Positions 1 to 64,000 of a stretch of DNA of 64,000 nt are shown here, one piece after another (position 1 is the stretch's first letter; each line of letters opens with the position of its first letter). Both the position numbers and the translations under genes were made by a program. The DNA lies in the NCBI GenBank assembly GCA_021849295.1, contig JAJZTA010000011.1, positions 1 through 64,000 of the forward strand. The letters are read 5' to 3'. Under the pieces are notes generated by a model. That model searched no databases, was not told the origin of the DNA, and saw nothing but the letters and a program-made list of their open reading frames with translations. The DNA is from Pseudomonadota bacterium (GTDB taxonomy: Bacteria > Pseudomonadota > Alphaproteobacteria > Micavibrionales > UBA2020).

Positions 1-217
<217 letters not shown>

Positions 218-307
218 TCAGTTTCCTTTCAATTTCAATTTGTGTTCTGGAGGGCACCACGGTTGTGCCGAAGGCACAGAGCGGCGCCCCGCCGTGTTTT
301 TCTGTTA

Positions 308-619
308 TTAAGCGGCTTTAGCCTTTTTTTTGCCCTCGACGATGCCGAGGATGTCGGATTCCTTGACGATCAGCAGCTCTTCGCCGTCGATCTTCACTTC
401 GGTGCCCGACCATTTCGAGAAGAGCACATGGTCGCCGACCGAAACGGCCAGCGGCTGGAGCTTGCCGCTTTCGTCGCGGACGCCCGTGCCGACGGCGAGG
501 ATTTCGGCCTCGGCGGGTTTTTCCTTGGCGGTGTCGGGGATGATGATGCCGCCGGCGGTTTTTGCTTCGCTTTCAAGGCGACGCAGCAGCACGCGGTCAT
601 GGAGGGGTTTGAATTTCAT
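308..619 (-). CDS. groES: 10 kDa co-chaperonin GroES
   Basis: The 103-residue protein begins [14 protein letters not shown] and carries the mobile-loop segment [19 protein letters not shown], typical of GroES, at full family length. It caps the GroEL ring during ATP-driven folding in the cytosol. A clear AAGGAG site precedes the ATG. It is first in the groES-groEL operon; its leader contains two CIRCE inverted repeats, so repression by HrcA is expected. hrcA itself is not in this window. Confidence 0.98.
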
Positions 620-676
620 GGTTTGTTTCTCCTTCTATATAAAAGTTAGACAGGTTGCGGCGGCAGAATCAGGGAA

Positions 677-703
677 TTAGCACTCTCCCGCCTTAAGTGC
701 TAT
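677..703 (-). promoter_or_regulatory. CIRCE operator, proximal copy
   Basis: TTAGCACTC, nine bases, then AAGTGCTAT: the CIRCE layout (TTAGCACTC-N9-GAGTGCTAA) with one arm perfect and two mismatches in the other. It lies about 58 bases upstream of the groES start and directly abuts a -10-like box at 704-709, the usual place for the HrcA repressor to block groE transcription. Confidence 0.88.
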
Positions 704-732
704 TTTGTACGCCCGCCGTGAATATTTTTCAA
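704..732 (-). promoter_or_regulatory. Putative groESL promoter
   Basis: On the minus strand TTGAAA (727-732), a 17-base spacer and TACAAA (704-709) form a plausible housekeeping-sigma promoter. The -10 box touches the proximal CIRCE repeat, so repressor binding would cover the transcription start. The position is inferred from sequence alone. Confidence 0.5.
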
Positions 733-757
733 TAGAATTCAAACAGTTCTGCTGAAA

Positions 758-784
758 TTGGCACTCGCGGCAAAAGAGTGCTAA
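758..784 (-). promoter_or_regulatory. CIRCE operator, distal copy
   Basis: TTGGCACTC, nine bases, then GAGTGCTAA: one mismatch to the CIRCE consensus with the exact N9 spacing. It lies 81 bases upstream (in the groES sense) of the proximal copy. It may serve a second promoter or cooperate with the first operator. Confidence 0.9.
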
Positions 785-899
785 AAGATTGATTTCCAAG
801 TTTTTTACACGTTTTGCGCAATATATGATTAAATAAAGGTAGGGGATTGTTACGAAGTGAAACATATCCCGCCAGATTCATATTAGGGGTTTTAAGAAT

Positions 900-1163
900 A
901 TGGCAAATTTGATACTGCAACTGCAGGACTACCGCTTGACGACTGCCGAGATCCTTTATCACATGCCCGATCACCCGACACTGCTGCAGACCTTTTTGTG
1001 GCAGGAATACGACCGCGCGCCGGAATTCCCCGAGTTGCTGCGGTTTCTCAAGTTCTGGACGCGAGAGATCGACGGCAAGCTGCACTCGGTGCGCGTGGGC
1101 AGCAAAAAGCTGATCACGCCGGAAGATATCTCCTACTGCCAGACGGAATATCTGATCAACTGA
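900..1163 (+). CDS. usg: Usg-family protein
   Basis: An 87-residue protein containing YRLTTAEILYHMPDHP, LLQTFLWQEYD and GKLHSVRVG, which I recognise as the core of the alphaproteobacterial Usg family. Members are small cytosolic proteins; the name comes from their place upstream of trpF in some genomes, and no biochemical role is established. Length is normal for the family. It is divergent from the groES operon and convergent with the DUF3035 lipoprotein gene, whose stop is 3 bases away. Confidence 0.85.
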   Translation: MANLILQLQDYRLTTAEILYHMPDHPTLLQTFLWQEYDRAPEFPELLRFLKFWTREIDGKLHSVRVGSKKLITPEDISYCQTEYLIN

Positions 1164-1165
1164 TT

Positions 1166-1765
1166 TTAAAACAGCTTGTCGAGCGTGTTGGTCTTCTGCC
1201 GGATCGTCGGCGTCATGTCGGCATTGATCGGCTTGCCTTCGGCTTCCACCTTTTTGATGCGCGCGGCCTCGGCTTCCGGATCGATGACGGCCTCGGGAAT
1301 GTCTTTCGGCGTGGGCTTCGTATCCTGCCAGAAAATCAGCTTGTCGGCGACCGGCTGGTTCTTGAGCGCGATATAGCCGTTGTCCTGATCGATGATCTGG
1401 CGGATATCGGGGTTGGCATTGGGAACGCCGAGCTTGTCCATGAACGCCGTCGCGGCGGGGTCGGCCTTCTTTTGCGCCGCGGACGCGTTGCCCGACGACA
1501 TATTTTCGCCCATCAACTCGTCCTTCACCTGCGCGGAAGTGTTGGCGGTCGACTGGGCCGCTGCGGCGCCCGCGCTCTCCGGCGGACGCAACGCGTAATC
1601 CGGCGGCAACGTCAGCGGCGCGCGCGTCACCACGTCGAACGCGTTGGGTGAATTGCGGCCAACGCCCATTTCCTGCTTGACGCCGGAACAGGCGGAAAGC
1701 GCCAGCATGCCGAGCAGCAGAACGCCTGCTGTCATCAGGTTTTTTTTGACTTCGTTTCTTTTCAT
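1166..1765 (-). CDS. DUF3035 / BamF-like outer membrane lipoprotein
   Basis: A 199-residue protein with a basic N terminus, a hydrophobic segment and the lipobox LALSAC (acylated Cys26). It then carries the motif FDVVTRAPLTLPPDY near residues 43-57. DUF3035 lipoproteins in alphaproteobacteria have been proposed as BamF, a beta-barrel assembly accessory subunit that shares this short segment with BamC. The C-terminal half is charged and low in complexity. The ATG at 1763-1765 has a GGAGGG site and overlaps the lspA stop (ATGA), so the lipoprotein is coupled to the peptidase that processes lipoproteins. The BamF function is by family only. Confidence 0.75.
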   Translation of the reverse strand: MKRNEVKKNLMTAGVLLLGMLALSACSGVKQEMGVGRNSPNAFDVVTRAPLTLPPDYALRPPESAGAAAAQSTANTSAQVKDELMGENMSSGNASAAQKKADPAATAFMDKLGVPNANPDIRQIIDQDNGYIALKNQPVADKLIFWQDTKPTPKDIPEAVIDPEAEAARIKKVEAEGKPINADMTPTIRQKTNTLDKLF

Positions 1766-2346
1766 GTTGTTCCCTCCGTGCCGCGGCCCCCGAACAGGGA
1801 GTCCAGCATCAAAATTCCCGCACCGATGACGATGCAACTGTCGGCGACGTTAAAAGCCGGCCAGTGATGATGGCCGGCATGAAAATCGAGAAAGTCAACC
1901 ACGGCATCAAAGCGTATGCGGTCTATCACGTTGCCGAGCGCGCCACCGATCATCAGACTGACGGCCACGGCAACACCAGCCCGCTTGGCGAGCGCGAGCC
2001 ACATCAGCAAAAAGGCGGAAACCAGCAGCGCAAGGCCGATCCAGACCAGCGCCATCTTCTCCGTATGGCTGTTGAACATGCCGAAGCTGATGCCCTGATT
2101 CCAGACCATGACGATATTCAGGAAAGGCGCCACCGTCAGATGCTTGAAATGCGGGCGCAGCATGACAAAAATCCCGATCTTCTTCACAGTGACGAGCCAC
2201 TTGCCGAATTTCATCGCCGCAACGCCGTGGGGCCGAAGAACTTTATTCAAAATCAGCCACTTGGTATACTGGTCGACGGCGATGACCCCCAGAACCAGCA
2301 TCATTCCGGGTAAAAAATATGTTCCCCTGCGGGACGGGACGGCCAT
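1762..2346 (-). CDS. lspA: Lipoprotein signal peptidase (signal peptidase II)
   Basis: Inner-membrane aspartyl protease that removes signal peptides from diacylated prolipoproteins. The 194-residue protein has four hydrophobic segments, the VDQYTKW motif near residue 24, and the two catalytic aspartates in GNVIDR (Asp142) and FNVADS (Asp169), spaced 27 apart as in E. coli. It is longer than the usual 160-170 residues because of an insert of about 20 residues after the first membrane helix (about residues 38-65). The start has an AAGGA site; a more upstream ATG exists but lacks one. It follows ribF by 11 bases, the common ribF-lspA pairing. Confidence 0.94.
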   Translation of the reverse strand: MAVPSRRGTYFLPGMMLVLGVIAVDQYTKWLILNKVLRPHGVAAMKFGKWLVTVKKIGIFVMLRPHFKHLTVAPFLNIVMVWNQGISFGMFNSHTEKMALVWIGLALLVSAFLLMWLALAKRAGVAVAVSLMIGGALGNVIDRIRFDAVVDFLDFHAGHHHWPAFNVADSCIVIGAGILMLDSLFGGRGTEGTT

Positions 2347-2357
2347 GATTTTTCCTT

Positions 2358-3296
2358 TTACTGCTCGTTCAGGGATTTCAGCACAGCCTTGGCGCTGATG
2401 CAATCCTCTTTCATTTGTTTGACCAGCGCGTCGATGCCGTCAAACCGCGCTTCGGCGCGCAAATGCCGCACGGGGCGCACGCGCACCGTTTTTCCATAGA
2501 TTTCATCCGTAAAGTCGAAAATGAAGGTTTCGAAGAGCGCCGCTGGCGCTTCGAACATCGGGCGGATGCCGAAACTCGCGGCACCGTCGCGCCACCGCTC
2601 TTCCCCTTCGATCAGCGCCTGCACGGCATAAATGCCGTAAGGGATCTGCACGTAATCCGGAACGCGCTGATTGATGGTCGGAAAGCCGAGCGTGCGCCCG
2701 CGCTTGTCGCCATGTTCGACAGCCGCTTCGATCTGCCACGGCCAGCCAAGCATCTCCTCGGCCAGCTCGAACTTCGCCTCTTTCAAAAAGCCGCGCACGG
2801 CGGAGGACGAATAAACCTGATGTTGCGGCGAGAGAACCGGAGCGACCGCCGTAAAACCGAAAGCATCACTGGCGGCGAGCGTCTCAGTGTTGCCGGAGCG
2901 CGCCTTGCCGAACATGAAATTCTCGCCCGTCACGACGTGTTTTGCACGCAAATCCCGCGCCAGTATGTCGTCGATGAACGCGGCGGCCGCCATGTCCGCC
3001 AGGGCGCGGTCGAACGTCAGCTCGAAAATATGCTCCACGCCGGCCTCGAACAGCAGCCTTTGCTTCATCGGCGGCAGGGTCAGACGGAACGGAGGCGCGT
3101 CGGGCTGGAAGAATCGCCGCGGATGCGGCTCGAAGGTGACGACGCCGAGCGGCGCGTTCTTTTCCTTCGCGATTTTGGCGGCTTCGGCGATCAGCGCAAG
3201 GTGCCCCTTGTGCACGCCGTCGAAATTGCCGAGCGCCAGCACACAACCTTGCGCCGCGGACGGAATATTCTTGCTGTCACGATAAACTGTCGCCAT
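2358..3296 (-). CDS. ribF: Bifunctional riboflavin kinase / FAD synthetase
   Basis: Converts riboflavin to FMN and FMN to FAD. The 312-residue protein has the nucleotidyltransferase signature GNFDGVHKGH at residues 23-32, FEPHPRRFF further on, and a C-terminal flavokinase domain with GRTLGFPTIN near residue 190. Length fits the family. It heads a ribF-lspA-lipoprotein operon and lies 16 bases downstream of hemA on the same strand, so co-transcription with hemA is possible. Confidence 0.96.
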   Translation of the reverse strand: MATVYRDSKNIPSAAQGCVLALGNFDGVHKGHLALIAEAAKIAKEKNAPLGVVTFEPHPRRFFQPDAPPFRLTLPPMKQRLLFEAGVEHIFELTFDRALADMAAAAFIDDILARDLRAKHVVTGENFMFGKARSGNTETLAASDAFGFTAVAPVLSPQHQVYSSSAVRGFLKEAKFELAEEMLGWPWQIEAAVEHGDKRGRTLGFPTINQRVPDYVQIPYGIYAVQALIEGEERWRDGAASFGIRPMFEAPAALFETFIFDFTDEIYGKTVRVRPVRHLRAEARFDGIDALVKQMKEDCISAKAVLKSLNEQ

Positions 3297-3312
3297 GCAG
3301 AGCGGTTTTAAA

Positions 3313-4617
3313 TCAGGCGGCGATGCGCGTGAGGCTTAAATTCTCCCACACTTCGCACAGCGCGTCGACCAGAGCGTTCATGTCTTCGTCGGTATGGAAC
3401 GGCGACGGCGTGAGACGCAGGCGCTCGGTGCCGCGCGGCACCGTCGGATAGTTGATCGGCTGCACGTAGATATTGTGATAGAGCATCAAGTCGTCGGACG
3501 CGGCCTTGCACAAACGCGCGTCGCCGACCAGCAGCGGCACGATGTGGCTCACCGACGGCATGACCGGCAAACCGTTGTCCGCCAGCAGCTTTTTCAGCGT
3601 CGCGGCGCGCTCCTGATGCTGTTCGCGCTCGACCTGCGAGGTCTTGAGGTGGCGCACGGAAGCAACCGCGCCTGCCAGCAGCCCCGGCGGCAGCGACGTG
3701 GTGAAGATAAAGCCCGAGGCGTAGGAACGCACGACGTCGATGATCGCCTTGCTGCTGGCGATATAGCCACCCATGCAGCCGAACGCCTTGCCGAGCGTGC
3801 CTTCGATCACGTCGACGCGGTGCATCTGACCGTCGCGCTCGGCGACGCCCGCGCCGCGCGGGCCGTACATGCCGACCGCGTGCACTTCGTCGAGATAGGT
3901 GAGCGCGCCGTATTCCTCGGCGAGATCGCAGATTTCCTTGATCGGCGCGATGTCGCCGTCCATCGAGTAGACGGATTCAAAGGCGATGATCTTCGGGCGG
4001 CAGCGCTCGACGGCGTTGAGCAGCGACTCGAGATGTTCGAGATCGTTATGGCGGAAGATGTATTTCTCGCAGCCCGACCCGCGGATGCCCGCGATCATCG
4101 AGGCGTGATTTTTCTCGTCGGAAAAGACGACGCAGTCCGGCAGCAGCTTCGCCAGCGTGCTCAAAGAAGCTTCGTTGGAAATGTACCCCGAAGTGAAAAC
4201 CAGCGCTTCCGGCTTGCCGTGCAGATCGGCGAGTTCCTTCTCCAGCTCGACGTGATAGCGCGTCGTGCCCGAGATGTTGCGCGTGCCGCCCGCGCCCGTG
4301 CCGGAAGCCTGCACGGCGTCGCAGGTCGCCTTGATCACGTCGGGATGCTGGCCCATGCCGAGATAGTCGTTGCTGCACCAAATGGTGATCTCGCGAGCAT
4401 GGCCGGCGGCGTCGCGAAAGGTCGCCTTGGGAAAACGGCCGACATGGCGCTCGAGATCGGCAAAGACGCGGTAGCGACCTTCCTTGTGCAGGTCGGAGAG
4501 GCGCTTTTCGAAGAACGTCTCGTAAAAGCTCATGGCGGTGTTTTTACCGGCCTTTTTCATGATGTTTTTTCTGGGCTTTTTTTGGCTGAAATCGGCCTTT
4601 TGGGTAATGGAGCGCAT
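3313..4617 (-). CDS. hemA: 5-aminolevulinate synthase
   Basis: PLP enzyme condensing glycine and succinyl-CoA to 5-aminolevulinate, the first step of tetrapyrrole synthesis by the C4 route typical of alphaproteobacteria. Visible motifs are [39 protein letters not shown] and the PLP lysine in EGTLGKAFG (Lys277). The most upstream ATG (4615-4617) has an AGGTGG site and adds about 28 lysine-rich residues; homologues usually begin near [12 protein letters not shown], so a start at 4533 is the alternative. The 229-base gap to the divergent ribokinase gene should hold both promoters. Confidence 0.97.
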
Positions 4618-4846
4618 CGTTTACCACCTGGGATTGTGTATAATTGTCGTGCGGAAGGCACATGGTTTCTTACGGCTTTATGTTTACGCCTCATCGGCGT
4701 GGATAGCAATATAAGAGCAAAATTAAAATTTTAACATAAAAAATATAAGCGGGTTTTGGTCCGCATTCTCCCGCCCTATCTGCGGTATGGCCTTTTACGC
4801 CGACTGCCTTTAAGCTTATGATATATTTCAGGGGGTTTTGCAGCGC

Positions 4847-5782
4847 ATGATCATTGTTTTCGGGTCTTTGAACATCAACACGGTCATGCCGGTGGAGCAT
4901 TTTCCCAAGCCGGGCGAGACCGTCGCCTGCACCTCCGACTACCTAAGCCACCCCGGCGGCAAGGGCGCCAATCAGGCCGTCGCCGCCGCGCGCGCGGGCG
5001 CGAAGGTGGCGGTGGTCGGCAAGATCGGCGACGATTCCTTCGGCCGGCGTTGTGTCAACAACCTCAAGAACCAGAGCATCTGGGCGTCGGGCATCGGCAT
5101 GTCGGAGAGGCCGACCGGCCACTCGACCGTCGCCGTCGACGCGAGCGGCACGAACATGTCGATTGTCGCGCCCGGCGCGAACCTCGAGGCCACGGCGGAT
5201 CAGGTGCCGGACGAAATCCTGATTCCGCGCAACATCCTCCTCACGCAGCTTGAAGTACCGCCGCAGGAAACCTTCTCGGTGCTCGCCCGCGCGCGCAAGC
5301 TCAAGACACCGACGATCCTCGACGCCTCGCCCGCCACCAAAATGACGAAAGAAGGACTCGCCAACGTCGATTATCTGATCGTCAACGAAATCGAGGCGCA
5401 TCAACTTGCACATAAGCTCAACATCACCGAGACGGACCCGCGCCTCATCGCCAAGGCCATCACCCACATGGGCGGCCCGCACATGGCCTGCATCATCACG
5501 CTGGAATCGAAAGGCTCGGTCGCGGTCAAGGACGACAACATCTATGTCGTGCGCACGCTGCCCGTCGACGCGGTGGACACCACCGGCGCGGGCGACACCT
5601 TCTGCGGCATTTTCGCGGCGCGGCTGCAGCTCGGGCACGACTGGCTCAAAGCCATGCACTATGCGGGCGTCGGCGCCGCGCTGTCCTGCCTCGCGCTCGG
5701 CGCGCAGGAAAGCATGCCCTTTATAGAAGACATCGAAGAACATATCCACCAAGTCGAGCCGCCGCGCAGGCTGTCCGCTTAG
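4847..5782 (+). CDS. rbsK: PfkB-family carbohydrate kinase, probably ribokinase
   Basis: A 311-residue PfkB kinase. GGKGANQAVAAARAG near residue 37 is the sugar-binding signature and DTTGAGDTFCG near residue 245 contains the catalytic aspartate and anion hole. The overall pattern matches ribokinase (ribose to ribose 5-phosphate) better than fructokinase or adenosine kinase. No ribose transporter lies nearby, so the substrate is not certain. The ATG at 4847 sits 11 bases after an AGGGGG site; a TTG at 4838 is too close to it. The stop overlaps the convergent FkbM gene's stop (TTAG, 5779-5782). Confidence 0.83.
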   Translation: MIIVFGSLNINTVMPVEHFPKPGETVACTSDYLSHPGGKGANQAVAAARAGAKVAVVGKIGDDSFGRRCVNNLKNQSIWASGIGMSERPTGHSTVAVDASGTNMSIVAPGANLEATADQVPDEILIPRNILLTQLEVPPQETFSVLARARKLKTPTILDASPATKMTKEGLANVDYLIVNEIEAHQLAHKLNITETDPRLIAKAITHMGGPHMACIITLESKGSVAVKDDNIYVVRTLPVDAVDTTGAGDTFCGIFAARLQLGHDWLKAMHYAGVGAALSCLALGAQESMPFIEDIEEHIHQVEPPRRLSA

Positions 5783-6612
5783 GCGTTTTTGGATTTCACC
5801 CACACCTGGTTCATATGCGTGGCCTTTTCGAGCGCGTAGCCCTTGTCTTTGAGCAGCGCGGGCAGATCGACCTTCCACGCCGCGGGCGAATTTTCGAGGA
5901 TGATGAGTTTGGGATGCATCTCTTCGGGCGCATCGGCGAAGAACGGCGCAAGCGCCTTGTCTTCCGCGCCCTCGATGTCGATTTTGAGCGCGTCGATTTT
6001 TTCCAGCCCGTATCTTTCGGCCAGCGCCAAAAGCTTGTGGCATTCGACGGTGATTTTTTTGCCGCCGCGGTCCTCGACAAGGCTCGAACCGCCGAGGTTG
6101 CTGTCGTCGAGCGTCAGATCGAAGCTGCCCTCCGCGTCCGACACGCCGACGGGCGCGATCACGACGCGGTTTTCAAAGCCGTTGATCGCGACGTTGAATT
6201 TCAGGCGTTGCAGCACGACGGGGTTCGGCTCGACCGCCAGAACTTTTCCGCTGTCGCCGACGTGCGGCGCGGCGGCGAGCGTGTACAGCCCCGCGTTCGC
6301 GCCGATGTCGACGAACACGCCGCCGTCGAACAGCACCTGTTTCACCCTGGCCCGCTCGTAAGGATCGTAGAACTGCGGCATGAACAAAAACTTGCGCTCG
6401 GAAACATTGTCCTGCGTATAGAGGCGGTATTTCAGTCCTTCCACCGTCGCATCGACGATGGCGGGACCGTTCGACAGCACGGCCTTGCGCAGGATCAGCG
6501 CGGCGCGACGGCCGAGCCAGCCGGTTGGCAGGGACTGCGCCCAGCCGAGCAGCTGTTTGTCGCGTCCTTCCAGCGCGTAAGCGCCGAAAGGCTTTTCAAC
6601 ATCGTTAGCCAT
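5779..6612 (-). CDS. FkbM-family SAM-dependent methyltransferase
   Basis: A 277-residue protein with the SAM-binding motif GVFVDIGANAGLYTL, then VLAVEPNPVVLQRL and IDALKIDIEGAEDKAL, the order seen in FkbM methyltransferases that O-methylate sugars or lipid-linked glycans. The start has a strong GGAGGTAAAA site, and the first 8 bases overlap the end of mltA, so it is translationally coupled to that operon. The acceptor is unknown. An envelope glycan is a guess from the nearby glycan genes. Confidence 0.85.
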   Translation of the reverse strand: MANDVEKPFGAYALEGRDKQLLGWAQSLPTGWLGRRAALILRKAVLSNGPAIVDATVEGLKYRLYTQDNVSERKFLFMPQFYDPYERARVKQVLFDGGVFVDIGANAGLYTLAAAPHVGDSGKVLAVEPNPVVLQRLKFNVAINGFENRVVIAPVGVSDAEGSFDLTLDDSNLGGSSLVEDRGGKKITVECHKLLALAERYGLEKIDALKIDIEGAEDKALAPFFADAPEEMHPKLIILENSPAAWKVDLPALLKDKGYALEKATHMNQVWVKSKNA

Positions 6613-7861
6613 TTTTACCTCCAATGTGCAGGACGCTCTTGATCCAGCCGCCGAACCTCTGCCACAGCGACGGCGTGGCGGGCGGTTTGGGCAGCAGCAT
6701 CCATGCGCGGCCCTTGCTGTCCATCAGGCCGGCGAGATCGGTCGCCTGTTTGCCCGCGCCCCAGAAGAAATCGCCGCGCACCGCGCCGATGATCGCGCCG
6801 CCGGTATCCTGCGCCACCATCAGGCGTTGCAGGTTGTCGCCGCCGGCGGGATTTTGCGCGTCGATCCAGATCGGAATGCCGTAGGGAATCAAGCGGTGGT
6901 CGACAGCAAGGCTGCGGCGCGGTACCAGCGGCACGCCCTCCGCGCCGAGCGGGCCGTCGAGCAGCCCTTTCGCGCCGCGCAGCTTGCGGAAGAAAATGTA
7001 AGACTGGTTGATGTCCATCACCTTCGCCGCCTGTTGCGGGTGGCTTTGCAGCCAGGCGCGGATCGACTGCATCGAGACGTTGCCTTTTTGCAAATAGCCC
7101 TTTTTGAGCATGGCGCGGCCGATCGCCACATAAGGCAGGCCGTTTTGCGCCGCGTAGCCGACGCGCAGAACCCTGCCTTTGGTCATGACGATGCGTCCCG
7201 AACCCTGTATGTGCAAAAAGAACGCGTCGACGGCATTGTTCACCCAGACGATGGTGCGGCTCTTGCCGCGCAGCGCGCCCTTGTCGATCGCCGTGCGGTC
7301 GTAATAGGGCACCAGCGATTTGTCTTTATTGACGCGGCCGACGATATGCTCGCCCCTGAACCTCGGACTGAACGCGCCGAGATCGACGGTGACGAGATTT
7401 TCCGGCCGGCCGTAAATCGGCACGATATATTTGCCGTGGCGGCGATAGGAGCCGTGCAGCGTCGGTTCGTAATAACCGGTGAAGAGGCCTTGCGTGCCCT
7501 GATTGCCCGACATGACGTAAGGCACGAAATGCGCTTCGAAAAATTTCCGCGCGGCAAGCGCATCTTTCGGCGGCGCGGCGGCAAGCTCCGTGCAGATGTC
7601 CTGCCACGCCTTGTAGGTTCCCTTTTTCCCGCCGACGTCGAACGCCGCGGCGGGCGCGGCCAGCATCATCTCCCTGCAAGAGCGCCGCAACGCGACGAGG
7701 GCCTTGCTCTGGTCGTCGCCCCGCCAGCCCGGCAGGTCGTTAAAGGTCGTCTTGTGCAGCCCGAGATGCTCGGCGGGCTTCAGCCACGCCGTCAGCGTCG
7801 CGCAGCCGGACAGAAGGCAACAGCCGGCCGCAAACACCATCAAAAAAGGGCGAAAGCGCAT
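6605..7861 (-). CDS. mltA: Membrane-bound lytic murein transglycosylase A
   Basis: Cleaves peptidoglycan glycan strands to 1,6-anhydromuropeptides at the outer membrane. The 418-residue lipoprotein has a signal peptide with lipobox LLSGC (Cys20), the MltA domain (TQGLFTGYYEPTLHGS, HIQGSGRI, YVAIGRAM) and the C-terminal 3D domain (AQDTGGAIIGAVRGDFFWG) with its conserved aspartates. Its ATG overlaps the TIM44-like gene's stop as TAATG. The TIM44-mltA pair is conserved in alphaproteobacteria. Confidence 0.94.
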   Translation of the reverse strand: MRFRPFLMVFAAGCCLLSGCATLTAWLKPAEHLGLHKTTFNDLPGWRGDDQSKALVALRRSCREMMLAAPAAAFDVGGKKGTYKAWQDICTELAAAPPKDALAARKFFEAHFVPYVMSGNQGTQGLFTGYYEPTLHGSYRRHGKYIVPIYGRPENLVTVDLGAFSPRFRGEHIVGRVNKDKSLVPYYDRTAIDKGALRGKSRTIVWVNNAVDAFFLHIQGSGRIVMTKGRVLRVGYAAQNGLPYVAIGRAMLKKGYLQKGNVSMQSIRAWLQSHPQQAAKVMDINQSYIFFRKLRGAKGLLDGPLGAEGVPLVPRRSLAVDHRLIPYGIPIWIDAQNPAGGDNLQRLMVAQDTGGAIIGAVRGDFFWGAGKQATDLAGLMDSKGRAWMLLPKPPATPSLWQRFGGWIKSVLHIGGKNG

Positions 7862-8574
7862 TATTTTTCCGTCGTCCGCGTCTCGATGAGAATCCAGTTG
7901 GGATCGTTCGACCGCGTGTCGCGCGTGAAGGTCCAGATGTCGGTGACTTCTACTTCCGCGGCGGCGGGATCGGTCAGCGAGGTCTGCGCGACGTGATATT
8001 CCACGGTGACGTAGGCCATCGTGCCGCCGAGGTGCGCCTCGGTGATGCGCGCAGACTTGATATTGCGCACGGCGGGCGCGCTTGCGGACGGCGCGGCGGA
8101 TTCGCGCGCCGCGATGCCGCGGTCGAAGTCGGCGTAGAGTTTCGGACTCAAAAGCGGCTTCAGCGCAGCGCGGTCGCCCTTGGCGTAGGAATCCACGATC
8201 AGGCCGAAGGCATATTCCGCGCCCGCCATGAAATGCTCGGCATCGAAATTGCGGTCGACGGCGGCGATCTCCTCCAGCCCCGCCGTCACCTGCCCGTCGG
8301 CGTTGGCGGCGGCGTCGATCAGCTCCGCGCCGGCGGATTTCTTCGCGGGGATTTTCGTCAGCCCTTCCCCGATGGCATTGGCGCACACCGGCGCCGCGCG
8401 CGCCGCATCCGCCGTCTTGGCCTTTTGCTTGGCAAACGGATCGTTGGGTTGCTGCTGGCCGTCGAAGGGATTGGGGCGCTGATCCTCGTCGCCGTTACGC
8501 GTACCGAGCACGCTGTTCAGGCGGTAGATCAGGATGGCCGCAATCACGGCGAAAATCAGGATGTCGACAGACAT
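7861..8574 (-). CDS. TIM44-like domain protein
   Basis: A 237-residue protein with one N-terminal membrane helix (SVDILIFAVIAAILIYRL) and a C-terminal TIM44-like fold, with AEYAFGLIVDSYAKGDRAAL and DIWTFTRDTRSNDPNWIL. Bacterial relatives (TimA) are thought to be ancestral to mitochondrial Tim44, and the domain also occurs in MRPL45; a role in inner-membrane protein handling is suspected but unproven. A proline- and glutamine-rich linker joins the helix to the domain. It is first in the TIM44-mltA-FkbM operon. Confidence 0.88.
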   Translation of the reverse strand: MSVDILIFAVIAAILIYRLNSVLGTRNGDEDQRPNPFDGQQQPNDPFAKQKAKTADAARAAPVCANAIGEGLTKIPAKKSAGAELIDAAANADGQVTAGLEEIAAVDRNFDAEHFMAGAEYAFGLIVDSYAKGDRAALKPLLSPKLYADFDRGIAARESAAPSASAPAVRNIKSARITEAHLGGTMAYVTVEYHVAQTSLTDPAAAEVEVTDIWTFTRDTRSNDPNWILIETRTTEK

Positions 8575-8696
8575 GTCTAAACCTCCGGTTGCCGGGGAAT
8601 TCCCCTCGGGCGGGCCGCTTGTCGCAAAACAGGCGCCCGCACCGTCAATAAGCGTTTATACGCCAGATTGCACCACGGGTTCAACAGTCCAAAATA

Positions 8697-10439
8697 TCAG
8701 GACGCTTTCCGGATTACAGGCGGGTTTTTTGGCGGCGGCTTTGGCGATGGCGCGGCCGTTTGGCGCTGGGGAGGTTCACCTTTTAAAAAAGAGCCGTAGG
8801 CGCCCAGCGTCACGGTTTGTCCCTTTGTGAGACCCAGCTCTTTGATCGTATTGTCGTCGAGCAGGTCCTCCGGCTTGAACGACGTGCTTTGCCCCGACAT
8901 ATTGAAGGCGCACAGCAGGGTTTGCTTGTCGTTTTTGCGCAAATAGGCGAGCAGCGGGCCGCTCTCCCGCAGAATTGTCGCCTTTGAATTTTCAAGCGCG
9001 GGCTGTTGTTTGCGCCAGGCGATCAGGTCGCGCACGAAGTTCAGCATCGAATTCGGGTCTTTCTCCTGCAGGTCGACGGCCTTTTTCACGTGCGACGCGG
9101 GCACAGGCAGATAAGGATCGTTCGACGGAGAAAAGCCGGCGTTGGGCTTTGTACTGTCCCACGGCATCGGCGTGCGGCTGCCATCGCGAACAGCACCGAG
9201 GCCCTGCGTTTGCGCGGTCGGGTCTTTGAGTTTGTCGATTGGAATATCCTGCGGGATGCGCGCCTGATCGAGCGCCAGCTCCTCGCCCTGATAGAGGATG
9301 ACGCTGCCCGGCAGGGTGAAAAAGAGTTTCATCATCATCTTCTGCGCGGCGAGCTGCTGCGCGGGCGGCACGCTCGCGGCGATGCGCGAGAAGGTGCGCG
9401 GAATATCGTGACAGCCAATGGAGAGGCAATGCCCTCCGTCGGGAAAAAATTTCTCGATGGTGCGGATGATTTCGGCGACGCCGTACGGCCCCGTTTGCGG
9501 ACTAAGTTCATTCACGATCCAGGTATAGCTCATATCAAGCCCCTTTTTGGCGTCGGTATAGCGCGACGCGACCGGCAGCGGATTGCGGCCGCCCTCGACG
9601 CCGGCGGTCGCTTCGCCGATCGTCGTCTTCTTTTCGGGGTAGCTGTCCATCAGTTCGCGGATGCGGCCGATGAAGGCGACCGTCTCCGGCTGGATGATGC
9701 TGTGGTCGAAACGCTGCTGGTCCCACGCTTCGTTCACGTTCGGCCATGTGCCGTAGAGCCAGCTGTTGTCGCGCAGCTTCTCGTCGCAGGTGGCGAACGG
9801 CAGCGCGTCGATGCGGAATCCATCGACGCCCATGTCGAGCCAGAACTTCATCTCGTCGAGGACGGCATCCTGCACTTCCCTCTTGTTCAGGTTAAGCGCG
9901 GGCTGTGATTTGAGGAAGTGGTGCAGGTAATATTGCTTGCGGTCCTGATCGTACGTCCAGGCGGGGCCGCCGAACACCGACTTCCAGTTGTTGGGCGGCG
10001 CGTCCTGACCGTTCCATTCTTTGGGGTCGGCCCAGACGTAATAGTCTTTGTATTTGGGGTCGTTCTTTTGGCTCTTCTCGAACCATTCATGATCATTGGC
10101 GGTGTGGGCCACCACCCAGTCCGTATAAACGCGCAAACCCCGTGCGTGCGCCTCTTTCAACAGATCCTTGAAATCCTGCATCGTGCCGTAGCGCGGGTCG
10201 ATCTGGCGGTAATCGGACACGGCGTAGCCGCCGTCGCCGTCCGGCCCCGGCGGAGAAAGGTACATCGGCGAGATCCAGATGGAATCGACGCCGAGGCTTT
10301 TGATGTAGTCAAGCTTCTGCGTAATCCCCGGAATATCACCGTGTCCATCCGCGTTGGCATCGTTGAAGCTTGACGGATAAACCTGGTAAATGACCTCGGA
10401 AGGATGAGCTTGATCTGACCCTTTGGCCGATTGATTCAT
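8697..10439 (-). CDS. GH13 alpha-glucosidase / oligo-1,6-glucosidase-like enzyme
   Basis: A 580-residue cytosolic GH13 glycoside hydrolase; no signal peptide is visible. The catalytic residues are present: nucleophile Asp211 in GFRIDALPF, acid/base Glu276 in TIGEAT and stabiliser Asp345 in CHDIPRT. The opening VIYQVYPSSFNDANADGHGD and DSIWISPMY are typical of alpha-glucosidases. Two usually conserved Asn positions differ: region I reads DWVVAHTANDH, with Ala for Asn, and region IV has Cys before HD. A proline-rich tail of about 25 residues ends the protein. The start at 10439 follows an AAGGA site. It separates the TIM44-like gene from fxsA. Confidence 0.9.
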   Translation of the reverse strand: MNQSAKGSDQAHPSEVIYQVYPSSFNDANADGHGDIPGITQKLDYIKSLGVDSIWISPMYLSPPGPDGDGGYAVSDYRQIDPRYGTMQDFKDLLKEAHARGLRVYTDWVVAHTANDHEWFEKSQKNDPKYKDYYVWADPKEWNGQDAPPNNWKSVFGGPAWTYDQDRKQYYLHHFLKSQPALNLNKREVQDAVLDEMKFWLDMGVDGFRIDALPFATCDEKLRDNSWLYGTWPNVNEAWDQQRFDHSIIQPETVAFIGRIRELMDSYPEKKTTIGEATAGVEGGRNPLPVASRYTDAKKGLDMSYTWIVNELSPQTGPYGVAEIIRTIEKFFPDGGHCLSIGCHDIPRTFSRIAASVPPAQQLAAQKMMMKLFFTLPGSVILYQGEELALDQARIPQDIPIDKLKDPTAQTQGLGAVRDGSRTPMPWDSTKPNAGFSPSNDPYLPVPASHVKKAVDLQEKDPNSMLNFVRDLIAWRKQQPALENSKATILRESGPLLAYLRKNDKQTLLCAFNMSGQSTSFKPEDLLDDNTIKELGLTKGQTVTLGAYGSFLKGEPPQRQTAAPSPKPPPKNPPVIRKAS

Positions 10440-10546
10440 CGGCGTATTCCTTTCTTTCTTTTTCGCTTCGTATTCTGAAATATTGTACCCACGTTTTTTA
10501 ACAGAGCGCAATACACAAACGACTGAGTCGGGTGTATAACGACATA

Positions 10547-11053
10547 ATGTTTCTTCTACCGCTCATTATATTTCTGCCGATCCTCGAAATTATCGGCTTT
10601 ATCGTCATCGGCGGCCGTATCGGAGTCGGCTGGTCCTTTTTGTGGCTGATCGCCGATGTGGTCGTCGGATTTATGCTGCTCCGCAGCATAAACGAGCGGC
10701 CGCGCCGCGCGGCGCGCAATCCGAACAACGCGGAAGAAGCGGCGCTCGAAGACATGTTCGACGGCTTTTGCATTTTCGCGGGCGCGATGCTGCTGATCTT
10801 TCCCGGCTTCGTCAGCGATTTTTTCGCAGCGCCGCTTTTGATTCCGCCTGTGCGCCATTTATTATTCCTGTATCTCAAGCGCAGACACATCGGGGTGATG
10901 GACAATATAAATACGACGTCGCAAAGTTTCACTTATTGGTACAGCTCGGACGGCACAAGCGGCACCGGCAGCGGAACGCCGCACAAAGACGCAGGATCGC
11001 AAACCATCGAGGGGGAATACAGGAACGTCGGGGACGAGAAAAAATTGCAATAA
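10547..11053 (+). CDS. fxsA: FxsA-family membrane protein
   Basis: A 168-residue inner-membrane protein that begins MFLLPLIIFLPILEIIGFIV and contains GGRIGVGWSFLWLIAD, the FxsA core. FxsA was named for suppressing F exclusion of phage T7 when overproduced; its normal role is unknown. The tail after about residue 115 is polar and probably disordered. An in-frame GTG at 10532 is possible, but the ATG start matches homologues. It is followed by secB, a common alphaproteobacterial pairing. Confidence 0.86.
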   Translation: MFLLPLIIFLPILEIIGFIVIGGRIGVGWSFLWLIADVVVGFMLLRSINERPRRAARNPNNAEEAALEDMFDGFCIFAGAMLLIFPGFVSDFFAAPLLIPPVRHLLFLYLKRRHIGVMDNINTTSQSFTYWYSSDGTSGTGSGTPHKDAGSQTIEGEYRNVGDEKKLQ

Positions 11054-11124
11054 TGCCGCAATAAGCTTGGCAAGGCGGGCTTTTCTTGGCAGACTCGCCG
11101 CAACATAGAGAAGGATTGGACAAA

Positions 11125-11667
11125 ATGGCCGACAAAAAAGACACCGAACAGAAACCCGCCGCGGAAAAACCCGCCGCACCCGCTGCCGGCGAGCAACAGC
11201 AAAACCTGCCCAGCCTGCAGATGATTGCGCAATATGTGAAAGACGCGTCATTCGAAAACCCGAATGCGCCGGAGAGCCTTGTTTCCGGCTGGCCCGCGCC
11301 GAATACGGAAGTGAAGATTTCCATCTCCAACAAGCACATCAAGGACAACGTCTTTGAATCCGAGGTCAACTTCAACGTCGAGGCGCGCCACGCCGAGGAC
11401 AAATCCAAGGTCGCTTTCATCATCGACCTGCACTACGGCGCGATGGTCGCCCTCGCCAACATTCCGCAGGAAAACATCCATCCGATTTTGATGGTCGAGG
11501 TGCCCAAACTGCTCTTCCCCTTCATGCGCGAAATGATCGCCGAGATGACATCCAAGGGCGGCTACCCGCCGCTCTACCTCGCGCCGGTCAGCTTCGAGCA
11601 GATGTATGTCGAGCAGATGAAGCTGCTGAAGGAAAAGCAGGACGCGCAAAAAGCGGGAAACGCCTGA
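11125..11667 (+). CDS. secB: Protein-export chaperone SecB
   Basis: A 180-residue protein with the SecB core: LQMIAQYVKDASFENPNAPE, FNVEARHAEDKSKVAFIIDLHYGA and FPFMREMIAEMTSKGGYPPLYLAPVSFEQMY. SecB tetramers hold preproteins unfolded and deliver them to SecA. The first 30 residues are a Lys/Ala/Pro-rich extension. The ATG at 11125 has an AAGGA site; an upstream in-frame start at 11086 gives no homologous residues. Confidence 0.97.
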   Translation: MADKKDTEQKPAAEKPAAPAAGEQQQNLPSLQMIAQYVKDASFENPNAPESLVSGWPAPNTEVKISISNKHIKDNVFESEVNFNVEARHAEDKSKVAFIIDLHYGAMVALANIPQENIHPILMVEVPKLLFPFMREMIAEMTSKGGYPPLYLAPVSFEQMYVEQMKLLKEKQDAQKAGNA

Positions 11668-11722
11668 TTTATAGCCGTTTTTCATTCCCCTCCTTGCGTT
11701 TTTATGGATTGTTAACGCAACT

Positions 11723-12151
11723 ATGGGATATTTTACTCCAGATGGTCGCAGGGCGCTTCCGCCCGCATCAGCCCTATGGAGGACAAACATAGTTACAAAG
11801 AAGTTTCATGTCGGAGACATCCTGAGCATCGGCATGGACGGCGTCGCCGACATCATGAGCCACATCCTTGGCTCGAGCCTGAGCCCGCTCGATCTGTCGG
11901 TACACGCTGACGAGGCGCGGGACTTCGTGAAAAAGGAAATACCCTGGCTCAAAGAAGTCGAATTCCCCGAAATGCCGGAACATTTGACGGATCGCGGCGC
12001 CAAGACGTTTGTCGACAACTTTGTCACGGAGATGGCCAAAAAGTACGGCGCATATCATGAAGTCGGGCAGGTGAAGAATCCTCCGGAGACCGGATTTGCA
12101 AAAGATATTCAGAACATTGCCAAGATCAAAGCCGGTCCCGGCCCGCACTGA
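11723..12151 (+). CDS. Small protein of unknown function; true start unclear
   Basis: An open frame of up to 142 residues. The first 22 residues look non-natural and their ATG has no ribosome binding site. The convincing part begins TKKFHVGDILSIGMDGVADIM and goes on with DEARDFVKKEIPWLKEVEFPEM. FHVGDILS followed by a GVxDI-type segment resembles a small domain found in phage-borne proteins, but I cannot confirm a family. A perfect GGAGG (11778-11782) lies 6 bases before an in-frame ATA codon (11789-11791), a possible non-standard start. It sits between secB and the convergent dnaQ. Confidence 0.5.
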   Translation: MGYFTPDGRRALPPASALWRTNIVTKKFHVGDILSIGMDGVADIMSHILGSSLSPLDLSVHADEARDFVKKEIPWLKEVEFPEMPEHLTDRGAKTFVDNFVTEMAKKYGAYHEVGQVKNPPETGFAKDIQNIAKIKAGPGPH

Positions 12152-12191
12152 TCTGTGATACAGTTTCGCCTGAACAGCAGACAGTTTTTTG

Positions 12192-12881
12192 CTAGTCCGC
12201 CTTCCGCCATAGCGGATCTTTGATCTTGTCGAGCAGTTCCTCATGCGCCTTCAGTTCTTTCTTCGACGCCGCAAACGTGCGGTGCGGGCGCTGCTGCCGC
12301 TTGATGCGCGCGTTCAAGGCCATGGATTGTTTTTTCGCGCGCGCGTCATCGAGGCCGAGGCCGTGCTGCCGTCCGCCGACAAGTTCCAGATACACTTCCG
12401 ACAGCAATTCCGAGTCGAGCAGCGCGCCGTGCAGTTTGCGTACCGAGAGATCGACGTTAAAGCGGCGGCAGAGCGCGTCGAGGCTCGCGGACTGGCCCGG
12501 AAACTTCTCCCGCGCCATCGGCAGCGTGTCGATCACGCGGGTCATGGGAATTTTCTGAAAGCCCGCGCTCTTCAATTCGGCGTTGATGAACTTCATGTCG
12601 AATTCGGCGTTATGGATGACGAGCGTCGCATCGCCGATGAAATCGAGAAAATCGCCCACCGCCTCGGCGAACAGCGGCTTGTCCTTCAAAAACTCGGTGG
12701 TGAGACCGTGTACCCTTGCCGCTTCCGCCGGTACGTCGCGCATCGGGTTGAGATAGACCTGATAGGTGTTGCCCGTCGGCAGGTGGTTGGACAGCTCGAC
12801 GCAGCCGATTTCCACCAGCCGGTGGCCTTCGGCGGGGTCGAGGCCGGTTGTTTCCGTATCAAGGACGATTTCGCGGGTCAT
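12192..12881 (-). CDS. dnaQ: DNA polymerase III epsilon subunit (3'-5' proofreading exonuclease)
   Basis: A 229-residue DEDDh exonuclease. Exo I is REIVLDTETTGLDP, exo II is VIHNAEFDMKFINAEL and exo III is HGALLDSELLSEVYLEL, giving the four metal-binding acidic residues and the active-site histidine. The C-terminal 50 residues would bind the polymerase alpha subunit. In many alphaproteobacteria dnaQ sits beside coaE-aroE and secB; here secB is near but aroE-coaE lie about 50 kb away. Confidence 0.96.
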   Translation of the reverse strand: MTREIVLDTETTGLDPAEGHRLVEIGCVELSNHLPTGNTYQVYLNPMRDVPAEAARVHGLTTEFLKDKPLFAEAVGDFLDFIGDATLVIHNAEFDMKFINAELKSAGFQKIPMTRVIDTLPMAREKFPGQSASLDALCRRFNVDLSVRKLHGALLDSELLSEVYLELVGGRQHGLGLDDARAKKQSMALNARIKRQQRPHRTFAASKKELKAHEELLDKIKDPLWRKAD

Positions 12882-13004
12882 GGGGGGATTTTAAGGCACG
12901 GGGAGGCGTTGTCCATACGAAATATTTTTTCATAAAAAATACACCTTGAGACTTGAGAAATTGCCGACCTGCGCTAAGATACGCCTGAAAAACGCAACAA
13001 CCTT

Positions 13005-13424
13005 GTGGATAAGTTTTTGGACGCGACATTCGCCAAGCCCGTCACTTTAAAGAAAATCACCGACCCGCGTGGCAGCCTCGTCGCGCTCGAGCAGGGGCGC
13101 GACATCCCCTTCGCCGTGAAGCGCTGCTACTATATATATAATGTCAAAGAGGACGCGCCGCGCGGCTTTCACGCCCACAAGACCCTCGAGCAGATTCTGC
13201 TCTGCGTCGCGGGCGGCTGCGACCTTTTGCTTGACAACGGCAAAACCAAAACGACCATCCGGCTCGACGACCCCGCGACCGCCGTCTACGTCGGCCCGAT
13301 GACCTGGCGGGAGATGCACAATTTCACGCCCGATTGCGTCTTGCTCGCCCTGGTCTCCGACGTCTACGACGAAGGCGACTATATCCGCGATTACGACGAC
13401 TTCAAAAAGCAGGCCGCATCATGA
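13005..13424 (+). CDS. FdtA/QdtA-type sugar 3,4-ketoisomerase (WxcM-like cupin)
   Basis: A 139-residue cupin with [32 protein letters not shown] and [19 protein letters not shown], the hallmarks of dTDP-4-keto-6-deoxyglucose 3,4-ketoisomerases. These enzymes make the 3-keto sugar that a DegT aminotransferase then aminates; the aminotransferase gene overlaps this one by ATGA. It starts with GTG and has no strong ribosome site. The rml genes for the precursor are not in the window, so the exact product sugar is not known. Confidence 0.88.
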
Positions 13425-14533
13425 TCCCGTTTCTGGATCTCAAATCCGTCAACATGCGCCGCGCGGCGGAACTGGAGAACGCCTTCGCCCGCGTGCTGGA
13501 GAGCGGCTGGTACATCCGCGGCAGGGAAGTCGAGGCTTTCGAACAGGAATTCGCCGGTTACTGCGGCGCGGCGCACTGCGTCGGCGTCGCCAACGGTCTC
13601 GACGCTCTGGTTCTCGTTCTCCGCGCGTACAAGCAGCTCGGAAAGCTGAAAGACGGCGACGAAGTGATCGTTCCCGCCAACACCTACATCGCTACCATTC
13701 TCGCCATCACCGCCAACAACCTCACCCCCGTTCTCGCCGAGCCGGACGACCGCACCTTCAACCTCGACGCCGCGGGCGTGAAGGAAAAAATGACCTCCAA
13801 CACCAGGGCCGTCATGCCGGTGCACCTCTACGGCCAAACGGCGGACATGGCGGGCATCAACGCGCTCGCCAAAGACAAGGGCCTGCTGGTGATAGAAGAC
13901 GCGGCGCAGGCGCACGGCGCGCATGACGGCAACAATACTGACCCTCGGCGCGCCGGCAGCCTTGGCGACGCGGCGGGCTTCAGCTTTTATCCGGGCAAGA
14001 ACCTCGGCGCGCTCGGCGACGGCGGCGCGGTCACCACCAACGACGACGCGCTCGCCGACGCGGTGCGCACGCTCGGCAATTACGGCAGCCGCGAAAAATA
14101 CGTCAATCTCTATCAGGGCGTGAACAGCCGCCTCGACGAGGTGCAGGCCGCGTTGTTGCGCGTGAAACTGAAATATCTCGACGACGAGATCGCCGAACGC
14201 CGCGAAGTGGCAAACTTTTATCTCTCGCGCATCCATAATCCCCACATCACGCTGCCGCTGGTGCGCGACCCGCAAGCGCATGTCTGGCACCTCTTCGTCA
14301 TTCGCCATCCGAATCGCGACGCGCTGCAAAAGGCGCTGAACCAGAAAGGCATCCAGACGCTCATCCATTATCCCATCCCGCCGCACAAACAGCAGGCCTA
14401 TGCGGCGTGGAACGGGCTTTCCCTCCCCGTCACCGAGCGCATCCACGAGCAGGTCCTGAGTCTGCCGCTCTGGCCGGGCATGACGGAGGACCAGCAAAGC
14501 GCAGTCGTCGAGGCGGTCAACCATGCCGCCTGA
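13421..14533 (+). CDS. DegT/DnrJ/EryC1/StrS sugar aminotransferase
   Basis: A 370-residue PLP enzyme that begins [20 protein letters not shown]. It has [37 protein letters not shown] (PLP-pyridine aspartate) and [17 protein letters not shown] (Schiff-base lysine). The family transaminates keto-sugar nucleotides. Coupled to a 3,4-ketoisomerase, it most likely makes a dTDP-3-amino-3,6-dideoxyhexose. Its stop overlaps the start of the next glycosyltransferase gene, making a three-gene translational chain. Confidence 0.93.
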
Positions 14534-16292
14534 ATTCGACAAAGACACGCTGGTCACCATCGCCATCCCCGCATACAACAGCGAGAAATATCTCGCGCCT
14601 GCGCTGCAGTCCTGCCTCGACCAGACCTGGCCGAACATCGAGGTGGTGATCAGCGACGACCAGTCGAAAGACCGCACTGTCGAGATCATAAAAGAGTTCA
14701 TGGCGAAGTCGGACAAGATTCGTTATGTGACGCAGGAGAAAAACGTCGGCATCTCCGCCAACGTCAACGCCGCGGTGCGGATGGGCAAAGGCAAGTTCGT
14801 CATCATCCTCGACCATGACGACGTTTTGCCGCCGCACCATGTCGAGCGCATGCTGCCGCACTTCACGTCTCCGGACATCGCGCTCGTCCACTGCAACGCC
14901 ATGCGCATCGACAGCGAAGGCCGGGTGAGCAAAATGGTCGGCGACGACGCCGAAAAAATCCGCCAGACCAAAGAGCCGCTCAAGGCGCTGTGCTTCAACA
15001 ACTTTATCCAGAGCTGCGGCATGATGTTCCGCCGCAGCGCGTTCGACGAGATCGGCGGCTGGGACCCCTCCTTTCATCTCGACGGCGAATGGGACTCCTA
15101 CATCCGCTACGCCGAAAAGTTCAAGATGGCTTATGCCACCGACACCTTCGGCTATTACCGCACGCACGAGACCAACATCACCCACGCGCTGCAGAAAAAA
15201 GAGAGGATTTTCGATCTCGACGACAACCGCGCCCGCTGCCGCGCCCGCGCGATGCAAAGCGCCAACCTCGGGATGATCGACACGGCGCGGGTGACCTTGA
15301 AAGTCTGGCGCAAGAACATCCGCCGCGCGATGAAGCATGGCAAGCGCCCGCCGCGCGACATGACGGCGGAAGATTACAAGCGCGTGCTGGTCATCAAGCT
15401 CGGCGCCTTCGGTGACTTCGTCAACGCCTTCGCCGTTTTCGAGGCCATCCGCAAGCATCACCCCAAGGCGGAGATCACGCTGCTCACCACCGCGCCGTTT
15501 GTCGACTTCGCCCGGAAATGCGGCTGGTTCGATAAAGTCTGGACTGTGCGCCGCTGGCTATGGAACGAACCTTCCCAATGGTGCGCCTTCGCGCGCGAAA
15601 TGGCAGTCCGCGACCCCGAGCTCGTCTACGACATCATGCGCAACGACCGCACGAAAATCTTCCGCCTGTTCGCGCCCGCTCGCGCGGCGGCGGCGTGGAT
15701 CGGCGGCGGCCGACGCAAGGATCCCTACGTGCTGAAAAATCCGCTACCCGCCGGTGCCCTCAACACCACCGATACCGACGCCTTCCCCGTGCCGGAGGCG
15801 CCGTGGCTCGACGCGGATATCACGAAATACAACCTTAAAGCGCCGTTCGTTCTGCTGGTGCCCGGCGCGGCGCCGCAGCATCCCGGCAAGCGCTGGCCGG
15901 TGCAGCGTTATGCCGAACTCGCCGGAAAGCTGAAGCGCAACGGCTATACGCCGGTCGTGCTCGGCACGGGAGCAGAGGATGAGCTGTCCGCGGAACTGGT
16001 AAAAAGAGAGCCTGCCGTCGTCAACCTGTGCGGACAAACCAATCTCTTCGAGATCGCAGGTCTGGCGCGCGCCGCGGCCGGCGCGATCGGCAACGACACA
16101 GGGCCGATGCACCTCACCGCCGCCGTCGGCTGTCCGACGCTGGTATTGTTCTCCGGATTTTCCAACCCCGAGCAATCCGCGCCGCGCGGCAACATCGTCG
16201 CGACCTTGCGCGGCATCCCCATCGAAACGCTGTCTGCCGATGCGGTATGGAACAAGTTCTCCTCTTTTGCGAAATTGAAAAAGGCGGGCTAG
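14523..16292 (+). CDS. Two-domain glycosyltransferase: GT2 fused to GT9
   Basis: A 589-residue fusion. The N-terminal part (about 1-270) is a GT-A family 2 transferase with [23 protein letters not shown] and the metal-binding ILDHDD. The C-terminal part (from about 287) is a GT-B family 9 heptosyltransferase-like domain with [28 protein letters not shown] and [19 protein letters not shown]2 enzymes add sugars to LPS or O-antigen chains; GT9 enzymes usually transfer ADP-heptose to LPS core. Both catalytic signatures are present, so two sequential transfers by one polypeptide are likely. It overlaps the aminotransferase gene by 11 bases. Its stop shares a CTAG with the convergent dppC-like gene. 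Confidence 0.88.
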
Positions 16293-17119
16293 GCGCGCTT
16301 GCCGCTTTGCAGGCCGTCGGCGAGAAAATTGAACGCCAGAACGGTGAAAAAGATCATCATGCCGGGATAAACCGTGACGGACGCATGGGTCCAGATGGCA
16401 TCCTCCGCGCCGGTCAGCATATTGCCCCAGCTTGGCAGCGGCGGCTGGATGCCGAAGCCAAGAAAGCTCAAAACCGACTCGAGTAAAATGAAGTTGCCGA
16501 CCGAGAGCGCCGCCGCCACGCGCACCGTATCCATCAGGTTCGGCAAAATATGGCGCAGGACAAGACGCAGCGGCCTGACGCCGAGCGCCCGCGCCGCGGT
16601 GACAAAATCCATCTCTCTTAAAGTCAGCGCGCGCGCCCGCACCAGCCGCGCCGTCATCGCCCATCCGGTCAGGCCCACCAGCAGGACGATTTTATAAAAG
16701 CTCGCGTCCACGCCGCCCGGGAGGCCGAGCTTTTTCACATCCACGGCGGAGAGGATGACCAGCAAGGGCAACAACGGCAGGGCAATCAGCAGATCCGTCA
16801 GGCGCATCAGCAGCGCATCCGTCCAGCCGCCCTTGTAGCCGGAAAGCAAACCGATAGCCGTGCCGAGAAACGCCGCAGCAGCGGCCGCCGTAAACCCCAC
16901 GCCCAGCGACACGCGTCCGCCATACAGCAGGCGCACGAAAATGTCCCGCCCCAGCTCGTCCGTGCCGAAGATATGCTTTTGCGACGGCGGCAAAAACCGC
17001 GCCGCCAGATCGGCCGTGTCGCCGTGGATATGCAGCAGCGCGGCAATTTCGGGCGCGAAAAGCGCGAGCAGGGAAAACAGAACAATGACAAACAGCGGAA
17101 AAATAGCGCGCATCTTCAT
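16289..17119 (-). CDS. ABC transporter permease, DppC/OppC type
   Basis: A 276-residue inner-membrane protein with about six hydrophobic segments. HIFGTDELGRDIFVRLLYGG is the conserved N-terminal loop of OppC/DppC permeases, and the EAA loop reads FVTAARALGVRPLRLVLRHI. It would pair with the DppB-like permease encoded just upstream (ATGA overlap) to form an importer for oligopeptides, nickel or similar solutes. The operon ends here with no ATPase gene. Confidence 0.92.
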   Translation of the reverse strand: MKMRAIFPLFVIVLFSLLALFAPEIAALLHIHGDTADLAARFLPPSQKHIFGTDELGRDIFVRLLYGGRVSLGVGFTAAAAAAFLGTAIGLLSGYKGGWTDALLMRLTDLLIALPLLPLLVILSAVDVKKLGLPGGVDASFYKIVLLVGLTGWAMTARLVRARALTLREMDFVTAARALGVRPLRLVLRHILPNLMDTVRVAAALSVGNFILLESVLSFLGFGIQPPLPSWGNMLTGAEDAIWTHASVTVYPGMMIFFTVLAFNFLADGLQSGKRA

Positions 17120-18051
17120 GCTTCACGCCCCACGCGCGGGTCGAGCAGCGCATAAAGGATGTCGGCCGCGAGATTGGCCGCCAGCACGCAGGCGGTGAGC
17201 AGCAAAAAGCCGACCATCGCGAGATTGTAATCGTTGCCCATGATGGCGTCATACATAAGCTTGCCCATGCCGGGATATGCGAAGATTTCCTCAATAACAA
17301 CCGTTCCGCCGATCATCGCGCCAAGATCGATCATCAAAACCGTCACCACGGGCGCGAGCGCGTTCCTAAAAGCATGCCCCCAGACGATGCGCGCGGGCGA
17401 ACAGCCCTTGGCGGCTGCAGTCTTGATGTAATCCGCGCCCAGCGCAGCGATCATCGACGCGCGCAAGTGGCGGATATAGACGGCGATGCCGCCCGCCGCC
17501 AGCGTGACCACCGGCAAAACCATCGAGAGCGGATGGCGCGGCGACGCGCTCGCCGGCAGCCAGCCGTGCCTCACGACGAAGAAATCGATCAGCAGCAGCG
17601 CCAGCCAGAAGGCCGGCAGCGACAGGCCGGACAGGCAAAAGACGTTGATGGCCTTGTCGGCGCAGGAGCGCGGCCAGCGTGCCGCGGCGACGCCGAGCGG
17701 CACGGCGATGCAAAGGGTGAGCAGCAAGGCCGCGGCCATCAAAAGCGCCGTATGCGCGAGGCGCGGCCACAAAACCTGCATCACCGGCTGGTAGTAAAGG
17801 CGGCTGAAGCCCGCATCGCCGTGCAGCGTCTGCATGAGCCAGTGCGCCCAGCGCGAAACCAAAGGCTGGTTGAGACCGTAGAGCGCCTTCAGGCGCGCCG
17901 CGTCGGCGGGCGTCAGATGCGGATCGCCCGCCAGCATCAGGTCCACCGGATCGCCCGGCATCAGGCCGATCAACATGTACATGAGGAACGACATGGCGAA
18001 AAGCGCCGCCGCCATTTGCAACAACCGCTGGAAAAACCGCCGCGGCGTCAT
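17116..18051 (-). CDS. ABC transporter permease, DppB/OppB type
   Basis: A 311-residue permease with an N-terminal helix, then LIGLMPGDPVDLMLAGDPHLTP and LKALYGLNQPLVSRW, typical of DppB/OppB. The EAA-like loop is DYIKTAAAKGCSPARIVWGHAF. It overlaps both neighbours by ATGA: the DppC gene downstream and the unknown gene upstream. The usual order is binding protein-B-C-D-F; here an unknown gene sits between the binding protein and B, and D/F are absent. Confidence 0.93.
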   Translation of the reverse strand: MTPRRFFQRLLQMAAALFAMSFLMYMLIGLMPGDPVDLMLAGDPHLTPADAARLKALYGLNQPLVSRWAHWLMQTLHGDAGFSRLYYQPVMQVLWPRLAHTALLMAAALLLTLCIAVPLGVAAARWPRSCADKAINVFCLSGLSLPAFWLALLLIDFFVVRHGWLPASASPRHPLSMVLPVVTLAAGGIAVYIRHLRASMIAALGADYIKTAAAKGCSPARIVWGHAFRNALAPVVTVLMIDLGAMIGGTVVIEEIFAYPGMGKLMYDAIMGNDYNLAMVGFLLLTACVLAANLAADILYALLDPRVGREA

Positions 18052-18866
18052 TTTTTCACGGGCGGCGCGGCGCCCCCGGATTTAGTTTTTTCTTTCGCTT
18101 CCGTTTTTTCTTTGGCTCTTTTCTCTTGTTTATCTCTTTTTGCGGATTTTTCGGGAACCGGTTTTTTTTCCGGCTGTTTTTTCGCCTGCCGTTTCTTCTC
18201 CGTCTCCCTGATATGCCTTTCGGTCATGCGCCACAGCGCCCGATGGTACTGCGGCCAGTCCATAGGATCGACAAGGCGCGCTTTACTCACGGCAAGATCG
18301 CACACATGAGAGGGTTCGTCGGCCGCCGGATATTTTACGTCGAAGTCCAGCACGCGCTGCAGGGCCTGATCCACAGATTCCGGATGCGCGCGTATTAGTG
18401 CCTGGATTTGCGCCGACATCATGGCGTTGAGCATCTGGTTCAGCATGCGCGCCTCTTTGGGCTTGCCGCCGCAGCGCAACAAATCGTAGAGCAGCCGGTA
18501 GCGTCCGAGTTCCAGCCAGAACAAGGCTTCTTTCGGATGCCCCAGCTTCAGTTCCCGCTGGGAAACGGTGAAAAAGCTCTGCGGCGCCAGCGTGGCGCTT
18601 TCCGGTATCAGAATTTTCAGGTCGGCGGGCATCTCGGCCAGCGGCCGCGCCGACAGCCAGGCCGCAACTTCGCCCCGATCGCCGGTGAGCGCCGCCCGGT
18701 CGACCAGCGTCTCCAGCGCGGTGATCGGCTGCGACCTGTAGAGCTGCTGCGTGTAAAGGCCGATGGCGGACATGACCCCCGCCGCGACACAGAAAGCCAT
18801 CAACGCCGCGATAAAGACTTTCAGCATGAGGCGCAGGATTTTCCATGAAATGCTTGCAATTTTCAT
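18048..18866 (-). CDS. Unknown membrane-anchored protein inside the ABC operon
   Basis: A 272-residue protein with one N-terminal membrane helix (about residues 10-35, LMLKVFIAALMAFCVAAGVM). A helical central region follows (ALFWLELGRYRLLYDLLRCG, MLNQMLNAMMSAQIQALIRA). The last 55 residues are a Lys/Glu-rich, probably disordered tail of repeated KK/EK pairs. It resembles no family I know. The helical repeats after the membrane anchor suggest a Sel1/TPR-like periplasmic scaffold. It overlaps both the binding-protein gene and the DppB gene by ATGA, so fixed stoichiometry with the transporter is likely. Confidence 0.7.
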   Translation of the reverse strand: MKIASISWKILRLMLKVFIAALMAFCVAAGVMSAIGLYTQQLYRSQPITALETLVDRAALTGDRGEVAAWLSARPLAEMPADLKILIPESATLAPQSFFTVSQRELKLGHPKEALFWLELGRYRLLYDLLRCGGKPKEARMLNQMLNAMMSAQIQALIRAHPESVDQALQRVLDFDVKYPAADEPSHVCDLAVSKARLVDPMDWPQYHRALWRMTERHIRETEKKRQAKKQPEKKPVPEKSAKRDKQEKRAKEKTEAKEKTKSGGAAPPVKK

Positions 18867-20530
18867 GACGTCACCCTCCAGTCCTCGATCCACAGCGTCG
18901 TCGGGTCCTCGTCGCCGGTCGGCACGATGCCGGAGAGCCACGGCGGGATAAAGAAACTGTTGACGCTGTAATAAAGCGGCAGCGCGGGCAGGTCGCGGAC
19001 GTAAAGCGTCTGCAGCGCGTTCCAGAGGTCCTGATTGGCCTTCGGCGCGCAGACGGTTTGCAGCTGGTCGATGATGTGATCGGCCTTCTTGTTGCTGTAG
19101 CCGGGATAGTTCTGCCCGCTGTAGCTGTTTTTCGCCGAGGGGATCATACTTGAATAAAGCGTCGTCTTGGGGATCTCGCGCGGCGCGGAGATCCACGCGT
19201 ACATCACGCCGCCGGTGAAGCTGCGTTTGCGCAAGGTTTGCCCGAACAGCACGCGCGGCATCTGGTTGGCGATCACGGCCCTGACGCCGATCTTTTGCCA
19301 GTCGGACTGGATCGCCTGCTCGATGACGGCGCGCTCGTCGTTGCCCGCGGTGGTGGCGAGCGTGAAGGACAGCTTTTGCCCCGCCTTGTTTTCGCGGATG
19401 CCGTCGCCACCCTCCTTCCAGCCCGCGGCGGCGAGCAGCTGCTTCGCTTTGGCGGGGTCATAGGGATATCTTTTCACGTTGGCGTCATAGACCGTGTCGA
19501 GCGGGTTGACGAACGACACGGCCACCGGCTGTTTGCCCGCGAACAGCGACGCATTGATCGCGGCGCGGTTCATGCCATACATCAGAGCCTGCCGCACACG
19601 AAGGTCTTTCAGGATGGGGCTGTCGAGGTTGATGTCGATATGCTCGTAAATCAGTCCGGGCTTGAAAACGGTTTTATACCCTGCGGGCAGGCGGTGCCGG
19701 AGCGCCAGAGCCTGATCAAGCGTCAGACCCATTTCGCCCGCGATGTAATCGATGTCGCCGGAAAGCAGGTTGGCGGCGAGCGCCGCGCCGTTCTCGATCG
19801 TCTTGACGGTGACGGTGTCAAACGCGGGTTTCTTGCCGCGCCAGTAAGGATTGCGCTTCAAAACGAGGCGCACGCCCGGCTGCACGCGCGCGATCACGTA
19901 CGGCCCCCAGTAAAGGCCGGGGTTGGTCGGGTCGATGCTGTAAAGCGAGCGGTGGCGGTAGGCAGCGGGATTTTTTTCAAATATCTTCTGATCGAGATGC
20001 GCGGGCAGCGCGTAAAAATCATCGATTGAGGCGAAATCGCAATCGCGCTTGGCGAAATCGATGACGAAGGTTTTTTTGCCGACGGCGGTGACGGAGGCGA
20101 TGTCTTTCGCGAAAAAATCGCCGTCGGCCACGCCGGAAACGGGGTTTTTGCCCACCTGCCATGCGAAAACGATGTCTTGCGCCGTCACCGGCACGCCGTC
20201 GCCCCAGGTGATGCCGGGCTTGATGGTATAGGTCGCGGCGATGCCTTTTTTGCCGTTTTTAAGGACGATCTTTCTGGCAAGACCGTTTTGGAACGTCGGC
20301 AGTTGCACGCACATGAGGCAGACCCGCCGCCAGTTCGCGTCATAGGCCGTGACGGGACGCTGCGCCATGCCGAGAATATAATCTTTCGCCATCATAGAAC
20401 CGAACATCGGGTGCAGCGTCGCGGGATATTGCGAAATGCCGATTTTCAGATCGCGGTGGTCCGCCGCCCGTGCGGGCGCGGTACTGCGGAAAAAAACCGC
20501 CGCCAGAACCAGAATAAAAATCTTTGCCAT
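18863..20530 (-). CDS. Periplasmic substrate-binding protein of a peptide-type ABC importer (SBP family 5)
   Basis: A 555-residue protein with a signal peptide (MAKIFILVLAAVFFR, cleavage near ARA-AD). It then has the SBP_bac_5 pattern: LKIGISQYPATLHPMFG, TYTIKPGITWGDGVPVTAQD, RNPYWRGKKPAFDTVTVKTI and LRVRQALMYGMNRAAI. This family binds oligopeptides, dipeptides, nickel or heme. The length and the TWGDG form match oligopeptide or murein-peptide binders, but the ligand cannot be read from sequence. A start at 20560 is also open; that codon would overlap the ATG of the divergent gene at 20559. Confidence 0.9.
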   Translation of the reverse strand: MAKIFILVLAAVFFRSTAPARAADHRDLKIGISQYPATLHPMFGSMMAKDYILGMAQRPVTAYDANWRRVCLMCVQLPTFQNGLARKIVLKNGKKGIAATYTIKPGITWGDGVPVTAQDIVFAWQVGKNPVSGVADGDFFAKDIASVTAVGKKTFVIDFAKRDCDFASIDDFYALPAHLDQKIFEKNPAAYRHRSLYSIDPTNPGLYWGPYVIARVQPGVRLVLKRNPYWRGKKPAFDTVTVKTIENGAALAANLLSGDIDYIAGEMGLTLDQALALRHRLPAGYKTVFKPGLIYEHIDINLDSPILKDLRVRQALMYGMNRAAINASLFAGKQPVAVSFVNPLDTVYDANVKRYPYDPAKAKQLLAAAGWKEGGDGIRENKAGQKLSFTLATTAGNDERAVIEQAIQSDWQKIGVRAVIANQMPRVLFGQTLRKRSFTGGVMYAWISAPREIPKTTLYSSMIPSAKNSYSGQNYPGYSNKKADHIIDQLQTVCAPKANQDLWNALQTLYVRDLPALPLYYSVNSFFIPPWLSGIVPTGDEDPTTLWIEDWRVTS

Positions 20531-20558
20531 TTTCGCGCGGATGGGATTCACTCTTGTC

Positions 20559-20921
20559 ATGTGGGTAGTTTACATTTTTATCGCCGTTTTTGTGACTGCT
20601 TTGTTGCTGGCGGGGCTGTTTTTCCCGTTCTGGAAAGTGTGGATGCGCATCCGCTACCATCACCCCGATATCTGGCAGGCGGCTGGACCGTTCGAAGTGC
20701 GCGACATGCTGCGCAGCACGGGACTGGCGGGCATTTTCATCGACGTGATCGTGAAGATCAACCGCGACAAGGTGCGGCAGAAAATGGACCCGACGCTCGC
20801 CAAATGGGTGCGGGCGTGCGTCGAAATGATCCGCATGGCGCCGCGCACGTGGGGCATGCGGTTTCTATACCTTATCGTCTTTATCTATATCGTCGCGGAA
20901 ATCACGAAACGGCTGGCCTGA
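20559..20921 (+). CDS. Small inner-membrane protein of unknown function
   Basis: A 120-residue protein with hydrophobic N-terminal (VVYIFIAVFVTALLLAGLFF) and C-terminal (FLYLIVFIYIVAEI) helices and a basic amphipathic middle part. I recognise no family. An alternative ATG lies at 20541. It is divergent from the ABC binding-protein gene with almost no space between starts, and its last 20 bases overlap the end of the convergent HEMTH-motif gene. Confidence 0.6.
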   Translation: MWVVYIFIAVFVTALLLAGLFFPFWKVWMRIRYHHPDIWQAAGPFEVRDMLRSTGLAGIFIDVIVKINRDKVRQKMDPTLAKWVRACVEMIRMAPRTWGMRFLYLIVFIYIVAEITKRLA

Positions 20922-21978
20922 ACGACGGCGCGGGCGTCTTTGTCTTGCGCAGCAGACCCGCCTTTTCCGCCTGACCGCGCAACGTCTCCAGCAACGGCTG
21001 CATATCGGTGAGCGTTCCCCTGCCCTCATGCTGCAGCTTTCCATTTGCGATAAATTGCCACATATCAACGTTGCCGTCGCGGCTGACGGTGAGCCCCAGT
21101 TTTCCCGGCAGGTTTGTTCCGATTGCCAGCATGTGCTCGGTCAGGTCGGTATTGAAAAGAAATTTCGACCCCGGCTCCTGCGTCCAGCGCGTCAGCGTCG
21201 CCAGCGTGTCGCGGCCCAGGTCCCGCAAAAACTTTTCGCGCGCCTCGGGCCTTGTCTGCGCGCGCTTTTTCTCGGCGAGCGCGAGGCGCGCCTTGCGCGC
21301 GGCGGGGAACTTGCGCTCGACGACTTTTTGCAGTAACGCGTCGTTTTCCGGCGTGGTATCGATATGCGCGGCAGGCACGTCGCCATGCGGATAGAGAAAG
21401 CGGCGCGCATAGTCCTCCATGATGGAGGCCTGCTGCTCGACGCCGAAAAAGCTGAAGCGCGACCGCTTGGTAAGTTTGTAGTCGTATTTCCGCGTCCGGC
21501 GGAACGTGCGGATGAAGGCGGCGGTGATGCTCGTCCGCTGCCAGATATGCGTCATTTCGTGCATGAAGGTGCCGAAGTTCATCGCCACGGCGGTCGTGCT
21601 GTAATCTTTTTCCTGCTGCGCCGCGCCGTAGAACACGGCGACGCGGCGGTTGAACACCGCAGCCAGCGTCGGGGCGGCGGACGGCCTGAAATATTTCCTG
21701 ACCTTTTTGAGATCGGCGGTCGCAAGCTTGCGCCCGAAGACGCTTTTCAGCAGCGAGATTTCATCCTTGCTGAGCGGCGCGCGCGTGCCCGTGGGCATGC
21801 TGACCGGCATCAGGTTCCAAAACCCGTCCGAAAAGCCGAACATCGCCACGCCGAAGGCCAGCGTAGTGCCGATCCCCGCCGCGCTGGTGATCGCCAAAGG
21901 AGCCGCGGCAACGCCCAAGGCGGCGGCGGCGACGCCGAAAGCCGCGGTCAGAAATCCTCTTTTGAAAGTATGGCGCAT
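20902..21978 (-). CDS. Putative membrane-associated zinc metallopeptidase-like protein (HEMTH motif)
   Basis: A 358-residue protein with a long hydrophobic Ala/Gly-rich N terminus (about 8-49). The zinc-binding type motif HEMTH at 140-144 lies in FMHEMTHIWQ, and a downstream glutamate in GVEQQASIMEDY (Glu181 or Glu188) could be the third ligand. HEMTHxWQ occurs in Vgr-related/DUF4157-like proteins, but the rest is not recognisable to me. The C-terminal part is Lys/Arg-rich. Catalytic activity is inferred from the motif only. Confidence 0.62.
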   Translation of the reverse strand: MRHTFKRGFLTAAFGVAAAALGVAAAPLAITSAAGIGTTLAFGVAMFGFSDGFWNLMPVSMPTGTRAPLSKDEISLLKSVFGRKLATADLKKVRKYFRPSAAPTLAAVFNRRVAVFYGAAQQEKDYSTTAVAMNFGTFMHEMTHIWQRTSITAAFIRTFRRTRKYDYKLTKRSRFSFFGVEQQASIMEDYARRFLYPHGDVPAAHIDTTPENDALLQKVVERKFPAARKARLALAEKKRAQTRPEAREKFLRDLGRDTLATLTRWTQEPGSKFLFNTDLTEHMLAIGTNLPGKLGLTVSRDGNVDMWQFIANGKLQHEGRGTLTDMQPLLETLRGQAEKAGLLRKTKTPAPSFRPAVS

Positions 21979-22159
21979 GAACGGATATTCCTATTGTCGG
22001 AATATCTGTTGTAGAACGAAAACTTAGCATAATCAAGGGGGTAAATAGATACCACGAACGGGAGCGGCCGGCTTCACGCGGCGCGTTGTAAAATCCTCAA
22101 AAAAAAAGGTTTAATCTCCGGCGTCACTGCAAAAAGCCCATAACAGACAGAGGCCAACC

Positions 22160-22387
22160 ATGAAAAAACTTCTTATCGCCACCGCCATCGCCGGCATGAC
22201 CTTTGCCGCCACGCTGTCGTTCGCCGCGACGCATCACGGCAACATTACGCGCGGCGCGCAAATCGCCGAAACGCACACCCAGATCTGCGCGGACAACCGC
22301 GACGAATGTCTGAAGGCCTGCGACGGCGCAAAGGGCTGCTCGGACCAGTGCTGGACCAACTATAACGGATGCGTGACGAACGAGTAG
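22160..22387 (+). CDS. Small secreted six-cysteine protein
   Basis: A 75-residue precursor with a clear Sec signal peptide (MKKLLIATAIAGMTFAATLS, cleavage near SFA-AT), leaving about 53 residues. The six cysteines (43, 50, 54, 60, 64, 71) have the symmetric spacing C-x6-C-x3-C-x5-C-x3-C-x6-C, with two CxxxC pairs. This suggests a disulfide-bonded helical hairpin in the periplasm or outside the cell. No family recognised. A strong terminator follows at 22403-22442. Confidence 0.7.
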   Translation: MKKLLIATAIAGMTFAATLSFAATHHGNITRGAQIAETHTQICADNRDECLKACDGAKGCSDQCWTNYNGCVTNE

Positions 22388-22402
22388 ATCAAGTCCGCAT
22401 AA

Positions 22403-22442
22403 TAAAAACCGCGCTGCCTTTTCAAAGGCAGCGTGGTTTTTA
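22403..22442. terminator. Bidirectional intrinsic terminator
   Basis: AAAAACCGCGCTGCCTTT, a short loop, then AAAGGCAGCGTGGTTTTT: a long nearly perfect stem flanked by an A run and a T run. It can end transcripts from both the six-cysteine gene (plus) and the APH-like gene (minus), whose stop codon lies at its edge. Confidence 0.93.
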
Positions 22443-23303
22443 TGCGCCTTTTCCTGCCAGCTCCGCCGCCGTATCGGCGATAGCGTGCATATATTCTTTC
22501 CAGTCGCCGCCTGCGCTCCACGCCGCGCACTGCAGCGCGTGCAAAAAGGCGAACTGCAGGAGCTGCTTTTTATCCACGCGGGAACGTTCGACGATAATCT
22601 CCGCCTGCCGCTCCATATGCTTGGGACTGGAGACGATGTCGGCGGCGGCGTAAGGATTGCACAGCGTGTTGGCATACTCGTAAACGCGCGGCCCGAGAAT
22701 GCCTTTCGGATCGATGGCGAGCCAGCCGCGCGAAGAAGAATGCAGCACGTTGTCATGATGGACGTCGCCGTGCAGCGGCTGCCAGTCGGCCTTGGTCGCC
22801 GCGACAAGCTCCTCGCCCAGCGACAGCGCGGTTTGATACTGCGCGCGGCGGTCTTGCGGCGTCTTGCCCCGCTCCACCTGTTCGCGCAAGGTTTCCTGCC
22901 GCGTGTCGAACGGAATGAGATGTTGCAGCGGCTCTCCCGCGGGAGCAGCATGCAGTTGTTCAATCACATCGCAAATGATGTGCGTGGCCGCATTCGCTTC
23001 GCCTGCCAGCACCCGCCTTGCCAGCGTCGGCACCTGCGTTTTATCGATGATGCGCTCCATAAGCTGCGCGTAACCTGCGCTTTTGACCAGCCGCACCGCC
23101 CCTCTGCCCCCGTAGTGGCGCAGCATATCGGCACCGTACGCCTCGTCGTCGTCGGGATCGGCGACTTTAAGCATGCACGCGTGGCCTTCGGAAACAACGG
23201 GCCAGAGCAGACTCGAATGGCTGAAAAACATTTCGCCGTCGGGGTGGCAGTCCCAGCTTTTCATCAGCACATGTGCCGCAGCGGTGAGCCTGCTATGGTC
23301 CAT
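22440..23303 (-). CDS. APH(6)/hydroxyurea phosphotransferase-like kinase
   Basis: A 287-residue protein with the kinase catalytic loop LHGDVHHDNVLHSS and the metal-binding segment WLAIDPKGILGPRVYE. Together these mark the aminoglycoside 6-phosphotransferase / hydroxyurea phosphotransferase family (streptomycin inactivation in known members). Chromosomal relatives often have other small-molecule substrates, so resistance should not be assumed. It lies 6 bases after the polyprenyl-phosphate sugar transferase gene on the same strand. The ATG at 23303 has a TAAGG site; an in-frame GTG precedes it. Confidence 0.85.
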   Translation of the reverse strand: MDHSRLTAAAHVLMKSWDCHPDGEMFFSHSSLLWPVVSEGHACMLKVADPDDDEAYGADMLRHYGGRGAVRLVKSAGYAQLMERIIDKTQVPTLARRVLAGEANAATHIICDVIEQLHAAPAGEPLQHLIPFDTRQETLREQVERGKTPQDRRAQYQTALSLGEELVAATKADWQPLHGDVHHDNVLHSSSRGWLAIDPKGILGPRVYEYANTLCNPYAAADIVSSPKHMERQAEIIVERSRVDKKQLLQFAFLHALQCAAWSAGGDWKEYMHAIADTAAELAGKGA

Positions 23304-23309
23304 CACGCC

Positions 23310-24227
23310 TTACCCGTCCTCGGATACTATATATATGGGGCGGTCTTTGACTTCGGTGAAAATGCGGCCGATATATTCGCCGATCACACCGAGAGAGATA
23401 AGCTGGATGCCACCCATGAAGAGGATGCCGCACATCAGCGACGGGAAGCCAGGCATATCGACGCCGAAAAGCAGCGTGCGCACGACCAGATAAACGGCAT
23501 AGACCGTCGCTACGGTGGAAATCAGAAAACCGAACAGCGACCAGACGCGCAACGGCACGTTGCTGAACGCGGTGAGACCGTTGATCGCCAGCATGAAAAG
23601 GCTCCTGAACGACCAGCTGGAAACGCCGCTCGCCCGCTCGGCGGCGTCGAACTCGACGAAGCCGGACTGGAACCCCACCCACGTCATCAGGCCTTTCATG
23701 AAGCGGTTTTTCTCCGGCAGGCTGTTGATCGCGGCGACGACCTGTTTGTCGAGCAGGCGAAAATCGCCCGCGCCTTCCGGCAATTCGAGATCGCTGATGG
23801 TTTTGAATATCCAGTAAAAGGCCTTGGTCCAGGCACGGCGCAAAAAGCCGTCCCCGTCCCTGTTGCGGCGCAGGGCATAAACCATCTTGTCGCCGGCTTG
23901 CCATTTTTCGAGCATCGCGAGAATCGTTTCCGGCGGGTGCTGCAGGTCGGCGTCGAGCATCACCACCGCATCCCCCTTGGCGCGGTTGAGGCCGCAGGTC
24001 AGCGCCGCCTCCTTGCCGAAGTTGCGGGCGAGTCTGATGATATGTAAATTTTTGTATTTTTCCCTGAGAGACTTCAGCACTTCATATGTATTGTCGGGGC
24101 TGCCATCGTCGATGGCAAGAATTTCCTTATCGCCGTCCACCTGATCGAGCACCTTTTGCAGGCGTGCGAGCATATCAGGCAGGTTGGTCGCCTCGCGGTA
24201 ACAGGGTAAGATGACGGACAGGTGCAT
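23310..24227 (-). CDS. Polyprenyl-phosphate glycosyltransferase (GtrB / FlmF2-like, GT2)
   Basis: A 305-residue protein. It has LSVILPCYREATNLPDML, AIDDGSPDNTYEVL, the metal-binding VMLDADLQHPPE, GAGDFRLLD and KGLMTWVGFQ, all standard for DPM1/GtrB-type enzymes that load a sugar onto undecaprenyl phosphate on the cytosolic face. Two C-terminal membrane helices follow (about 228-255 and 265-290). The donor sugar is not visible from sequence. Context (divergent deacetylase-GtrA fusion and ArnT-like transferase) suggests an N-acetylhexosamine, as for Francisella FlmF2. Confidence 0.9.
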   Translation of the reverse strand: MHLSVILPCYREATNLPDMLARLQKVLDQVDGDKEILAIDDGSPDNTYEVLKSLREKYKNLHIIRLARNFGKEAALTCGLNRAKGDAVVMLDADLQHPPETILAMLEKWQAGDKMVYALRRNRDGDGFLRRAWTKAFYWIFKTISDLELPEGAGDFRLLDKQVVAAINSLPEKNRFMKGLMTWVGFQSGFVEFDAAERASGVSSWSFRSLFMLAINGLTAFSNVPLRVWSLFGFLISTVATVYAVYLVVRTLLFGVDMPGFPSLMCGILFMGGIQLISLGVIGEYIGRIFTEVKDRPIYIVSEDG

Positions 24228-24274
24228 GTGCTAGTCTCTTGTGAATAACGCTGTAACTCTATATGACGGAACTT

Positions 24275-25471
24275 ATGAAATCAACAGTCATACTTTGCGC
24301 CGACGACTACGGCATCAGCGCCGGCGTCAACCGCGCGATCGCCTCTCTTGCGGAGCGCGGGCGGATTTCGGCAGTGAGCTGCATGGCCTGCGGCGAAGCC
24401 TGGGCCGAGGGCGCAGGCATGCTCAAACCGTTCAAGGACAATATCGGCATCGGCCTGCACCTCACCTTCACCAACCTGCCGCCGCTCACCAAAGCATGGG
24501 GCGAAAAATTCCCGGCCATCAAGTCGCTCATCATCAAAAGCTGGCTGCGCAAGCTGGACGCGGCCGCGATCGAGGCCGAGGTGCGCGCGCAGTTCCAGAA
24601 ATTCATCGAACACTGGGGCAAGCCGCCGGATTTCGTCGACGGCCACCAGCACGTGCATATCCTGCCGCAAATCCGCGAGGCGCTTTTGCAAGTCCGCACC
24701 GAACTTGCGCCCGATGCGTGGATGCGCAACGTCGTCGACATCGCCTCTGCGAAGGACGACTTCAAAAGCGCGGTGCTGGCCGTGCTCGGCTGGCGGCTGC
24801 TGGCGATGATGAACAAGCGGAACATCGTCCACAACCGGTTTTTCCGCGGCGCTTACGATTATTCCAGGCCGGCGGACTTTGCAGCGCTGATGACGCACTG
24901 GCTGCGGCAGGAGGAGCCGGTTCTGGTTTATTGCCATCCGGGCTTTCCCGACGACGTCCTCGCCAGACATGACGAAGTGCTGGAGCCGCGGCAAAAGGAA
25001 TATGATTTTCTCGACGGCGCGGACTGGGGCGCGCGGCTGAAAGACGGCGGCGTGACGCTGCTCAAACGCCCCGCACCGGGCGCGCACGCGCTTTTCACCC
25101 TCTCGCGCCAACTGCTGCGCTTTCTCGTTACCGGCGGGGTCAACACGCTGTTCGGCTACCTTGTTTACGTCGGCGGCATCATGTTATTCAACCTGCACTA
25201 TTTCTGGGCGGTGATGTGGTCTTACATCATCGGCACGACCTTCAGCTTCGCCACCTTCCGCGCCTTCGTCTTCACCGACGGCGAGCGCGGCATCCTCAAA
25301 AGCTATCTGCGCTTCATTCCCACCTACATCGCGCTGTTCCTCGTCAACGAGGCGCTGCTGTTCGTCTTCGTCGACGTCGTTGGCTGGAACAAGCTGGCCG
25401 CGCAGGCCGGCGTCATCCCCCTGTGCGCGGCGCTTTCCTTCGTCATCAATAAAATATTCGTGTTCAAATGA
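24275..25471 (+). CDS. ChbG/YdjC-family deacetylase fused to a GtrA-type membrane domain
   Basis: A 398-residue fusion. Residues about 1-270 are a ChbG/YdjC (NaxD, HpnK) metal-dependent carbohydrate deacetylase: VILCADDYGISAGVNRAI carries the catalytic/metal aspartates, and metal histidines appear in GLHLTF, DGHQHVHILP and YCHPGFPDD. From about 285 to the end is a GtrA domain with four membrane helices (LLRFLVTGGVNTLFGYLVYV, FSFATFRAFVF, FVINKIFVF), the family thought to flip polyprenyl-linked sugars. An alternative start lies at 24263. It overlaps the ArnT-like gene by ATGA and is divergent from the GtrB-like gene. Confidence 0.9.
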   Translation: MKSTVILCADDYGISAGVNRAIASLAERGRISAVSCMACGEAWAEGAGMLKPFKDNIGIGLHLTFTNLPPLTKAWGEKFPAIKSLIIKSWLRKLDAAAIEAEVRAQFQKFIEHWGKPPDFVDGHQHVHILPQIREALLQVRTELAPDAWMRNVVDIASAKDDFKSAVLAVLGWRLLAMMNKRNIVHNRFFRGAYDYSRPADFAALMTHWLRQEEPVLVYCHPGFPDDVLARHDEVLEPRQKEYDFLDGADWGARLKDGGVTLLKRPAPGAHALFTLSRQLLRFLVTGGVNTLFGYLVYVGGIMLFNLHYFWAVMWSYIIGTTFSFATFRAFVFTDGERGILKSYLRFIPTYIALFLVNEALLFVFVDVVGWNKLAAQAGVIPLCAALSFVINKIFVFK

Positions 25472-26937
25472 CCGACAACGATACCTGCTGCAAGATCCCC
25501 TTCCCCAAGCGCGTTTTCATCGCCTTCGCCGCGCTGGCTGGCGTGCGGCTCGCGGGCATGGTCCTCATCCCGCTCAACGAAACCACCGAAGCGCGCTACG
25601 GGGAAATGGCGCGCAAGATGCTGGTCTTGAACGACTGGGTGACGCTGTGGCACAAAATCGGCGTGCCGTTCTGGGCCAAGCCGCCGCTTTACGCGTGGCT
25701 GTCCGCGGCGTCGATGGGCATGTTCGGCATCAGCGCCTTCGCCGCGCGCCTGCCGTCGCTGCTCCTGTCCGCCGCGATGTGCTGGCTCGTCTATGACGCG
25801 GCGATGCGCCGCGAAAAAATAGAGGGGCTGCCGCAAGGCAGCGGCAAAACGGCGGGGCTGACCGCCGCGCTGGTGCTGGCCTCGTGCGCCGGATTCTTCA
25901 TCGCGGGCGGCACGGTGATGACCGACCCGTCGCTGGTCTTTTGCACCATGCTGGTGCAGCTCGCCTTCTGGCATGCGCTGCACGACGATAAAAACCCCGA
26001 GCTGTGGGCGTGGACGTTCTTCGTCGGCTGCGGCCTCGGCCTGCTGTCCAAAGGGCCTGTCGCGCTGGTGCTGCCGGGCCTGCCGGTCTTTTTCTGGGTT
26101 TTGATCCGCAAACAGTGGAAGCCCTTGTGGCAAAAACTGCCGTGGATCCGGGGCACGCTCCTCACCTTCGCCATCGCCGCGCCGTGGTATCTGATGGCCG
26201 AGCATCGCACGCCGGGCTTCTTGAAATATTTCATCGTCGGCGAAAACATCAGCCGCTTCCTCGACCCTCACTGGAAGGGCGATCTTTACGGCTTCTCCCA
26301 CGCCTTCCCTTATGGCACGATCTGGCTGTTCGCGCTCGGCGGCGTGTTTCCGTGGAGTCTGGTCGCGCTGAAATGGATCAAAACGCGTCTGAAAGACGAT
26401 GACGGCTGGATTTTATATCTCGCGCTGTGGAGCACGCTCAGTCTTGTCTTCTTCACCTTCTGCGCCAACATCATCTGGCCCTACATCCTGATGATGCAGC
26501 CGGGCTTCGCGCTGCTGTTCGCCGAATACGCCGTGCGCGAGGAGGGCTTCATGCGCAAGTTCGTTCCCATGACCGCGCTGGTGACGGCGCTTCTGGGCGC
26601 GGGCGCGATTTTCGGATTTCGCGCCTTTCCGCAGAAACTCGCCAACGATCAAGCGGACATCGTCGCGGCGTGGAAGATGACCCGCCCCGCCAAAGACAGC
26701 CGCCTCGTCTTCTGGAGCAACCGCATGGAGTTTTCAGCGGAGTTCTATTCCAACGGCCGCGCCGACGTCACCAACGACGCGTCCGCAGTTGAAAAACTGC
26801 TGCACGACCATACGCGCGACTGCATCATCACATACGCATACAACGAAGACACGCTGCCGCCAGACGTCCGCGCCGCCCTCCACGAAGTCACCCGCATCAA
26901 AAACCACCGCGGGACGCGGATATTGCTGTGTCAGTAG
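25468..26937 (+). CDS. ArnT-like lipid-linked sugar transferase (GT83/GT39 type)
   Basis: A 489-residue polytopic inner-membrane protein. The first periplasmic loop has ETTEARYGEMARKM, the acidic catalytic signature of ArnT/PMT-like enzymes, followed by GVPFWAKPPLYAWLSAAS and roughly ten membrane helices. ArnT-type enzymes move a sugar from undecaprenyl phosphate to lipid A phosphates in the periplasm. Its coupling to a deacetylase-flippase fusion suggests transfer of a free amino sugar. The soluble C-terminal part is about 100 residues. Confidence 0.88.
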   Translation: MTDNDTCCKIPFPKRVFIAFAALAGVRLAGMVLIPLNETTEARYGEMARKMLVLNDWVTLWHKIGVPFWAKPPLYAWLSAASMGMFGISAFAARLPSLLLSAAMCWLVYDAAMRREKIEGLPQGSGKTAGLTAALVLASCAGFFIAGGTVMTDPSLVFCTMLVQLAFWHALHDDKNPELWAWTFFVGCGLGLLSKGPVALVLPGLPVFFWVLIRKQWKPLWQKLPWIRGTLLTFAIAAPWYLMAEHRTPGFLKYFIVGENISRFLDPHWKGDLYGFSHAFPYGTIWLFALGGVFPWSLVALKWIKTRLKDDDGWILYLALWSTLSLVFFTFCANIIWPYILMMQPGFALLFAEYAVREEGFMRKFVPMTALVTALLGAGAIFGFRAFPQKLANDQADIVAAWKMTRPAKDSRLVFWSNRMEFSAEFYSNGRADVTNDASAVEKLLHDHTRDCIITYAYNEDTLPPDVRAALHEVTRIKNHRGTRILLCQ

Positions 26938-26997
26938 GATATACCGAGACCTTACCTATACTGTTTTTACATTAACGGTTTATTAAGGAGGGGGGGT

Positions 26998-27369
26998 ATG
27001 ATAAACGCCCGCGGGGAGAAGATCATGGATGGAAAAACGACGGTTATGGACTATCTCAATAGATCCTTAGACAAGATAGACATCAGAGCCACGATGACTG
27101 CCGGTCTTGGAATGCACCTTGTCGAGCCCTTGCCTTCAAACGGGATTTATTTCTATCGCAAAGAAAAGGAGTTCGATTTTCTGAACCCCATATCTATAGA
27201 TGAAATACGCAGGCTTGTGAAAGAAAATGAACACACCTTGGATCCGGGTGCTGTCAATGCTATTTTGCAGTTCAGTGAAGAGCTCACATCCGACATCAAC
27301 GAGGGCGCGGGATACATCCCGATGACGCAATACGATGCCGTTGCCCAATATCTCGGAGTGGATATTTAG
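26998..27369 (+). CDS. Hypothetical protein, lower-GC gene
   Basis: A 123-residue acidic cytosolic-looking protein of unknown family (segments DYLNRSLDKIDIRATM and AVNAILQFSEELTSD). The start has a strong AAGGAGGGGGG site. Its base composition is visibly less GC-rich than the flanking arnT-like and rlmN genes. Its stop is one base from the start of the next, frameshifted gene, so the two form a pair that may have been acquired together. Confidence 0.6.
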   Translation: MINARGEKIMDGKTTVMDYLNRSLDKIDIRATMTAGLGMHLVEPLPSNGIYFYRKEKEFDFLNPISIDEIRRLVKENEHTLDPGAVNAILQFSEELTSDINEGAGYIPMTQYDAVAQYLGVDI

Positions 27370-27370
27370 G

Positions 27371-28172
27371 ATGTATCCATACTTATTTGAAGAATTATGC
27401 CGCTGCATATACATCCCTCTGCCAACAGAGCCTTTGGAACCGATCAGCGCGGACTGTCCGCCCGAAGATGTCGCCAAGAGGCTCGATGCATTTTTTGACG
27501 ATATAACCAAAGGATATCCGAAAGACACAAGAGACTGGCTACTCATGATGTATCATGATGAACCTTACGTATGTCCTACAGCTCAGCTCTCCGAAAAAAA
27601 TCCATTTTGCGGAATGGCGCGTTGGTCTGGGAGAAGGTCCTCAAGCCAGCGCACACAGGATATTTATCGAACGTACCTTAGCTCCTTGCCCGATCGTAAA
27701 AAGGTTCTTGAAAATTCACGAAATTGCCGGTCATGCCGGGCAGGCGCACGAGCGTATTGCACAAATCGGTCTCTTGTCTTTTCTTATGACAGAGTTACCA
27801 ACGAAAGATTTCCATTTCTTTGCGGAACAAAGCGCTGCCCTGCCCGAAAAAATGCTGATCGATGCGTTGCCGGCGCGAATTATCGCCGCCGATCTGAAAA
27901 AAGGCGCAACGGATATGAAAGTTGCGGGCGCGTTCCTCAAAAACTTTATATGGAGTAAAAAATTCACCTATAGGGACTATAGTATGCTTTTGCACCGCAC
28001 ACCCGGACCTGGCATAGAGAACAAATTGGGCGCAGAGGAATATCTGATGCTTCGTAGACGCCGGGAAGTCAGAGCGTTCGATCTCCTGATGGAAGGAAGG
28101 GAAACAGGCGAGCGCAGTGACTATATAAGCCGTACCGGAAGGTTCGAAACGAGAAATCCGCCCTCCAAATAA
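27371..28172 (+). pseudogene. Interrupted gene of unknown function (frameshift at an A7 run)
   Basis: The frame that begins MYPYLFEELCRCIYIPLP reads naturally to about 27600. The sensible protein then continues in another frame (HFAEWRVGLGEGPQASAH onwards) to a stop at 28172. The switch falls at seven A residues, 27594-27600; removing one A joins the parts into one protein of about 266 residues. Past the run the first frame turns into Arg/Ser-rich nonsense. It may be a true mutation, phase variation, slippage or a sequencing error. No family recognised. The stop abuts the rlmN stop. Confidence 0.72.
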
Positions 28173-29306
28173 TCACTGTTCCGTCCTGCGCTTCCGCACG
28201 CTTTCCGATTTCAGCTGGCCGCAGGCGGCAAGGATGTCGCGGCCGCGGGGTTTGCGCACGGGGGCATCATAGCCCGCGCCCTCCAAAATACGCGCGAATT
28301 TTTGCACGCGGTTGTCGCTGGATGTCTCGAAGTCCGACCCCGCCCACGGGTTGAAGGGGATCAGGTTGACTTTGCAGGGGATGCCGTCCAGCAGTTTAGC
28401 GAGCGCATGCGCCTGATCGTCGCTGTCATTGACGTCTTTCAGCATCACGTATTCGAAGGTGATGCGGCGCTGTTCGCTTAAAGAAGGATAATTGCGGCAG
28501 GCCTCCAGCAATTCGGCCAAAGGATATTTTTTGTTGATCGGCATGATTTTCGAGCGCAGCTCGTCGTCCGGCGCGTGCAGGGAAATGGCGAGGTTGACGT
28601 TCAGCTCCTCCCCGCACTGCACGATCTGCGGCACGACGCCGGAGGTGGAAAGGGTGATGCGGCGTTTGGATATGTTGAGGCCGTCCGCGTCCATGCAAAT
28701 CTTCAACGCTTTTGAAACGTTGTCGTAGTTATAAAGCGGCTCGCCCATGCCCATCATCACGATGTTGGTGAGCTCGCGGCCTTCGGTCTGTTTCTCGCCG
28801 CTTTTCGGCCATTCCTCCAGCACGTCGCGGGCGTGCAAGATCTGTTGCAGGATTTCTTCCGCGCTCAAGTTGCGCACCAGCGGCTGCGTGCCGGTGTGGC
28901 AGAACCGGCAGGTGAGCGTGCAGCCAACTTGCGACGAGACGCACAAAGTGCCGCGCTTTTCCTCGGGTATGTAAACCGTCTCGACCAGTTGCCCGTCGGA
29001 AAGTTTCAGGAGCCACTTGATCGTGCCGTCGGAGGATTTCTGCTCCGCCGCGACCGCGGGGCGTTCGATCGTATATTTTTCCGTGAGCAGGGCGCGCAGG
29101 TCCTTGGGCAGGTTCGCCATGGCGGCGAAATCCTTCGCCCCGCGGTGATAGATCCAGTGCCAGACCTGCTTGGCGCGGAACTTGGGCACGCCCGCATCGA
29201 TCATCACCGCCTGCATCTCGTCCGGTGCAAGGCCGATGAGCGGCATCTGCCCCGCCGCGTTGAGGGCGGGGGCGGCAAAGCGTCCCGAATGCGAAGCAAG
29301 GCTCAT
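28173..29306 (-). CDS. rlmN: Dual-specificity RNA methyltransferase RlmN
   Basis: Radical-SAM enzyme that methylates C2 of A2503 in 23S rRNA and A37 of some tRNAs. The 377-residue protein has the CxxxCxxC cluster in [17 protein letters not shown], then [25 protein letters not shown] and NPWAGSDF. A catalytic cysteine lies near the end (DILAACGQL). Full family length. Confidence 0.97.
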
Positions 29307-29318
29307 GATAAGAAAAGC

Positions 29319-29552
29319 TTAGCCAAGCACGACGGCCTGGATATGCCCTTTTTCATCAAGCAGCGCGTTGACGCGGCGTCCGCCGCGGTCGAAGTCGAGC
29401 GGCGCGCCCTGCATATGAACGCGCGCTTCGGCAAAGCCGGCCTTTTCGGCTTCGGTATGGAAATGCTGCTCGTTATAAAACTTGCCGACCATGCCGTTAA
29501 AGGCATCGGTAAGAACGCCCTTTTCCCTGTGCTGGTTTTTTTCGAATTTCAT
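29319..29552 (-). CDS. Small protein resembling the I78 peptidase inhibitor fold
   Basis: A 77-residue protein whose C-terminal half (DFDRGGRRVNALLDEKGHIQAVVLG pattern, about residues 53-77) matches the end of I78/AFLEI-type inhibitors (D-x-x-x-x-R-x-N-x-x-x-D-x-x-G-x-I). It lacks their disulfide cysteines and any signal peptide, so the assignment is tentative and the protein would be cytosolic. The start at 29552 has an AAGGAG site ten bases away. It is upstream of rlmN on the same strand. Confidence 0.55.
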   Translation of the reverse strand: MKFEKNQHREKGVLTDAFNGMVGKFYNEQHFHTEAEKAGFAEARVHMQGAPLDFDRGGRRVNALLDEKGHIQAVVLG

Positions 29553-29628
29553 GCGACATATACTCCTTACTTTATGTGCCAAAAATTGAGCACCATAACT
29601 AACCGATATGTATTTTTATGTCAATAAA

Positions 29629-29659
29629 ATTCTATATTCTATTGATTTTTATATAGAAT
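29629..29659. promoter_or_regulatory. AT-rich inverted repeat between divergent genes
   Basis: ATTCTATAT and ATATAGAAT are perfect 9-base arms separated by 13 bases, 17 bases upstream of kdsB. It could be an operator for kdsB or the divergent small gene. Nothing shows which protein would bind it. Confidence 0.35.
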
Positions 29660-29675
29660 ATGCAAAAATAGTAGT

Positions 29676-30416
29676 ATGAAGCCGATTATCATGATCCCCG
29701 CGCGCCTCGCCTCGACGCGCCTGCCGAACAAGCCGCTGGCCGACATCCACGGCAAGCCAATGATCGTCCATGTGATGGAACGCGCGCAAGAATCGAACCT
29801 CGGGCGCGTCGTCGTCGCCTGCGCCGAGCGGGAGATCAAGGACGCGGTCGAAAAGGCCGGCGGCGAGGCGGTGCTGACCGACCCCGACCTGCCCTCCGGC
29901 TCGGACCGCATCCTCGCGGCGCTCGATGTCGCCGACACGAAAAAGGAATTCGACGCCGTCATCAACGTGCAGGGCGACCTGCCGACGCTCGACCCGAGGC
30001 TCCTCAAAACCGCCTTCGACCTGCTGCAGAACATGGAAGTCTCGATCGGCACGCTCGGCGCGGTGATCACCAAGGACGCGGAAAAGACCAACCCCAACGT
30101 CGTCAAGGCCGTGGCGGAGATCGACCTCGCAGGCGGACAAAAGAAAGGCCGCGCGCTCTATTTCACCCGCGCGACCGCGCCCGCCAACGACGGCCCGCTG
30201 CTGCACCACATCGGGCTCTATGCTTACAAGCGCCTCGCGCTGCAAAGGTTCGTCGCCGCGCAGCCGGGCATTCTCGAACGCCGCGAGAAACTCGAGCAGC
30301 TGCGCGCCCTCGGACTCGGCATGCGCATCGACATCGCCGTCGCCGACACCGTGCCGCTCGGCGTCGACACGCCCGAAGATCTCGAGACCGCGCGGCAGAT
30401 GCTGCAAAAACAGTGA
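29676..30416 (+). CDS. kdsB: 3-deoxy-manno-octulosonate cytidylyltransferase
   Basis: Activates Kdo as CMP-Kdo for LPS inner core synthesis. The 246-residue protein begins [20 protein letters not shown], the nucleotide-binding signature. It has [24 protein letters not shown] and [16 protein letters not shown] as expected. The stop overlaps the GTG start of the following hydroxylase gene (GTGA), so the two are translationally coupled. Confidence 0.97.
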
Positions 30417-31216
30417 TACAGCATTTTATTATACCCGCCCTTTTTATCCTGGCGGCATTCCTGCTCTATTATCCGCTCGAGCGCGCGACGGCCATCACGC
30501 GTTTCAGAAAAACGGACGCGGGTTATTTCCTCGACATGGAATACGCGCTGCTGGCCCTGCTGCTGGGGCCGCTGGTCTGGAAGATTTTCATACATACCGG
30601 ATTGCCATGGCCGGGCCTGAAGGCGGACGCAAGCCCGCATCTGCATGCCGCCGGAAAACATCTGCCCGCACTGCTCGGCTTTCCGCTGACACTGTTCGTC
30701 TATGACGCCGTCAACGCGGTGCGCCACCGCATTTTTCACATGCGGAGGCTCTGGGGTTTTCACAGCGTCCATCACAGCGCCGAAGACGTGAACTGGATTT
30801 CCGGCTTCCGCTTTCATCCCTTCGAAAGCGTCGTGACCATCATGATCCGCCTGACCGTTCTGGCGCTGCTCTATGCGACAGGCATCGCGAGCGCTGGCAT
30901 CGTGGTGGCCGCAGTGATTTTCATCTACTTTTACAATTCCTTTATCCACACCAACTGCCACTGGACGTTCGGACCGCTGCAACGCCTGCTCGCCAGCCCC
31001 GTCTATCACCGCTGGCACCATTCTCCGGATGCGGCGGCGATGGACAAAAACTTCGCCGGCATCTTTCCCGTCATCGACATGGCGATGGGCACATATTATA
31101 TGCCGCAAGACAGGCTGCCGCTGATCTCCGGCCTGACCGGCGGGCAAAACGGCTATCCGGAAAGCTTCTGGCGCCAGTGCGCCTACCCGTTCCGACGCGC
31201 GAAATCCGGATCATGA
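30413..31216 (+). CDS. Sterol desaturase / fatty acid hydroxylase family membrane protein
   Basis: A 267-residue integral membrane protein with the eight-histidine di-iron pattern of this superfamily: RHRIFH, HSVHH, HTNCH and HRWHH within hydrophobic surroundings. Such enzymes hydroxylate or desaturate lipids; the substrate is unknown. It starts with GTG overlapping the kdsB stop, which points to a role in outer-membrane lipid modification, but that is inference from position. Confidence 0.88.
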
Positions 31217-31235
31217 CGTATCTTCGAAAAATTCT

Positions 31236-32156
31236 TCAGGGCGCGACGGGGGCAGTCCGCGCGGGTTCGGGCCGCTGTTGGAGCGCGGCCCGTTTCTCGG
31301 CGGCGCGGAGGAGTTGCTCGTAAAAGCCGGCGACCTTGCCCGCGAGGGCCGTCTTGCCTTCCGCGTCCGGCGTGTCCCAGCCGGCGACCAGCTTTCCCGC
31401 GCGCTTATAGTCCGCGCACAAATCCAGAAACTGCCGCATCTTTGCGGCATCAGCGGGCCCCGCCTTGTCCGGCCAGGCATCGTTGAACGCATGGCGCAAA
31501 GGCCCGTATAATTCCTCTTCCGCCTTCGCCGCGTCGCGCGCGAGCTGATCTTGCTTTTTGAGCCCCAGCGCCGTCTTGATCCGCACGACGTTGCCCCGCG
31601 ACAGGTTTTCCACCGCGCCGCGATCGATCACGATGGGAATGCCGTCGGGAAACTGCGGCATGTTGACGGGCATCCGTCCGAAATTGACCGTCTGGCTATC
31701 CCAGAAACTCACCCCCTGTTTATTCAGGCGCTCTTGCAAAAAAGCGTTTTGTTCGTATGTGCCGCCGACGCGGCAGCCCGGACAAATCGTCACGATGGCC
31801 TCGCCGACGTCGAACGACGCCAGCGGCTGCAAAACCCACGGCGCGCCCTTGGCCTGCGCCCCGCCGCTCTCACCAAGATGTCGCTTGTCTTCCACGCGCA
31901 AGACCAGCCCGTAGCGCGACATGAAAACCAGCTGGCCTTCTGTTCCCGCGATAAATTCGTCTTTCTGTTCGGGCGGCGGCAGACCCAGCTTCCCGAAAAC
32001 ATCCAGAACATTTCTGACCGTTTTCTCGTCAAGCTTGTTGTACCTTGTCTTGCCCAGCAAATAATCGGTGAAAGGCGTTTCGGGAATACCGGATTCCTTT
32101 GTAACGACGCCGAAAGCGCCGAGCAGTTTTTTCTTGGTGTAGGAGAAGGCGGACAT
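31236..32156 (-). CDS. Hypothetical protein
   Basis: A 306-residue soluble-looking protein with no signal peptide or membrane helix. Notable segments are VTICPGCRVGGTYEQNAFL (a CxxC pair), MPVNMPQFPDGIPIVIDRG and a Pro/Ala-rich C-terminal end. No family recognised. It is convergent with the hydroxylase gene, with a 19-base gap. A divergent 175-base gap separates it from the small acidic gene at 32332. Confidence 0.65.
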   Translation of the reverse strand: MSAFSYTKKKLLGAFGVVTKESGIPETPFTDYLLGKTRYNKLDEKTVRNVLDVFGKLGLPPPEQKDEFIAGTEGQLVFMSRYGLVLRVEDKRHLGESGGAQAKGAPWVLQPLASFDVGEAIVTICPGCRVGGTYEQNAFLQERLNKQGVSFWDSQTVNFGRMPVNMPQFPDGIPIVIDRGAVENLSRGNVVRIKTALGLKKQDQLARDAAKAEEELYGPLRHAFNDAWPDKAGPADAAKMRQFLDLCADYKRAGKLVAGWDTPDAEGKTALAGKVAGFYEQLLRAAEKRAALQQRPEPARTAPVAP

Positions 32157-32331
32157 ATACTTCTACTTCTCTCCATTTTCGTATCACGCCATCATAGCAT
32201 AATAAAAGTTAAATTTTTACATATGAAAAAATAACGGGCAAATCTGCGCGGAAATTGAACTTTCCCGTGACCGTCCCGCTTATGCGTGTTAGGGTTGACG
32301 CGTATATAACTCTCAGGGGAGGACTTCACCC

Positions 32332-32532
32332 ATGGCCACACATGCCCACCTTGCCGCCAAACTGCTGCGCGATGCCGCGACGTTTTTCAGAAACGTTGGC
32401 GCGCAAAATCCGCCGCTGAAAGAGCAGATGGACGACAACGCCTCCGTGTACGACCAAGTGGCCGACCTCGTCGAGAACGACCCGATGGGCGAACTCGACA
32501 TCGGCGACGCCGAAGCCCCCGCCAAGGCCTGA
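32332..32532 (+). CDS. Small acidic hypothetical protein
   Basis: A 66-residue protein starting MATHAHLAAKLLRDAATFFR, with an amphipathic helical N-terminal half and an acidic tail (ELDIGDAEAPAKA). A long AGGGGAGGA site precedes the ATG. It is upstream of ftsK with a 114-base gap. No function can be assigned. Confidence 0.65.
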   Translation: MATHAHLAAKLLRDAATFFRNVGAQNPPLKEQMDDNASVYDQVADLVENDPMGELDIGDAEAPAKA

Positions 32533-32646
32533 AATTTTTTCCGTTTCCGTTCTTTTATAAAGCAGAATCCGCGGCTCTTTTCTTGAGATAAGCCGCCGCT
32601 GTGGTTATACTTGCCTTTAAAGGTACTCGGGGAGGGGAACGTTCGT

Positions 32647-35064
32647 ATGGCGCTTTTTTCGCATAAATCAGGCCGCAAGCTGCGTGTCAGAAAGCAGCAG
32701 CGTCCGCCGCTGCTGCCCGCCGCCGTGCAGGGCTTCATCGCGCGGCGCCTGACGGACGCCGCCGGCGCCGGCTTCACCGCGCTCGGCCTGTGTCTTGCGC
32801 TGTCCTTTATCAGTTTCAATCCCGTCGATCCGTCGTTCGACACCGCCGCGGTGCCGGGCGCGAAAATCCACAACCTCTTCGGCAGCTTCGGCGCGCACAC
32901 CGCGGACCTCATGCTGCAAACACTCGGCCTCGCCGCCTATCTTTTCTGCGGCGCGTTCATCGCCTGGGGATATCGCATCATTGCGCGCAAGCCGCTGTCG
33001 AATTTCAGCAGCAAAGTCACGATGCTGATCGTCGCGGTGCTCGCGGGCGCGGTCACGCTCGCGCGCATACCCGCCTTCGGCACATGGGACATCGGCGGCA
33101 CCGGCGTCAGCGCCTATCTCGGCGGCAGCGCGGGCGCGCTGCTCTTTTCCGGCATCGGCAACCACCTGCGCGGCTGGATCGGCGCGCCGGCGTTTATTTT
33201 CGTCGCGCTCTCCGCCTTCATGATCGCCTGCGTCAGCTACCTCTTCGCGCTCGGCCTCAGCTTCGGCGAATGGACGAAGATCATCTCGACGCTGCAGGGT
33301 ATCGCTTCCGCCACGCTGGACAAGACCGGAACCGCGCTGGCGCGCTTCAGGGACTGGCACAGCCGCAACACGACCGAACGCGCCGCTGCCGTGCGCCGCC
33401 CGCGCATCAGCCTGAAAACCGACACGCCGCCCGAACCCGCGCAGGATATGCCGCAAGCCGCCCCGCCCGCCGATGCGGGCCGTAAACCTCTTGTCGCCGA
33501 ACGCGCCGACAAAAAGAAAGCGAACGCCAAGGACACGCGACAGAAAAACCTCAACTTGCGCAACAGCGACGACGAGTGGAACCTCCCGTCGCTCGACCTG
33601 CTGGAAGACCGCGCCAACACCGTGGCGAAGCTCGACGAGGCCGCGTTGCAGAAGAACGCCGAGATGCTGCAATCGACGCTGCACGACTTCGGCGTCACCG
33701 GCGAGATTTTGAAAGTCAGCCCCGGGCCGATCGTCACCCTGTACGAAATGGAGCCCGCGCCGGGCACGAAAACATCACGCGTCATCGGCCTTTCGGACGA
33801 CATCGCCCGCTCGATGAGCGCGGTCTCGGTGCGCGTCGCGGTCGTGCCGGGCAAGAACGCCATCGGCATGGAACTGCCCAATGCAAAAAGAGAGACCGTG
33901 TTCTTCAAGGAAATGGCGGCCTCGCGCGATTACGAGAAGACCACCGCCTGCCTGCCGCTGGCGCTCGGCAAGAACATCTCCGGCGGCACGGTCATCGCCG
34001 ATCTCGCGCGCATGCCGCACCTGCTGGTCGCGGGCACGACCGGCTCGGGCAAATCCGTCGCCGTCAACACGATGATCCTCTCCTTGCTCTACAAGCTCTC
34101 GCCGGAGCAGTGCCGCTTCATCATGATCGACCCGAAGATGCTCGAGCTCTCCGTCTATGACGACATTCCGCATCTCCTCACCCCCGTCGTGACCGAGCCG
34201 CACCGCGCCGTCACCGCGCTCAAGTGGGCGGTGCGCGAGATGGAAGACCGCTACCGCGCCATGTCGAAACTCGGCGTGCGCAACATCGACGGCTTCAACG
34301 AGCGCGTGCAGGCCGCGCGCGCTTCCGGCGAAGTGCTGATGCACAAGGTGCAGACGGGCTTCGACGCCGACACCGGCAAACCGGTCTACGAAGAGCAGCC
34401 GATGTCGATGACGGAACTGCCTTACATCGTCATCATCGTCGACGAATTCGCCGACCTGATGCTCGTCGCGGGCAAAGAAGTCGAAAACGCCATCCAGCGC
34501 CTCGCGCAAATGGCGCGCGCCGCGGGCATCCATCTCATCATGGCGACGCAAAGGCCTTCCGTCGACGTCATCACCGGCGTCATCAAGGCGAACTTCCCGA
34601 CACGCATCTCGTTCCAGGTCACCAGCCGCATCGACAGCCGCACCATCCTCGGCGACAGCGGCGCGGAACAGCTGCTCGGACAGGGCGACATGCTCTATAT
34701 GGCGGCGGGCGGGCGCCTGACGCGCGTGCACGGGCCGTTCGTCTCCGACGAGGAAGTCGAAAAGGTCGTCAAATACCTGCGCCTGCAGGGCGCGCCCGAC
34801 TACATCGACGGCGTGACGGAAAGCGAAGAGGAACAGGGCGGCGATTCAGGCAGCTTCGGCGGCAGCGGCGACGATCTTTACGATCAGGCCGTGGCCATCG
34901 TCCTGCGCGACCGCAAGGTTTCGACCAGCTACATTCAGCGGCAGCTTAGCATCGGCTACAACCGCGCCGCAAACATTATCGACCGCATGGAAAAAGAAGG
35001 TCTCATCAGCGCTGCCAACCATGTCGGCAAGCGCGAAATACTCGTGGAGAATTACGGCACATGA
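32647..35064 (+). CDS. ftsK: DNA translocase FtsK
   Basis: An 805-residue septal motor that pumps DNA towards dif during division. Four N-terminal membrane helices (about 35-205) anchor it. A Pro/Ala/Lys-rich linker follows, then the RecA-like motor with Walker A GTTGSGKSVAVNT (near 463) and Walker B IIVDEFADLM (near 598). The C-terminal gamma winged helix (VSTSYIQRQLSIGYNRAANI) reads KOPS sites. The ATG at 32647 follows a GGGGAGGGG site; an upstream in-frame start is not supported. The shared ftsK-lolA neighbourhood is usual in alphaproteobacteria. Confidence 0.97.
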   Translation: MALFSHKSGRKLRVRKQQRPPLLPAAVQGFIARRLTDAAGAGFTALGLCLALSFISFNPVDPSFDTAAVPGAKIHNLFGSFGAHTADLMLQTLGLAAYLFCGAFIAWGYRIIARKPLSNFSSKVTMLIVAVLAGAVTLARIPAFGTWDIGGTGVSAYLGGSAGALLFSGIGNHLRGWIGAPAFIFVALSAFMIACVSYLFALGLSFGEWTKIISTLQGIASATLDKTGTALARFRDWHSRNTTERAAAVRRPRISLKTDTPPEPAQDMPQAAPPADAGRKPLVAERADKKKANAKDTRQKNLNLRNSDDEWNLPSLDLLEDRANTVAKLDEAALQKNAEMLQSTLHDFGVTGEILKVSPGPIVTLYEMEPAPGTKTSRVIGLSDDIARSMSAVSVRVAVVPGKNAIGMELPNAKRETVFFKEMAASRDYEKTTACLPLALGKNISGGTVIADLARMPHLLVAGTTGSGKSVAVNTMILSLLYKLSPEQCRFIMIDPKMLELSVYDDIPHLLTPVVTEPHRAVTALKWAVREMEDRYRAMSKLGVRNIDGFNERVQAARASGEVLMHKVQTGFDADTGKPVYEEQPMSMTELPYIVIIVDEFADLMLVAGKEVENAIQRLAQMARAAGIHLIMATQRPSVDVITGVIKANFPTRISFQVTSRIDSRTILGDSGAEQLLGQGDMLYMAAGGRLTRVHGPFVSDEEVEKVVKYLRLQGAPDYIDGVTESEEEQGGDSGSFGGSGDDLYDQAVAIVLRDRKVSTSYIQRQLSIGYNRAANIIDRMEKEGLISAANHVGKREILVENYGT

Positions 35065-35081
35065 AAAAGGGTGAAAAACGC

Positions 35082-35768
35082 ATGAAAAAAACAATCTTCG
35101 CGGCGCTGGCCGCATCCTTCGTCTTCGGCATCGGCCTTGCGGCCTTCGGCGCGCGGGCGGACATCGTGCCCTGGACGGTGCCGGCGCGGCGGACGCTGTT
35201 CGTCTCCGCGTGGAACACGCGCATCAGGCTGCAGGCGCCCCAGAACATGTGCTTCGTCGACAAAACGATGGCGGCGCAAAACCAGGACTGGATCAACATG
35301 AAAGACTTCGCCGAGCAGAACAACGACCAGGTGTTGCTCGCCGGCTTCATGGACTGCGGCCAGATCGACGGCGTCGCCTCATGGGGCGAAAAGACGCCGG
35401 ATTACGGCATCGTCACCTGGCTTGATCCCGCCATCGGCGCCACGACGAAAATGAGCCGCGAGGATTATCTCGACATGCGCGAGGCCTCGTTCCGCAACTA
35501 CGCCCAGACCCGCTTTCCCGGCCTGAAGGCGGAAAACGTGCACCGCACGGCCGATGCCGTCGCGGTCATCCTCACCGGAAACCTGATGAAGCCGGGCGAC
35601 GATCCCGGCGTCAAGCATCAGGCGGCGGCGATCATCGCCACGACCACGCTCCGCCACGTACCGGTCGAATTCACGCTTTATTACGGCGGCAAGAACGTTC
35701 CGGACAAGGAGGCGCTCGCCAACATCGCCGATACGTTCGCGCGGCAGATGATCCTGCTCAATCATTGA
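35082..35768 (+). CDS. Secreted protein of unknown function
   Basis: A 228-residue protein with a Sec signal peptide (MKKTIFAALAASFVFGIGLA, cleavage near ARA-DI). The mature part has two cysteines (QNMCFVDKT, MDCGQIDGV) that could form a disulfide. Segments such as NYAQTRFPGLKAENVHRT are not recognisable to me. An in-frame ATG at 35061 overlaps the ftsK stop, so the gene is tied to ftsK whichever start is used. It sits between ftsK and lolA. Confidence 0.72.
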   Translation: MKKTIFAALAASFVFGIGLAAFGARADIVPWTVPARRTLFVSAWNTRIRLQAPQNMCFVDKTMAAQNQDWINMKDFAEQNNDQVLLAGFMDCGQIDGVASWGEKTPDYGIVTWLDPAIGATTKMSREDYLDMREASFRNYAQTRFPGLKAENVHRTADAVAVILTGNLMKPGDDPGVKHQAAAIIATTTLRHVPVEFTLYYGGKNVPDKEALANIADTFARQMILLNH

Positions 35769-35786
35769 CCGCGTTCCGGCCCTGAC

Positions 35787-36437
35787 ATGCGCGCTTTCAA
35801 AATAAAATGCGGCGGCATCGTTGTGCTCTTCGCCGCCCTGCTTCTGGCCGCGCCCGCCGCGGCCAAAGCGGCAGACGCGCGCACGGGCGTCAATCAGGCC
35901 GTCGTCAAAATCGTCACGGACTACCTCGACGGCCTGACGACGCTCAAGGCGCATTTCGTCCAGAAGGCGGCGGACGGCACGCAGCGCGGCGGCACCTTCT
36001 ACCTCAAGCGTCCGGGAAAAATGCGTATCGTCTACGATCCGCCGGACAAGGACTTCATCGTCGCCGACGGCCTTTTCATCCATTATTACGACGCGAGCAC
36101 GCAACGGACGAGCAGCGCGCTGATCAGCCATTCCGTCGCCGACTTCTTCCTGCGCAAGCATTTGAAGGTCGCCGGCGACGTCAGCGTCTCCGCCGCCACG
36201 CAAAAAGGCGACACCCTTTCGATGACCGTGGTGCAAACCAAAAACCCGCTCGCAGGATCGCTGACGCTGTTCTTCGGCAAATCCCCCCTGCGCCTGACGT
36301 CCTGGCGCGTGGTCGACGCCGAGGGGCTGACGACGACGGTCGACTTAAGCGGCATCAAGACGGGAATCAGGCTCAAGAGCGACCTCTTCCACTACTACGA
36401 CCCGGCCCGATCTGCGCACCTTTATAACGAAAATTAA
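35787..36437 (+). CDS. lolA: LolA-like outer-membrane lipoprotein carrier
   Basis: A 216-residue periplasmic protein with a signal peptide (hydrophobic VVLFAALLLAAPAAA). The LolA fold is marked by DYLDGLTTLKAHFVQKAADG, RGGTFYLKRPGKMRIVYDPP and DGLFIHYYDASTQ. LolA ferries lipoproteins from the LolCDE complex to the outer membrane. It is slightly divergent from the enterobacterial form but at the usual length. Confidence 0.92.
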   Translation: MRAFKIKCGGIVVLFAALLLAAPAAAKAADARTGVNQAVVKIVTDYLDGLTTLKAHFVQKAADGTQRGGTFYLKRPGKMRIVYDPPDKDFIVADGLFIHYYDASTQRTSSALISHSVADFFLRKHLKVAGDVSVSAATQKGDTLSMTVVQTKNPLAGSLTLFFGKSPLRLTSWRVVDAEGLTTTVDLSGIKTGIRLKSDLFHYYDPARSAHLYNEN

Positions 36438-36540
36438 TCTTTATTTTCAATAATATATGATATAACCGCTTGATATTTTCCAAAAAGCGTGATACCGTAG
36501 TATCGTAGCCGAATGTTCTTAACGATTTAGGGATGTAGCC

Positions 36541-37932
36541 ATGACGGAAAGTCAGTTCGTTGACCCCTCGAACAAAAAAGCCCCCCAAGACGCGGAAGAA
36601 ATGCAGTTTCCCAAAACCGGAGAGTTTATAGCCGATGAAGATGGCGAAGTCTTGCCAAGCATCAGAGGCAGAGGTATCGCCTCGAACCTGATCAACGTGC
36701 AAAAAGCCAGACAAGAGGCGGAACAACAGCAGAATTCCGCACCTGAGCAGGATCAGGAACAAGGACCGGAGCAGGAAGGGCCTTTCGACAAGTTCCGCCA
36801 GACAGCCTTTCACAAAATCATCACCGAACTCTGGGGGCAGCCGCAGATCGCCGACTATATGGCAGTCCGCCTCGCGCAATATATGGATCTCGAGTCCGCG
36901 GAAAAAACCAAAAACGGCTTCAAGGTCCAAACGCAGGACGGCAACACGATCAACTGGGGCATCACGCAAGAAAGTGACGGCACCCTCACCGAAGCCATCA
37001 CCGCGAAAAAGCGCAACTTCACCCAGAATACCGCCGACGCCATGATTGCGATGTCTCTGGTGCACGGCTGGCGCGAGATTTATGTCGATGGCAAGCCGGA
37101 ACACCAGGAGATGCTGTGGCTCTCCGTCCAGCGCGCCGCGATCGCCGAACAAAGGGAATTCGAAAGACAGCAACGCGACGGCGAAAGGCCGACCGACGAA
37201 AAATATACGCCGCCCCAGGTCATGAACTTCGAGCCGGATAAAAACTCTGCCGTCTATCAGACATGGCTGAAGGAACGCGCGGAATTTGAAGCGGAACGCG
37301 AAGAGTTCCGCAATCCGGCCACCGTCCGCAACACCCCGCTGCTCGAGGCGCCGGACGCCGCGCAATCGGACAGCAAAGCGCCGGCAGCCCCCGAAACCGC
37401 AACGCCAGACGAGGCCGCAAAACAGAAAGAGACGGCGCCGGAGGCTATAGCCCCCGCGCCAACGGAGGCCAAACCGCCCGAAGCCGCAAAACCGGAAGCC
37501 ACTGCGCCTGAAACCGCTGCGCCCGCACAGCCCGAAGCTGCCGTGCCCGCCCAGACGGAAGCCAAGGCACCTGATGCAGCAAAACCAGCAGAGGCACCAG
37601 AGGCCGCCAAAGCGCCCGAAGCGGCCAAACCTGCACAGCCCGAAGCCACAGCGCCTGAAAAAGACGCGCCGGCCGCCGCCGATGTCGACGATGGCATAAA
37701 AGCCAAAAATCCGGCTTTCGAAGCCAAGCACCCGCGCGACAAGGAAGGCCACTTCGTCAGTCCCGAAACCGGCAAGCACAAGCCGATCACCAAACGCGCG
37801 AAGGGCGAGGCGGCGGCGGAGTTCAACGAAAAGGCGGCGCGGAGCGAAGCCCCCACTGCCGCCGTCAAGGCGACCCGCGAAAAAGCGCCGCCCGCGCGAC
37901 GCCACGAAGGAAAGGCACCGCTGCCGACCTGA
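36541..37932 (+). CDS. Multi-domain protein with an LPD7-like domain and a long Ala/Pro/Glu linker
   Basis: A 463-residue protein. After an acidic disordered start, residues about 159-208 (TQNTADAMIAMSLVHGWREI, then YVDGKPEHQEMLWLSVQRAA) resemble the LPD7 domain, known from relaxases and phage or plasmid polyvalent proteins. Residues about 268-380 are a biased Ala/Pro/Glu/Lys repeat. The basic C terminus contains HPRDKEGHFVSPETGKHKP. No signal peptide, catalytic motif or membrane helix is visible. Such domains are mostly carried by mobile elements, yet no transfer genes are near, so it may be a domesticated or stranded gene. A short IR (GATAC-CGTA-GTATC, 36491-36504) lies upstream. Confidence 0.68.
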   Translation: MTESQFVDPSNKKAPQDAEEMQFPKTGEFIADEDGEVLPSIRGRGIASNLINVQKARQEAEQQQNSAPEQDQEQGPEQEGPFDKFRQTAFHKIITELWGQPQIADYMAVRLAQYMDLESAEKTKNGFKVQTQDGNTINWGITQESDGTLTEAITAKKRNFTQNTADAMIAMSLVHGWREIYVDGKPEHQEMLWLSVQRAAIAEQREFERQQRDGERPTDEKYTPPQVMNFEPDKNSAVYQTWLKERAEFEAEREEFRNPATVRNTPLLEAPDAAQSDSKAPAAPETATPDEAAKQKETAPEAIAPAPTEAKPPEAAKPEATAPETAAPAQPEAAVPAQTEAKAPDAAKPAEAPEAAKAPEAAKPAQPEATAPEKDAPAAADVDDGIKAKNPAFEAKHPRDKEGHFVSPETGKHKPITKRAKGEAAAEFNEKAARSEAPTAAVKATREKAPPARRHEGKAPLPT

Positions 37933-37950
37933 TATGCGCGCTGACATCAC

Positions 37951-38670
37951 ATGACTTCACATTCCCGCCCCTACACGGGACGCGTGATCGGCGTCCACGA
38001 CGTCTCCGCCGACACCCGCAAGATCACCGTCGAAATCGAAGGCCGCCAGCGCCTGCCCTTCGGCGCGGGGCAATACATGCAATTGTCGGTGGAAGGCTTC
38101 GAGCAGCGGCCCTTTTCGATCGCCTCGGCCCCGCACGAGCCGCTGCTGGAATTCCACATCAAGAACAGCGGCCGCGGACTCAGCGCCCATATCGCCGAAG
38201 CGCTGCAGCCCGGCCAGCCCATCACGCTCGAGGGCCCGCTGGGCGAGAGCCACTGGAAACCGGCAGAGGAGGACGCGCCCGTGCGCCCGCTTTTGATGCT
38301 GGCAGGGGGGCTCGGCATCGCGCCTCTGAAATCCATCATCACCGCCTGCCTGCACGGCCGCACGCACCCGCCTGTGCATCTTTATTGGGGCGTGCGCACG
38401 GCGGCGCAGCTTTATCTTGACGATTTTTTCCGCGATCTCGCCAAAAAGAACCCGCGGTTTTCCTATATTCCGGTGCTTTCGGACGAAACCGACGCCGCCG
38501 GCCACCGCGCCGGCCTGATCGGCCACGCCGTGGCGGAGGATTTCGAGACGCTCGCGGGGTTCAGCATCTATATGGCCGGCCCCGGCGCAATGATCGACGC
38601 CACGGTGCCGCTTTTGCTACATAAAGGCGTCGAGGAGGACTATATCTTCAGCGACAGTTTTGGGGTATAA
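37951..38670 (+). CDS. FAD/NAD(P)H-binding oxidoreductase of the flavin reductase / FNR family
   Basis: A 239-residue ferredoxin-reductase fold. The FAD motif RPFSIASAP lies near residue 51, the pyridine nucleotide motif [16 protein letters not shown] near 111, and the C-terminal [12 protein letters not shown] near 205. It lacks a 2Fe-2S domain, as in Fre/LuxG-type NAD(P)H-flavin reductases or the reductase part of CDP-sugar dehydratase systems. The partner is unknown. It is 8 bases upstream of recR. Confidence 0.85.
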
Positions 38671-38678
38671 TCGGCGCC

Positions 38679-39272
38679 ATGATCGGGGCCGAAATAGAAC
38701 ATCTCATCAAGCTTCTCGCCCGCCTGCCGGGCTACGGCCCGCGCTCGGCGCGCCGCGCTGCGCTCTCGCTTCTCAAAAACCGCGAAAGCCTGATGCAGCC
38801 GTTGAGTCAGGCGCTCGCCATCGCGGCGGATGTCATCGTCGAATGCCCCCTCTGCCACAACCTCGACACGGTCTCGCCCTGCTCCGTCTGCGCCAATCCG
38901 GCGCGCGACTTGGGGCAGATCTGCGTGGTCGAGGACATCTCCGACCTCTGGGCGGTCGAGAAGACCGGAGCCTATAAAGGCTATTACCACGTCCTCGGCG
39001 GAACCCTGTCGGCGCTCGACGGCGTCACGCCGGACGACCTTTCCATCCCCCATCTCGTCAGCCGCGCCGCCGCGCCCGCCGTGCACGAAGTGATCGTCGC
39101 CTTAAGCGCCACCATCGATGGACAGACGACGGCGCATTACCTCTCCGAATCTTTGCGCATGGCCGACGTCACGGTGACGCAGCTCGCCCACGGCGTGCCG
39201 ATCGGCGGACAGATCGACTATATGGACGACGGCACGCTCTCCACCGCGCTGAAGTCCAGAAAAGCCGTCTGA
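38679..39272 (+). CDS. recR: Recombination protein RecR
   Basis: A 197-residue protein of the RecFOR pathway that helps load RecA on gapped DNA. It has an N-terminal helix-hairpin-helix ([17 protein letters not shown]), a zinc finger with Cys56, Cys59, Cys68 and Cys71, and a Toprim domain ([32 protein letters not shown]). The usual partners dnaX and ybaB are not upstream here; an FNR-like gene is. Its TGA overlaps the next ATG (TGATG). Confidence 0.97.
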
Positions 39273-39967
39273 TGGACGGGTTCCGGCATATCGACACGTG
39301 GGTCTTCGACCTCGACAACACGCTCTATGACGCCAACACCGGCGTTTTCGACCAGATCATCGAGCATATGACGCAATACGTCTCCGACCGGCTCGGCATC
39401 TCGCGCGAGGAGGCGAACGCGTTGCGCCGCACCTACTGGCAGACCTACGGCACGACGCTGCGCGGCCTGATGGAAGAGCACAAAATCGACCCTTACGAAT
39501 TTTTGCGCATCGCCCACGACGTCGACATCTCGGACGTGCCGCAATGCGAGGTCATCAAGGAAAAACTGACCCTGCTCCCCGGCCGCAAGGTCATTTTCAC
39601 CAACTCGGGGCAGGAATTCGCGCGCCGCATGACGCGGCACCTCGGCATCGACCACCATTTCGAAGGCACCTTCACCATCGAGGATGCGAATTTTCTGCCC
39701 AAGCCGCGCCCCGAAACCTACACCGCGATCATCGAAAAATTTTCTTTCGACCCGAAGAAGGCGGCGATGTTCGACGACATGCAGGTGAACTTAAAAACCG
39801 CCGCCGAAACCGGCATGACGACCGTGTGGATCAACTGCGGTGAAGGCAGCGACGGAGACGGCGAGAACGGTTGCGAAGACGTGCCGCCCTACATTCACCA
39901 CCAGACCGGAAAGCTCGCCGACTGGCTTGAACAAACCGTTCCGCAACACCCCGTCAAAAAGAAATAA
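39272..39967 (+). CDS. HAD-superfamily pyrimidine 5'-nucleotidase-like hydrolase
   Basis: A 231-residue protein with HAD motif [11 protein letters not shown] (nucleophile and acid/base aspartates), motif [11 protein letters not shown], the motif III lysine in [10 protein letters not shown] and motif [11 protein letters not shown]. The cap domain type matches pyrimidine 5'-nucleotidases (SDT1/YjjG-like). This gene directly before dapD is a common alphaproteobacterial arrangement. The C-terminal tail is His/Pro-rich. Confidence 0.9.
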
Positions 39968-39980
39968 CCGGAGAAAACAT

Positions 39981-40829
39981 ATGTCCGAAGCCGAGAAACT
40001 CGAATCCGAGATCAATACCATCTGGGAGCAGCGCGAGCAGCTGACCGACAAAACCAAGGTGCTCGCCAAAAGTTCCGTCGACGAAGCCCTGAAACTCCTC
40101 GGCGAAGGCAAGCTGCGCGTCGCGGAGAAAAAAGACGGCGGGTGGCACGTCAACGTATGGCTCAAAAAAGCCGTGCTGCTCTCGTTCCGCCTCAACGGCA
40201 ATAAAATCATCTCCGGCGGCATCGGCGGCACAAGCTGGTGGGACAAGGTCGATCCGGCCTTCGCCGGCATGAAGGAAAAGGAGTTCACCGCTGCGGGCTT
40301 TCGCGCCGTGCCGGGCTGCATCGTCCGCGCCTCCGCCTTTATCGCGCCCGACGTCGTTTTGATGCCGAGCTTCGTCAACGTCGGCGCCTATGTCGGCGAA
40401 GGCACTATGGTCGACACGTGGGTGACCATCGGCTCCTGCGCGCAAATCGGCAAGCATTGCCACATCTCCGGCGGCGTCGGCATCGGCGGCGTGCTGGAGC
40501 CGCTGCAGGCCGAGCCCGTGATCATCGAGGACAACTGCTTTATCGGCGCGCGCTCCGAAGTCGCCGAGGGCGTGATCGTGGAGGAAGGCGCGGTGCTCTC
40601 GATGGGCGTGTTCCTCGGCGCCTCGACCAAAATCATCGACCGCGCAACGGGCGAGGTTTTCACCGGCCGCGTGCCCGCCTATTCGGTCGTCGTGCCGGGC
40701 TCGCTCCCGCCGAAAGACGGAAATAATAATGGGGCTGGGGGCCCCAATCTCGCCTGCGCCGTCATCGTCAAGCGCGTCGACGAGAAAACCCGCGCCAAAA
40801 CCTCCATCAACGAGCTGCTGCGGGCGTAA
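39981..40829 (+). CDS. dapD: 2,3,4,5-tetrahydropyridine-2,6-dicarboxylate N-succinyltransferase
   Basis: Succinyl-CoA-dependent step of lysine/diaminopimelate synthesis. The 282-residue protein begins [20 protein letters not shown], then shows left-handed beta-helix repeats ([40 protein letters not shown]) and [12 protein letters not shown]. The ATG at 39981 has a GGAG site; an upstream in-frame start in the preceding gene is a read-through only. It is followed by dapE after 13 bases. Confidence 0.97.
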
Positions 40830-40842
40830 AGAGAGTAAGGGC

Positions 40843-41970
40843 ATGACCGATCCGCTCAAAATCGCGCAAGATCTCATCCATTGCAAAAGCGTGACGCCCG
40901 CGGAAGGTGGCGCACTCGACTACATTGAAAAACTTCTGACCGCGAACGGTTTCACCTGCCACCGCCAGACCTTCTCCGACAATGATACGCCGGACGTGCA
41001 AAACCTTTACGCGCGGCGCGGGACAGACGCGCCCAACCTTTGCTTCGCCGGACATACCGACGTCGTGCCGGTCGGCGATGAAAAGGCCTGGACGGTCGAC
41101 CCGTTCGGCGGCGCCATCAAAGACGACAAGCTTTACGGGCGCGGCGCCTGCGACATGAAAGGGGCGATCGCCGCTTTTGTCGCCGCCGCGATTGACGTGA
41201 AACCCGCCAAAGGCTCCTTGAGCTTCCTCATCACCGGCGACGAGGAAGGCCCTTCGATCAACGGCACGCGGAAAATGCTCGGCTGGCTGGCGGAGAAAAA
41301 CGAAAAAATAGATTATTGCATCGTCGGCGAGCCGACATCGGAGAAAACGCTCGGCGACACGGTCAAAATCGGCCGGCGCGGCACCTTTACGGGACGCCTT
41401 ACCGTGGCCGGCAAGCAGGGACATGTCGCCTATCCGCGTCTTGCCGACAATCCGGTGCCGAAATTGCTCGAATTGCTTGAAGTTCTAAATGGCCTCATTC
41501 TTGATGCGGGTACAGAGCATTTTCAGCCCTCGAACCTCGAAATCGTCGACGTGGATACCGGCAATCGCGCCGAAAACGTCATCCCCGCGGCCGCGAGGGC
41601 GGTTTTCAACGTGCGCTTCAACGACCTTTACTCGGGCGCTACGCTCGAGAAAAAACTCCGCACCGCGATGAGCGCGATCGACATTCCTTACGACATGAAA
41701 GTGCGCGTCGGCGGCGAAAGCTTCTACACCCCGCCCGGAAAGCTTTCGGATGCGCTGGCCGCGGCGGTCGAAAGCGTGACGGGAGAAAAATCGGTTTTAA
41801 GCACCGGCGGCGGCACGTCGGATGCGCGCTTTATACACAAATTTTGCCCCGTCGCGGAACTTGGCCTCCTGAACGCCACCGCGCATCAGGTTGACGAACA
41901 TGTGGCCTGCGCCGACATCGTCGCCCTTACCGATATATATAAGAGTGTGATCCGCGCGCTTTGTGTCTAA
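40843..41970 (+). CDS. dapE: Succinyl-diaminopimelate desuccinylase
   Basis: A 375-residue M20 metallopeptidase-family enzyme that releases LL-diaminopimelate for lysine and peptidoglycan. The metal ligands lie in FAGHTDVVPVG, GRGACDMKGAIA, TGDEEGPSINGT and EPTSEKTLGD; the substrate loop is TGGGTSDARFI. It starts at an ATG after AAGGG. Together with dapD it marks the succinylase branch of the pathway. Confidence 0.97.
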   Translation: MTDPLKIAQDLIHCKSVTPAEGGALDYIEKLLTANGFTCHRQTFSDNDTPDVQNLYARRGTDAPNLCFAGHTDVVPVGDEKAWTVDPFGGAIKDDKLYGRGACDMKGAIAAFVAAAIDVKPAKGSLSFLITGDEEGPSINGTRKMLGWLAEKNEKIDYCIVGEPTSEKTLGDTVKIGRRGTFTGRLTVAGKQGHVAYPRLADNPVPKLLELLEVLNGLILDAGTEHFQPSNLEIVDVDTGNRAENVIPAAARAVFNVRFNDLYSGATLEKKLRTAMSAIDIPYDMKVRVGGESFYTPPGKLSDALAAAVESVTGEKSVLSTGGGTSDARFIHKFCPVAELGLLNATAHQVDEHVACADIVALTDIYKSVIRALCV

Positions 41971-41996
41971 ATCCCGTCCCGCGCGCCCCGCGCGAT

Positions 41997-42019
41997 AGCG
42001 CTTGAATTCAATAAGCGCT
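41997..42019. repeat. Inverted repeat between convergent dapE and kup
   Basis: AGCGCTT and AAGCGCT are 7-base arms around a 9-base loop that overlap the kup stop codon. It could help 3' end formation for either gene, but no T run follows it. Confidence 0.35.
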
Positions 42020-43944
42020 TAAATCTCGTATTGTCCGCCGATTTCGACCACGCGGTCGGACGGAATGCCGTAGTAGACGGCGGCGTCAGAGGCGTTTTTC
42101 TTCATCCAGGCGAAGATGCGCTCGCGCCAGCGGGCGATGCCGGATTCCTCTTCCGTCGAGATCACCGTCTCCTTGCCGAGGAAGAACGAGGCCTGATGGA
42201 TGTCGTCGAAGTCCATGCCGCGCGCCTGGCACTGGTGCAGCGCCGCGGGCACGTTCGGCTCGTCCTTGAATCCGGTATGGAGGTCGAGCTGGTAGAAGTC
42301 GTGGCCGAGGTTGTAGACGTGCACGCGGTTTTCCTCCGGCACGTAAGGCACCTCCTGCGAGACGACGGTGAAGAAGATAATCCGCTCGTGCAGGACCTTG
42401 TTATGCTTGAGGTTGTTGAGCAGCGACGCGGGCACGACGTTGTGCAGCGGCGTCATGTAGACGGCGGTGCCGGGCACGCGGATCGGCGGATTTTTGTAGA
42501 TCTCCTTGATGAAGCGCTCGGTAGAGACGGAGGCGCGGGCGACTTTTTCGTTGAGAATGCGGTGGCCGCTCTTCCACGTGGTGAGCAGCGTGAAGATGAC
42601 GGTCGCGATCATCAGCGGCACATAGCCGCCGGACAGAACCTTCTGCGACGAGGCGGCGAACAGAACGGCGTCGACGGTAGCGAACCCGCCCGACGTCATC
42701 AGCACGCGCCACCACGGCCAGTGCCATTTCAGCCGCATGACGAAGCTGACCTGCACGGCGGCGATGAACATCGCCCCCGTCACCGCCACGCCATAGGCCG
42801 CGGCGAGGCCCGCCGACGACTTGAAGATCATGACGACGGCGAGTACCATCGCCAGCAGCATCCAGTTGACGAAGGGGATGTAGATCTGTCCCATCTCCTT
42901 GGCCGAGGTGAAAAAGATGCGCATGCGCGGCAGATAGCCCAGCATGATCGCCTGACGGGTGAGCGAATAGGCGCCGGAAATGACCGCCTGCGAGGCGATC
43001 ACCGTCGCCATGGCGGCGAGGAACAGCAGCGGGATGGACAGCATATGCGGTGCGAGCATGTAGAACGGGTTCTTGATCGCCTCCGGATGCCGCAGCAAAA
43101 GCGCGCCCTGCCCGAAATAGTTCAACAGCAGCCCCGGCCAGGTGACGATGAGCCAGGCAAGGCTGATCGGCTTTGCGCCGAAGTGGCCCATGTCGGCATA
43201 GAGCGCTTCCGCGCCGGTGACGGAAAGCACCGTCGCGCCGAGCCCGAGAAACGAAAGATACGGATGGAAGATGATGAACTTGACGGCAAACAGCGGATTG
43301 ACCGCCTGCAGCACCTGCGGCGCGTGGATGATCTGCATGAAGCCGAAAGCGCCCAGCGTCGAAAACCAGATCAGCATGATCGGGCCGAAAAGATTGCCGA
43401 CCTTGCCGGTGCCGAAGCGCTGCGCAAGGAAGAGGCAGATCAGGATAACCATGGCGAGCGGCAGCTCGATCGTATGCAGGCTCGGCGCGACGACCTGAAT
43501 CCCCTCGATGGCGGACAGGACCGAGATCGCGGGGGTGATGACGCCGTCGGCGTAGAACAGGCTCCCCGCCATGACGCCCAGAAGCCCCGTCATGTAAAAC
43601 AGCGACGGGCTGGGGCGCGTCAGCCTTTGCACCAGCGCGAGCAGCGCGAAATCCCCGCCCTCGCCCTTGTTGCTCGCCTTCATCACCACCATGACATATT
43701 TGACCGTCACGACGATCAGCAGCAGCCAGAAAATCATGGAGAGGAACCGGTAGATGTTCTCCGGCGCGACGGCGAGGTTCGTCTGGGTAAAGCTCTCCTT
43801 CAGCGCATAGAGGGGACTCGTCCCGATATCGCCGAAGACGACGCCGAGCGCGCCCATCGACATCAGGGCGGTGGAACTCGCATGGTGCGAACTAGCGCGT
43901 TCCTGCTCCAGCTTGCGGTTCAGGTGTTCGGAAAGGCTTTGCAT
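42019..43944 (-). CDS. kup: Low-affinity potassium uptake protein Kup
   Basis: A 641-residue inner-membrane K+/H+ symporter with about 12 membrane helices, followed by a cytosolic domain of about 160 residues. The start of the core reads MGALGVVFGDIGTSPLYALKESF, the Kup signature; YADGVITPAISVLSAIEGI and ADMGHFGAKPISLAW follow. Full family length. The ATG has no strong ribosome site. It is alone on its strand here. Confidence 0.97.
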   Translation of the reverse strand: MQSLSEHLNRKLEQERASSHHASSTALMSMGALGVVFGDIGTSPLYALKESFTQTNLAVAPENIYRFLSMIFWLLLIVVTVKYVMVVMKASNKGEGGDFALLALVQRLTRPSPSLFYMTGLLGVMAGSLFYADGVITPAISVLSAIEGIQVVAPSLHTIELPLAMVILICLFLAQRFGTGKVGNLFGPIMLIWFSTLGAFGFMQIIHAPQVLQAVNPLFAVKFIIFHPYLSFLGLGATVLSVTGAEALYADMGHFGAKPISLAWLIVTWPGLLLNYFGQGALLLRHPEAIKNPFYMLAPHMLSIPLLFLAAMATVIASQAVISGAYSLTRQAIMLGYLPRMRIFFTSAKEMGQIYIPFVNWMLLAMVLAVVMIFKSSAGLAAAYGVAVTGAMFIAAVQVSFVMRLKWHWPWWRVLMTSGGFATVDAVLFAASSQKVLSGGYVPLMIATVIFTLLTTWKSGHRILNEKVARASVSTERFIKEIYKNPPIRVPGTAVYMTPLHNVVPASLLNNLKHNKVLHERIIFFTVVSQEVPYVPEENRVHVYNLGHDFYQLDLHTGFKDEPNVPAALHQCQARGMDFDDIHQASFFLGKETVISTEEESGIARWRERIFAWMKKNASDAAVYYGIPSDRVVEIGGQYEI

Positions 43945-44113
43945 AGGGGACTTTTATTGTTCCTTGGTTTTCTAACAGCGCGGCGCGGTTGTCTGGCGCA
44001 GCCTGCGCTTTCCCGATTGAAGCACTCCCAAGGGATAACACAATTCTTGACGCAACGCAAAAGAAGCCGGATGCGTTTTCAATATCGCCTTGAAATCAAA
44101 AACAATTTTTTAA

Positions 44114-44136
44114 GCCCCGCAGACCGTCAGCGGGGC
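44114..44136 (-). terminator. Possible terminator of the five-repeat protein gene
   Basis: Read on the minus strand, GCCCCGC and GCGGGGC form a 7-bp GC stem overlapping the stop codon, followed by TTAAAAAATTGTTTTT. The T run is broken, so efficiency is uncertain. Confidence 0.45.
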
Positions 44137-44534
44137 CGCGCCTGATCCCCCTCGACCTGCTGGCGAAAGGCCTTTTGCTGGGCGGGCGTCAGGCTGTTCC
44201 ATTCCGCGGCGGCGCGCTGCTGCTGCTGCTGGCGCTGCTCCGGCGTCATGTTCTGGTAGGCGGCTCTGGCCTCGTCCTCCATCTTCTTCCGGTCGGCAGC
44301 GCTGAGGTTCTGCCACTGCTGCATCGCCAGCGCCTGCGCCTGTGCGCGCTGCGCGTCGCTCATGGACTGGTATTCCTTCTGCGCCTCCTGCATGACCTGC
44401 TGACGCTGGGCAGGGGTCAGATTATTGAATTGCTGCAGGGCCTGACCGGCGGGCATGGCAGCGTCTTGCGCGCAGGCGGGCGCGGCGCACAGAGCGGCGA
44501 GAACGACGGATACGGCGGTTGTAAGAAATTTCAT
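44127..44534 (-). CDS. Secreted protein made of five 19-residue repeats (DUF3106-like)
   Basis: A 135-residue precursor with a signal peptide (cleavage near ACA-QD). The mature protein is five tandem 19-residue units beginning at Phe36, Tyr55, Trp74, Tyr93 and Trp112. Each follows aromatic-(N/Q)-x-(L/M)-(T/S)-x-x-(Q/D)-(R/Q) and is rich in Gln. The pattern resembles DUF3106-type periplasmic helical proteins; no function is known. The periodicity predicts a rod of amphipathic helices with stacked aromatic residues. An AAGGGGG site precedes the ATG. Confidence 0.75.
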   Translation of the reverse strand: MKFLTTAVSVVLAALCAAPACAQDAAMPAGQALQQFNNLTPAQRQQVMQEAQKEYQSMSDAQRAQAQALAMQQWQNLSAADRKKMEDEARAAYQNMTPEQRQQQQQRAAAEWNSLTPAQQKAFRQQVEGDQARPR

Positions 44535-44596
44535 AATAACACCCCCTTATGGTTGGCAACGTCCTATATTATATAATGTCGGTCTTAACAAAAGAA

Positions 44597-44630
44597 GAAG
44601 GCCGTGGGATCCCCCGAACCCGCGGCCTTC
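44597..44630 (-). terminator. Intrinsic terminator
   Basis: GAAGGCCGTGGG and CCCGCGGCCTTC form a 12-bp stem with one G-T pair. On the minus strand it is followed by TTCTTTTGTT, fitting the end of the two-gene transcript from 45038. Confidence 0.8.
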
Positions 44631-44652
44631 TAGCACCATATGACCCCTGAAC

Positions 44653-44814
44653 CTATCCCCCCAGACCCGGTGATTTGCGCGCCGGCGCGTTGGGTGCGTG
44701 GCTTGGACTGCGCGCGCGATCTTCGGCGCGGGCGATCGCTTCACGCCCCTGTTTGAGCGCCGCAAGGTTGCCGACCAGTTTATCGAGGTTGAATTCCGTA
44801 GTAAGTTTGCTCAT
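44653..44814 (-). CDS. 53-residue hypothetical protein, coupled to the upstream gene
   Basis: A short frame beginning MSKLTTEFNLDKLVGNLAAL with a predicted N-terminal helix and a Pro/Ala/Arg-rich tail ending KSPGLGG. Support for it being real: a strong AGGAGG eight bases before the ATG, an ATGA overlap with the upstream 75-residue gene, and a terminator just after it. No family recognised. Confidence 0.6.
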   Translation of the reverse strand: MSKLTTEFNLDKLVGNLAALKQGREAIARAEDRARSPSHAPNAPARKSPGLGG

Positions 44815-45038
44815 ATGCGTTCCCTCCTTTTAGCCAGTAACTCTTCCAGCTCCTGAATGCGCCGGTCGAGGTGTTCTTTGCTGACGGTGATGACGCCGCG
44901 GCGCATCACGGCGCGCGCATTGGCGCGGATAGCCTTGCGTAGATCCTCAATGCCCGTCTCGCCCAAAACGTCCTGATCACCGAAGACGGCTACGAATTCA
45001 TCGCCCCTTTGTGCCGTCATAAGAAAGACATGTTGCAT
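44811..45038 (-). CDS. 75-residue hypothetical protein
   Basis: A small protein starting MQHVFLMTAQRGDEFVAVFG and ending in a coiled-coil-like KEHLDRRIQELEELLAKRRE. An AAGGAG site lies eight bases before the ATG. It overlaps the 53-residue gene by ATGA. No family is recognised. The gap to the divergent osmC gene (45039-45247) is AT-rich and holds an inverted repeat. Confidence 0.65.
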   Translation of the reverse strand: MQHVFLMTAQRGDEFVAVFGDQDVLGETGIEDLRKAIRANARAVMRRGVITVSKEHLDRRIQELEELLAKRRERI

Positions 45039-45103
45039 AATCCAATCTCCTTATTTTCTATCCTGTAAAGCGCGTCTTGTTGTTATGTTTGCTACGTATT
45101 ACT

Positions 45104-45142
45104 TTATGCAAACAAAGTTAAACAATGGTTAATATTGCATAA
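45104..45142. promoter_or_regulatory. Inverted repeat in the AT-rich divergent gap before osmC
   Basis: TTATGCAA and TTGCATAA are perfect 8-base arms separated by 23 bases, in the middle of the gap between the 75-residue gene and osmC. The layout suits a regulator serving both divergent genes, but the binding protein is unknown. Confidence 0.35.
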
Positions 45143-45247
45143 TTTGTTGTTATCGTTATATTTTTGGGAGCGCGTCGAAACGTCTTTTTATGGTTTTTTA
45201 CCCTCGAAACGGGTCTGGAACCGCCATTTTTCAAAGGAGAATCCGCT

Positions 45248-45667
45248 ATGCACACCGTCACCGTAAAGGTCGAAGAATCGGGCGAGGGCCTTTATACGCA
45301 GACCGTCCAGGCGGGTGCGCACGCGCTCAAGGCCGACGAGCCGGTCGATTTGGGCGGGCTCGACAAAGGCCCCGCGCCCTATGACCTGCTGCTCTCCGCG
45401 CTCGGCGCCTGCACGTCGATGACTTTGCGCATGTACGCCAACCAGAAGAAATGGGATTTGAAAAAAACCGCTGTGACGCTCACGCACGAAAAACGCGAGG
45501 ACGCGGAGAAGAAGAAATACGATTTCATCACGCGCGAGATCACGGTCGAAGGCAATCTCGACGACGCGCAGCGGCAAAGGCTGCTGGAGATCGCCAACAA
45601 ATGCCCGGTGCACAGAACACTGACGGGAGAGATGCGGCCTATAGTTGAGAGCAGTCTAGCGAAGTAA
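45248..45667 (+). CDS. OsmC/Ohr-family protein
   Basis: A 139-residue protein with the two redox cysteines of the family, in LLSALGACTSMTLRMYA and ANKCPVHRTL. OsmC/Ohr proteins reduce organic hydroperoxides using thiols. The sequence resembles the YhfA/OsmC-like branch, so its preferred peroxide is uncertain. The start at 45248 has an AAAGGAGA site; upstream in-frame codons give no homologous residues. Confidence 0.88.
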   Translation: MHTVTVKVEESGEGLYTQTVQAGAHALKADEPVDLGGLDKGPAPYDLLLSALGACTSMTLRMYANQKKWDLKKTAVTLTHEKREDAEKKKYDFITREITVEGNLDDAQRQRLLEIANKCPVHRTLTGEMRPIVESSLAK

Positions 45668-45690
45668 AAATCACTCTTCGTCATCAAGCT

Positions 45691-45969
45691 CTATCGAGAC
45701 AAGACCTCTATACACCAAATAGTATAACGCAACGCAAGCAATGGCGGTCGAAGGAAGATATAAAAAAAGGTGGATTTTATTCCCGTTCCCAACTGAGATT
45801 CTAAATTCCCGTCAAGCGCCATATCTACAAGCCCCCACAATACCATCCACACGACAGTCGGCCACCATGTGTACCCGCTAAGTTTCACGGCACAATTCGG
45901 GCATGTAAAATGAGAACGAACTTTTTCAATTTTAATTTTGGTCTCACATTTCGGACAAACCAGAGACAT
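45691..45969 (-). CDS. Zinc-ribbon membrane protein of unknown function
   Basis: A 92-residue protein. The first 35 residues form a zinc ribbon with two CxxC pairs (VCPKCETK, TCPNCAVK). A hydrophobic segment with several Trp residues follows (TVVWMVLWGLVDMAL), then a second near the C terminus. GC content is lower than in neighbouring genes. It lies 5 bases downstream of the S24 repressor gene on the same strand and may be part of the phage-like patch. Confidence 0.6.
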   Translation of the reverse strand: MSLVCPKCETKIKIEKVRSHFTCPNCAVKLSGYTWWPTVVWMVLWGLVDMALDGNLESQLGTGIKSTFFYIFLRPPLLALRYTIWCIEVLSR

Positions 45970-45974
45970 GCGGC

Positions 45975-46631
45975 CTACCCCCGCCCGACCACCGCATAGA
46001 TCGCCTTGACCTCCGCCTTGGGAATGTCTTTTTCTCCAGCCGGATTGAGCTGCGCGACGCGGATCACCTTGTCCGTCTGGCGCAGGTAGCGTTTGATGTA
46101 GGCGTCGCCGTTGAGCATTTCGATCACGCAGTCGCGCCCCGCGTCCGGCTGGCGGCCGGGATGCACGTAGACGAGCTCGCCCGCGAAATAGCGCGGCTCC
46201 ATCGAATCCGAAAAGACATAGACCGCGAAGGCGTTGGCGATACCGGCCTGCGACGGATGCCGCGCCACCCAGTCGACGATTTCGCCGTTTTGAAGATTGA
46301 GCCCGCCGTGCACGCTGCCCGCGGCGTAGCCGTAGACGGGAACGTCACCCCCGAAATTCCATTGCACCTGCTGCATGTCGGACAAGCCCCCGGGGGGCTT
46401 GCGGTGCGGCGGCTCCTGCAGGTATTCGCCCTCCATGCCGGACACATCCAGCGGCCTGCCGAGGTATTTCACGATCTTTGGAATCTCGTCCACGACGATC
46501 TTGCGCGCCCCGTGGAGCATGCGGTTGACGGTGGTGGCGTGGTACCCCAGATAGTCGGCCAGCCCCTTTTGGCTTTTGCCCGGGGTGGTTTCGATAATAT
46601 AACGAATCTGTTCATGTAGACGCATTGACAT
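45975..46631 (-). CDS. LexA/CI-type transcriptional repressor (HTH plus S24 peptidase)
   Basis: A 218-residue protein. An N-terminal helix-turn-helix (KSQKGLADYLGYHATTVNRM) is joined to an S24 LexA-like domain with nucleophile Ser143 (VFSDSMEPRYF) and general base Lys180 (DAYIKRYL), 37 residues apart as in LexA. A likely Ala-Gly self-cleavage site is Ala104-Gly105 in YAAGSVHGG. Such proteins repress prophage or SOS-like genes and cleave themselves upon RecA activation. The start could be at 46631 or 46625. A TCATTT-TTTG-AAATGA palindrome lies just upstream. Confidence 0.88.
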   Translation of the reverse strand: MSMRLHEQIRYIIETTPGKSQKGLADYLGYHATTVNRMLHGARKIVVDEIPKIVKYLGRPLDVSGMEGEYLQEPPHRKPPGGLSDMQQVQWNFGGDVPVYGYAAGSVHGGLNLQNGEIVDWVARHPSQAGIANAFAVYVFSDSMEPRYFAGELVYVHPGRQPDAGRDCVIEMLNGDAYIKRYLRQTDKVIRVAQLNPAGEKDIPKAEVKAIYAVVGRG

Positions 46632-46645
46632 GAATTGATATTATC

Positions 46646-46661
46646 TCATTTTTTGAAATGA
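46646..46661. promoter_or_regulatory. Palindromic candidate operator next to the repressor start
   Basis: TCATTT-TTTG-AAATGA, a perfect 6-base-arm palindrome 15 bases upstream of the repressor start codon. The position fits autoregulation by the S24 repressor; that is inference. Confidence 0.45.
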
Positions 46662-46711
46662 CGATATAACAATTTTATAAATTCTTGATATTAATATTAT
46701 TATTTTATTAA

Positions 46712-46760
46712 ATTGCTAAATTGTAAATTTATGTTGACGATTAATTGCTAATAATGCAAT
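46712..46760. promoter_or_regulatory. Repeated candidate operator half-sites in the AT-rich divergent region
   Basis: ATTGCTAA occurs at 46712-46719 and again at 46744-46751, 32 bases (about three helical turns) apart. The second copy is part of the palindrome ATTGC-TAATAAT-GCAAT (46744-46760). A TTGACG box (46735-46740) lies between them. This looks like a phage-style control region for the divergent gene at 46807. Confidence 0.45.
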
Positions 46761-46806
46761 ATTTATAGCAGAGACGATTCGAAACCCGCAAGTGAATATG
46801 ACATAA

Positions 46807-47250
46807 ATGAGCTACAAACTCCCCGCCGGCCTCCCCTTTGACCCCAAACTGACCATCATCGCCAAAAAGACCGGCCTCGCCCGCGGCGACGTGCTGGCGG
46901 TCTGGGTCGCGCTGATCGACCATGCCGCCAAGGCGCGTCCGCGCGGCAGTCTCGCCGCCGCGCAGCCGGACGAGATCGCCGCCGTGCTGGAGTGCCCGCC
47001 CGCCAACGTCGTGGCGGTGATCGCGGCGCTGAAGGACAAAAACATGATTTCGGCGGACAACGGCATCGCCCGCTGGCACCGCTACCAGAAACTTTCCACC
47101 CCGCGCGTGCGCGCCCACCGCGCGCGAAAACAAATAAGCGACCGGCAGACCCGCCCCGCCGAAACTGAGTCGGCGCGCCTGAGCCGCCTCCGGCAGGACA
47201 TGGCCGCCCGCCGCAACAACCGCCCGCCCGCCTATGCCGACCCTCTATGA
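46807..47250 (+). CDS. Phage-type winged-helix protein, replication-initiator-like
   Basis: A 147-residue protein. The first 100 residues follow the pattern of N-terminal domains in phage replisome organisers: AKKTGLARGDVLAVWVALID, IAAVLECPPANVVAVIAAL, then KNMIS and IARWHRYQK. The C-terminal 45 residues are Arg-rich. In phages this domain precedes a DNA-binding or DnaB-loader part, which is missing here, so it may be a shortened or regulatory version. It is divergent from the S24 repressor and overlaps the next gene by ATGA. Confidence 0.6.
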   Translation: MSYKLPAGLPFDPKLTIIAKKTGLARGDVLAVWVALIDHAAKARPRGSLAAAQPDEIAAVLECPPANVVAVIAALKDKNMISADNGIARWHRYQKLSTPRVRAHRARKQISDRQTRPAETESARLSRLRQDMAARRNNRPPAYADPL

Positions 47251-47882
47251 CCTTCCTGCAATCTCATCCCCCGGAGACACGCTGCATGATCCTGTTAAAA
47301 GAAAAACACTCCCTCAAAGAGTCTCCCGTCGAATACAAATCGAAAGATCCCCATATCAACGATCCGTGGGCGGACTGGACGCCGCGCTGGACGGAGAAAA
47401 AACCCGCGCCGCAACAACGCGCCACGCCGCCAAAAGCCACGCCCCACGACTTTCAGGAACGATACGCCCCCACCCGCCGCGCCTCGGAACGGCAGGCGGA
47501 GAGCGCGCGGCGCCGTATCGTCGATGCGCGCCTGTGGGACGCGATGACCTTCAGCCAGCAGGACGCCGCCTGCGCCATCGCGAGCGCCTTCGACATGCTG
47601 GGCAAGGGCCTCGGCTACGCCGCCAGCAACTGGGAGCGCATCCCCGGCTGCAGGGGCGCGGAAAACGTTTCCGAAGCGCACGCGCGCATGATCAACACCT
47701 ATACGCTCTGGGCGCGCAACTGCGCGCGCGAAAAAATCAGCCATGCAATGGTGCTGGACGTTCTCTGCTACGGTTTTTCCTGCCGGATGATCGATTGCGA
47801 CCGCCGCCTCAAGCACGGCGCGACGCGAGAAAACCTGATGAAGGGCCTGACGCTCTATTGCCGGCTGCAGGGGTGGAGATGA
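47247..47882 (+). CDS. Hypothetical protein of the phage-like patch
   Basis: A 211-residue protein with a basic disordered N-terminal third. The helical C-terminal part contains DARLWDAMTFSQQDAACAIA, YTLWARNCAREKISHAMVLD and CRMIDCDRRLKHGATRENLM. The last segment looks like a helix-turn-helix, but I cannot place the family. Coupling to the winged-helix gene suggests one early phage-like transcript controlled by the S24 repressor. Confidence 0.6.
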   Translation: MTFLQSHPPETRCMILLKEKHSLKESPVEYKSKDPHINDPWADWTPRWTEKKPAPQQRATPPKATPHDFQERYAPTRRASERQAESARRRIVDARLWDAMTFSQQDAACAIASAFDMLGKGLGYAASNWERIPGCRGAENVSEAHARMINTYTLWARNCAREKISHAMVLDVLCYGFSCRMIDCDRRLKHGATRENLMKGLTLYCRLQGWR

Positions 47883-47909
47883 TGAACGGCTCCCACGCGA
47901 GGTCGCCGT

Positions 47910-48920
47910 TCATTCGTCTTGATAGACGTGCGTTTCGCCCTGCCAGTCGGTCACCACACCATCGTTGCAATAGCCGTCTTCCAGCGGAACCTTGCCGAAC
48001 CCGCCCGGAATATCCAGCATATAGCGCGGCTGAGCGATGCCGGACAGGCGCCCGAGCAGTTTTTTCATCAGGGCGCGGCCCTTTGACACCGGCAGGCGGA
48101 AATGGCTTGTGCCGCGCGCCATGTCGGGATGATGGAGGTAATAGGGCTTGATGCGGAACTCGACGAGCTTGCGGAACAGATTCTCCAGCGCCTTTGCGTC
48201 GTCGTTCACGCCCTTCAATAAAACCGACTGCGACAGGAGCGGAATCCCTTTGCGCAAAAATTTCTGCGCCGCGGCGCGCACCTTGTCGGTGAGTTCGTTG
48301 GCATGATTGCAGTGCAGGACGACATAGACCGCCTTGTCGCTCTCCAGCGCGTCCGTCAGTTCGTCCGTCACGCGCGAAGGATCGGCCACCGGCACGCGGG
48401 TATGAAAGCGGATGACCTTCACATGGTCGATAGCGTTCAGCGCCTCCATCAGGCACTTGACGCGGCGCGGCGACAGCACGAACGGATCGCCGCCGGTGAC
48501 AATCACCTCCCACACCTTGGGCGCGGCGCGGATATAATCGAGCGCGGCTTCGAGTTCCGCCGCGTCCAGCGCCTCGCTCTTGCCCCCGTTCTCTTGTTTT
48601 GGCCCCACCATCTCGCGGCGGAAGCAGAAGCGGCAATAGACCGCGCAGACATGCGCCGGCTTCAAGAGCAGGCGGTCGGGATAGCGGTGGACGATGCCCT
48701 TTATAGGACTATGCGCGTCGTCGCCGATCGGGTCTTCCAGTTCGCGCGGCGTGGTCTTCAGCTCCTCCGCCGACGGCATATATTGCCGCGCCACGGGATC
48801 CAGCGGGTCCAAAGGATTGATGGTGGCATAGACGTCTTCCGTCACGGCGACGGCATAACGCCTGCCGACCTCGCTCAAGGCCTCCGAAGTTTCGTTGTGA
48901 AGAACGGCTTTGCGCGCCAT
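47910..48920 (-). CDS. epmB: Lysine 2,3-aminomutase-like radical SAM protein (KamA/EpmB family)
   Basis: A 336-residue protein with the radical SAM cluster CAVYCRFCFRR, EVIVTGGDPFVLSP, RFHTRVPV, HCNHANEL and PYYLHHPDMARGTSHFR, the PLP/lysine-binding core of KamA-type aminomutases. The short form without long extensions is typical of EpmB, which makes beta-lysine for elongation factor P modification. efp and epmA are not in the window, so a stand-alone lysine aminomutase is possible. The start at 48920 follows AAGGAAAG. Confidence 0.82.
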   Translation of the reverse strand: MARKAVLHNETSEALSEVGRRYAVAVTEDVYATINPLDPLDPVARQYMPSAEELKTTPRELEDPIGDDAHSPIKGIVHRYPDRLLLKPAHVCAVYCRFCFRREMVGPKQENGGKSEALDAAELEAALDYIRAAPKVWEVIVTGGDPFVLSPRRVKCLMEALNAIDHVKVIRFHTRVPVADPSRVTDELTDALESDKAVYVVLHCNHANELTDKVRAAAQKFLRKGIPLLSQSVLLKGVNDDAKALENLFRKLVEFRIKPYYLHHPDMARGTSHFRLPVSKGRALMKKLLGRLSGIAQPRYMLDIPGGFGKVPLEDGYCNDGVVTDWQGETHVYQDE

Positions 48921-48993
48921 GGCTTCTTTCCTTTTTTCAATAAGGCCTTTCTTGTATACTAGATAACGGTTCAGGGCAAGATGCGGGGGTTTG

Positions 48994-50082
48994 ATGCCGG
49001 ATATGCTTTTCAACGGGGCGATGGCCTATAAACAGGTCGCCATGCTGCTGGGGGGCGGGTTTTGCGCCCTGATCGGCCTGTTTTTGCTGGCCTACGAGGG
49101 CTACGAGTTCTTGCGCGCCGAGCGCGTCACGGGCACGGTCATCGGAATCGAAAAAAAGGACGGTATGGACGGCGGGGATGTCATCTACCCCGTCTACCGC
49201 TACACGCTCGCCGACGGCACGACCCATCAGGCGACATCGTCTGTCGGCGCCGCCGACCCCGCCGCCAAACGCAACAGGACGGGCACCGTCGTCTCCCTGC
49301 ACGTCATGCCCGGCAGGCCGTGGGAAGCAACGCCCGCGGGCGTTCCGTTTTTTTTCATCTTCGGGCTGTCTTTTTTCGGTCCCGGCGTGTCGCTTATCTA
49401 TATCGCGCTCACACAATACCCCGTCACCCGCATGACCGGCGTTATCCTCGCCGGATTTGCGCTGTACGGGGCGTATCATGCAAAAGGGCTGATTCTTTCA
49501 AAGCAGGCGCGCGCGGCAAAGCGCGTCCGGTGGCAGCGAGAGAGAGAAGACCTCAAAAAGCCGCAAAACGAGCCGCAGCCGACGCTGACAGCCGAAGAGC
49601 TGCTGGCCACGCCCGCGCAAAAGGCGGTCGCGGTGCAGCAGACGTCCGGCCTGAAAGTCGCCATTCCTGTTTGCTTTATCGCGGGGGCCGGCATGCTCTG
49701 GGGCGCCTTGCACCTCGGCCTGAAGCAGCAAAATCTGGAGCAGAACGGGCTGCGCGCCACGGGACACATCGTCCGCATGGAGCAGTCGGCGACGCACGAC
49801 GGCAACGGCACGCATTACACCTACTGCCCCGTCGCCGCTTTTGCGACGGCGGACGGCAGGCAAGTCTCCTTCCGCGACAGATGGTGCAGTAATCCGCCCT
49901 CCGGCAAGATCGGCGACGCCGTCACCGTGATTTATCTGGCGGAAGACCCTTCCGGAACGGCCATGATCAACCGCGCGGCGCGGCAGAACTGGATCGTCCC
50001 CGGCGCTCTCGGTCTTTTCGGCCTGTTTATGCTGTTCGCCGGCATGGACAACACGCGCCGGATGCTCGCCGCCGGCGGATAA
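48994..50082 (+). CDS. Duplicated DUF3592 membrane protein
   Basis: A 362-residue protein with two copies of the same layout: membrane helix, an extracytoplasmic beta-rich DUF3592-type part (GTVIGIEKKDGMDGGDVIYP, then GHIVRMEQSATHDGNGTHYT), then further helices (AGVPFFFIFGLSFFGPGV, GALGLFGLFMLFAGM). A charged cytosolic linker joins them. DUF3592 proteins have no assigned activity. The second copy carries two cysteines (YCPVAAF, RWCSNPPSG) absent from the first. An ATG after GGGGG was taken as the start. Confidence 0.72.
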   Translation: MPDMLFNGAMAYKQVAMLLGGGFCALIGLFLLAYEGYEFLRAERVTGTVIGIEKKDGMDGGDVIYPVYRYTLADGTTHQATSSVGAADPAAKRNRTGTVVSLHVMPGRPWEATPAGVPFFFIFGLSFFGPGVSLIYIALTQYPVTRMTGVILAGFALYGAYHAKGLILSKQARAAKRVRWQREREDLKKPQNEPQPTLTAEELLATPAQKAVAVQQTSGLKVAIPVCFIAGAGMLWGALHLGLKQQNLEQNGLRATGHIVRMEQSATHDGNGTHYTYCPVAAFATADGRQVSFRDRWCSNPPSGKIGDAVTVIYLAEDPSGTAMINRAARQNWIVPGALGLFGLFMLFAGMDNTRRMLAAGG

Positions 50083-50154
50083 TTATTCTTTACGTAAATA
50101 TGACGGTGTGTTAGAAGCGGCACTGCATAGAATGACGATGGACAAGTGATACCG

Positions 50155-51510
50155 ATGGCAACAAAAAAGGAAAAGACTGAAGCCGCGAAAACCAGCCCCA
50201 CCGTCGGGCTGGTCAGCCTCGGCTGCCCGAAGGCTTTGGTCGACTCCGAACGCATCCTGACCCAGCTCCGCGCCGAGGGCTACCAGTTCTCGCCCGAATA
50301 CGACGGCGCGGACGTGGTGATCGTCAACACCTGCGGCTTTCTCGACAGCGCGAAGGCGGAAAGCCTGGACGCCATCGGCGAAGCACTCGCCGAAAACGGC
50401 AAGGTCATCGTCACCGGCTGCATGGGCGCGAAGCCGGAGGACATTACAAAGATCCACCCGAAAGTTCTCTCCGTCACGGGCCCGCATCAATATGAAGCGG
50501 TGGTCGAAGCCGTGCACGCCGCCGCGCCGCCAGTGCACGACAAATTCGTCGATCTCGTGCCGAAACAGAAAGACGACGGCATCGGCATCAAACTCACGCC
50601 GCGCCACTACGCCTACTTGAAAATTTCCGAGGGCTGCAACAACCGCTGTTCCTTCTGCATCATTCCGTCTTTGCGCGGCGATCTCGTTTCGCGCCCTGTC
50701 ATTCAGGTGCTGGCCGAAGCCGAACGGCTCGTGCGTGGGGGCGTGAAGGAGCTGCTGGTCATCTCGCAGGACACCTCGGCCTATGGCGTGGACACCAAAT
50801 ACCAGCCCTACCCGTGGAAAAACCGCAAGGTGCGCACCAAATTCATCGACCTCGCCCGCGAGCTGGGCGAACTCGGCGCGTGGGTGCGTTTGCACTACGT
50901 TTACCCCTACCCGCACGTGGATGAAGTGTTCGAGCTGATGAACGCGGGCAAAGTCCTGCCCTACATCGACATCCCCTTTCAGCACGCCTCGCCAAGCGTG
51001 CTAAAAGCCATGCGCCGCCCCGGCAAACAGGAAAAAACCCTCGAGCGCATCAGGGACTGGCGCAAGGCTTGCCCCGATCTCACCATCCGCTCCACCTTTA
51101 TCGTCGGTTTTCCAGGCGAAACGGAAGAAGATTTCCAAATCCTGCTCGACTGGATGGAAGAGGCGCAGCTCGACCGCGTCGGCTGCTTCAAATACGAGGC
51201 GGTCACGGGCGCGAAAGCGAACGAACTTGAAAACGCCGTGCCGGAAGAAGTGAAGGAAGAGCGCTTTGACAGTTTCATGACGCTGCAGCAAAAAATCTCC
51301 GCCGCAAAACTGCAAAAGAAAATCGGCAAGACCCTGCCCGTCATCATCGACGAGATGGGCAGCGAAGGCTACACCGGCCGCACGCAGGGTGACGCGCCGG
51401 AGATCGACGGCTGCGTTTATGTGACGGGCTCCGGCCTAAAGCAGGGCGACATCGTGCAGGTAAAAATCACGCAAGCCGACGAATACGATTTATTTGGTGA
51501 GGCCACTTAA
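50155..51510 (+). CDS. rimO: Ribosomal protein S12 methylthiotransferase RimO
   Basis: A 451-residue enzyme that methylthiolates Asp88 of ribosomal protein S12. The N-terminal MTTase cysteines lie in [23 protein letters not shown] and [10 protein letters not shown]. The radical SAM cluster is [17 protein letters not shown], and a C-terminal TRAM domain follows. Upstream in-frame codons (GTG 50146) exist, but the ATG at 50155 gives a normal N terminus. Confidence 0.96.
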
Positions 51511-51511
51511 A

Positions 51512-52291
51512 ATGTCAGCATTTTTACGGGATCAATTTATTAAGAACGTCACTATCGATGAAATTACATTGGGACGCATAAGCGATTTTTTTATTAGAAA
51601 ATCACAATCAACTGGCTTTGCTGAAGACGCACAACCTACTCTTCTAAGTTATACTATTCGATTTGATAATAGAGGCTATAAACTTACTCAATTTAAAGAT
51701 GTATTACGACTTTACTCAGAAGCTAAACACGTTGAACGCATAATATTTACTCTAGAATCGCAAAGGAGTCTGCAGACAACAAGAGCAGAAGGAACTTGTG
51801 TGGAATTAAAACTAGATAAAACTCAAGACAATGCATGTTATCTTGTAGTATCTGCAGATGATGAGGAGTGGGTCGATCACACGTTTGATTCTATTATAGA
51901 GATAGTGAGAGATGCAACTAACTATCATGCCTTATTAAGAGGCCCATGGACTTCTTTCTTCGTACAAGTCTCTGGAGTAATTTTTGGCTTCTTTATTTGT
52001 TTATGGATTACTACCTTATTAGCACCACATCTCAAGGCAGAAGACTCCTTTTCCATTAGTTTTATATTTGTGTTTATTATCTATGCTAATGTTTGGACAA
52101 TCATAAACCAGCAAACACTAAAACTTATCAACTACATATTCCCGAACATCCTGTTCAAACGGAAAAACCGTGATAATTTACATTGGGTATTGCAAACCAT
52201 ACTAGGCGGAGTCATCGTAGCCATCGTGATTTTTATTCTTGGACACGCACTTAGCTACGTAACTAAAATCGCTTCTGGTTTCATTAAGTAA
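51512..52291 (+). CDS. AT-rich gene for an unknown two-helix membrane protein
   Basis: A 259-residue protein with a soluble N-terminal part of about 145 residues. Two closely spaced membrane helices follow (VSGVIFGFFICLWITTLL and SFIFVFIIYANVWTII), then a basic loop and a third hydrophobic stretch (GGVIVAIVIFILGHALSYV). No family recognised. Codon use and base composition are strikingly AT-rich against every neighbour, a sign of recent transfer. The ATG lies one base after the rimO stop, with GGTGAGG as ribosome site, so it rides on rimO transcription. Convergent with the ABC exporter gene, 0 bases apart. Confidence 0.7.
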   Translation: MSAFLRDQFIKNVTIDEITLGRISDFFIRKSQSTGFAEDAQPTLLSYTIRFDNRGYKLTQFKDVLRLYSEAKHVERIIFTLESQRSLQTTRAEGTCVELKLDKTQDNACYLVVSADDEEWVDHTFDSIIEIVRDATNYHALLRGPWTSFFVQVSGVIFGFFICLWITTLLAPHLKAEDSFSISFIFVFIIYANVWTIINQQTLKLINYIFPNILFKRKNRDNLHWVLQTILGGVIVAIVIFILGHALSYVTKIASGFIK

Positions 52292-54103
52292 CTATCCGAC
52301 TTTCTCTTCCGCCATCTGCAGCCCCGCAAGGTGCGTATAGAGGCTGTTCTTGCCGTAGAGCTCGTCGTGCTTGCCTTCGGCGATCTTGCGGCCTTCGTCG
52401 AGGACGATGATCTTGTCGGCGTTCTGCACGGTCGAGAAATGGTGCGCGATGGCGATGGTCGTGCGGCCCTTCATCAGGTTCTTCAAGGCCAGCATCACCG
52501 CCTGCTCGTTCGACGAGTCGAGCGCGGAGGTCGCCTCGTCCAGCAGCAGGATGCGCGGATCTTTCAACAGCGCGCGGGCGATGGCGATGCGCTGTTTTTG
52601 CCCGCTGGAGAGCAGACTGCCGCGCTCGCCGACTTTGGTCTCGTAGGCGTCGGGCAGCGCGGAGATGAAGCTGTGCGCCTGCGCGAGTTCCGCCGCATTG
52701 CGGATTTCCTCGTCCGTCGCCTCGGGATTGCCGACACGGATGTTGTCGGCGATGGAACCGGAGAAGATCGCCGGTTCCTGCGACACGACGCCGAGATACC
52801 GGCGGATGTCGCCGGGCTTGTAGTCCGCGATGTTGAAGCCGTCGATCGTGACCTTGCCGCTCTTCGGATCGTAGAAGCGCTGCAGCAGCTGGAAGATAGA
52901 GGATTTGCCAGCGCCGCTCGGCCCCACCAGCGCAACCACCTCGCCCGCCTCTATCTCGAAGGAAACCTCGTTGAGCGCGATATGGTCGGGACGCGAAGGG
53001 TAATAGAGCGTTACATGGTCGAATGCGATTTTGCCCTCGACATGGTGCGGCGCGTTTTTCAGCGCGAAGCTGCCTTTCAAAACCGGCTGACGACGCAACA
53101 GGCTGACGATGCGGTCGGCCGCGCCCATCGCCTGGCTGAAGGCGCTTGCCGCCTCGCTCATCGCGCCGACGGCGCCCGCCACGGTCACGGCGTAAAAGAG
53201 GAACGCCGACAAATCGCCCGCGGAAATCCGGTCCGTCAGCACGCGGTGGCCGCCCATCCACAGTAGGACGCCGATGGCGCTGAACACGATGAAGATGACG
53301 AAGGCCGTCAGCACCGCGCGCACCTTGATATATTGGAGCGCGGAGGAGAAAATGCTGTCGGACATCTCATTGAACGTCGCAGAGGCCTTGTCTTCGTAGC
53401 AGAAGGTCTGGATCGTCTGGATGCCCTGAATGGTTTCGTGGGCGTAGGAGCCGATGTCGCCGATGCGGGTCTGCGTATCCTTGGAGCGCGCGCGCACCTT
53501 GCGGCCGAGCAGGATGATCGGCGCCACGACCACGGGCACGGCCAGCAGCACCGTGCCGGTCATGATCGGGCTCACGACGATCATCATAATGATGCCGCCG
53601 ACGATGGTCAGCACATGGCGCGCGCCCATCGGCAGGTTGGTCGTCGCCACCATCTTCAGCACGGTCGTGTCGGTGTTGATGCGCGAGACCTGCTCGCCCG
53701 TCTTGTGCGTCTCGAAATAGGCGGGGTCGAGTTTCAGGATATGGCTGTAGATGCGCTTGCGCAGGTCGGCGATCAGCTTTTCCGCCGTCCAGTACACGAG
53801 GGAGAAGCGGGCATAGCTCGTCGCCGCCATCAATATAATAATGCCGAGCATCACCGCCAGCGCCATGTTGAGCGTGTGGCCGGTGTGATCGGAAAAGCCT
53901 TTGTCGACCAGAACCTTCAGCCCCCAGCCGAACACCAGCACCGTGCCCGCCGAAACCAGGATCGCCAGCAGCGCCCCCGTCATCTGCAGCCGGTAGTTTT
54001 TCAGGTCGGGGAAGAGGACTTTGAGATATTCGCCCATCTTGGCCATACGGTTAACTTTAGGGCGATTCTCCGTATTTGATTTTCCAGATTCTTCTAATGA
54101 CAT
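52292..54103 (-). CDS. ABC exporter, fused permease and ATPase (MsbA/ABCB type)
   Basis: A 603-residue half-transporter. The N-terminal part has six membrane helices (GALLAILVSAGTVLVFGW, LAVMLGIIILMAATSYARF and others). The ATPase part has Walker A LVGPSGAGKSSIFQLLQRFY, Q-loop GVVSQEPAIFSGSI, signature LSSGQKQRIAIARAL, Walker B ILLLDEATSALDS and the switch histidine in AIAHHFSTV. It should work as a homodimer exporting lipids or hydrophobic compounds. In many alphaproteobacteria a similar gene precedes rpmE, as here (divergent). Confidence 0.92.
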   Translation of the reverse strand: MSLEESGKSNTENRPKVNRMAKMGEYLKVLFPDLKNYRLQMTGALLAILVSAGTVLVFGWGLKVLVDKGFSDHTGHTLNMALAVMLGIIILMAATSYARFSLVYWTAEKLIADLRKRIYSHILKLDPAYFETHKTGEQVSRINTDTTVLKMVATTNLPMGARHVLTIVGGIIMMIVVSPIMTGTVLLAVPVVVAPIILLGRKVRARSKDTQTRIGDIGSYAHETIQGIQTIQTFCYEDKASATFNEMSDSIFSSALQYIKVRAVLTAFVIFIVFSAIGVLLWMGGHRVLTDRISAGDLSAFLFYAVTVAGAVGAMSEAASAFSQAMGAADRIVSLLRRQPVLKGSFALKNAPHHVEGKIAFDHVTLYYPSRPDHIALNEVSFEIEAGEVVALVGPSGAGKSSIFQLLQRFYDPKSGKVTIDGFNIADYKPGDIRRYLGVVSQEPAIFSGSIADNIRVGNPEATDEEIRNAAELAQAHSFISALPDAYETKVGERGSLLSSGQKQRIAIARALLKDPRILLLDEATSALDSSNEQAVMLALKNLMKGRTTIAIAHHFSTVQNADKIIVLDEGRKIAEGKHDELYGKNSLYTHLAGLQMAEEKVG

Positions 54104-54167
54104 GGCTTTATTCCTTTATCGTCTGGCTGCGAGACACAATTGTCCTAATTTCCCGCTATGTCAACTT

Positions 54168-54195
54168 TTGACTTGCATATTACGCGAAATAAAGC
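54168..54195 (+). promoter_or_regulatory. Possible rpmE promoter
   Basis: TTGACT, a 16-base spacer and TAAAGC lie about 70 bases upstream of rpmE in the divergent gap. The -35 box is good, the -10 box poor. Confidence 0.3.
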
Positions 54196-54265
54196 TAAAA
54201 AAGGCCGTCATTAAAGAGCCAAGCGGCGGGATCGTCGGGCGGCGTGTTTCCAAGGAGATAAGGCC

Positions 54266-54526
54266 ATGAAAGCCAACATTCACCCCGACTACCACGAAAT
54301 CAAAGTCGTCATGACCGACGGCACCGCCTACACCACGCACAGCTGCTGGGGCAAGCCGGGCGACGAAATGCGCCTCGACATCGACCCCCTGAACCACCCC
54401 GCATGGACCGGCGGCGCGGCCAAGGTGCTCGAAAAGGGCCGCCTTGCCAAGTTCGGCAACAAATACGCTGGCCTCGGCGTTGCCAGTTCGGATAAACTTG
54501 ATATCGTCAAGAAGCCGTCAGCCTAA
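54266..54526 (+). CDS. rpmE: 50S ribosomal protein L31
   Basis: An 86-residue ribosomal protein beginning [20 protein letters not shown], followed by [21 protein letters not shown], the alphaproteobacterial L31 pattern. Only one cysteine (Cys28) is present, so this is a zinc-free (C-minus) form. AAGGAG precedes the ATG. Confidence 0.96.
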
Positions 54527-54544
54527 CCTTAAAGGGAGGCAGCC

Positions 54545-55078
54545 ATGTCTTTCAAAGACCGTCTGAACAAAGTCGCGAAAAAAACCGTCGACCTCGCCGG
54601 CAAGGCCGGAAAACAAGCGCAGAAGACGCTTGATGCGGCAGGCGACATCGCCGGGCAAACGGCTGAGATAACCGCTGATCTCGCGGGCAAAACGGCGAAG
54701 AAAACCGGCGAGATCGTCGATCAGAGCATGGAAAAAGCCGTCGAGCTGTCCGAGCACAAGAACACGCCCAAAGTCGTCGACAAGATCATCAAGGAAGTGA
54801 CCAAGCCGAAAAGCACCAAGACGCTCGTCGCCGAAGGCGTTCTGGGCGTGGCGTTGGGTGTGGCCTTTGGCGGCGCCGTCATTCCGGTCGTCGCGGGGGC
54901 GGCCGTGCAAGGCTATATCGGCAAGCAACTGATCGACAAATTCAACGCGAAAAAAGACGCGAAGAAGGCAGCGCAAAACGACAATGCCACTAAAGCCGAA
55001 GCCCCCAAGACGGCGCCGAAAGAAAGAAAGCGCAAAAGCGCCCCCAAAAAAGACCCCAAAGGCGGCCCCAAGGCCTGA
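54545..55078 (+). CDS. Alpha-helical protein with a glycine-rich hydrophobic segment and basic tail
   Basis: A 177-residue protein. Residues 1-75 are amphipathic helix rich in Ala, Lys and Thr (TVDLAGKAGKQAQKTLDAAG), somewhat like phasins or LEA-type proteins. Residues about 96-122 are a Gly/Ala/Val-rich hydrophobic stretch (GVLGVALGVAFGGAVIPVVA) that could insert in or lie on a membrane. The tail is Lys/Pro-rich. No family is certain. AAAGGGAGG precedes the ATG; it lies 18 bases after rpmE. Confidence 0.68.
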   Translation: MSFKDRLNKVAKKTVDLAGKAGKQAQKTLDAAGDIAGQTAEITADLAGKTAKKTGEIVDQSMEKAVELSEHKNTPKVVDKIIKEVTKPKSTKTLVAEGVLGVALGVAFGGAVIPVVAGAAVQGYIGKQLIDKFNAKKDAKKAAQNDNATKAEAPKTAPKERKRKSAPKKDPKGGPKA

Positions 55079-55180
55079 AAGCCTTCCGCCTGATTCGCGC
55101 GCCACATCTCCATCGTCAGCAAAACCACAGATAGAATGCCCTGGGGCATTCGAAACTTTGTGTTTTTTGGAAAATTGTAT

Positions 55181-55208
55181 TTGACTTAATAAATGTTATG
55201 ACTACTAT
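55181..55208 (+). promoter_or_regulatory. Possible promoter for the 55264 gene
   Basis: TTGACT, a 16-base spacer and TACTAT lie 56 bases upstream of the next start, in a short AT-rich stretch. Both boxes match the housekeeping consensus moderately. Confidence 0.38.
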
Positions 55209-55263
55209 GGTGCCGTCCGAGATTTTTTGTCGGAAACAGATTACCCCCAAGAGGAGAACCCAC

Positions 55264-55662
55264 ATGAACTTTAGAAAATTGATGCCCATCTTCGAAGCCG
55301 CCCTTAAAACCGATGCGGCGCAAAAAGCGCTGGAAGGCGTGAAATCCCTTACCGAAACCAAGGCGCACGAAAAGCTCGACGCGATGAAAGAAAACATCGA
55401 AAAACTCTCGAAAAGCGGCAATCTGGCCGACAGACAAAAGGCCCTCGCGCTGCAAAAGACGGTCGAGCAGCTGGAAAAATACGTGGACAAGTTTTTCCCG
55501 AAAGCCGCCAACGAAAACACGCAAGCCGTGGAAAACCCCGTTGCCGAGCAAGCCGAAGTGAAAAAGACCACGAAGCCGAAAGCCGAAAAACCCGCCACAC
55601 CAAAGAAACCGGCGGCCAAACGCACCAGAAAACCGGCCACGAAACGCACGCCGAAAAACTGA
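55264..55662 (+). CDS. Small helical protein with a histone H1-like basic tail
   Basis: A 132-residue protein. Residues 1-80 are charged amphipathic helices (KALEGVKSLTETKAHEKLDA). The last 40 residues are Lys/Pro/Ala repeats (KPATPKKPAAKRTRKPATKR), as in bacterial H1-like proteins and phasin tails. It could bind nucleic acid, granules or the surface of another complex. GAGGAGA precedes the ATG; a strong terminator follows. Confidence 0.65.
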   Translation: MNFRKLMPIFEAALKTDAAQKALEGVKSLTETKAHEKLDAMKENIEKLSKSGNLADRQKALALQKTVEQLEKYVDKFFPKAANENTQAVENPVAEQAEVKKTTKPKAEKPATPKKPAAKRTRKPATKRTPKN

Positions 55663-55683
55663 CCGTTACACGGCTAACAAATT

Positions 55684-55724
55684 GAAAAAGCGTCGCTTTT
55701 TGAAACGAAAAGCGGCGCTTTTTC
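55684..55724. terminator. Intrinsic terminator
   Basis: GAAAAAGCGTCGCTTTT and AAAAGCGGCGCTTTTTC make a long stem around a short loop, with A and T runs at its ends. It ends the 55264 transcript just upstream of the hsp20 promoter. Confidence 0.85.
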
Positions 55725-55732
55725 ACGTTTTC

Positions 55733-55761
55733 TTGACACGCAAAACGCGGAATTATAGAAT
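55733..55761 (+). promoter_or_regulatory. Strong sigma-70-type promoter of hsp20
   Basis: TTGACA, a 17-base spacer and TAGAAT: a perfect -35 box and five of six bases in the -10 box. Transcription should start near 55768, giving a leader of about 112 nt. A constitutive promoter with a structured leader fits post-transcriptional heat control. Confidence 0.82.
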
Positions 55762-55767
55762 GTAAGT

Positions 55768-55879
55768 ATGGATCGGTTGACGTGCCCGGAGGTCGGGGCG
55801 TCGAGTGCCCGGTTCCGCGTCCGGCCCTTTTGGGCGGACCGTATAACCTAAGACTGATATTGCTTCAAAGGAGGATATC
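55768..55879 (+). ncRNA. ROSE-like RNA thermometer in the hsp20 leader
   Basis: The leader folds into successive hairpins: GTCCGGCCC-TTTT-GGGCGGAC, then a 3' hairpin at 55856-55879. In the last hairpin GATAT pairs with ATATC, and TTGCT(TC) pairs with GGAGG, leaving a single unpaired G. This is the ROSE hallmark: a UUGCU-type stretch masking the Shine-Dalgarno sequence with a bulged or syn G. ROSE elements open near 40 C and let translation begin; they are common before alphaproteobacterial small heat-shock genes. The fold was read by eye. Confidence 0.82.
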
Positions 55880-56365
55880 ATGACAAACACGTTCGACTTT
55901 TCACCCTTATTCCGTTCCACCATCGGCTTTGACAGGCTTTCGCGCCTGCTCGAAGCGGGTATGCTTGGCGAGCAGGGCGCAGCCTATCCGCCCTACAACA
56001 TCGTCAAGCTGGACGAGGACAACTACGGCATCACCATGGCGGTCGCCGGCTTCACCGAGGAGGACCTCGAGATCACCGCGCGTGAAAACCAGCTGATCGT
56101 CTCCGGCAAAACCGCGGTCGGAAACGTTCCCGAAGGCGCGGTGTATCTCCACCGCGGCATCGCGGAGCGGGCGTTCGAACGCCGCTTCCAGCTCGCCGAC
56201 CATATCCGCGTCACCGGCGCCCAGATGCAAAACGGCCTGCTGACCATCTCTCTGGTGCGCGAAATACCGGAGCAGATGAAGCCGCGCAAGATCGAGATCT
56301 CGTCCGGCGAGAAAGGCAAAGACAAGGCGAAGCTGAAGACCATCACCGGTCAGCGCAGCGCCTAA
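55880..56365 (+). CDS. Small heat-shock protein, Hsp20/IbpA family
   Basis: A 161-residue alpha-crystallin-domain chaperone with an N-terminal FDFSPLFRSTIGFDRLSRLL, PPYNIVKLDEDNYGITMAVA and the beta-strand pattern ENQLIVSGKT through GIAERAFERRFQLADHI. The IEISSG segment near the C terminus would be the I-x-I oligomer-locking motif. It holds unfolding proteins during heat shock. Control is by the strong promoter and the ROSE-like leader. Confidence 0.95.
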   Translation: MTNTFDFSPLFRSTIGFDRLSRLLEAGMLGEQGAAYPPYNIVKLDEDNYGITMAVAGFTEEDLEITARENQLIVSGKTAVGNVPEGAVYLHRGIAERAFERRFQLADHIRVTGAQMQNGLLTISLVREIPEQMKPRKIEISSGEKGKDKAKLKTITGQRSA

Positions 56366-56388
56366 ACAGACTATACCTGACGTAACGG

Positions 56389-56418
56389 AAAGGCCGCTCT
56401 TTCAAAGGGCGGTCTTTT
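56389..56418. terminator. Bidirectional terminator between hsp20 and the ankyrin gene
   Basis: AAAGGCCGCTCTT and AAGGGCGGTCTTT form a 13-bp stem with two G-T pairs; T and A runs flank it on the respective strands. Confidence 0.82.
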
Positions 56419-56432
56419 CGCGTCTACATCCT

Positions 56433-57053
56433 TCAGGGAGAAGGTGGCGGCGTATTGGGCTTTTCTTTCGGATGCGGATTGGGTGTCTGGACCATCTGCT
56501 GCGACAAATAGGCGCCCAGCACGCGATGATCGTTGAGGAAGGCATAATATTCCGGCGTGCGCTTCCACCTGTCTTTCGTGAGGACATCCGCCCCTTTGTC
56601 GACCAGACGCCGCGCCAGCGCGTCGTCGCCGCGCTTCGCCGCATAGTGCAACGCCGTCAGTTTGTAGTTATCCGTGGCCGTGACGTCCGCGCCTTTGTCG
56701 ATCAGCAGCATGGCAACGGCTGTGTATTTGCGCTGCGCGGCGATGAGCAGCGGCGTGGTGCCTATGTAATCGCTAAAGCCAAAACTGCCGTTGACGCCTG
56801 CGACCCGCGCGTTGACGCGCGCGCCCTTGTCCAGCAGCACGCGCACGGCTTCGAGATTGTTGGCCAGAACGGCGTAATAGAGCGGCGTGCGCCCGCCGTT
56901 GAGATCGTTGACGTTGGCGCCATCGGCAACGAACTTTTCGATATCCTCGCGCTTGCCGCTCCCGCAGGCCTCCAGAAAATCCTGCCGGAACTTTTCCTGC
57001 TTCTTCTTCAGCTCCTTCGCGCGGGCTTTTTCTTTGTCTCTGTGAAAAAACAT
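56433..57053 (-). CDS. Ankyrin repeat protein
   Basis: A 206-residue protein without signal peptide. A charged helix (HRDKEKARAKELKKKQEKF) precedes about four ankyrin repeats: REDIEKFVADGANVN, GRTPLYYAVLANNLEAVRVL, GTTPLLIAAQRKYTAVAMLL and LTALHYAAKRGDDALARRLV. A Pro-rich tail follows. Ankyrin repeats bind proteins; the partner is unknown. AAGGAGG lies 5 bases before the ATG at 57053. Confidence 0.9.
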   Translation of the reverse strand: MFFHRDKEKARAKELKKKQEKFRQDFLEACGSGKREDIEKFVADGANVNDLNGGRTPLYYAVLANNLEAVRVLLDKGARVNARVAGVNGSFGFSDYIGTTPLLIAAQRKYTAVAMLLIDKGADVTATDNYKLTALHYAAKRGDDALARRLVDKGADVLTKDRWKRTPEYYAFLNDHRVLGAYLSQQMVQTPNPHPKEKPNTPPPSP

Positions 57054-57219
57054 CTCCACCTCCTTCGGGACGCAACGTCAGGCAGTATAAACCGGCGGCG
57101 ATTCTGTTTTATGGCAAAGCATATGCCAAAAAATGATTTTAATACCGGCGACTCCGTATAGAATTGTCGACAGTATACAAAAGCAATCGGCGTATGGAAA
57201 CAACCCTCGCGAGGTTTTA

Positions 57220-57912
57220 ATGGAACTTTACAGTTATTACCGCTCGTCCGCTTCCTACCGCGTGCGCATCGCGCTCAATATCAAGGGGCTGGACTATCAT
57301 TACCATGGGATCCATCTGGTCAAGAACGGCGGCGAGCAGCATACGCCGGAATACAAGGCCCTCAACCCGCAGGAACAGGTGCCGACGCTGATCGACGGCG
57401 ACTTCACCCTGACGCAGTCGATGGCCATTCTCGAATATCTCGAGGAGAAATATCCGCAGCCGGCCATTCTGCCCAAAGGGCTGGAAGAACGCGCCTACGT
57501 GCGGCAGCTGGCGCAAATCTGCGTCGCCGACATCCATCCGGTCAACAATTTGAAGATTCTCATGCACCTCTCCGGCGAGTTCGGTATCACGCAGAACCAG
57601 AAAATGGACTGGTACCACAAATGGATCCGCCTCGGCTTTAACGCCACCGAAACGCTGCTGGAAAGAAGCCCCTTCCGCACCGGCGCCTATTGCTGCGGCG
57701 ACACTGTGACGATGGCCGACATGTGCCTCGTCCCGCAGGTCTATAATGCGCGGCGCTACGACATGGACATGACGGCATGGCCGCTGATCTCGGAGATCGA
57801 GCAAGCCTGCCTCAAACTGGAAACATTCATCTCCGCATCACCGGAAAAGCAGCCGGACACGCCGGAAGATCACAGCGCCCCCTTCATGAAAGGACTGGTT
57901 TCAAATGGATAA
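57220..57912 (+). CDS. maiA: Maleylacetoacetate isomerase (zeta-class GST)
   Basis: A 230-residue glutathione transferase fold. The zeta-class active-site SSASYRVRIALN at residues 9-20 includes the catalytic serine, followed by NPQEQVPTLIDGD and ADMCLVPQVYNARRYDMDM. It isomerises maleylacetoacetate to fumarylacetoacetate late in phenylalanine/tyrosine breakdown. It overlaps phhA by 8 bases; the intermediate steps (tyrosine aminotransferase, HPPD, HgmA, FahA) are not in the window. Confidence 0.93.
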   Translation: MELYSYYRSSASYRVRIALNIKGLDYHYHGIHLVKNGGEQHTPEYKALNPQEQVPTLIDGDFTLTQSMAILEYLEEKYPQPAILPKGLEERAYVRQLAQICVADIHPVNNLKILMHLSGEFGITQNQKMDWYHKWIRLGFNATETLLERSPFRTGAYCCGDTVTMADMCLVPQVYNARRYDMDMTAWPLISEIEQACLKLETFISASPEKQPDTPEDHSAPFMKGLVSNG

Positions 57913-58807
57913 AGGCATAGGCTCGGCACAACACTTTACGGCGGGAGACGGCTGGACTTCCGGCGATCTCGATTTCTTCACCGTGCCGCAGAAAGCATTC
58001 ACCAAAGAAGAACACGACGTCTGGCGCGCGCTCTACAAGCGGCAACTGGACGTTCTGCCCGGCCGCGCCATCAGCCTTTTCATGGACAGCCTCTCGACAC
58101 TCGGCATCAGCCAGGAAAAGGTGCCGGATTTCCACGACGTGAACGAGATCCTCATGAAACGCACCGGCTGGCAGGTCGTCGCCGTTCCGGGCCTGATCCC
58201 CGACGAGCCGTTCTTCGAGCTGCTCGCCAACCGCCGCTTTCCCGCCGGCAACTTCATCCGCACCAAAGAGCAGATGGACTACATTCAGGAGCCGGATGTG
58301 TTCCACGACCTTTTCGGACACGTGCCGATTCTGGCCGACCCGACCTTCGCCGACTACATGGAGGCCTACGGCAAGGGTGGCCTGAAAGCCGCCAAGTTCG
58401 GCACCATCGACAATCTGGCGCGGCTTTACTGGTACACGGTCGAGTTCGGCCTCATCAAGGAGCCTGCGGGCTTGCGCATTTACGGCGCGGGCATCCTCTC
58501 CTCGCCGACTGAATCTGTTTTCTCCCTCGACGACCCCTCGCCGCACCGCATCGGCTTCGACCTGAAGCGCGTCCTGCGCACGCACTTCCAGATCGACGAC
58601 TTTCAGGACAACTATTTTGTCATCGACAGCTTCCAGTCTCTGTTCGACGCGACGCTGGCAGACTTCGCGCCCATCTATAAAGAAGTCAAGGACGCGCCCG
58701 TCATCATGCCGGGCGAGCTCGCCGAAGGCGATACCGTGCTGCACAAGGGCACGGGCGTTTACGCTGCCGCGGCGGCGAAACGCCGCGCCGAAAGAGCAAA
58801 AAAATGA
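57905..58807 (+). CDS. phhA: Phenylalanine 4-monooxygenase
   Basis: A 300-residue tetrahydrobiopterin-dependent iron enzyme that makes tyrosine from phenylalanine. The iron ligands are His134 and His139 (FHDLFGHVP) and Glu180 (YWYTVEFGL), with the same spacing as in Chromobacterium PAH. Bacterial monomeric length, no regulatory ACT domain. It overlaps both maiA and the response regulator gene (ATGA). Confidence 0.97.
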   Translation: MDKGIGSAQHFTAGDGWTSGDLDFFTVPQKAFTKEEHDVWRALYKRQLDVLPGRAISLFMDSLSTLGISQEKVPDFHDVNEILMKRTGWQVVAVPGLIPDEPFFELLANRRFPAGNFIRTKEQMDYIQEPDVFHDLFGHVPILADPTFADYMEAYGKGGLKAAKFGTIDNLARLYWYTVEFGLIKEPAGLRIYGAGILSSPTESVFSLDDPSPHRIGFDLKRVLRTHFQIDDFQDNYFVIDSFQSLFDATLADFAPIYKEVKDAPVIMPGELAEGDTVLHKGTGVYAAAAAKRRAERAKK

Positions 58808-59487
58808 AACTGCTGCTTGTTGAGGACGATGAAAGCCACGCGCAGTTCATTCTGGGCGGCCTGCGCGAGGCTGGACATACCGCCGACCACGCCAAGGACG
58901 GCATGGACGGATTGTTCCTCGCCACGGAAGAAAAATACGACGTCATGATCGTCGACCGCATGGTGCCCAAGCTCGACGGGCTCGCCATCATTCAGGCCCT
59001 GCGCGCCAGCGGCAACAAGACGCCGGTGCTGATTTTGAGCTCGCTCGCCAAAGTCGAGGAGCGCATCAAGGGGCTGAAGGCGGGCGGCGACGACTATCTC
59101 ACCAAACCGTTCGAGTTCGGGGAATTGCTGGCGCGCATCGAGGCGCTGGTGCGGCGCGGAAACAGCGAGCAGTCCGAGCAAACCACCCTCGCGCTCGACG
59201 ATCTTGAAATGAACCTGCTCACCCGCGAAGTGAAGCGCGCCGGCACCTCCATCGACCTGCAGAACAAAGAGTTCCGCCTGCTCGAGTTCCTGCTCCGCCG
59301 CCCAGATCAAGTGGTGACGCGCACCATGCTGCTGGAAGGCGTGTGGGATTTCCACTTCAGCCCCAATACCAACCTCATCGACGCGCAAATGTCCAAGCTG
59401 CGGCAGAAAGTAGACAAGGACTTCAAGAAGCAGCTCATCCACACGGTGCGCGGCGCCGGATACAAAATCAGTGCCAAGCAGGATTAA
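58804..59487 (+). CDS. OmpR-family response regulator
   Basis: A 227-residue DNA-binding regulator. The receiver has acidic Asp8/Asp9, phosphoacceptor Asp51 (MIVDRMVPKLDG) and Lys101 (LTKPFEFG). The winged-helix effector contains LLEFLLRRPDQVVTRTMLLE and LIHTVRGAGYKIS. It overlaps phhA by ATGA and the kinase gene by 17 bases, which makes it part of the maiA-phhA transcript. Confidence 0.95.
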   Translation: MKLLLVEDDESHAQFILGGLREAGHTADHAKDGMDGLFLATEEKYDVMIVDRMVPKLDGLAIIQALRASGNKTPVLILSSLAKVEERIKGLKAGGDDYLTKPFEFGELLARIEALVRRGNSEQSEQTTLALDDLEMNLLTREVKRAGTSIDLQNKEFRLLEFLLRRPDQVVTRTMLLEGVWDFHFSPNTNLIDAQMSKLRQKVDKDFKKQLIHTVRGAGYKISAKQD

Positions 59488-60853
59488 AAACTTTTTTCTG
59501 TCGTTCTCTTTCCGCGCGGGCGCCGTCTTCTTCATCGCGCTCTGCACCACGCTCGTGGGCCTGCGCATACAGACCTATTACCGCTCGCTCTATATGTCCT
59601 ATGCCGACGTCCGCGCCCGCATCGACGCCCACGCCTCGGACATCGACCAGGGCATCTCGCGCTACGGCGCGAGGTACGCCAAGTATCTCGTCCACGCCAT
59701 CTTGCAGGACACCTCGGACAAACGCCTCTATCTGCTCTTCAAGGACGGAAAAAACCTGACGGGAAACCTGCCCGCATGGCCGCCGGAGGTCGACCCGAAA
59801 GCGACATGGCAGGACACCTTCATCGCGCAACCCGACGGATCGCCGCCGCTGCACCTGCTCATCAGAATCACCACATACAAACACAGGCGCTACGTGCTGC
59901 TCACCGGCTACAACCTGCAACGCGTCGACATATTGCGCAGCGCGCTGCTGCGCGTCGCCATCAGCAACGTTCTTTTGTCGCTGTTCATGTCCTTTCTCAT
60001 CAGTATCATCGTCGTATGGCTGATCAACCGTTACCTGCAGGGCATCAACCGCGTGGCGGGCCGCGTGATGGGCGGACAGCTGCAGACCCGCGTGCCGGTC
60101 AGCGGCACCGGAGACCAGTTCGACAAGCTCAGCGCCAACATCAACGGCATGCTCGACTGGATCGTGGTGCTGCTCGGCACGGTGCGTGATTCGACCAACG
60201 CCATCGCCCACGACATGCGCACGCCTTTGTCCCGCCACAGGCTGGAATTGAGCGCGCTCGCCGACGACCCCGCCCTTCCTGAAAAGACGCGGGAGAAGAT
60301 CGCCGCCGCCGTGACGCGCGTCGATGATATCGTCGAGATGTTCGACGACATTCTCTCCATCGCCCGCGCGGAATCGCGCTCCGGCGCCGAGCTGTTCGCG
60401 CCGTTCGACATCGCCGAAACGGTCAGCGACGTCATCGAGTTCTATGCGGCGCTGATCGAGGAAAAATCCCTGTCGCTCGCCACCGACCTGCCGGCCTGGC
60501 CGGTAAAAATGACGGGCGACAAGCAGCTCATCACGCAGGCGATAGTCAATCTGCTCGACAACGCCGTCAAATATACGCCGCAAAAGGGGCATATCAGCGT
60601 CACGTTGAAGGAATCGGACGGGCGCGTCGCCATTATTATAGCCGATAACGGGCCCGGCATTCCGGCACAGTTTCTCGACAAGGCCAAGGAGCGCTTCTTC
60701 CGCGTCGACGAAAGCCGCAATACGCCCGGCACCGGCCTCGGCCTCAGTCTCGCCAACGCCGTGGCGGGGCTGCATCATGGCACGCTTGTTCTGGAAGACA
60801 ATCAGCCTGGCTTGCGCGTCACGCTTACACTGGCCAACGAGGCCGTGGAATAA
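59471..60853 (+). CDS. Sensor histidine kinase
   Basis: A 460-residue inner-membrane kinase. It has a first membrane helix (about 12-30), a periplasmic sensor of about 130 residues, a second helix (SNVLLSLFMSFLISIIVVWL) and a HAMP domain. The phosphoacceptor His246 lies in AHDMRTPLSRHRLELSAL. The ATPase N, G1 and G2 boxes follow (NLLDNAVKYTP, ADNGPGIPAQF, GTGLGLSLANAV). It starts with GTG inside the regulator gene. The signal is unknown; aromatic compounds are a guess from the operon. Confidence 0.93.
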   Translation: MPSRIKNFFLSFSFRAGAVFFIALCTTLVGLRIQTYYRSLYMSYADVRARIDAHASDIDQGISRYGARYAKYLVHAILQDTSDKRLYLLFKDGKNLTGNLPAWPPEVDPKATWQDTFIAQPDGSPPLHLLIRITTYKHRRYVLLTGYNLQRVDILRSALLRVAISNVLLSLFMSFLISIIVVWLINRYLQGINRVAGRVMGGQLQTRVPVSGTGDQFDKLSANINGMLDWIVVLLGTVRDSTNAIAHDMRTPLSRHRLELSALADDPALPEKTREKIAAAVTRVDDIVEMFDDILSIARAESRSGAELFAPFDIAETVSDVIEFYAALIEEKSLSLATDLPAWPVKMTGDKQLITQAIVNLLDNAVKYTPQKGHISVTLKESDGRVAIIIADNGPGIPAQFLDKAKERFFRVDESRNTPGTGLGLSLANAVAGLHHGTLVLEDNQPGLRVTLTLANEAVE

Positions 60854-60856
60854 TCC

Positions 60857-61792
60857 TTACACCACATGGTCCGGCGCGAGCGGGCAGGCCGCGCCGCTGT
60901 CGCCCAGCTCGATCTGGATGGTCGTGTGGCCGATATTGAAATCATGCTCCAGCTCGTGCGCAAGGTTCTTTATAAAGGCGTCACCCGGATGCCCGTCCGT
61001 CATAACGAGATGCGCCGAACAGGCCGCCTCCGCCGTGTTGAGCGCCCAGATATGAAGGTCGTGCACCTCTTTCACGCCCGCGCAGGCCAGAAGCATATCC
61101 TTCACTTTCGCCGCATCGATGGACTGCGGCACGCCCTGCAGGGAAAGACTTAGGGATTCTTTAAGGATTTTGAAAGTGCTGGCCACGATCAGTCCGGAAA
61201 TGACAAGGCTGGCCAGCGGGTCGAGCCGCAGCCAGTGCGTGTAAAAGATGATCGCGCCCGTCACGACGACGCCGAGCGAGATCGCGGCGTCCGCCGCCAT
61301 GTGGAGATAGGCGCTACGGACATTGAGATCGTGCTTTCGTCCGGACATGAAAAGGAATGCCGTCACGCCGTTGGCGAAAACGCCCGCCGCCGCGACCGCC
61401 ATGATCGTGACGCCGCCCGCCGTCTCCGGCTGGGCGAGACGCAGCAGCGATTCCCAGCCGATTGCGCCGACCGCCAGCAGCAGGATTACGGCATTGACCG
61501 TCGCCGCGATGATCGAAGAACCGCCGTAGCCGTACGTAAAGCGCGCCGATGGCCGCTTGCGGCTCAACAAGGCGGCGGCAAAAGCGAGAGCGAGCCCGAA
61601 TACGTCGCCGGTATTGTGGCCCGCATCGGCAAGCAGGGCGAGCGAATTGGAACGCAGGCCGAAAACCACCTCCGCCACGATAAAGGCCGTATTCAGCACA
61701 ATGCCGATCAGAAAAGCGCGTCCGAAATCGGCGGGCGCGTGGTGATGGTGGCTGTGATGGTCATGGCCATGATGGTCGTGTGTGGGCGGCAT
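60857..61792 (-). CDS. Cation diffusion facilitator (CDF) metal exporter
   Basis: A 311-residue inner-membrane antiporter. It has a His-rich N-terminal metal-binding tail (HDHHGHDHHSHHHH) and six membrane helices, with the metal sites HxxxD in LLADAGHNTGD and AYLHMAADAAISLG. The C-terminal cytosolic domain (VKEVHDLHIWALNTAEAA) is typical. It probably exports zinc (CzcD/ZitB-like). The stop is 3 bases from the convergent kinase gene's stop. Confidence 0.93.
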   Translation of the reverse strand: MPPTHDHHGHDHHSHHHHAPADFGRAFLIGIVLNTAFIVAEVVFGLRSNSLALLADAGHNTGDVFGLALAFAAALLSRKRPSARFTYGYGGSSIIAATVNAVILLLAVGAIGWESLLRLAQPETAGGVTIMAVAAAGVFANGVTAFLFMSGRKHDLNVRSAYLHMAADAAISLGVVVTGAIIFYTHWLRLDPLASLVISGLIVASTFKILKESLSLSLQGVPQSIDAAKVKDMLLACAGVKEVHDLHIWALNTAEAACSAHLVMTDGHPGDAFIKNLAHELEHDFNIGHTTIQIELGDSGAACPLAPDHVV

Positions 61793-61838
61793 AAGAAAAG
61801 CATATCACCGGCGCGGCAAATCCGCTAGAATTTTCTCC

Positions 61839-62669
61839 ATGGCGACGGTTCACCTGCACCTTATTTCCGACTCCACCGGCGGCACGCTTTCCAGCGTCGT
61901 CAAGGCCTGCCTCGCGCAGTTCGAAGGCATCGACACGGAGGAGCATTTCTGGCCGCTGGTGCGCACGCAAAAGCAATTGCAGGCCGTCTGCGCCGCCATC
62001 GGGGAAAATCCCGGCCTCGTGCTTTACACGCTGGTCGACGACGCGCTGATTGCCGCGCTGGAAAAATACTGCCGCTCGGCGGGCATTCCGGCGCTCTCCG
62101 TCCTGCAGCCGGTTTTCGAGCTGATGCGCAACGTCTTTCACAAGCAGGGCCGCGCCGAGCCGGGCTTGCAGCATAAACTGAACGCCGAATATTTCGCGCG
62201 CATGGACGCGGTCGACTACGCGCTCCATCACGACGACGGGCAAAAAAACGACCGGAACCTCGCCGACGCCGACGTCATCCTGGTCGGCGTATCGCGCACC
62301 TCGAAAACGCCGACTTGCGTCTACCTTGCCGGCCGCGGCGTCAAGGCGGCGAACGTGCCTTACGTGCCGGGGATTCCGTTTCCCGAGACGGTATTGAACC
62401 TGAGAAAACCTTTGTTTATCGCCCTTGTCGCCGCGCCGGAGCGGCTGATCGACATCCGCCGCAACCGCCTCAAGCATCTCGGCGAAACACGCAGCACAGA
62501 TTATCTCGATCCGGAAAAAGTGCAGGCGGAAACGCGCGAGGCGCGACAGTTTTACGCCCGCCGCGGCTGGCCGGTCATCGACGTCACCCGCCGCTCGGTC
62601 GAGGAGACGGCGGCGGAAATTCTGACGCTGCTCGAACAACACCGTGCGGAGCTGAAGGGGCAGACATGA
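61839..62669 (+). CDS. ppsR: PEP synthase / pyruvate phosphate dikinase regulatory protein
   Basis: A 276-residue bifunctional kinase/pyrophosphorylase (DUF299) that switches PEP synthase or PPDK off and on by ADP-dependent phosphorylation of a threonine. Signature segments are HLISDSTGGTLSSVVKACLA, the P-loop-like GVSRTSKTPTCVYLAGRGVK and NVPYVPGIPFPETVLNLRK. Its stop overlaps the aroE start (ATGA). No maf gene lies between them, unlike many relatives. Confidence 0.95.
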   Translation: MATVHLHLISDSTGGTLSSVVKACLAQFEGIDTEEHFWPLVRTQKQLQAVCAAIGENPGLVLYTLVDDALIAALEKYCRSAGIPALSVLQPVFELMRNVFHKQGRAEPGLQHKLNAEYFARMDAVDYALHHDDGQKNDRNLADADVILVGVSRTSKTPTCVYLAGRGVKAANVPYVPGIPFPETVLNLRKPLFIALVAAPERLIDIRRNRLKHLGETRSTDYLDPEKVQAETREARQFYARRGWPVIDVTRRSVEETAAEILTLLEQHRAELKGQT

Positions 62670-63472
62670 GTGTGAAGGCCTGCGTACTGGGATCGCCCGT
62701 CGGCCATTCTCTCTCGCCGAAGCTGCATAACCACTGGCTTAAAGCTTACGGCATTGACGGCAGCTATGTCGCGATGGAAACGCCGGCGGACGCTTTGCGA
62801 GAAGTTTTGGGAGATCTTGCGCGTGTAGGTTTCGCGGGTTGCAACCTGACCCTTCCTTTAAAAGAAACCGCGCTCGGGCTCATGGATATGCTCGATGAAA
62901 GCGCAAAAACGGCGGGTGCGGTCAACACCGTCGTTATCCGCGACGGCAAGATGACGGGATATAACAGCGACGGCTACGGCTTTGTCGAGAGCCTGAACGC
63001 GCAAGCGCCCGCGTGGAACAAACGTCATGCCGTGATCATCGGCGCGGGCGGCGCGGCGCGCGGCATCGCGGCTGCCCTGAAGGGAGAAGGTGTTCAAAAA
63101 TTCGGCTTTATCTGCCGCACGCCCGCAAAGGCCGGAAAAGTCATCGATGACCTGCAACTCGATGGCGGCATCATTGCAGCGCCGCCGGACGATACCAGCC
63201 TACTGGTCAACTGCACGCCCTGCGGCATGGCTGGACAGCCGCCGCTCGGGATTGATATATCCGCCCTGCCGCCCGATGCCGCGGTCTGCGACATCGTCTA
63301 CCGCCCGCTGGAAACGCCGCTGCTCGCGGCGGCGATGCGGCGCGGCTTGCAAACGGCGACGGGATTGCTCATGCTGTTGCATCAGGGCAGGCTCGGGTTC
63401 AGGCACTGGTTCGGCACCGACCCCGCCGTCACGCCCGCACTGGAGAAAGAGATCGCCGCATGCGCAAAATGA
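62666..63472 (+). CDS. aroE: Shikimate dehydrogenase
   Basis: A 268-residue NADPH enzyme of aromatic amino acid synthesis. The shikimate-binding VLGSPVGHSLSPKLHN lies at the N terminus, catalytic Lys in NLTLPLKETALG, and VIIGAGGAARGIAAAL is the nucleotide-binding loop. TGLLMLLHQG ends the fold. It is coupled to ppsR upstream and coaE downstream by overlapping codons. Confidence 0.96.
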   Translation: MSVKACVLGSPVGHSLSPKLHNHWLKAYGIDGSYVAMETPADALREVLGDLARVGFAGCNLTLPLKETALGLMDMLDESAKTAGAVNTVVIRDGKMTGYNSDGYGFVESLNAQAPAWNKRHAVIIGAGGAARGIAAALKGEGVQKFGFICRTPAKAGKVIDDLQLDGGIIAAPPDDTSLLVNCTPCGMAGQPPLGIDISALPPDAAVCDIVYRPLETPLLAAAMRRGLQTATGLLMLLHQGRLGFRHWFGTDPAVTPALEKEIAACAK

Positions 63473-64000
63473 CCGTCATTGGCCTTACCGGATCGATTGG
63501 CATGGGAAAGACGACTGCCGCCGAAGCCTTTCGCGAGATGGGTATTCCCGTGCACGACGCCGATGCCGCCGTTCATGCGCTGCTGGCAGCGGGCGGCGCG
63601 GGTGTGGAGGCGGTTGGCGCGGCTTTTCCTGCCTCTTTAAAAACAGACGGTGACAAAATTTATATCGACCGCAAGGCGCTCGGACAGATCGTGTTCGGCG
63701 ACGCGGCGGAAAAGAAAAATCTCGAAGACATCCTGCATCCCATGGTGCGCGCGGCGAGCGACGCCTTCGTTTCCGCCATGCGCGAAAAGGGGCATGACCT
63801 TATCGTGCTGGACATTCCCCTCCTGTTCGAGACCGGCGGTGAAAAACGCGTCGACGTCACGCTGTGCGTCACCGCGCCGCCGGACGTGCAACGTGCGCGG
63901 GTGCTGGCGCGCGGCGGCATGACGGAAGACAGATTCGCGCGCATCCTCGCAGGCCAAATGCCCGACGCCGAAAAGCGCGCGCGCGCCGACTATGTCGTCA
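63460..64000 (+). CDS. coaE: Dephospho-CoA kinase (cut by window end)
   Basis: The last enzyme of coenzyme A synthesis. The frame starts MRKMTVIGLTGSIGMGKTTA with P-loop GSIGMGKT (11-18), then VHDADAAVHALL, LEDILHPMVR and LVLDIPLLFETGG-type segments (LDIPLLFETGG) typical of CoaE. About 180 residues are visible; the gene continues beyond the window. The start overlaps the end of aroE by 13 bases; a second ATG lies at 63469. Confidence 0.96.
   Translation, partial: MRKMTVIGLTGSIGMGKTTAAEAFREMGIPVHDADAAVHALLAAGGAGVEAVGAAFPASLKTDGDKIYIDRKALGQIVFGDAAEKKNLEDILHPMVRAASDAFVSAMREKGHDLIVLDIPLLFETGGEKRVDVTLCVTAPPDVQRARVLARGGMTEDRFARILAGQMPDAEKRARADYVV

Follow-up and report, generated by a model that had tools for sequence, protein, structure and literature searches.

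A recent YdjC-GtrA gene fusion within a putative hexosamine-transfer cassette of an uncultivated alphaproteobacterial genus

Four protein families in a compact cassette

The window, a 64,000-nucleotide stretch of contig JAJZTA010000011.1, carries a cassette in which a GtrB-like glycosyltransferase, a YdjC-type deacetylase fused to a GtrA domain, and an ArnT-like glycosyltransferase are encoded side by side (Table 1). A sequence-only reading of this DNA had proposed these four parts. All of them were found at the positions it had given, and its domain assignments are borne out by family and structure matches. It had left out the orientation of the GT2 gene, which lies to the left of the fusion on the opposite strand and is divergent from the fusion and ArnT-like genes. 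The start of the ArnT-like gene overlaps the stop of the fusion by ATGA. In the genome, which is 88% complete, YdjC, GtrA and PMT/ArnT (PF02366) each have a single match, and all three matches lie in the cassette.

Table 1. Coordinates of the cassette features in the window
Feature	Position	Strand	Evidence or remark
GtrB-like GT2, polyprenyl-phosphate sugar synthase, 305 aa	23310-24227	-	Pfam Glycos_transf_2, E=4.4e-33
YdjC-GtrA fusion, one 402-aa frame	24263-25471	+	Pfam YdjC and GtrA, both well above curated cut-offs
YdjC (NaxD/ChbG-type) deacetylase domain, residues 9-258	24287-25036	+	Pfam, E=7.7e-50
Fusion joint, about residues 267-283	25061-25111	+	Site of the ATGA overlap between the unfused genes in G006 and G007
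GtrA domain, residues 286-401	25118-25465	+	Pfam, E=5.3e-17
ArnT-like GT-C glycosyltransferase (PMT), 489 aa	25468-26937	+	Pfam PMT, E=2.5e-20

The GT2 protein matched Synechocystis sll0501 (5EKP/5EKE), a GtrB-type enzyme, over its full length (residues 2-303, E~1e-92). Matches to ArnC structures were weaker (~1e-39 to 1e-42). The DXD motif is present as DAD at residues 92-94, and the C-terminus of the protein consists of hydrophobic helices. For the GT-C protein, the sole match in the PDB was the ArnT of C. metallidurans (5EZM/5F15, E=6.9e-17). The RYA and YFEKP motifs are partly kept, as RYG and FWAKP, and the essential tyrosine and lysine of the first periplasmic loop (Y43 and K69 in B. cenocepacia ArnT) are both retained. 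The score against the ArnT equivalog model NF009784 of NCBIfam was 107.9 bits, below the cut-off of 567 bits. By these comparisons, the protein is ArnT-like and is not the L-Ara4N transferase equivalog of ArnT.

The YdjC domain of the fusion scored 170.6 bits against PF04794 (cut-off 29.7), and the predicted fold of the fusion matched that of ChbG (7vi8) with a TM score of 0.75-0.78 by target length (Foldseek). The metal and catalytic residues D14, D15, H66, H128 and H225 are present and do not vary among the 72-73 YdjC sequences that were compared. A dead deacetylase is thereby ruled out, as is the loss of the metal site that the sequence-only reading had named as a possible flaw. Judged from these residues, the active site is intact, and deacetylation of undecaprenyl-phosphate-linked N-acetylhexosamine is predicted.

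The GtrA domain scored 62.5 bits against PF04138 (cut-off 26.1). In the AlphaFold2 model of the fusion (mean pLDDT 86.5, pTM 0.73), in which the YdjC domain is confident, it forms four predicted helices at residues 276-309, 313-335, 344-372 and 377-399. The linker between the two domains is short, and residues 276-280 at the joint have pLDDT values below 50. The first transmembrane helix (TM1) is preceded by positively charged residues, and others lie in loop 2 and at the C-terminal end; by the positive-inside rule, this pattern points to the cytoplasm as the location of the YdjC domain. From residue 265 to TM1 the gene contains no in-frame ATG, GTG or TTG; because no start codon is available there, GtrA cannot be produced as a separate product from the window gene.

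Distribution and origin of the fusion

The same 402-residue fused frame was found in three further species-level MAGs, with identities of 85% (G005), 79% (G002) and 78% (G004). The fusion is thus carried by four species-level MAGs, all from one uncultivated genus. The fused frame is seen in the public contigs JAJZFS010000051.1, JAGXAX010000059.1 and JAJZVA010000003.1. At the joint, dN is 0.11-0.23 and dS is 0.54-1.03, indicating purifying selection. The presence of the joint in the MAGs of three other species answers the concern, raised with the original reading, that it might be an assembly error: four species with the same frame, together with purifying selection on the joint, rule out an assembly or frameshift artefact.

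The spread of the architecture was then surveyed through YdjC loci. Within the class, PF04794 was detected in 62 of 385 genomes, and 68 stretches spanning YdjC loci were inspected together with the flanking sequence. Within the phylum, 99 of 398 genomes had a match to a YdjC-based profile, and about 50 loci were read with flanks, weaker matches being only partly read. Since the phylum profile covers the YdjC part only (267 positions) and is blind to fusions directly, the loci were read singly. Among about 110 distinct YdjC loci from these 385 class and 398 phylum genomes, no YdjC-GtrA fusion was found outside this genus, and a widespread YdjC-GtrA architecture is rejected. A literature search, with the primary papers on NaxD and Lgm outside its scope, returned no description of a YdjC-GtrA fusion.

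The association of the genes is itself common. In the YdjC clade of the window protein, 25 of 34 loci have GtrB no more than about 4 kb from YdjC; in the other clade, 5 of 39 do. Cassettes of all four families also occur outside the class, in G741 and G764, where YdjC stands beside ArnT. As far as these surveys reach, the fusion is rare and the cassette itself is of a known, widespread kind.

In two sister species of the genus, G006 and G007, the cassette has the same make-up but YdjC and GtrA are unfused, the stop codon of the first overlapping the start codon of the second by ATGA. In both, GtrB is divergent, YdjC, GtrA and ArnT are consecutive, and rlmN lies on the far side. Beyond rlmN, kdsB follows in G006, and the G007 contig ends inside rlmN; the neighbourhood of the cassette with kdsB is conserved. 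The distance from the conserved Lys-Arg at the end of G007 YdjC to the conserved Arg-Phe of TM1 is 59 nt in the unfused arrangement and 60 nt in the fused one, so that a net change of +1 nt eliminates the stop and brings both genes into one frame. More distantly, two members of the same family (G010 and G011) as well as G059 have four separate adjacent genes in the order ArnT-GtrB-GtrA-YdjC. In the unfused relatives, GtrA is a separate protein of 124-144 residues.

Phylogenetic trees were compared with this distribution. A single clade holds the four fused species both in the tree of ArnT (support 100/100) and in that of the four concatenated proteins (86/87), and the unfused pair falls outside it. 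In the tree of YdjC only, the four fused genes are not grouped, though their grouping is not rejected (AU test, p=0.10). Parsimony over the trees, the split genes of the sister species and the separate genes of distant relatives gives one recent fusion. Read from these sequences, the joint is the product of a single recent event in one clade of one genus, by a net gain of one nucleotide at the ATGA overlap.

Proposed pathway and alternative readings

We infer the order of reactions from the protein families, and the sugar and the acceptor more weakly than that order. On the cytoplasmic face, the GtrB-like enzyme would load undecaprenyl phosphate with N-acetylhexosamine taken from a UDP-sugar, and the YdjC domain would then remove the acetyl group from the lipid-linked sugar. 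The GtrA domain would help to bring the lipid-linked hexosamine across to the periplasmic face, where the ArnT-like enzyme would pass the hexosamine to its acceptor. The account that we favour, and consider probable, is that the cassette puts a cationic hexosamine on lipopolysaccharide, with a phosphate of lipid A as the likeliest site, the joint being the outcome of the single recent fusion. Lipid A is favoured as the acceptor because its modification with galactosamine in Francisella and with glucosamine in Bordetella depends on proteins of the ArnT family (PMC5377068, PMC11279074, PMC4993483). The sequence-only reading had assigned the whole cassette to this pathway. Its Francisella- and Bordetella-type logic is supported, and lipid A as the acceptor is suggested by ArnT as the closest solved structure, by kdsB nearby and by LpxC, the sole lipid A gene searched by family, which the genome encodes (E=3e-103).

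The part played by the GtrA domain is the first point at which another reading has to be weighed. Direct proof of flippase activity is lacking for the known members of the family (PMC11127046), and one of them, Rv3789, has been put forward both as a flippase and as an anchor, on conflicting evidence (PMC7389260). The domain might therefore be an anchor or docking unit that holds the deacetylase beside GtrB while some other protein flips the sugar-lipid. This concerns one step only and is compatible with the pathway above. Rv3789 has been proposed to recruit AftA (PMC7389260), and a GtrA-like transmembrane domain, which is a weak match here, is part of the archaeal dolichyl-phosphate mannose synthase 5MLZ. 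In B. pertussis, moreover, lgmABC are required, whereas lgmD, the fourth gene of the locus, is dispensable (PMC4993483), which would bear on this step if LgmD is GtrA-like. On the other hand, point mutants of GtcA, the Listeria protein in which R95 and N132 are essential, uncouple the glycosylation of LTA from that of WTA, a result that hints at recognition of the substrate (PMC7389260). The GtrA of the unfused relatives is, in addition, a protein in its own right. We regard a pure anchor role as possible but rather unlikely.

A second alternative keeps the chemistry and changes the acceptor, which would be the LPS core, the O-polysaccharide or another glycan or protein. GT-C enzymes served by GtrA and GtrB do use several acceptors, as in O-antigen glucosylation (PMC11127046), and the partly kept ArnT motifs and the score below the equivalog cut-off would fit such a divergence. 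However, the closest solved structure is that of ArnT, the known lipid A pathways of NaxD and Lgm work by deacetylating the sugar to a cationic form, and kdsB belongs to the conserved neighbourhood of the cassette. These points make another acceptor unlikely, and lipid A stays the preferred target.

The sequence-only reading had further drawn from the fusion that only deacetylated sugar reaches the flippase. In its strongest form, the fusion would be a coupling device in which the deacetylase hands its product to GtrA in cis, so that only cationic undecaprenyl-phosphate hexosamine is translocated. This is not supported: the sister species are unfused, and the short linker is modelled with low confidence. 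Because these species encode the same cassette with separate genes, the fusion is no requirement for the pathway, and neighbouring genes that overlap can fuse without any functional cause. Coupling by the fusion is unlikely.

A free amino-sugar membrane lipid, for example glucosaminyl-phosphatidylglycerol, is very unlikely to be the product of the cassette in place of modified LPS, since the transferase matches the GtrB-type sll0501 and the gene of the ArnT-like GT-C enzyme overlaps the fusion. The idea comes from the P. aeruginosa gpgSDF trio of a glycosyltransferase, a deacetylase and a predicted flippase, to which its authors relate C. difficile HexSDF (PMC12713373); but GpgS and GpgD come from other families, GT4 and COG3233, than the GT2 and YdjC proteins of the cassette. 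Finally, a hopanoid-associated (HpnK) cluster, which the original reading had held out as a possible different pathway, is rejected and has next to no probability: the similarity to HpnK is weak (59.1 bits, far under the cut-off of 232.6), the HpnK proteins above the cut-off sit in the other YdjC clade, and squalene-hopene cyclase (PF13243) had no match in the 88%-complete genome, an absence that is provisional.

Meaning of the fusion and relation to known systems

Taken together, the sequence comparisons describe a fusion that is real, rare and recent but a modest variation within a known kind of cassette. The route is simple, two overlapping genes having been joined by a net change of one base. 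Were the fusion to act as a coupling device, it would be the first covalent deacetylase-flippase unit known to us, and it would imply direct contact of GtrA with the sugar-lipid. The fused version and the unfused one of the sister species offer a clean pair of constructs for the debate on whether GtrA is a flippase or an anchor. The same pair bears on whether deacetylation must precede flipping.

The sequence-only reading had presented the fused enzyme as an undescribed design. The fusion stands, but the logic of loading, deacetylating and flipping a sugar is already known from B. pertussis lgmABC and P. aeruginosa GpgSDF. A close likeness is to the Francisella FlmF2-NaxD-FlmK system, in which lipid A galactosamine is likewise made by a GT2 enzyme, a YdjC deacetylase and an ArnT-like enzyme via undecaprenyl-phosphate hexosamine (PMC11279074). 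In the window, YdjC is fused to GtrA; the two systems are likened by family. Bordetella lgmABCD is also a cassette of several genes and places glucosamine on the lipid A phosphates (PMC4993483). Its genes are separate, with lgmD dispensable, and it is likened to the window cassette by description. P. aeruginosa GpgSDF and C. difficile HexSDF follow the same succession of transferase, deacetylase and flippase, whereas GpgSDF differs in its families (GT4, COG3233 and UPF0104) and in its phospholipid product (PMC12713373). The same four families as in the window are found in G010, G011 and G059 among Alphaproteobacteria and in G741 and G764, but as separate genes in a different order. In three-component GtrA/GtrB/Gtr glycosylation, GtrB makes the undecaprenyl-phosphate sugar, GtrA is the proposed flippase and a GT-C enzyme carries out the transfer (PMC11127046). 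As compared to that system, the window cassette adds a deacetylase, fused to GtrA.

Genes flanking the cassette

Downstream of gtrB, at a distance of 3 nt and on the same strand, the window carries a gene for an APH(6)-like kinase. This protein scored 163 bits against the APH(6)-I cut-off of 325 bits, and by this threshold the gene does not qualify as a bona fide resistance gene. A copy occupying the same position relative to the cassette was found in G007, a sister species with separate YdjC and GtrA genes. No intact homologue adjoining gtrB was seen in G002, G004 (both congeners with the fused gene) or G006 (a second sister species). A protein with an HExxH-like motif, HEMTH, is also encoded beside the cassette, as a single copy in the window and as three tandem copies in G004.

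Location of the features
Feature	Source	Coordinates	Strand	Remarks
APH(6)-like kinase	window	22440-23306	-	PF04655, 188 bits
APH(6)-like kinase copy	G007, L021	2686-3561		57% identity to window's
HEMTH-motif protein	window	20902-21978	-	no Pfam match
HEMTH-motif proteins	G004, L020	3790-6929		
GtrA	G003, L023	8044-8562		about 60% identity to window's GtrA
YdjC-GT4-like fusion	L131	2023-4140		single frame, 704-706 aa (both fusions)
YdjC-GT4-like fusion	L132	1638-3749		

GtrA and YdjC in other contexts

In G003, another species of the window's genus, GtrA adjoins a different GT2; no YdjC match was obtained and ArnT is absent at this locus. The genome is 87% complete. Within the phylum, a family other than that of the window harbors a fusion of different architecture from YdjC-GtrA, in which a glycosyltransferase group 1 (GT4-like) domain lies C-terminal to YdjC. 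Judged by frame length, this fusion was found again in several genomes of the genus g365. Its logic is similar to that of the P. aeruginosa pairing of the GT4 transferase GpgS with the deacetylase GpgD, and it could act as a one-protein amino-sugar lipid synthase.
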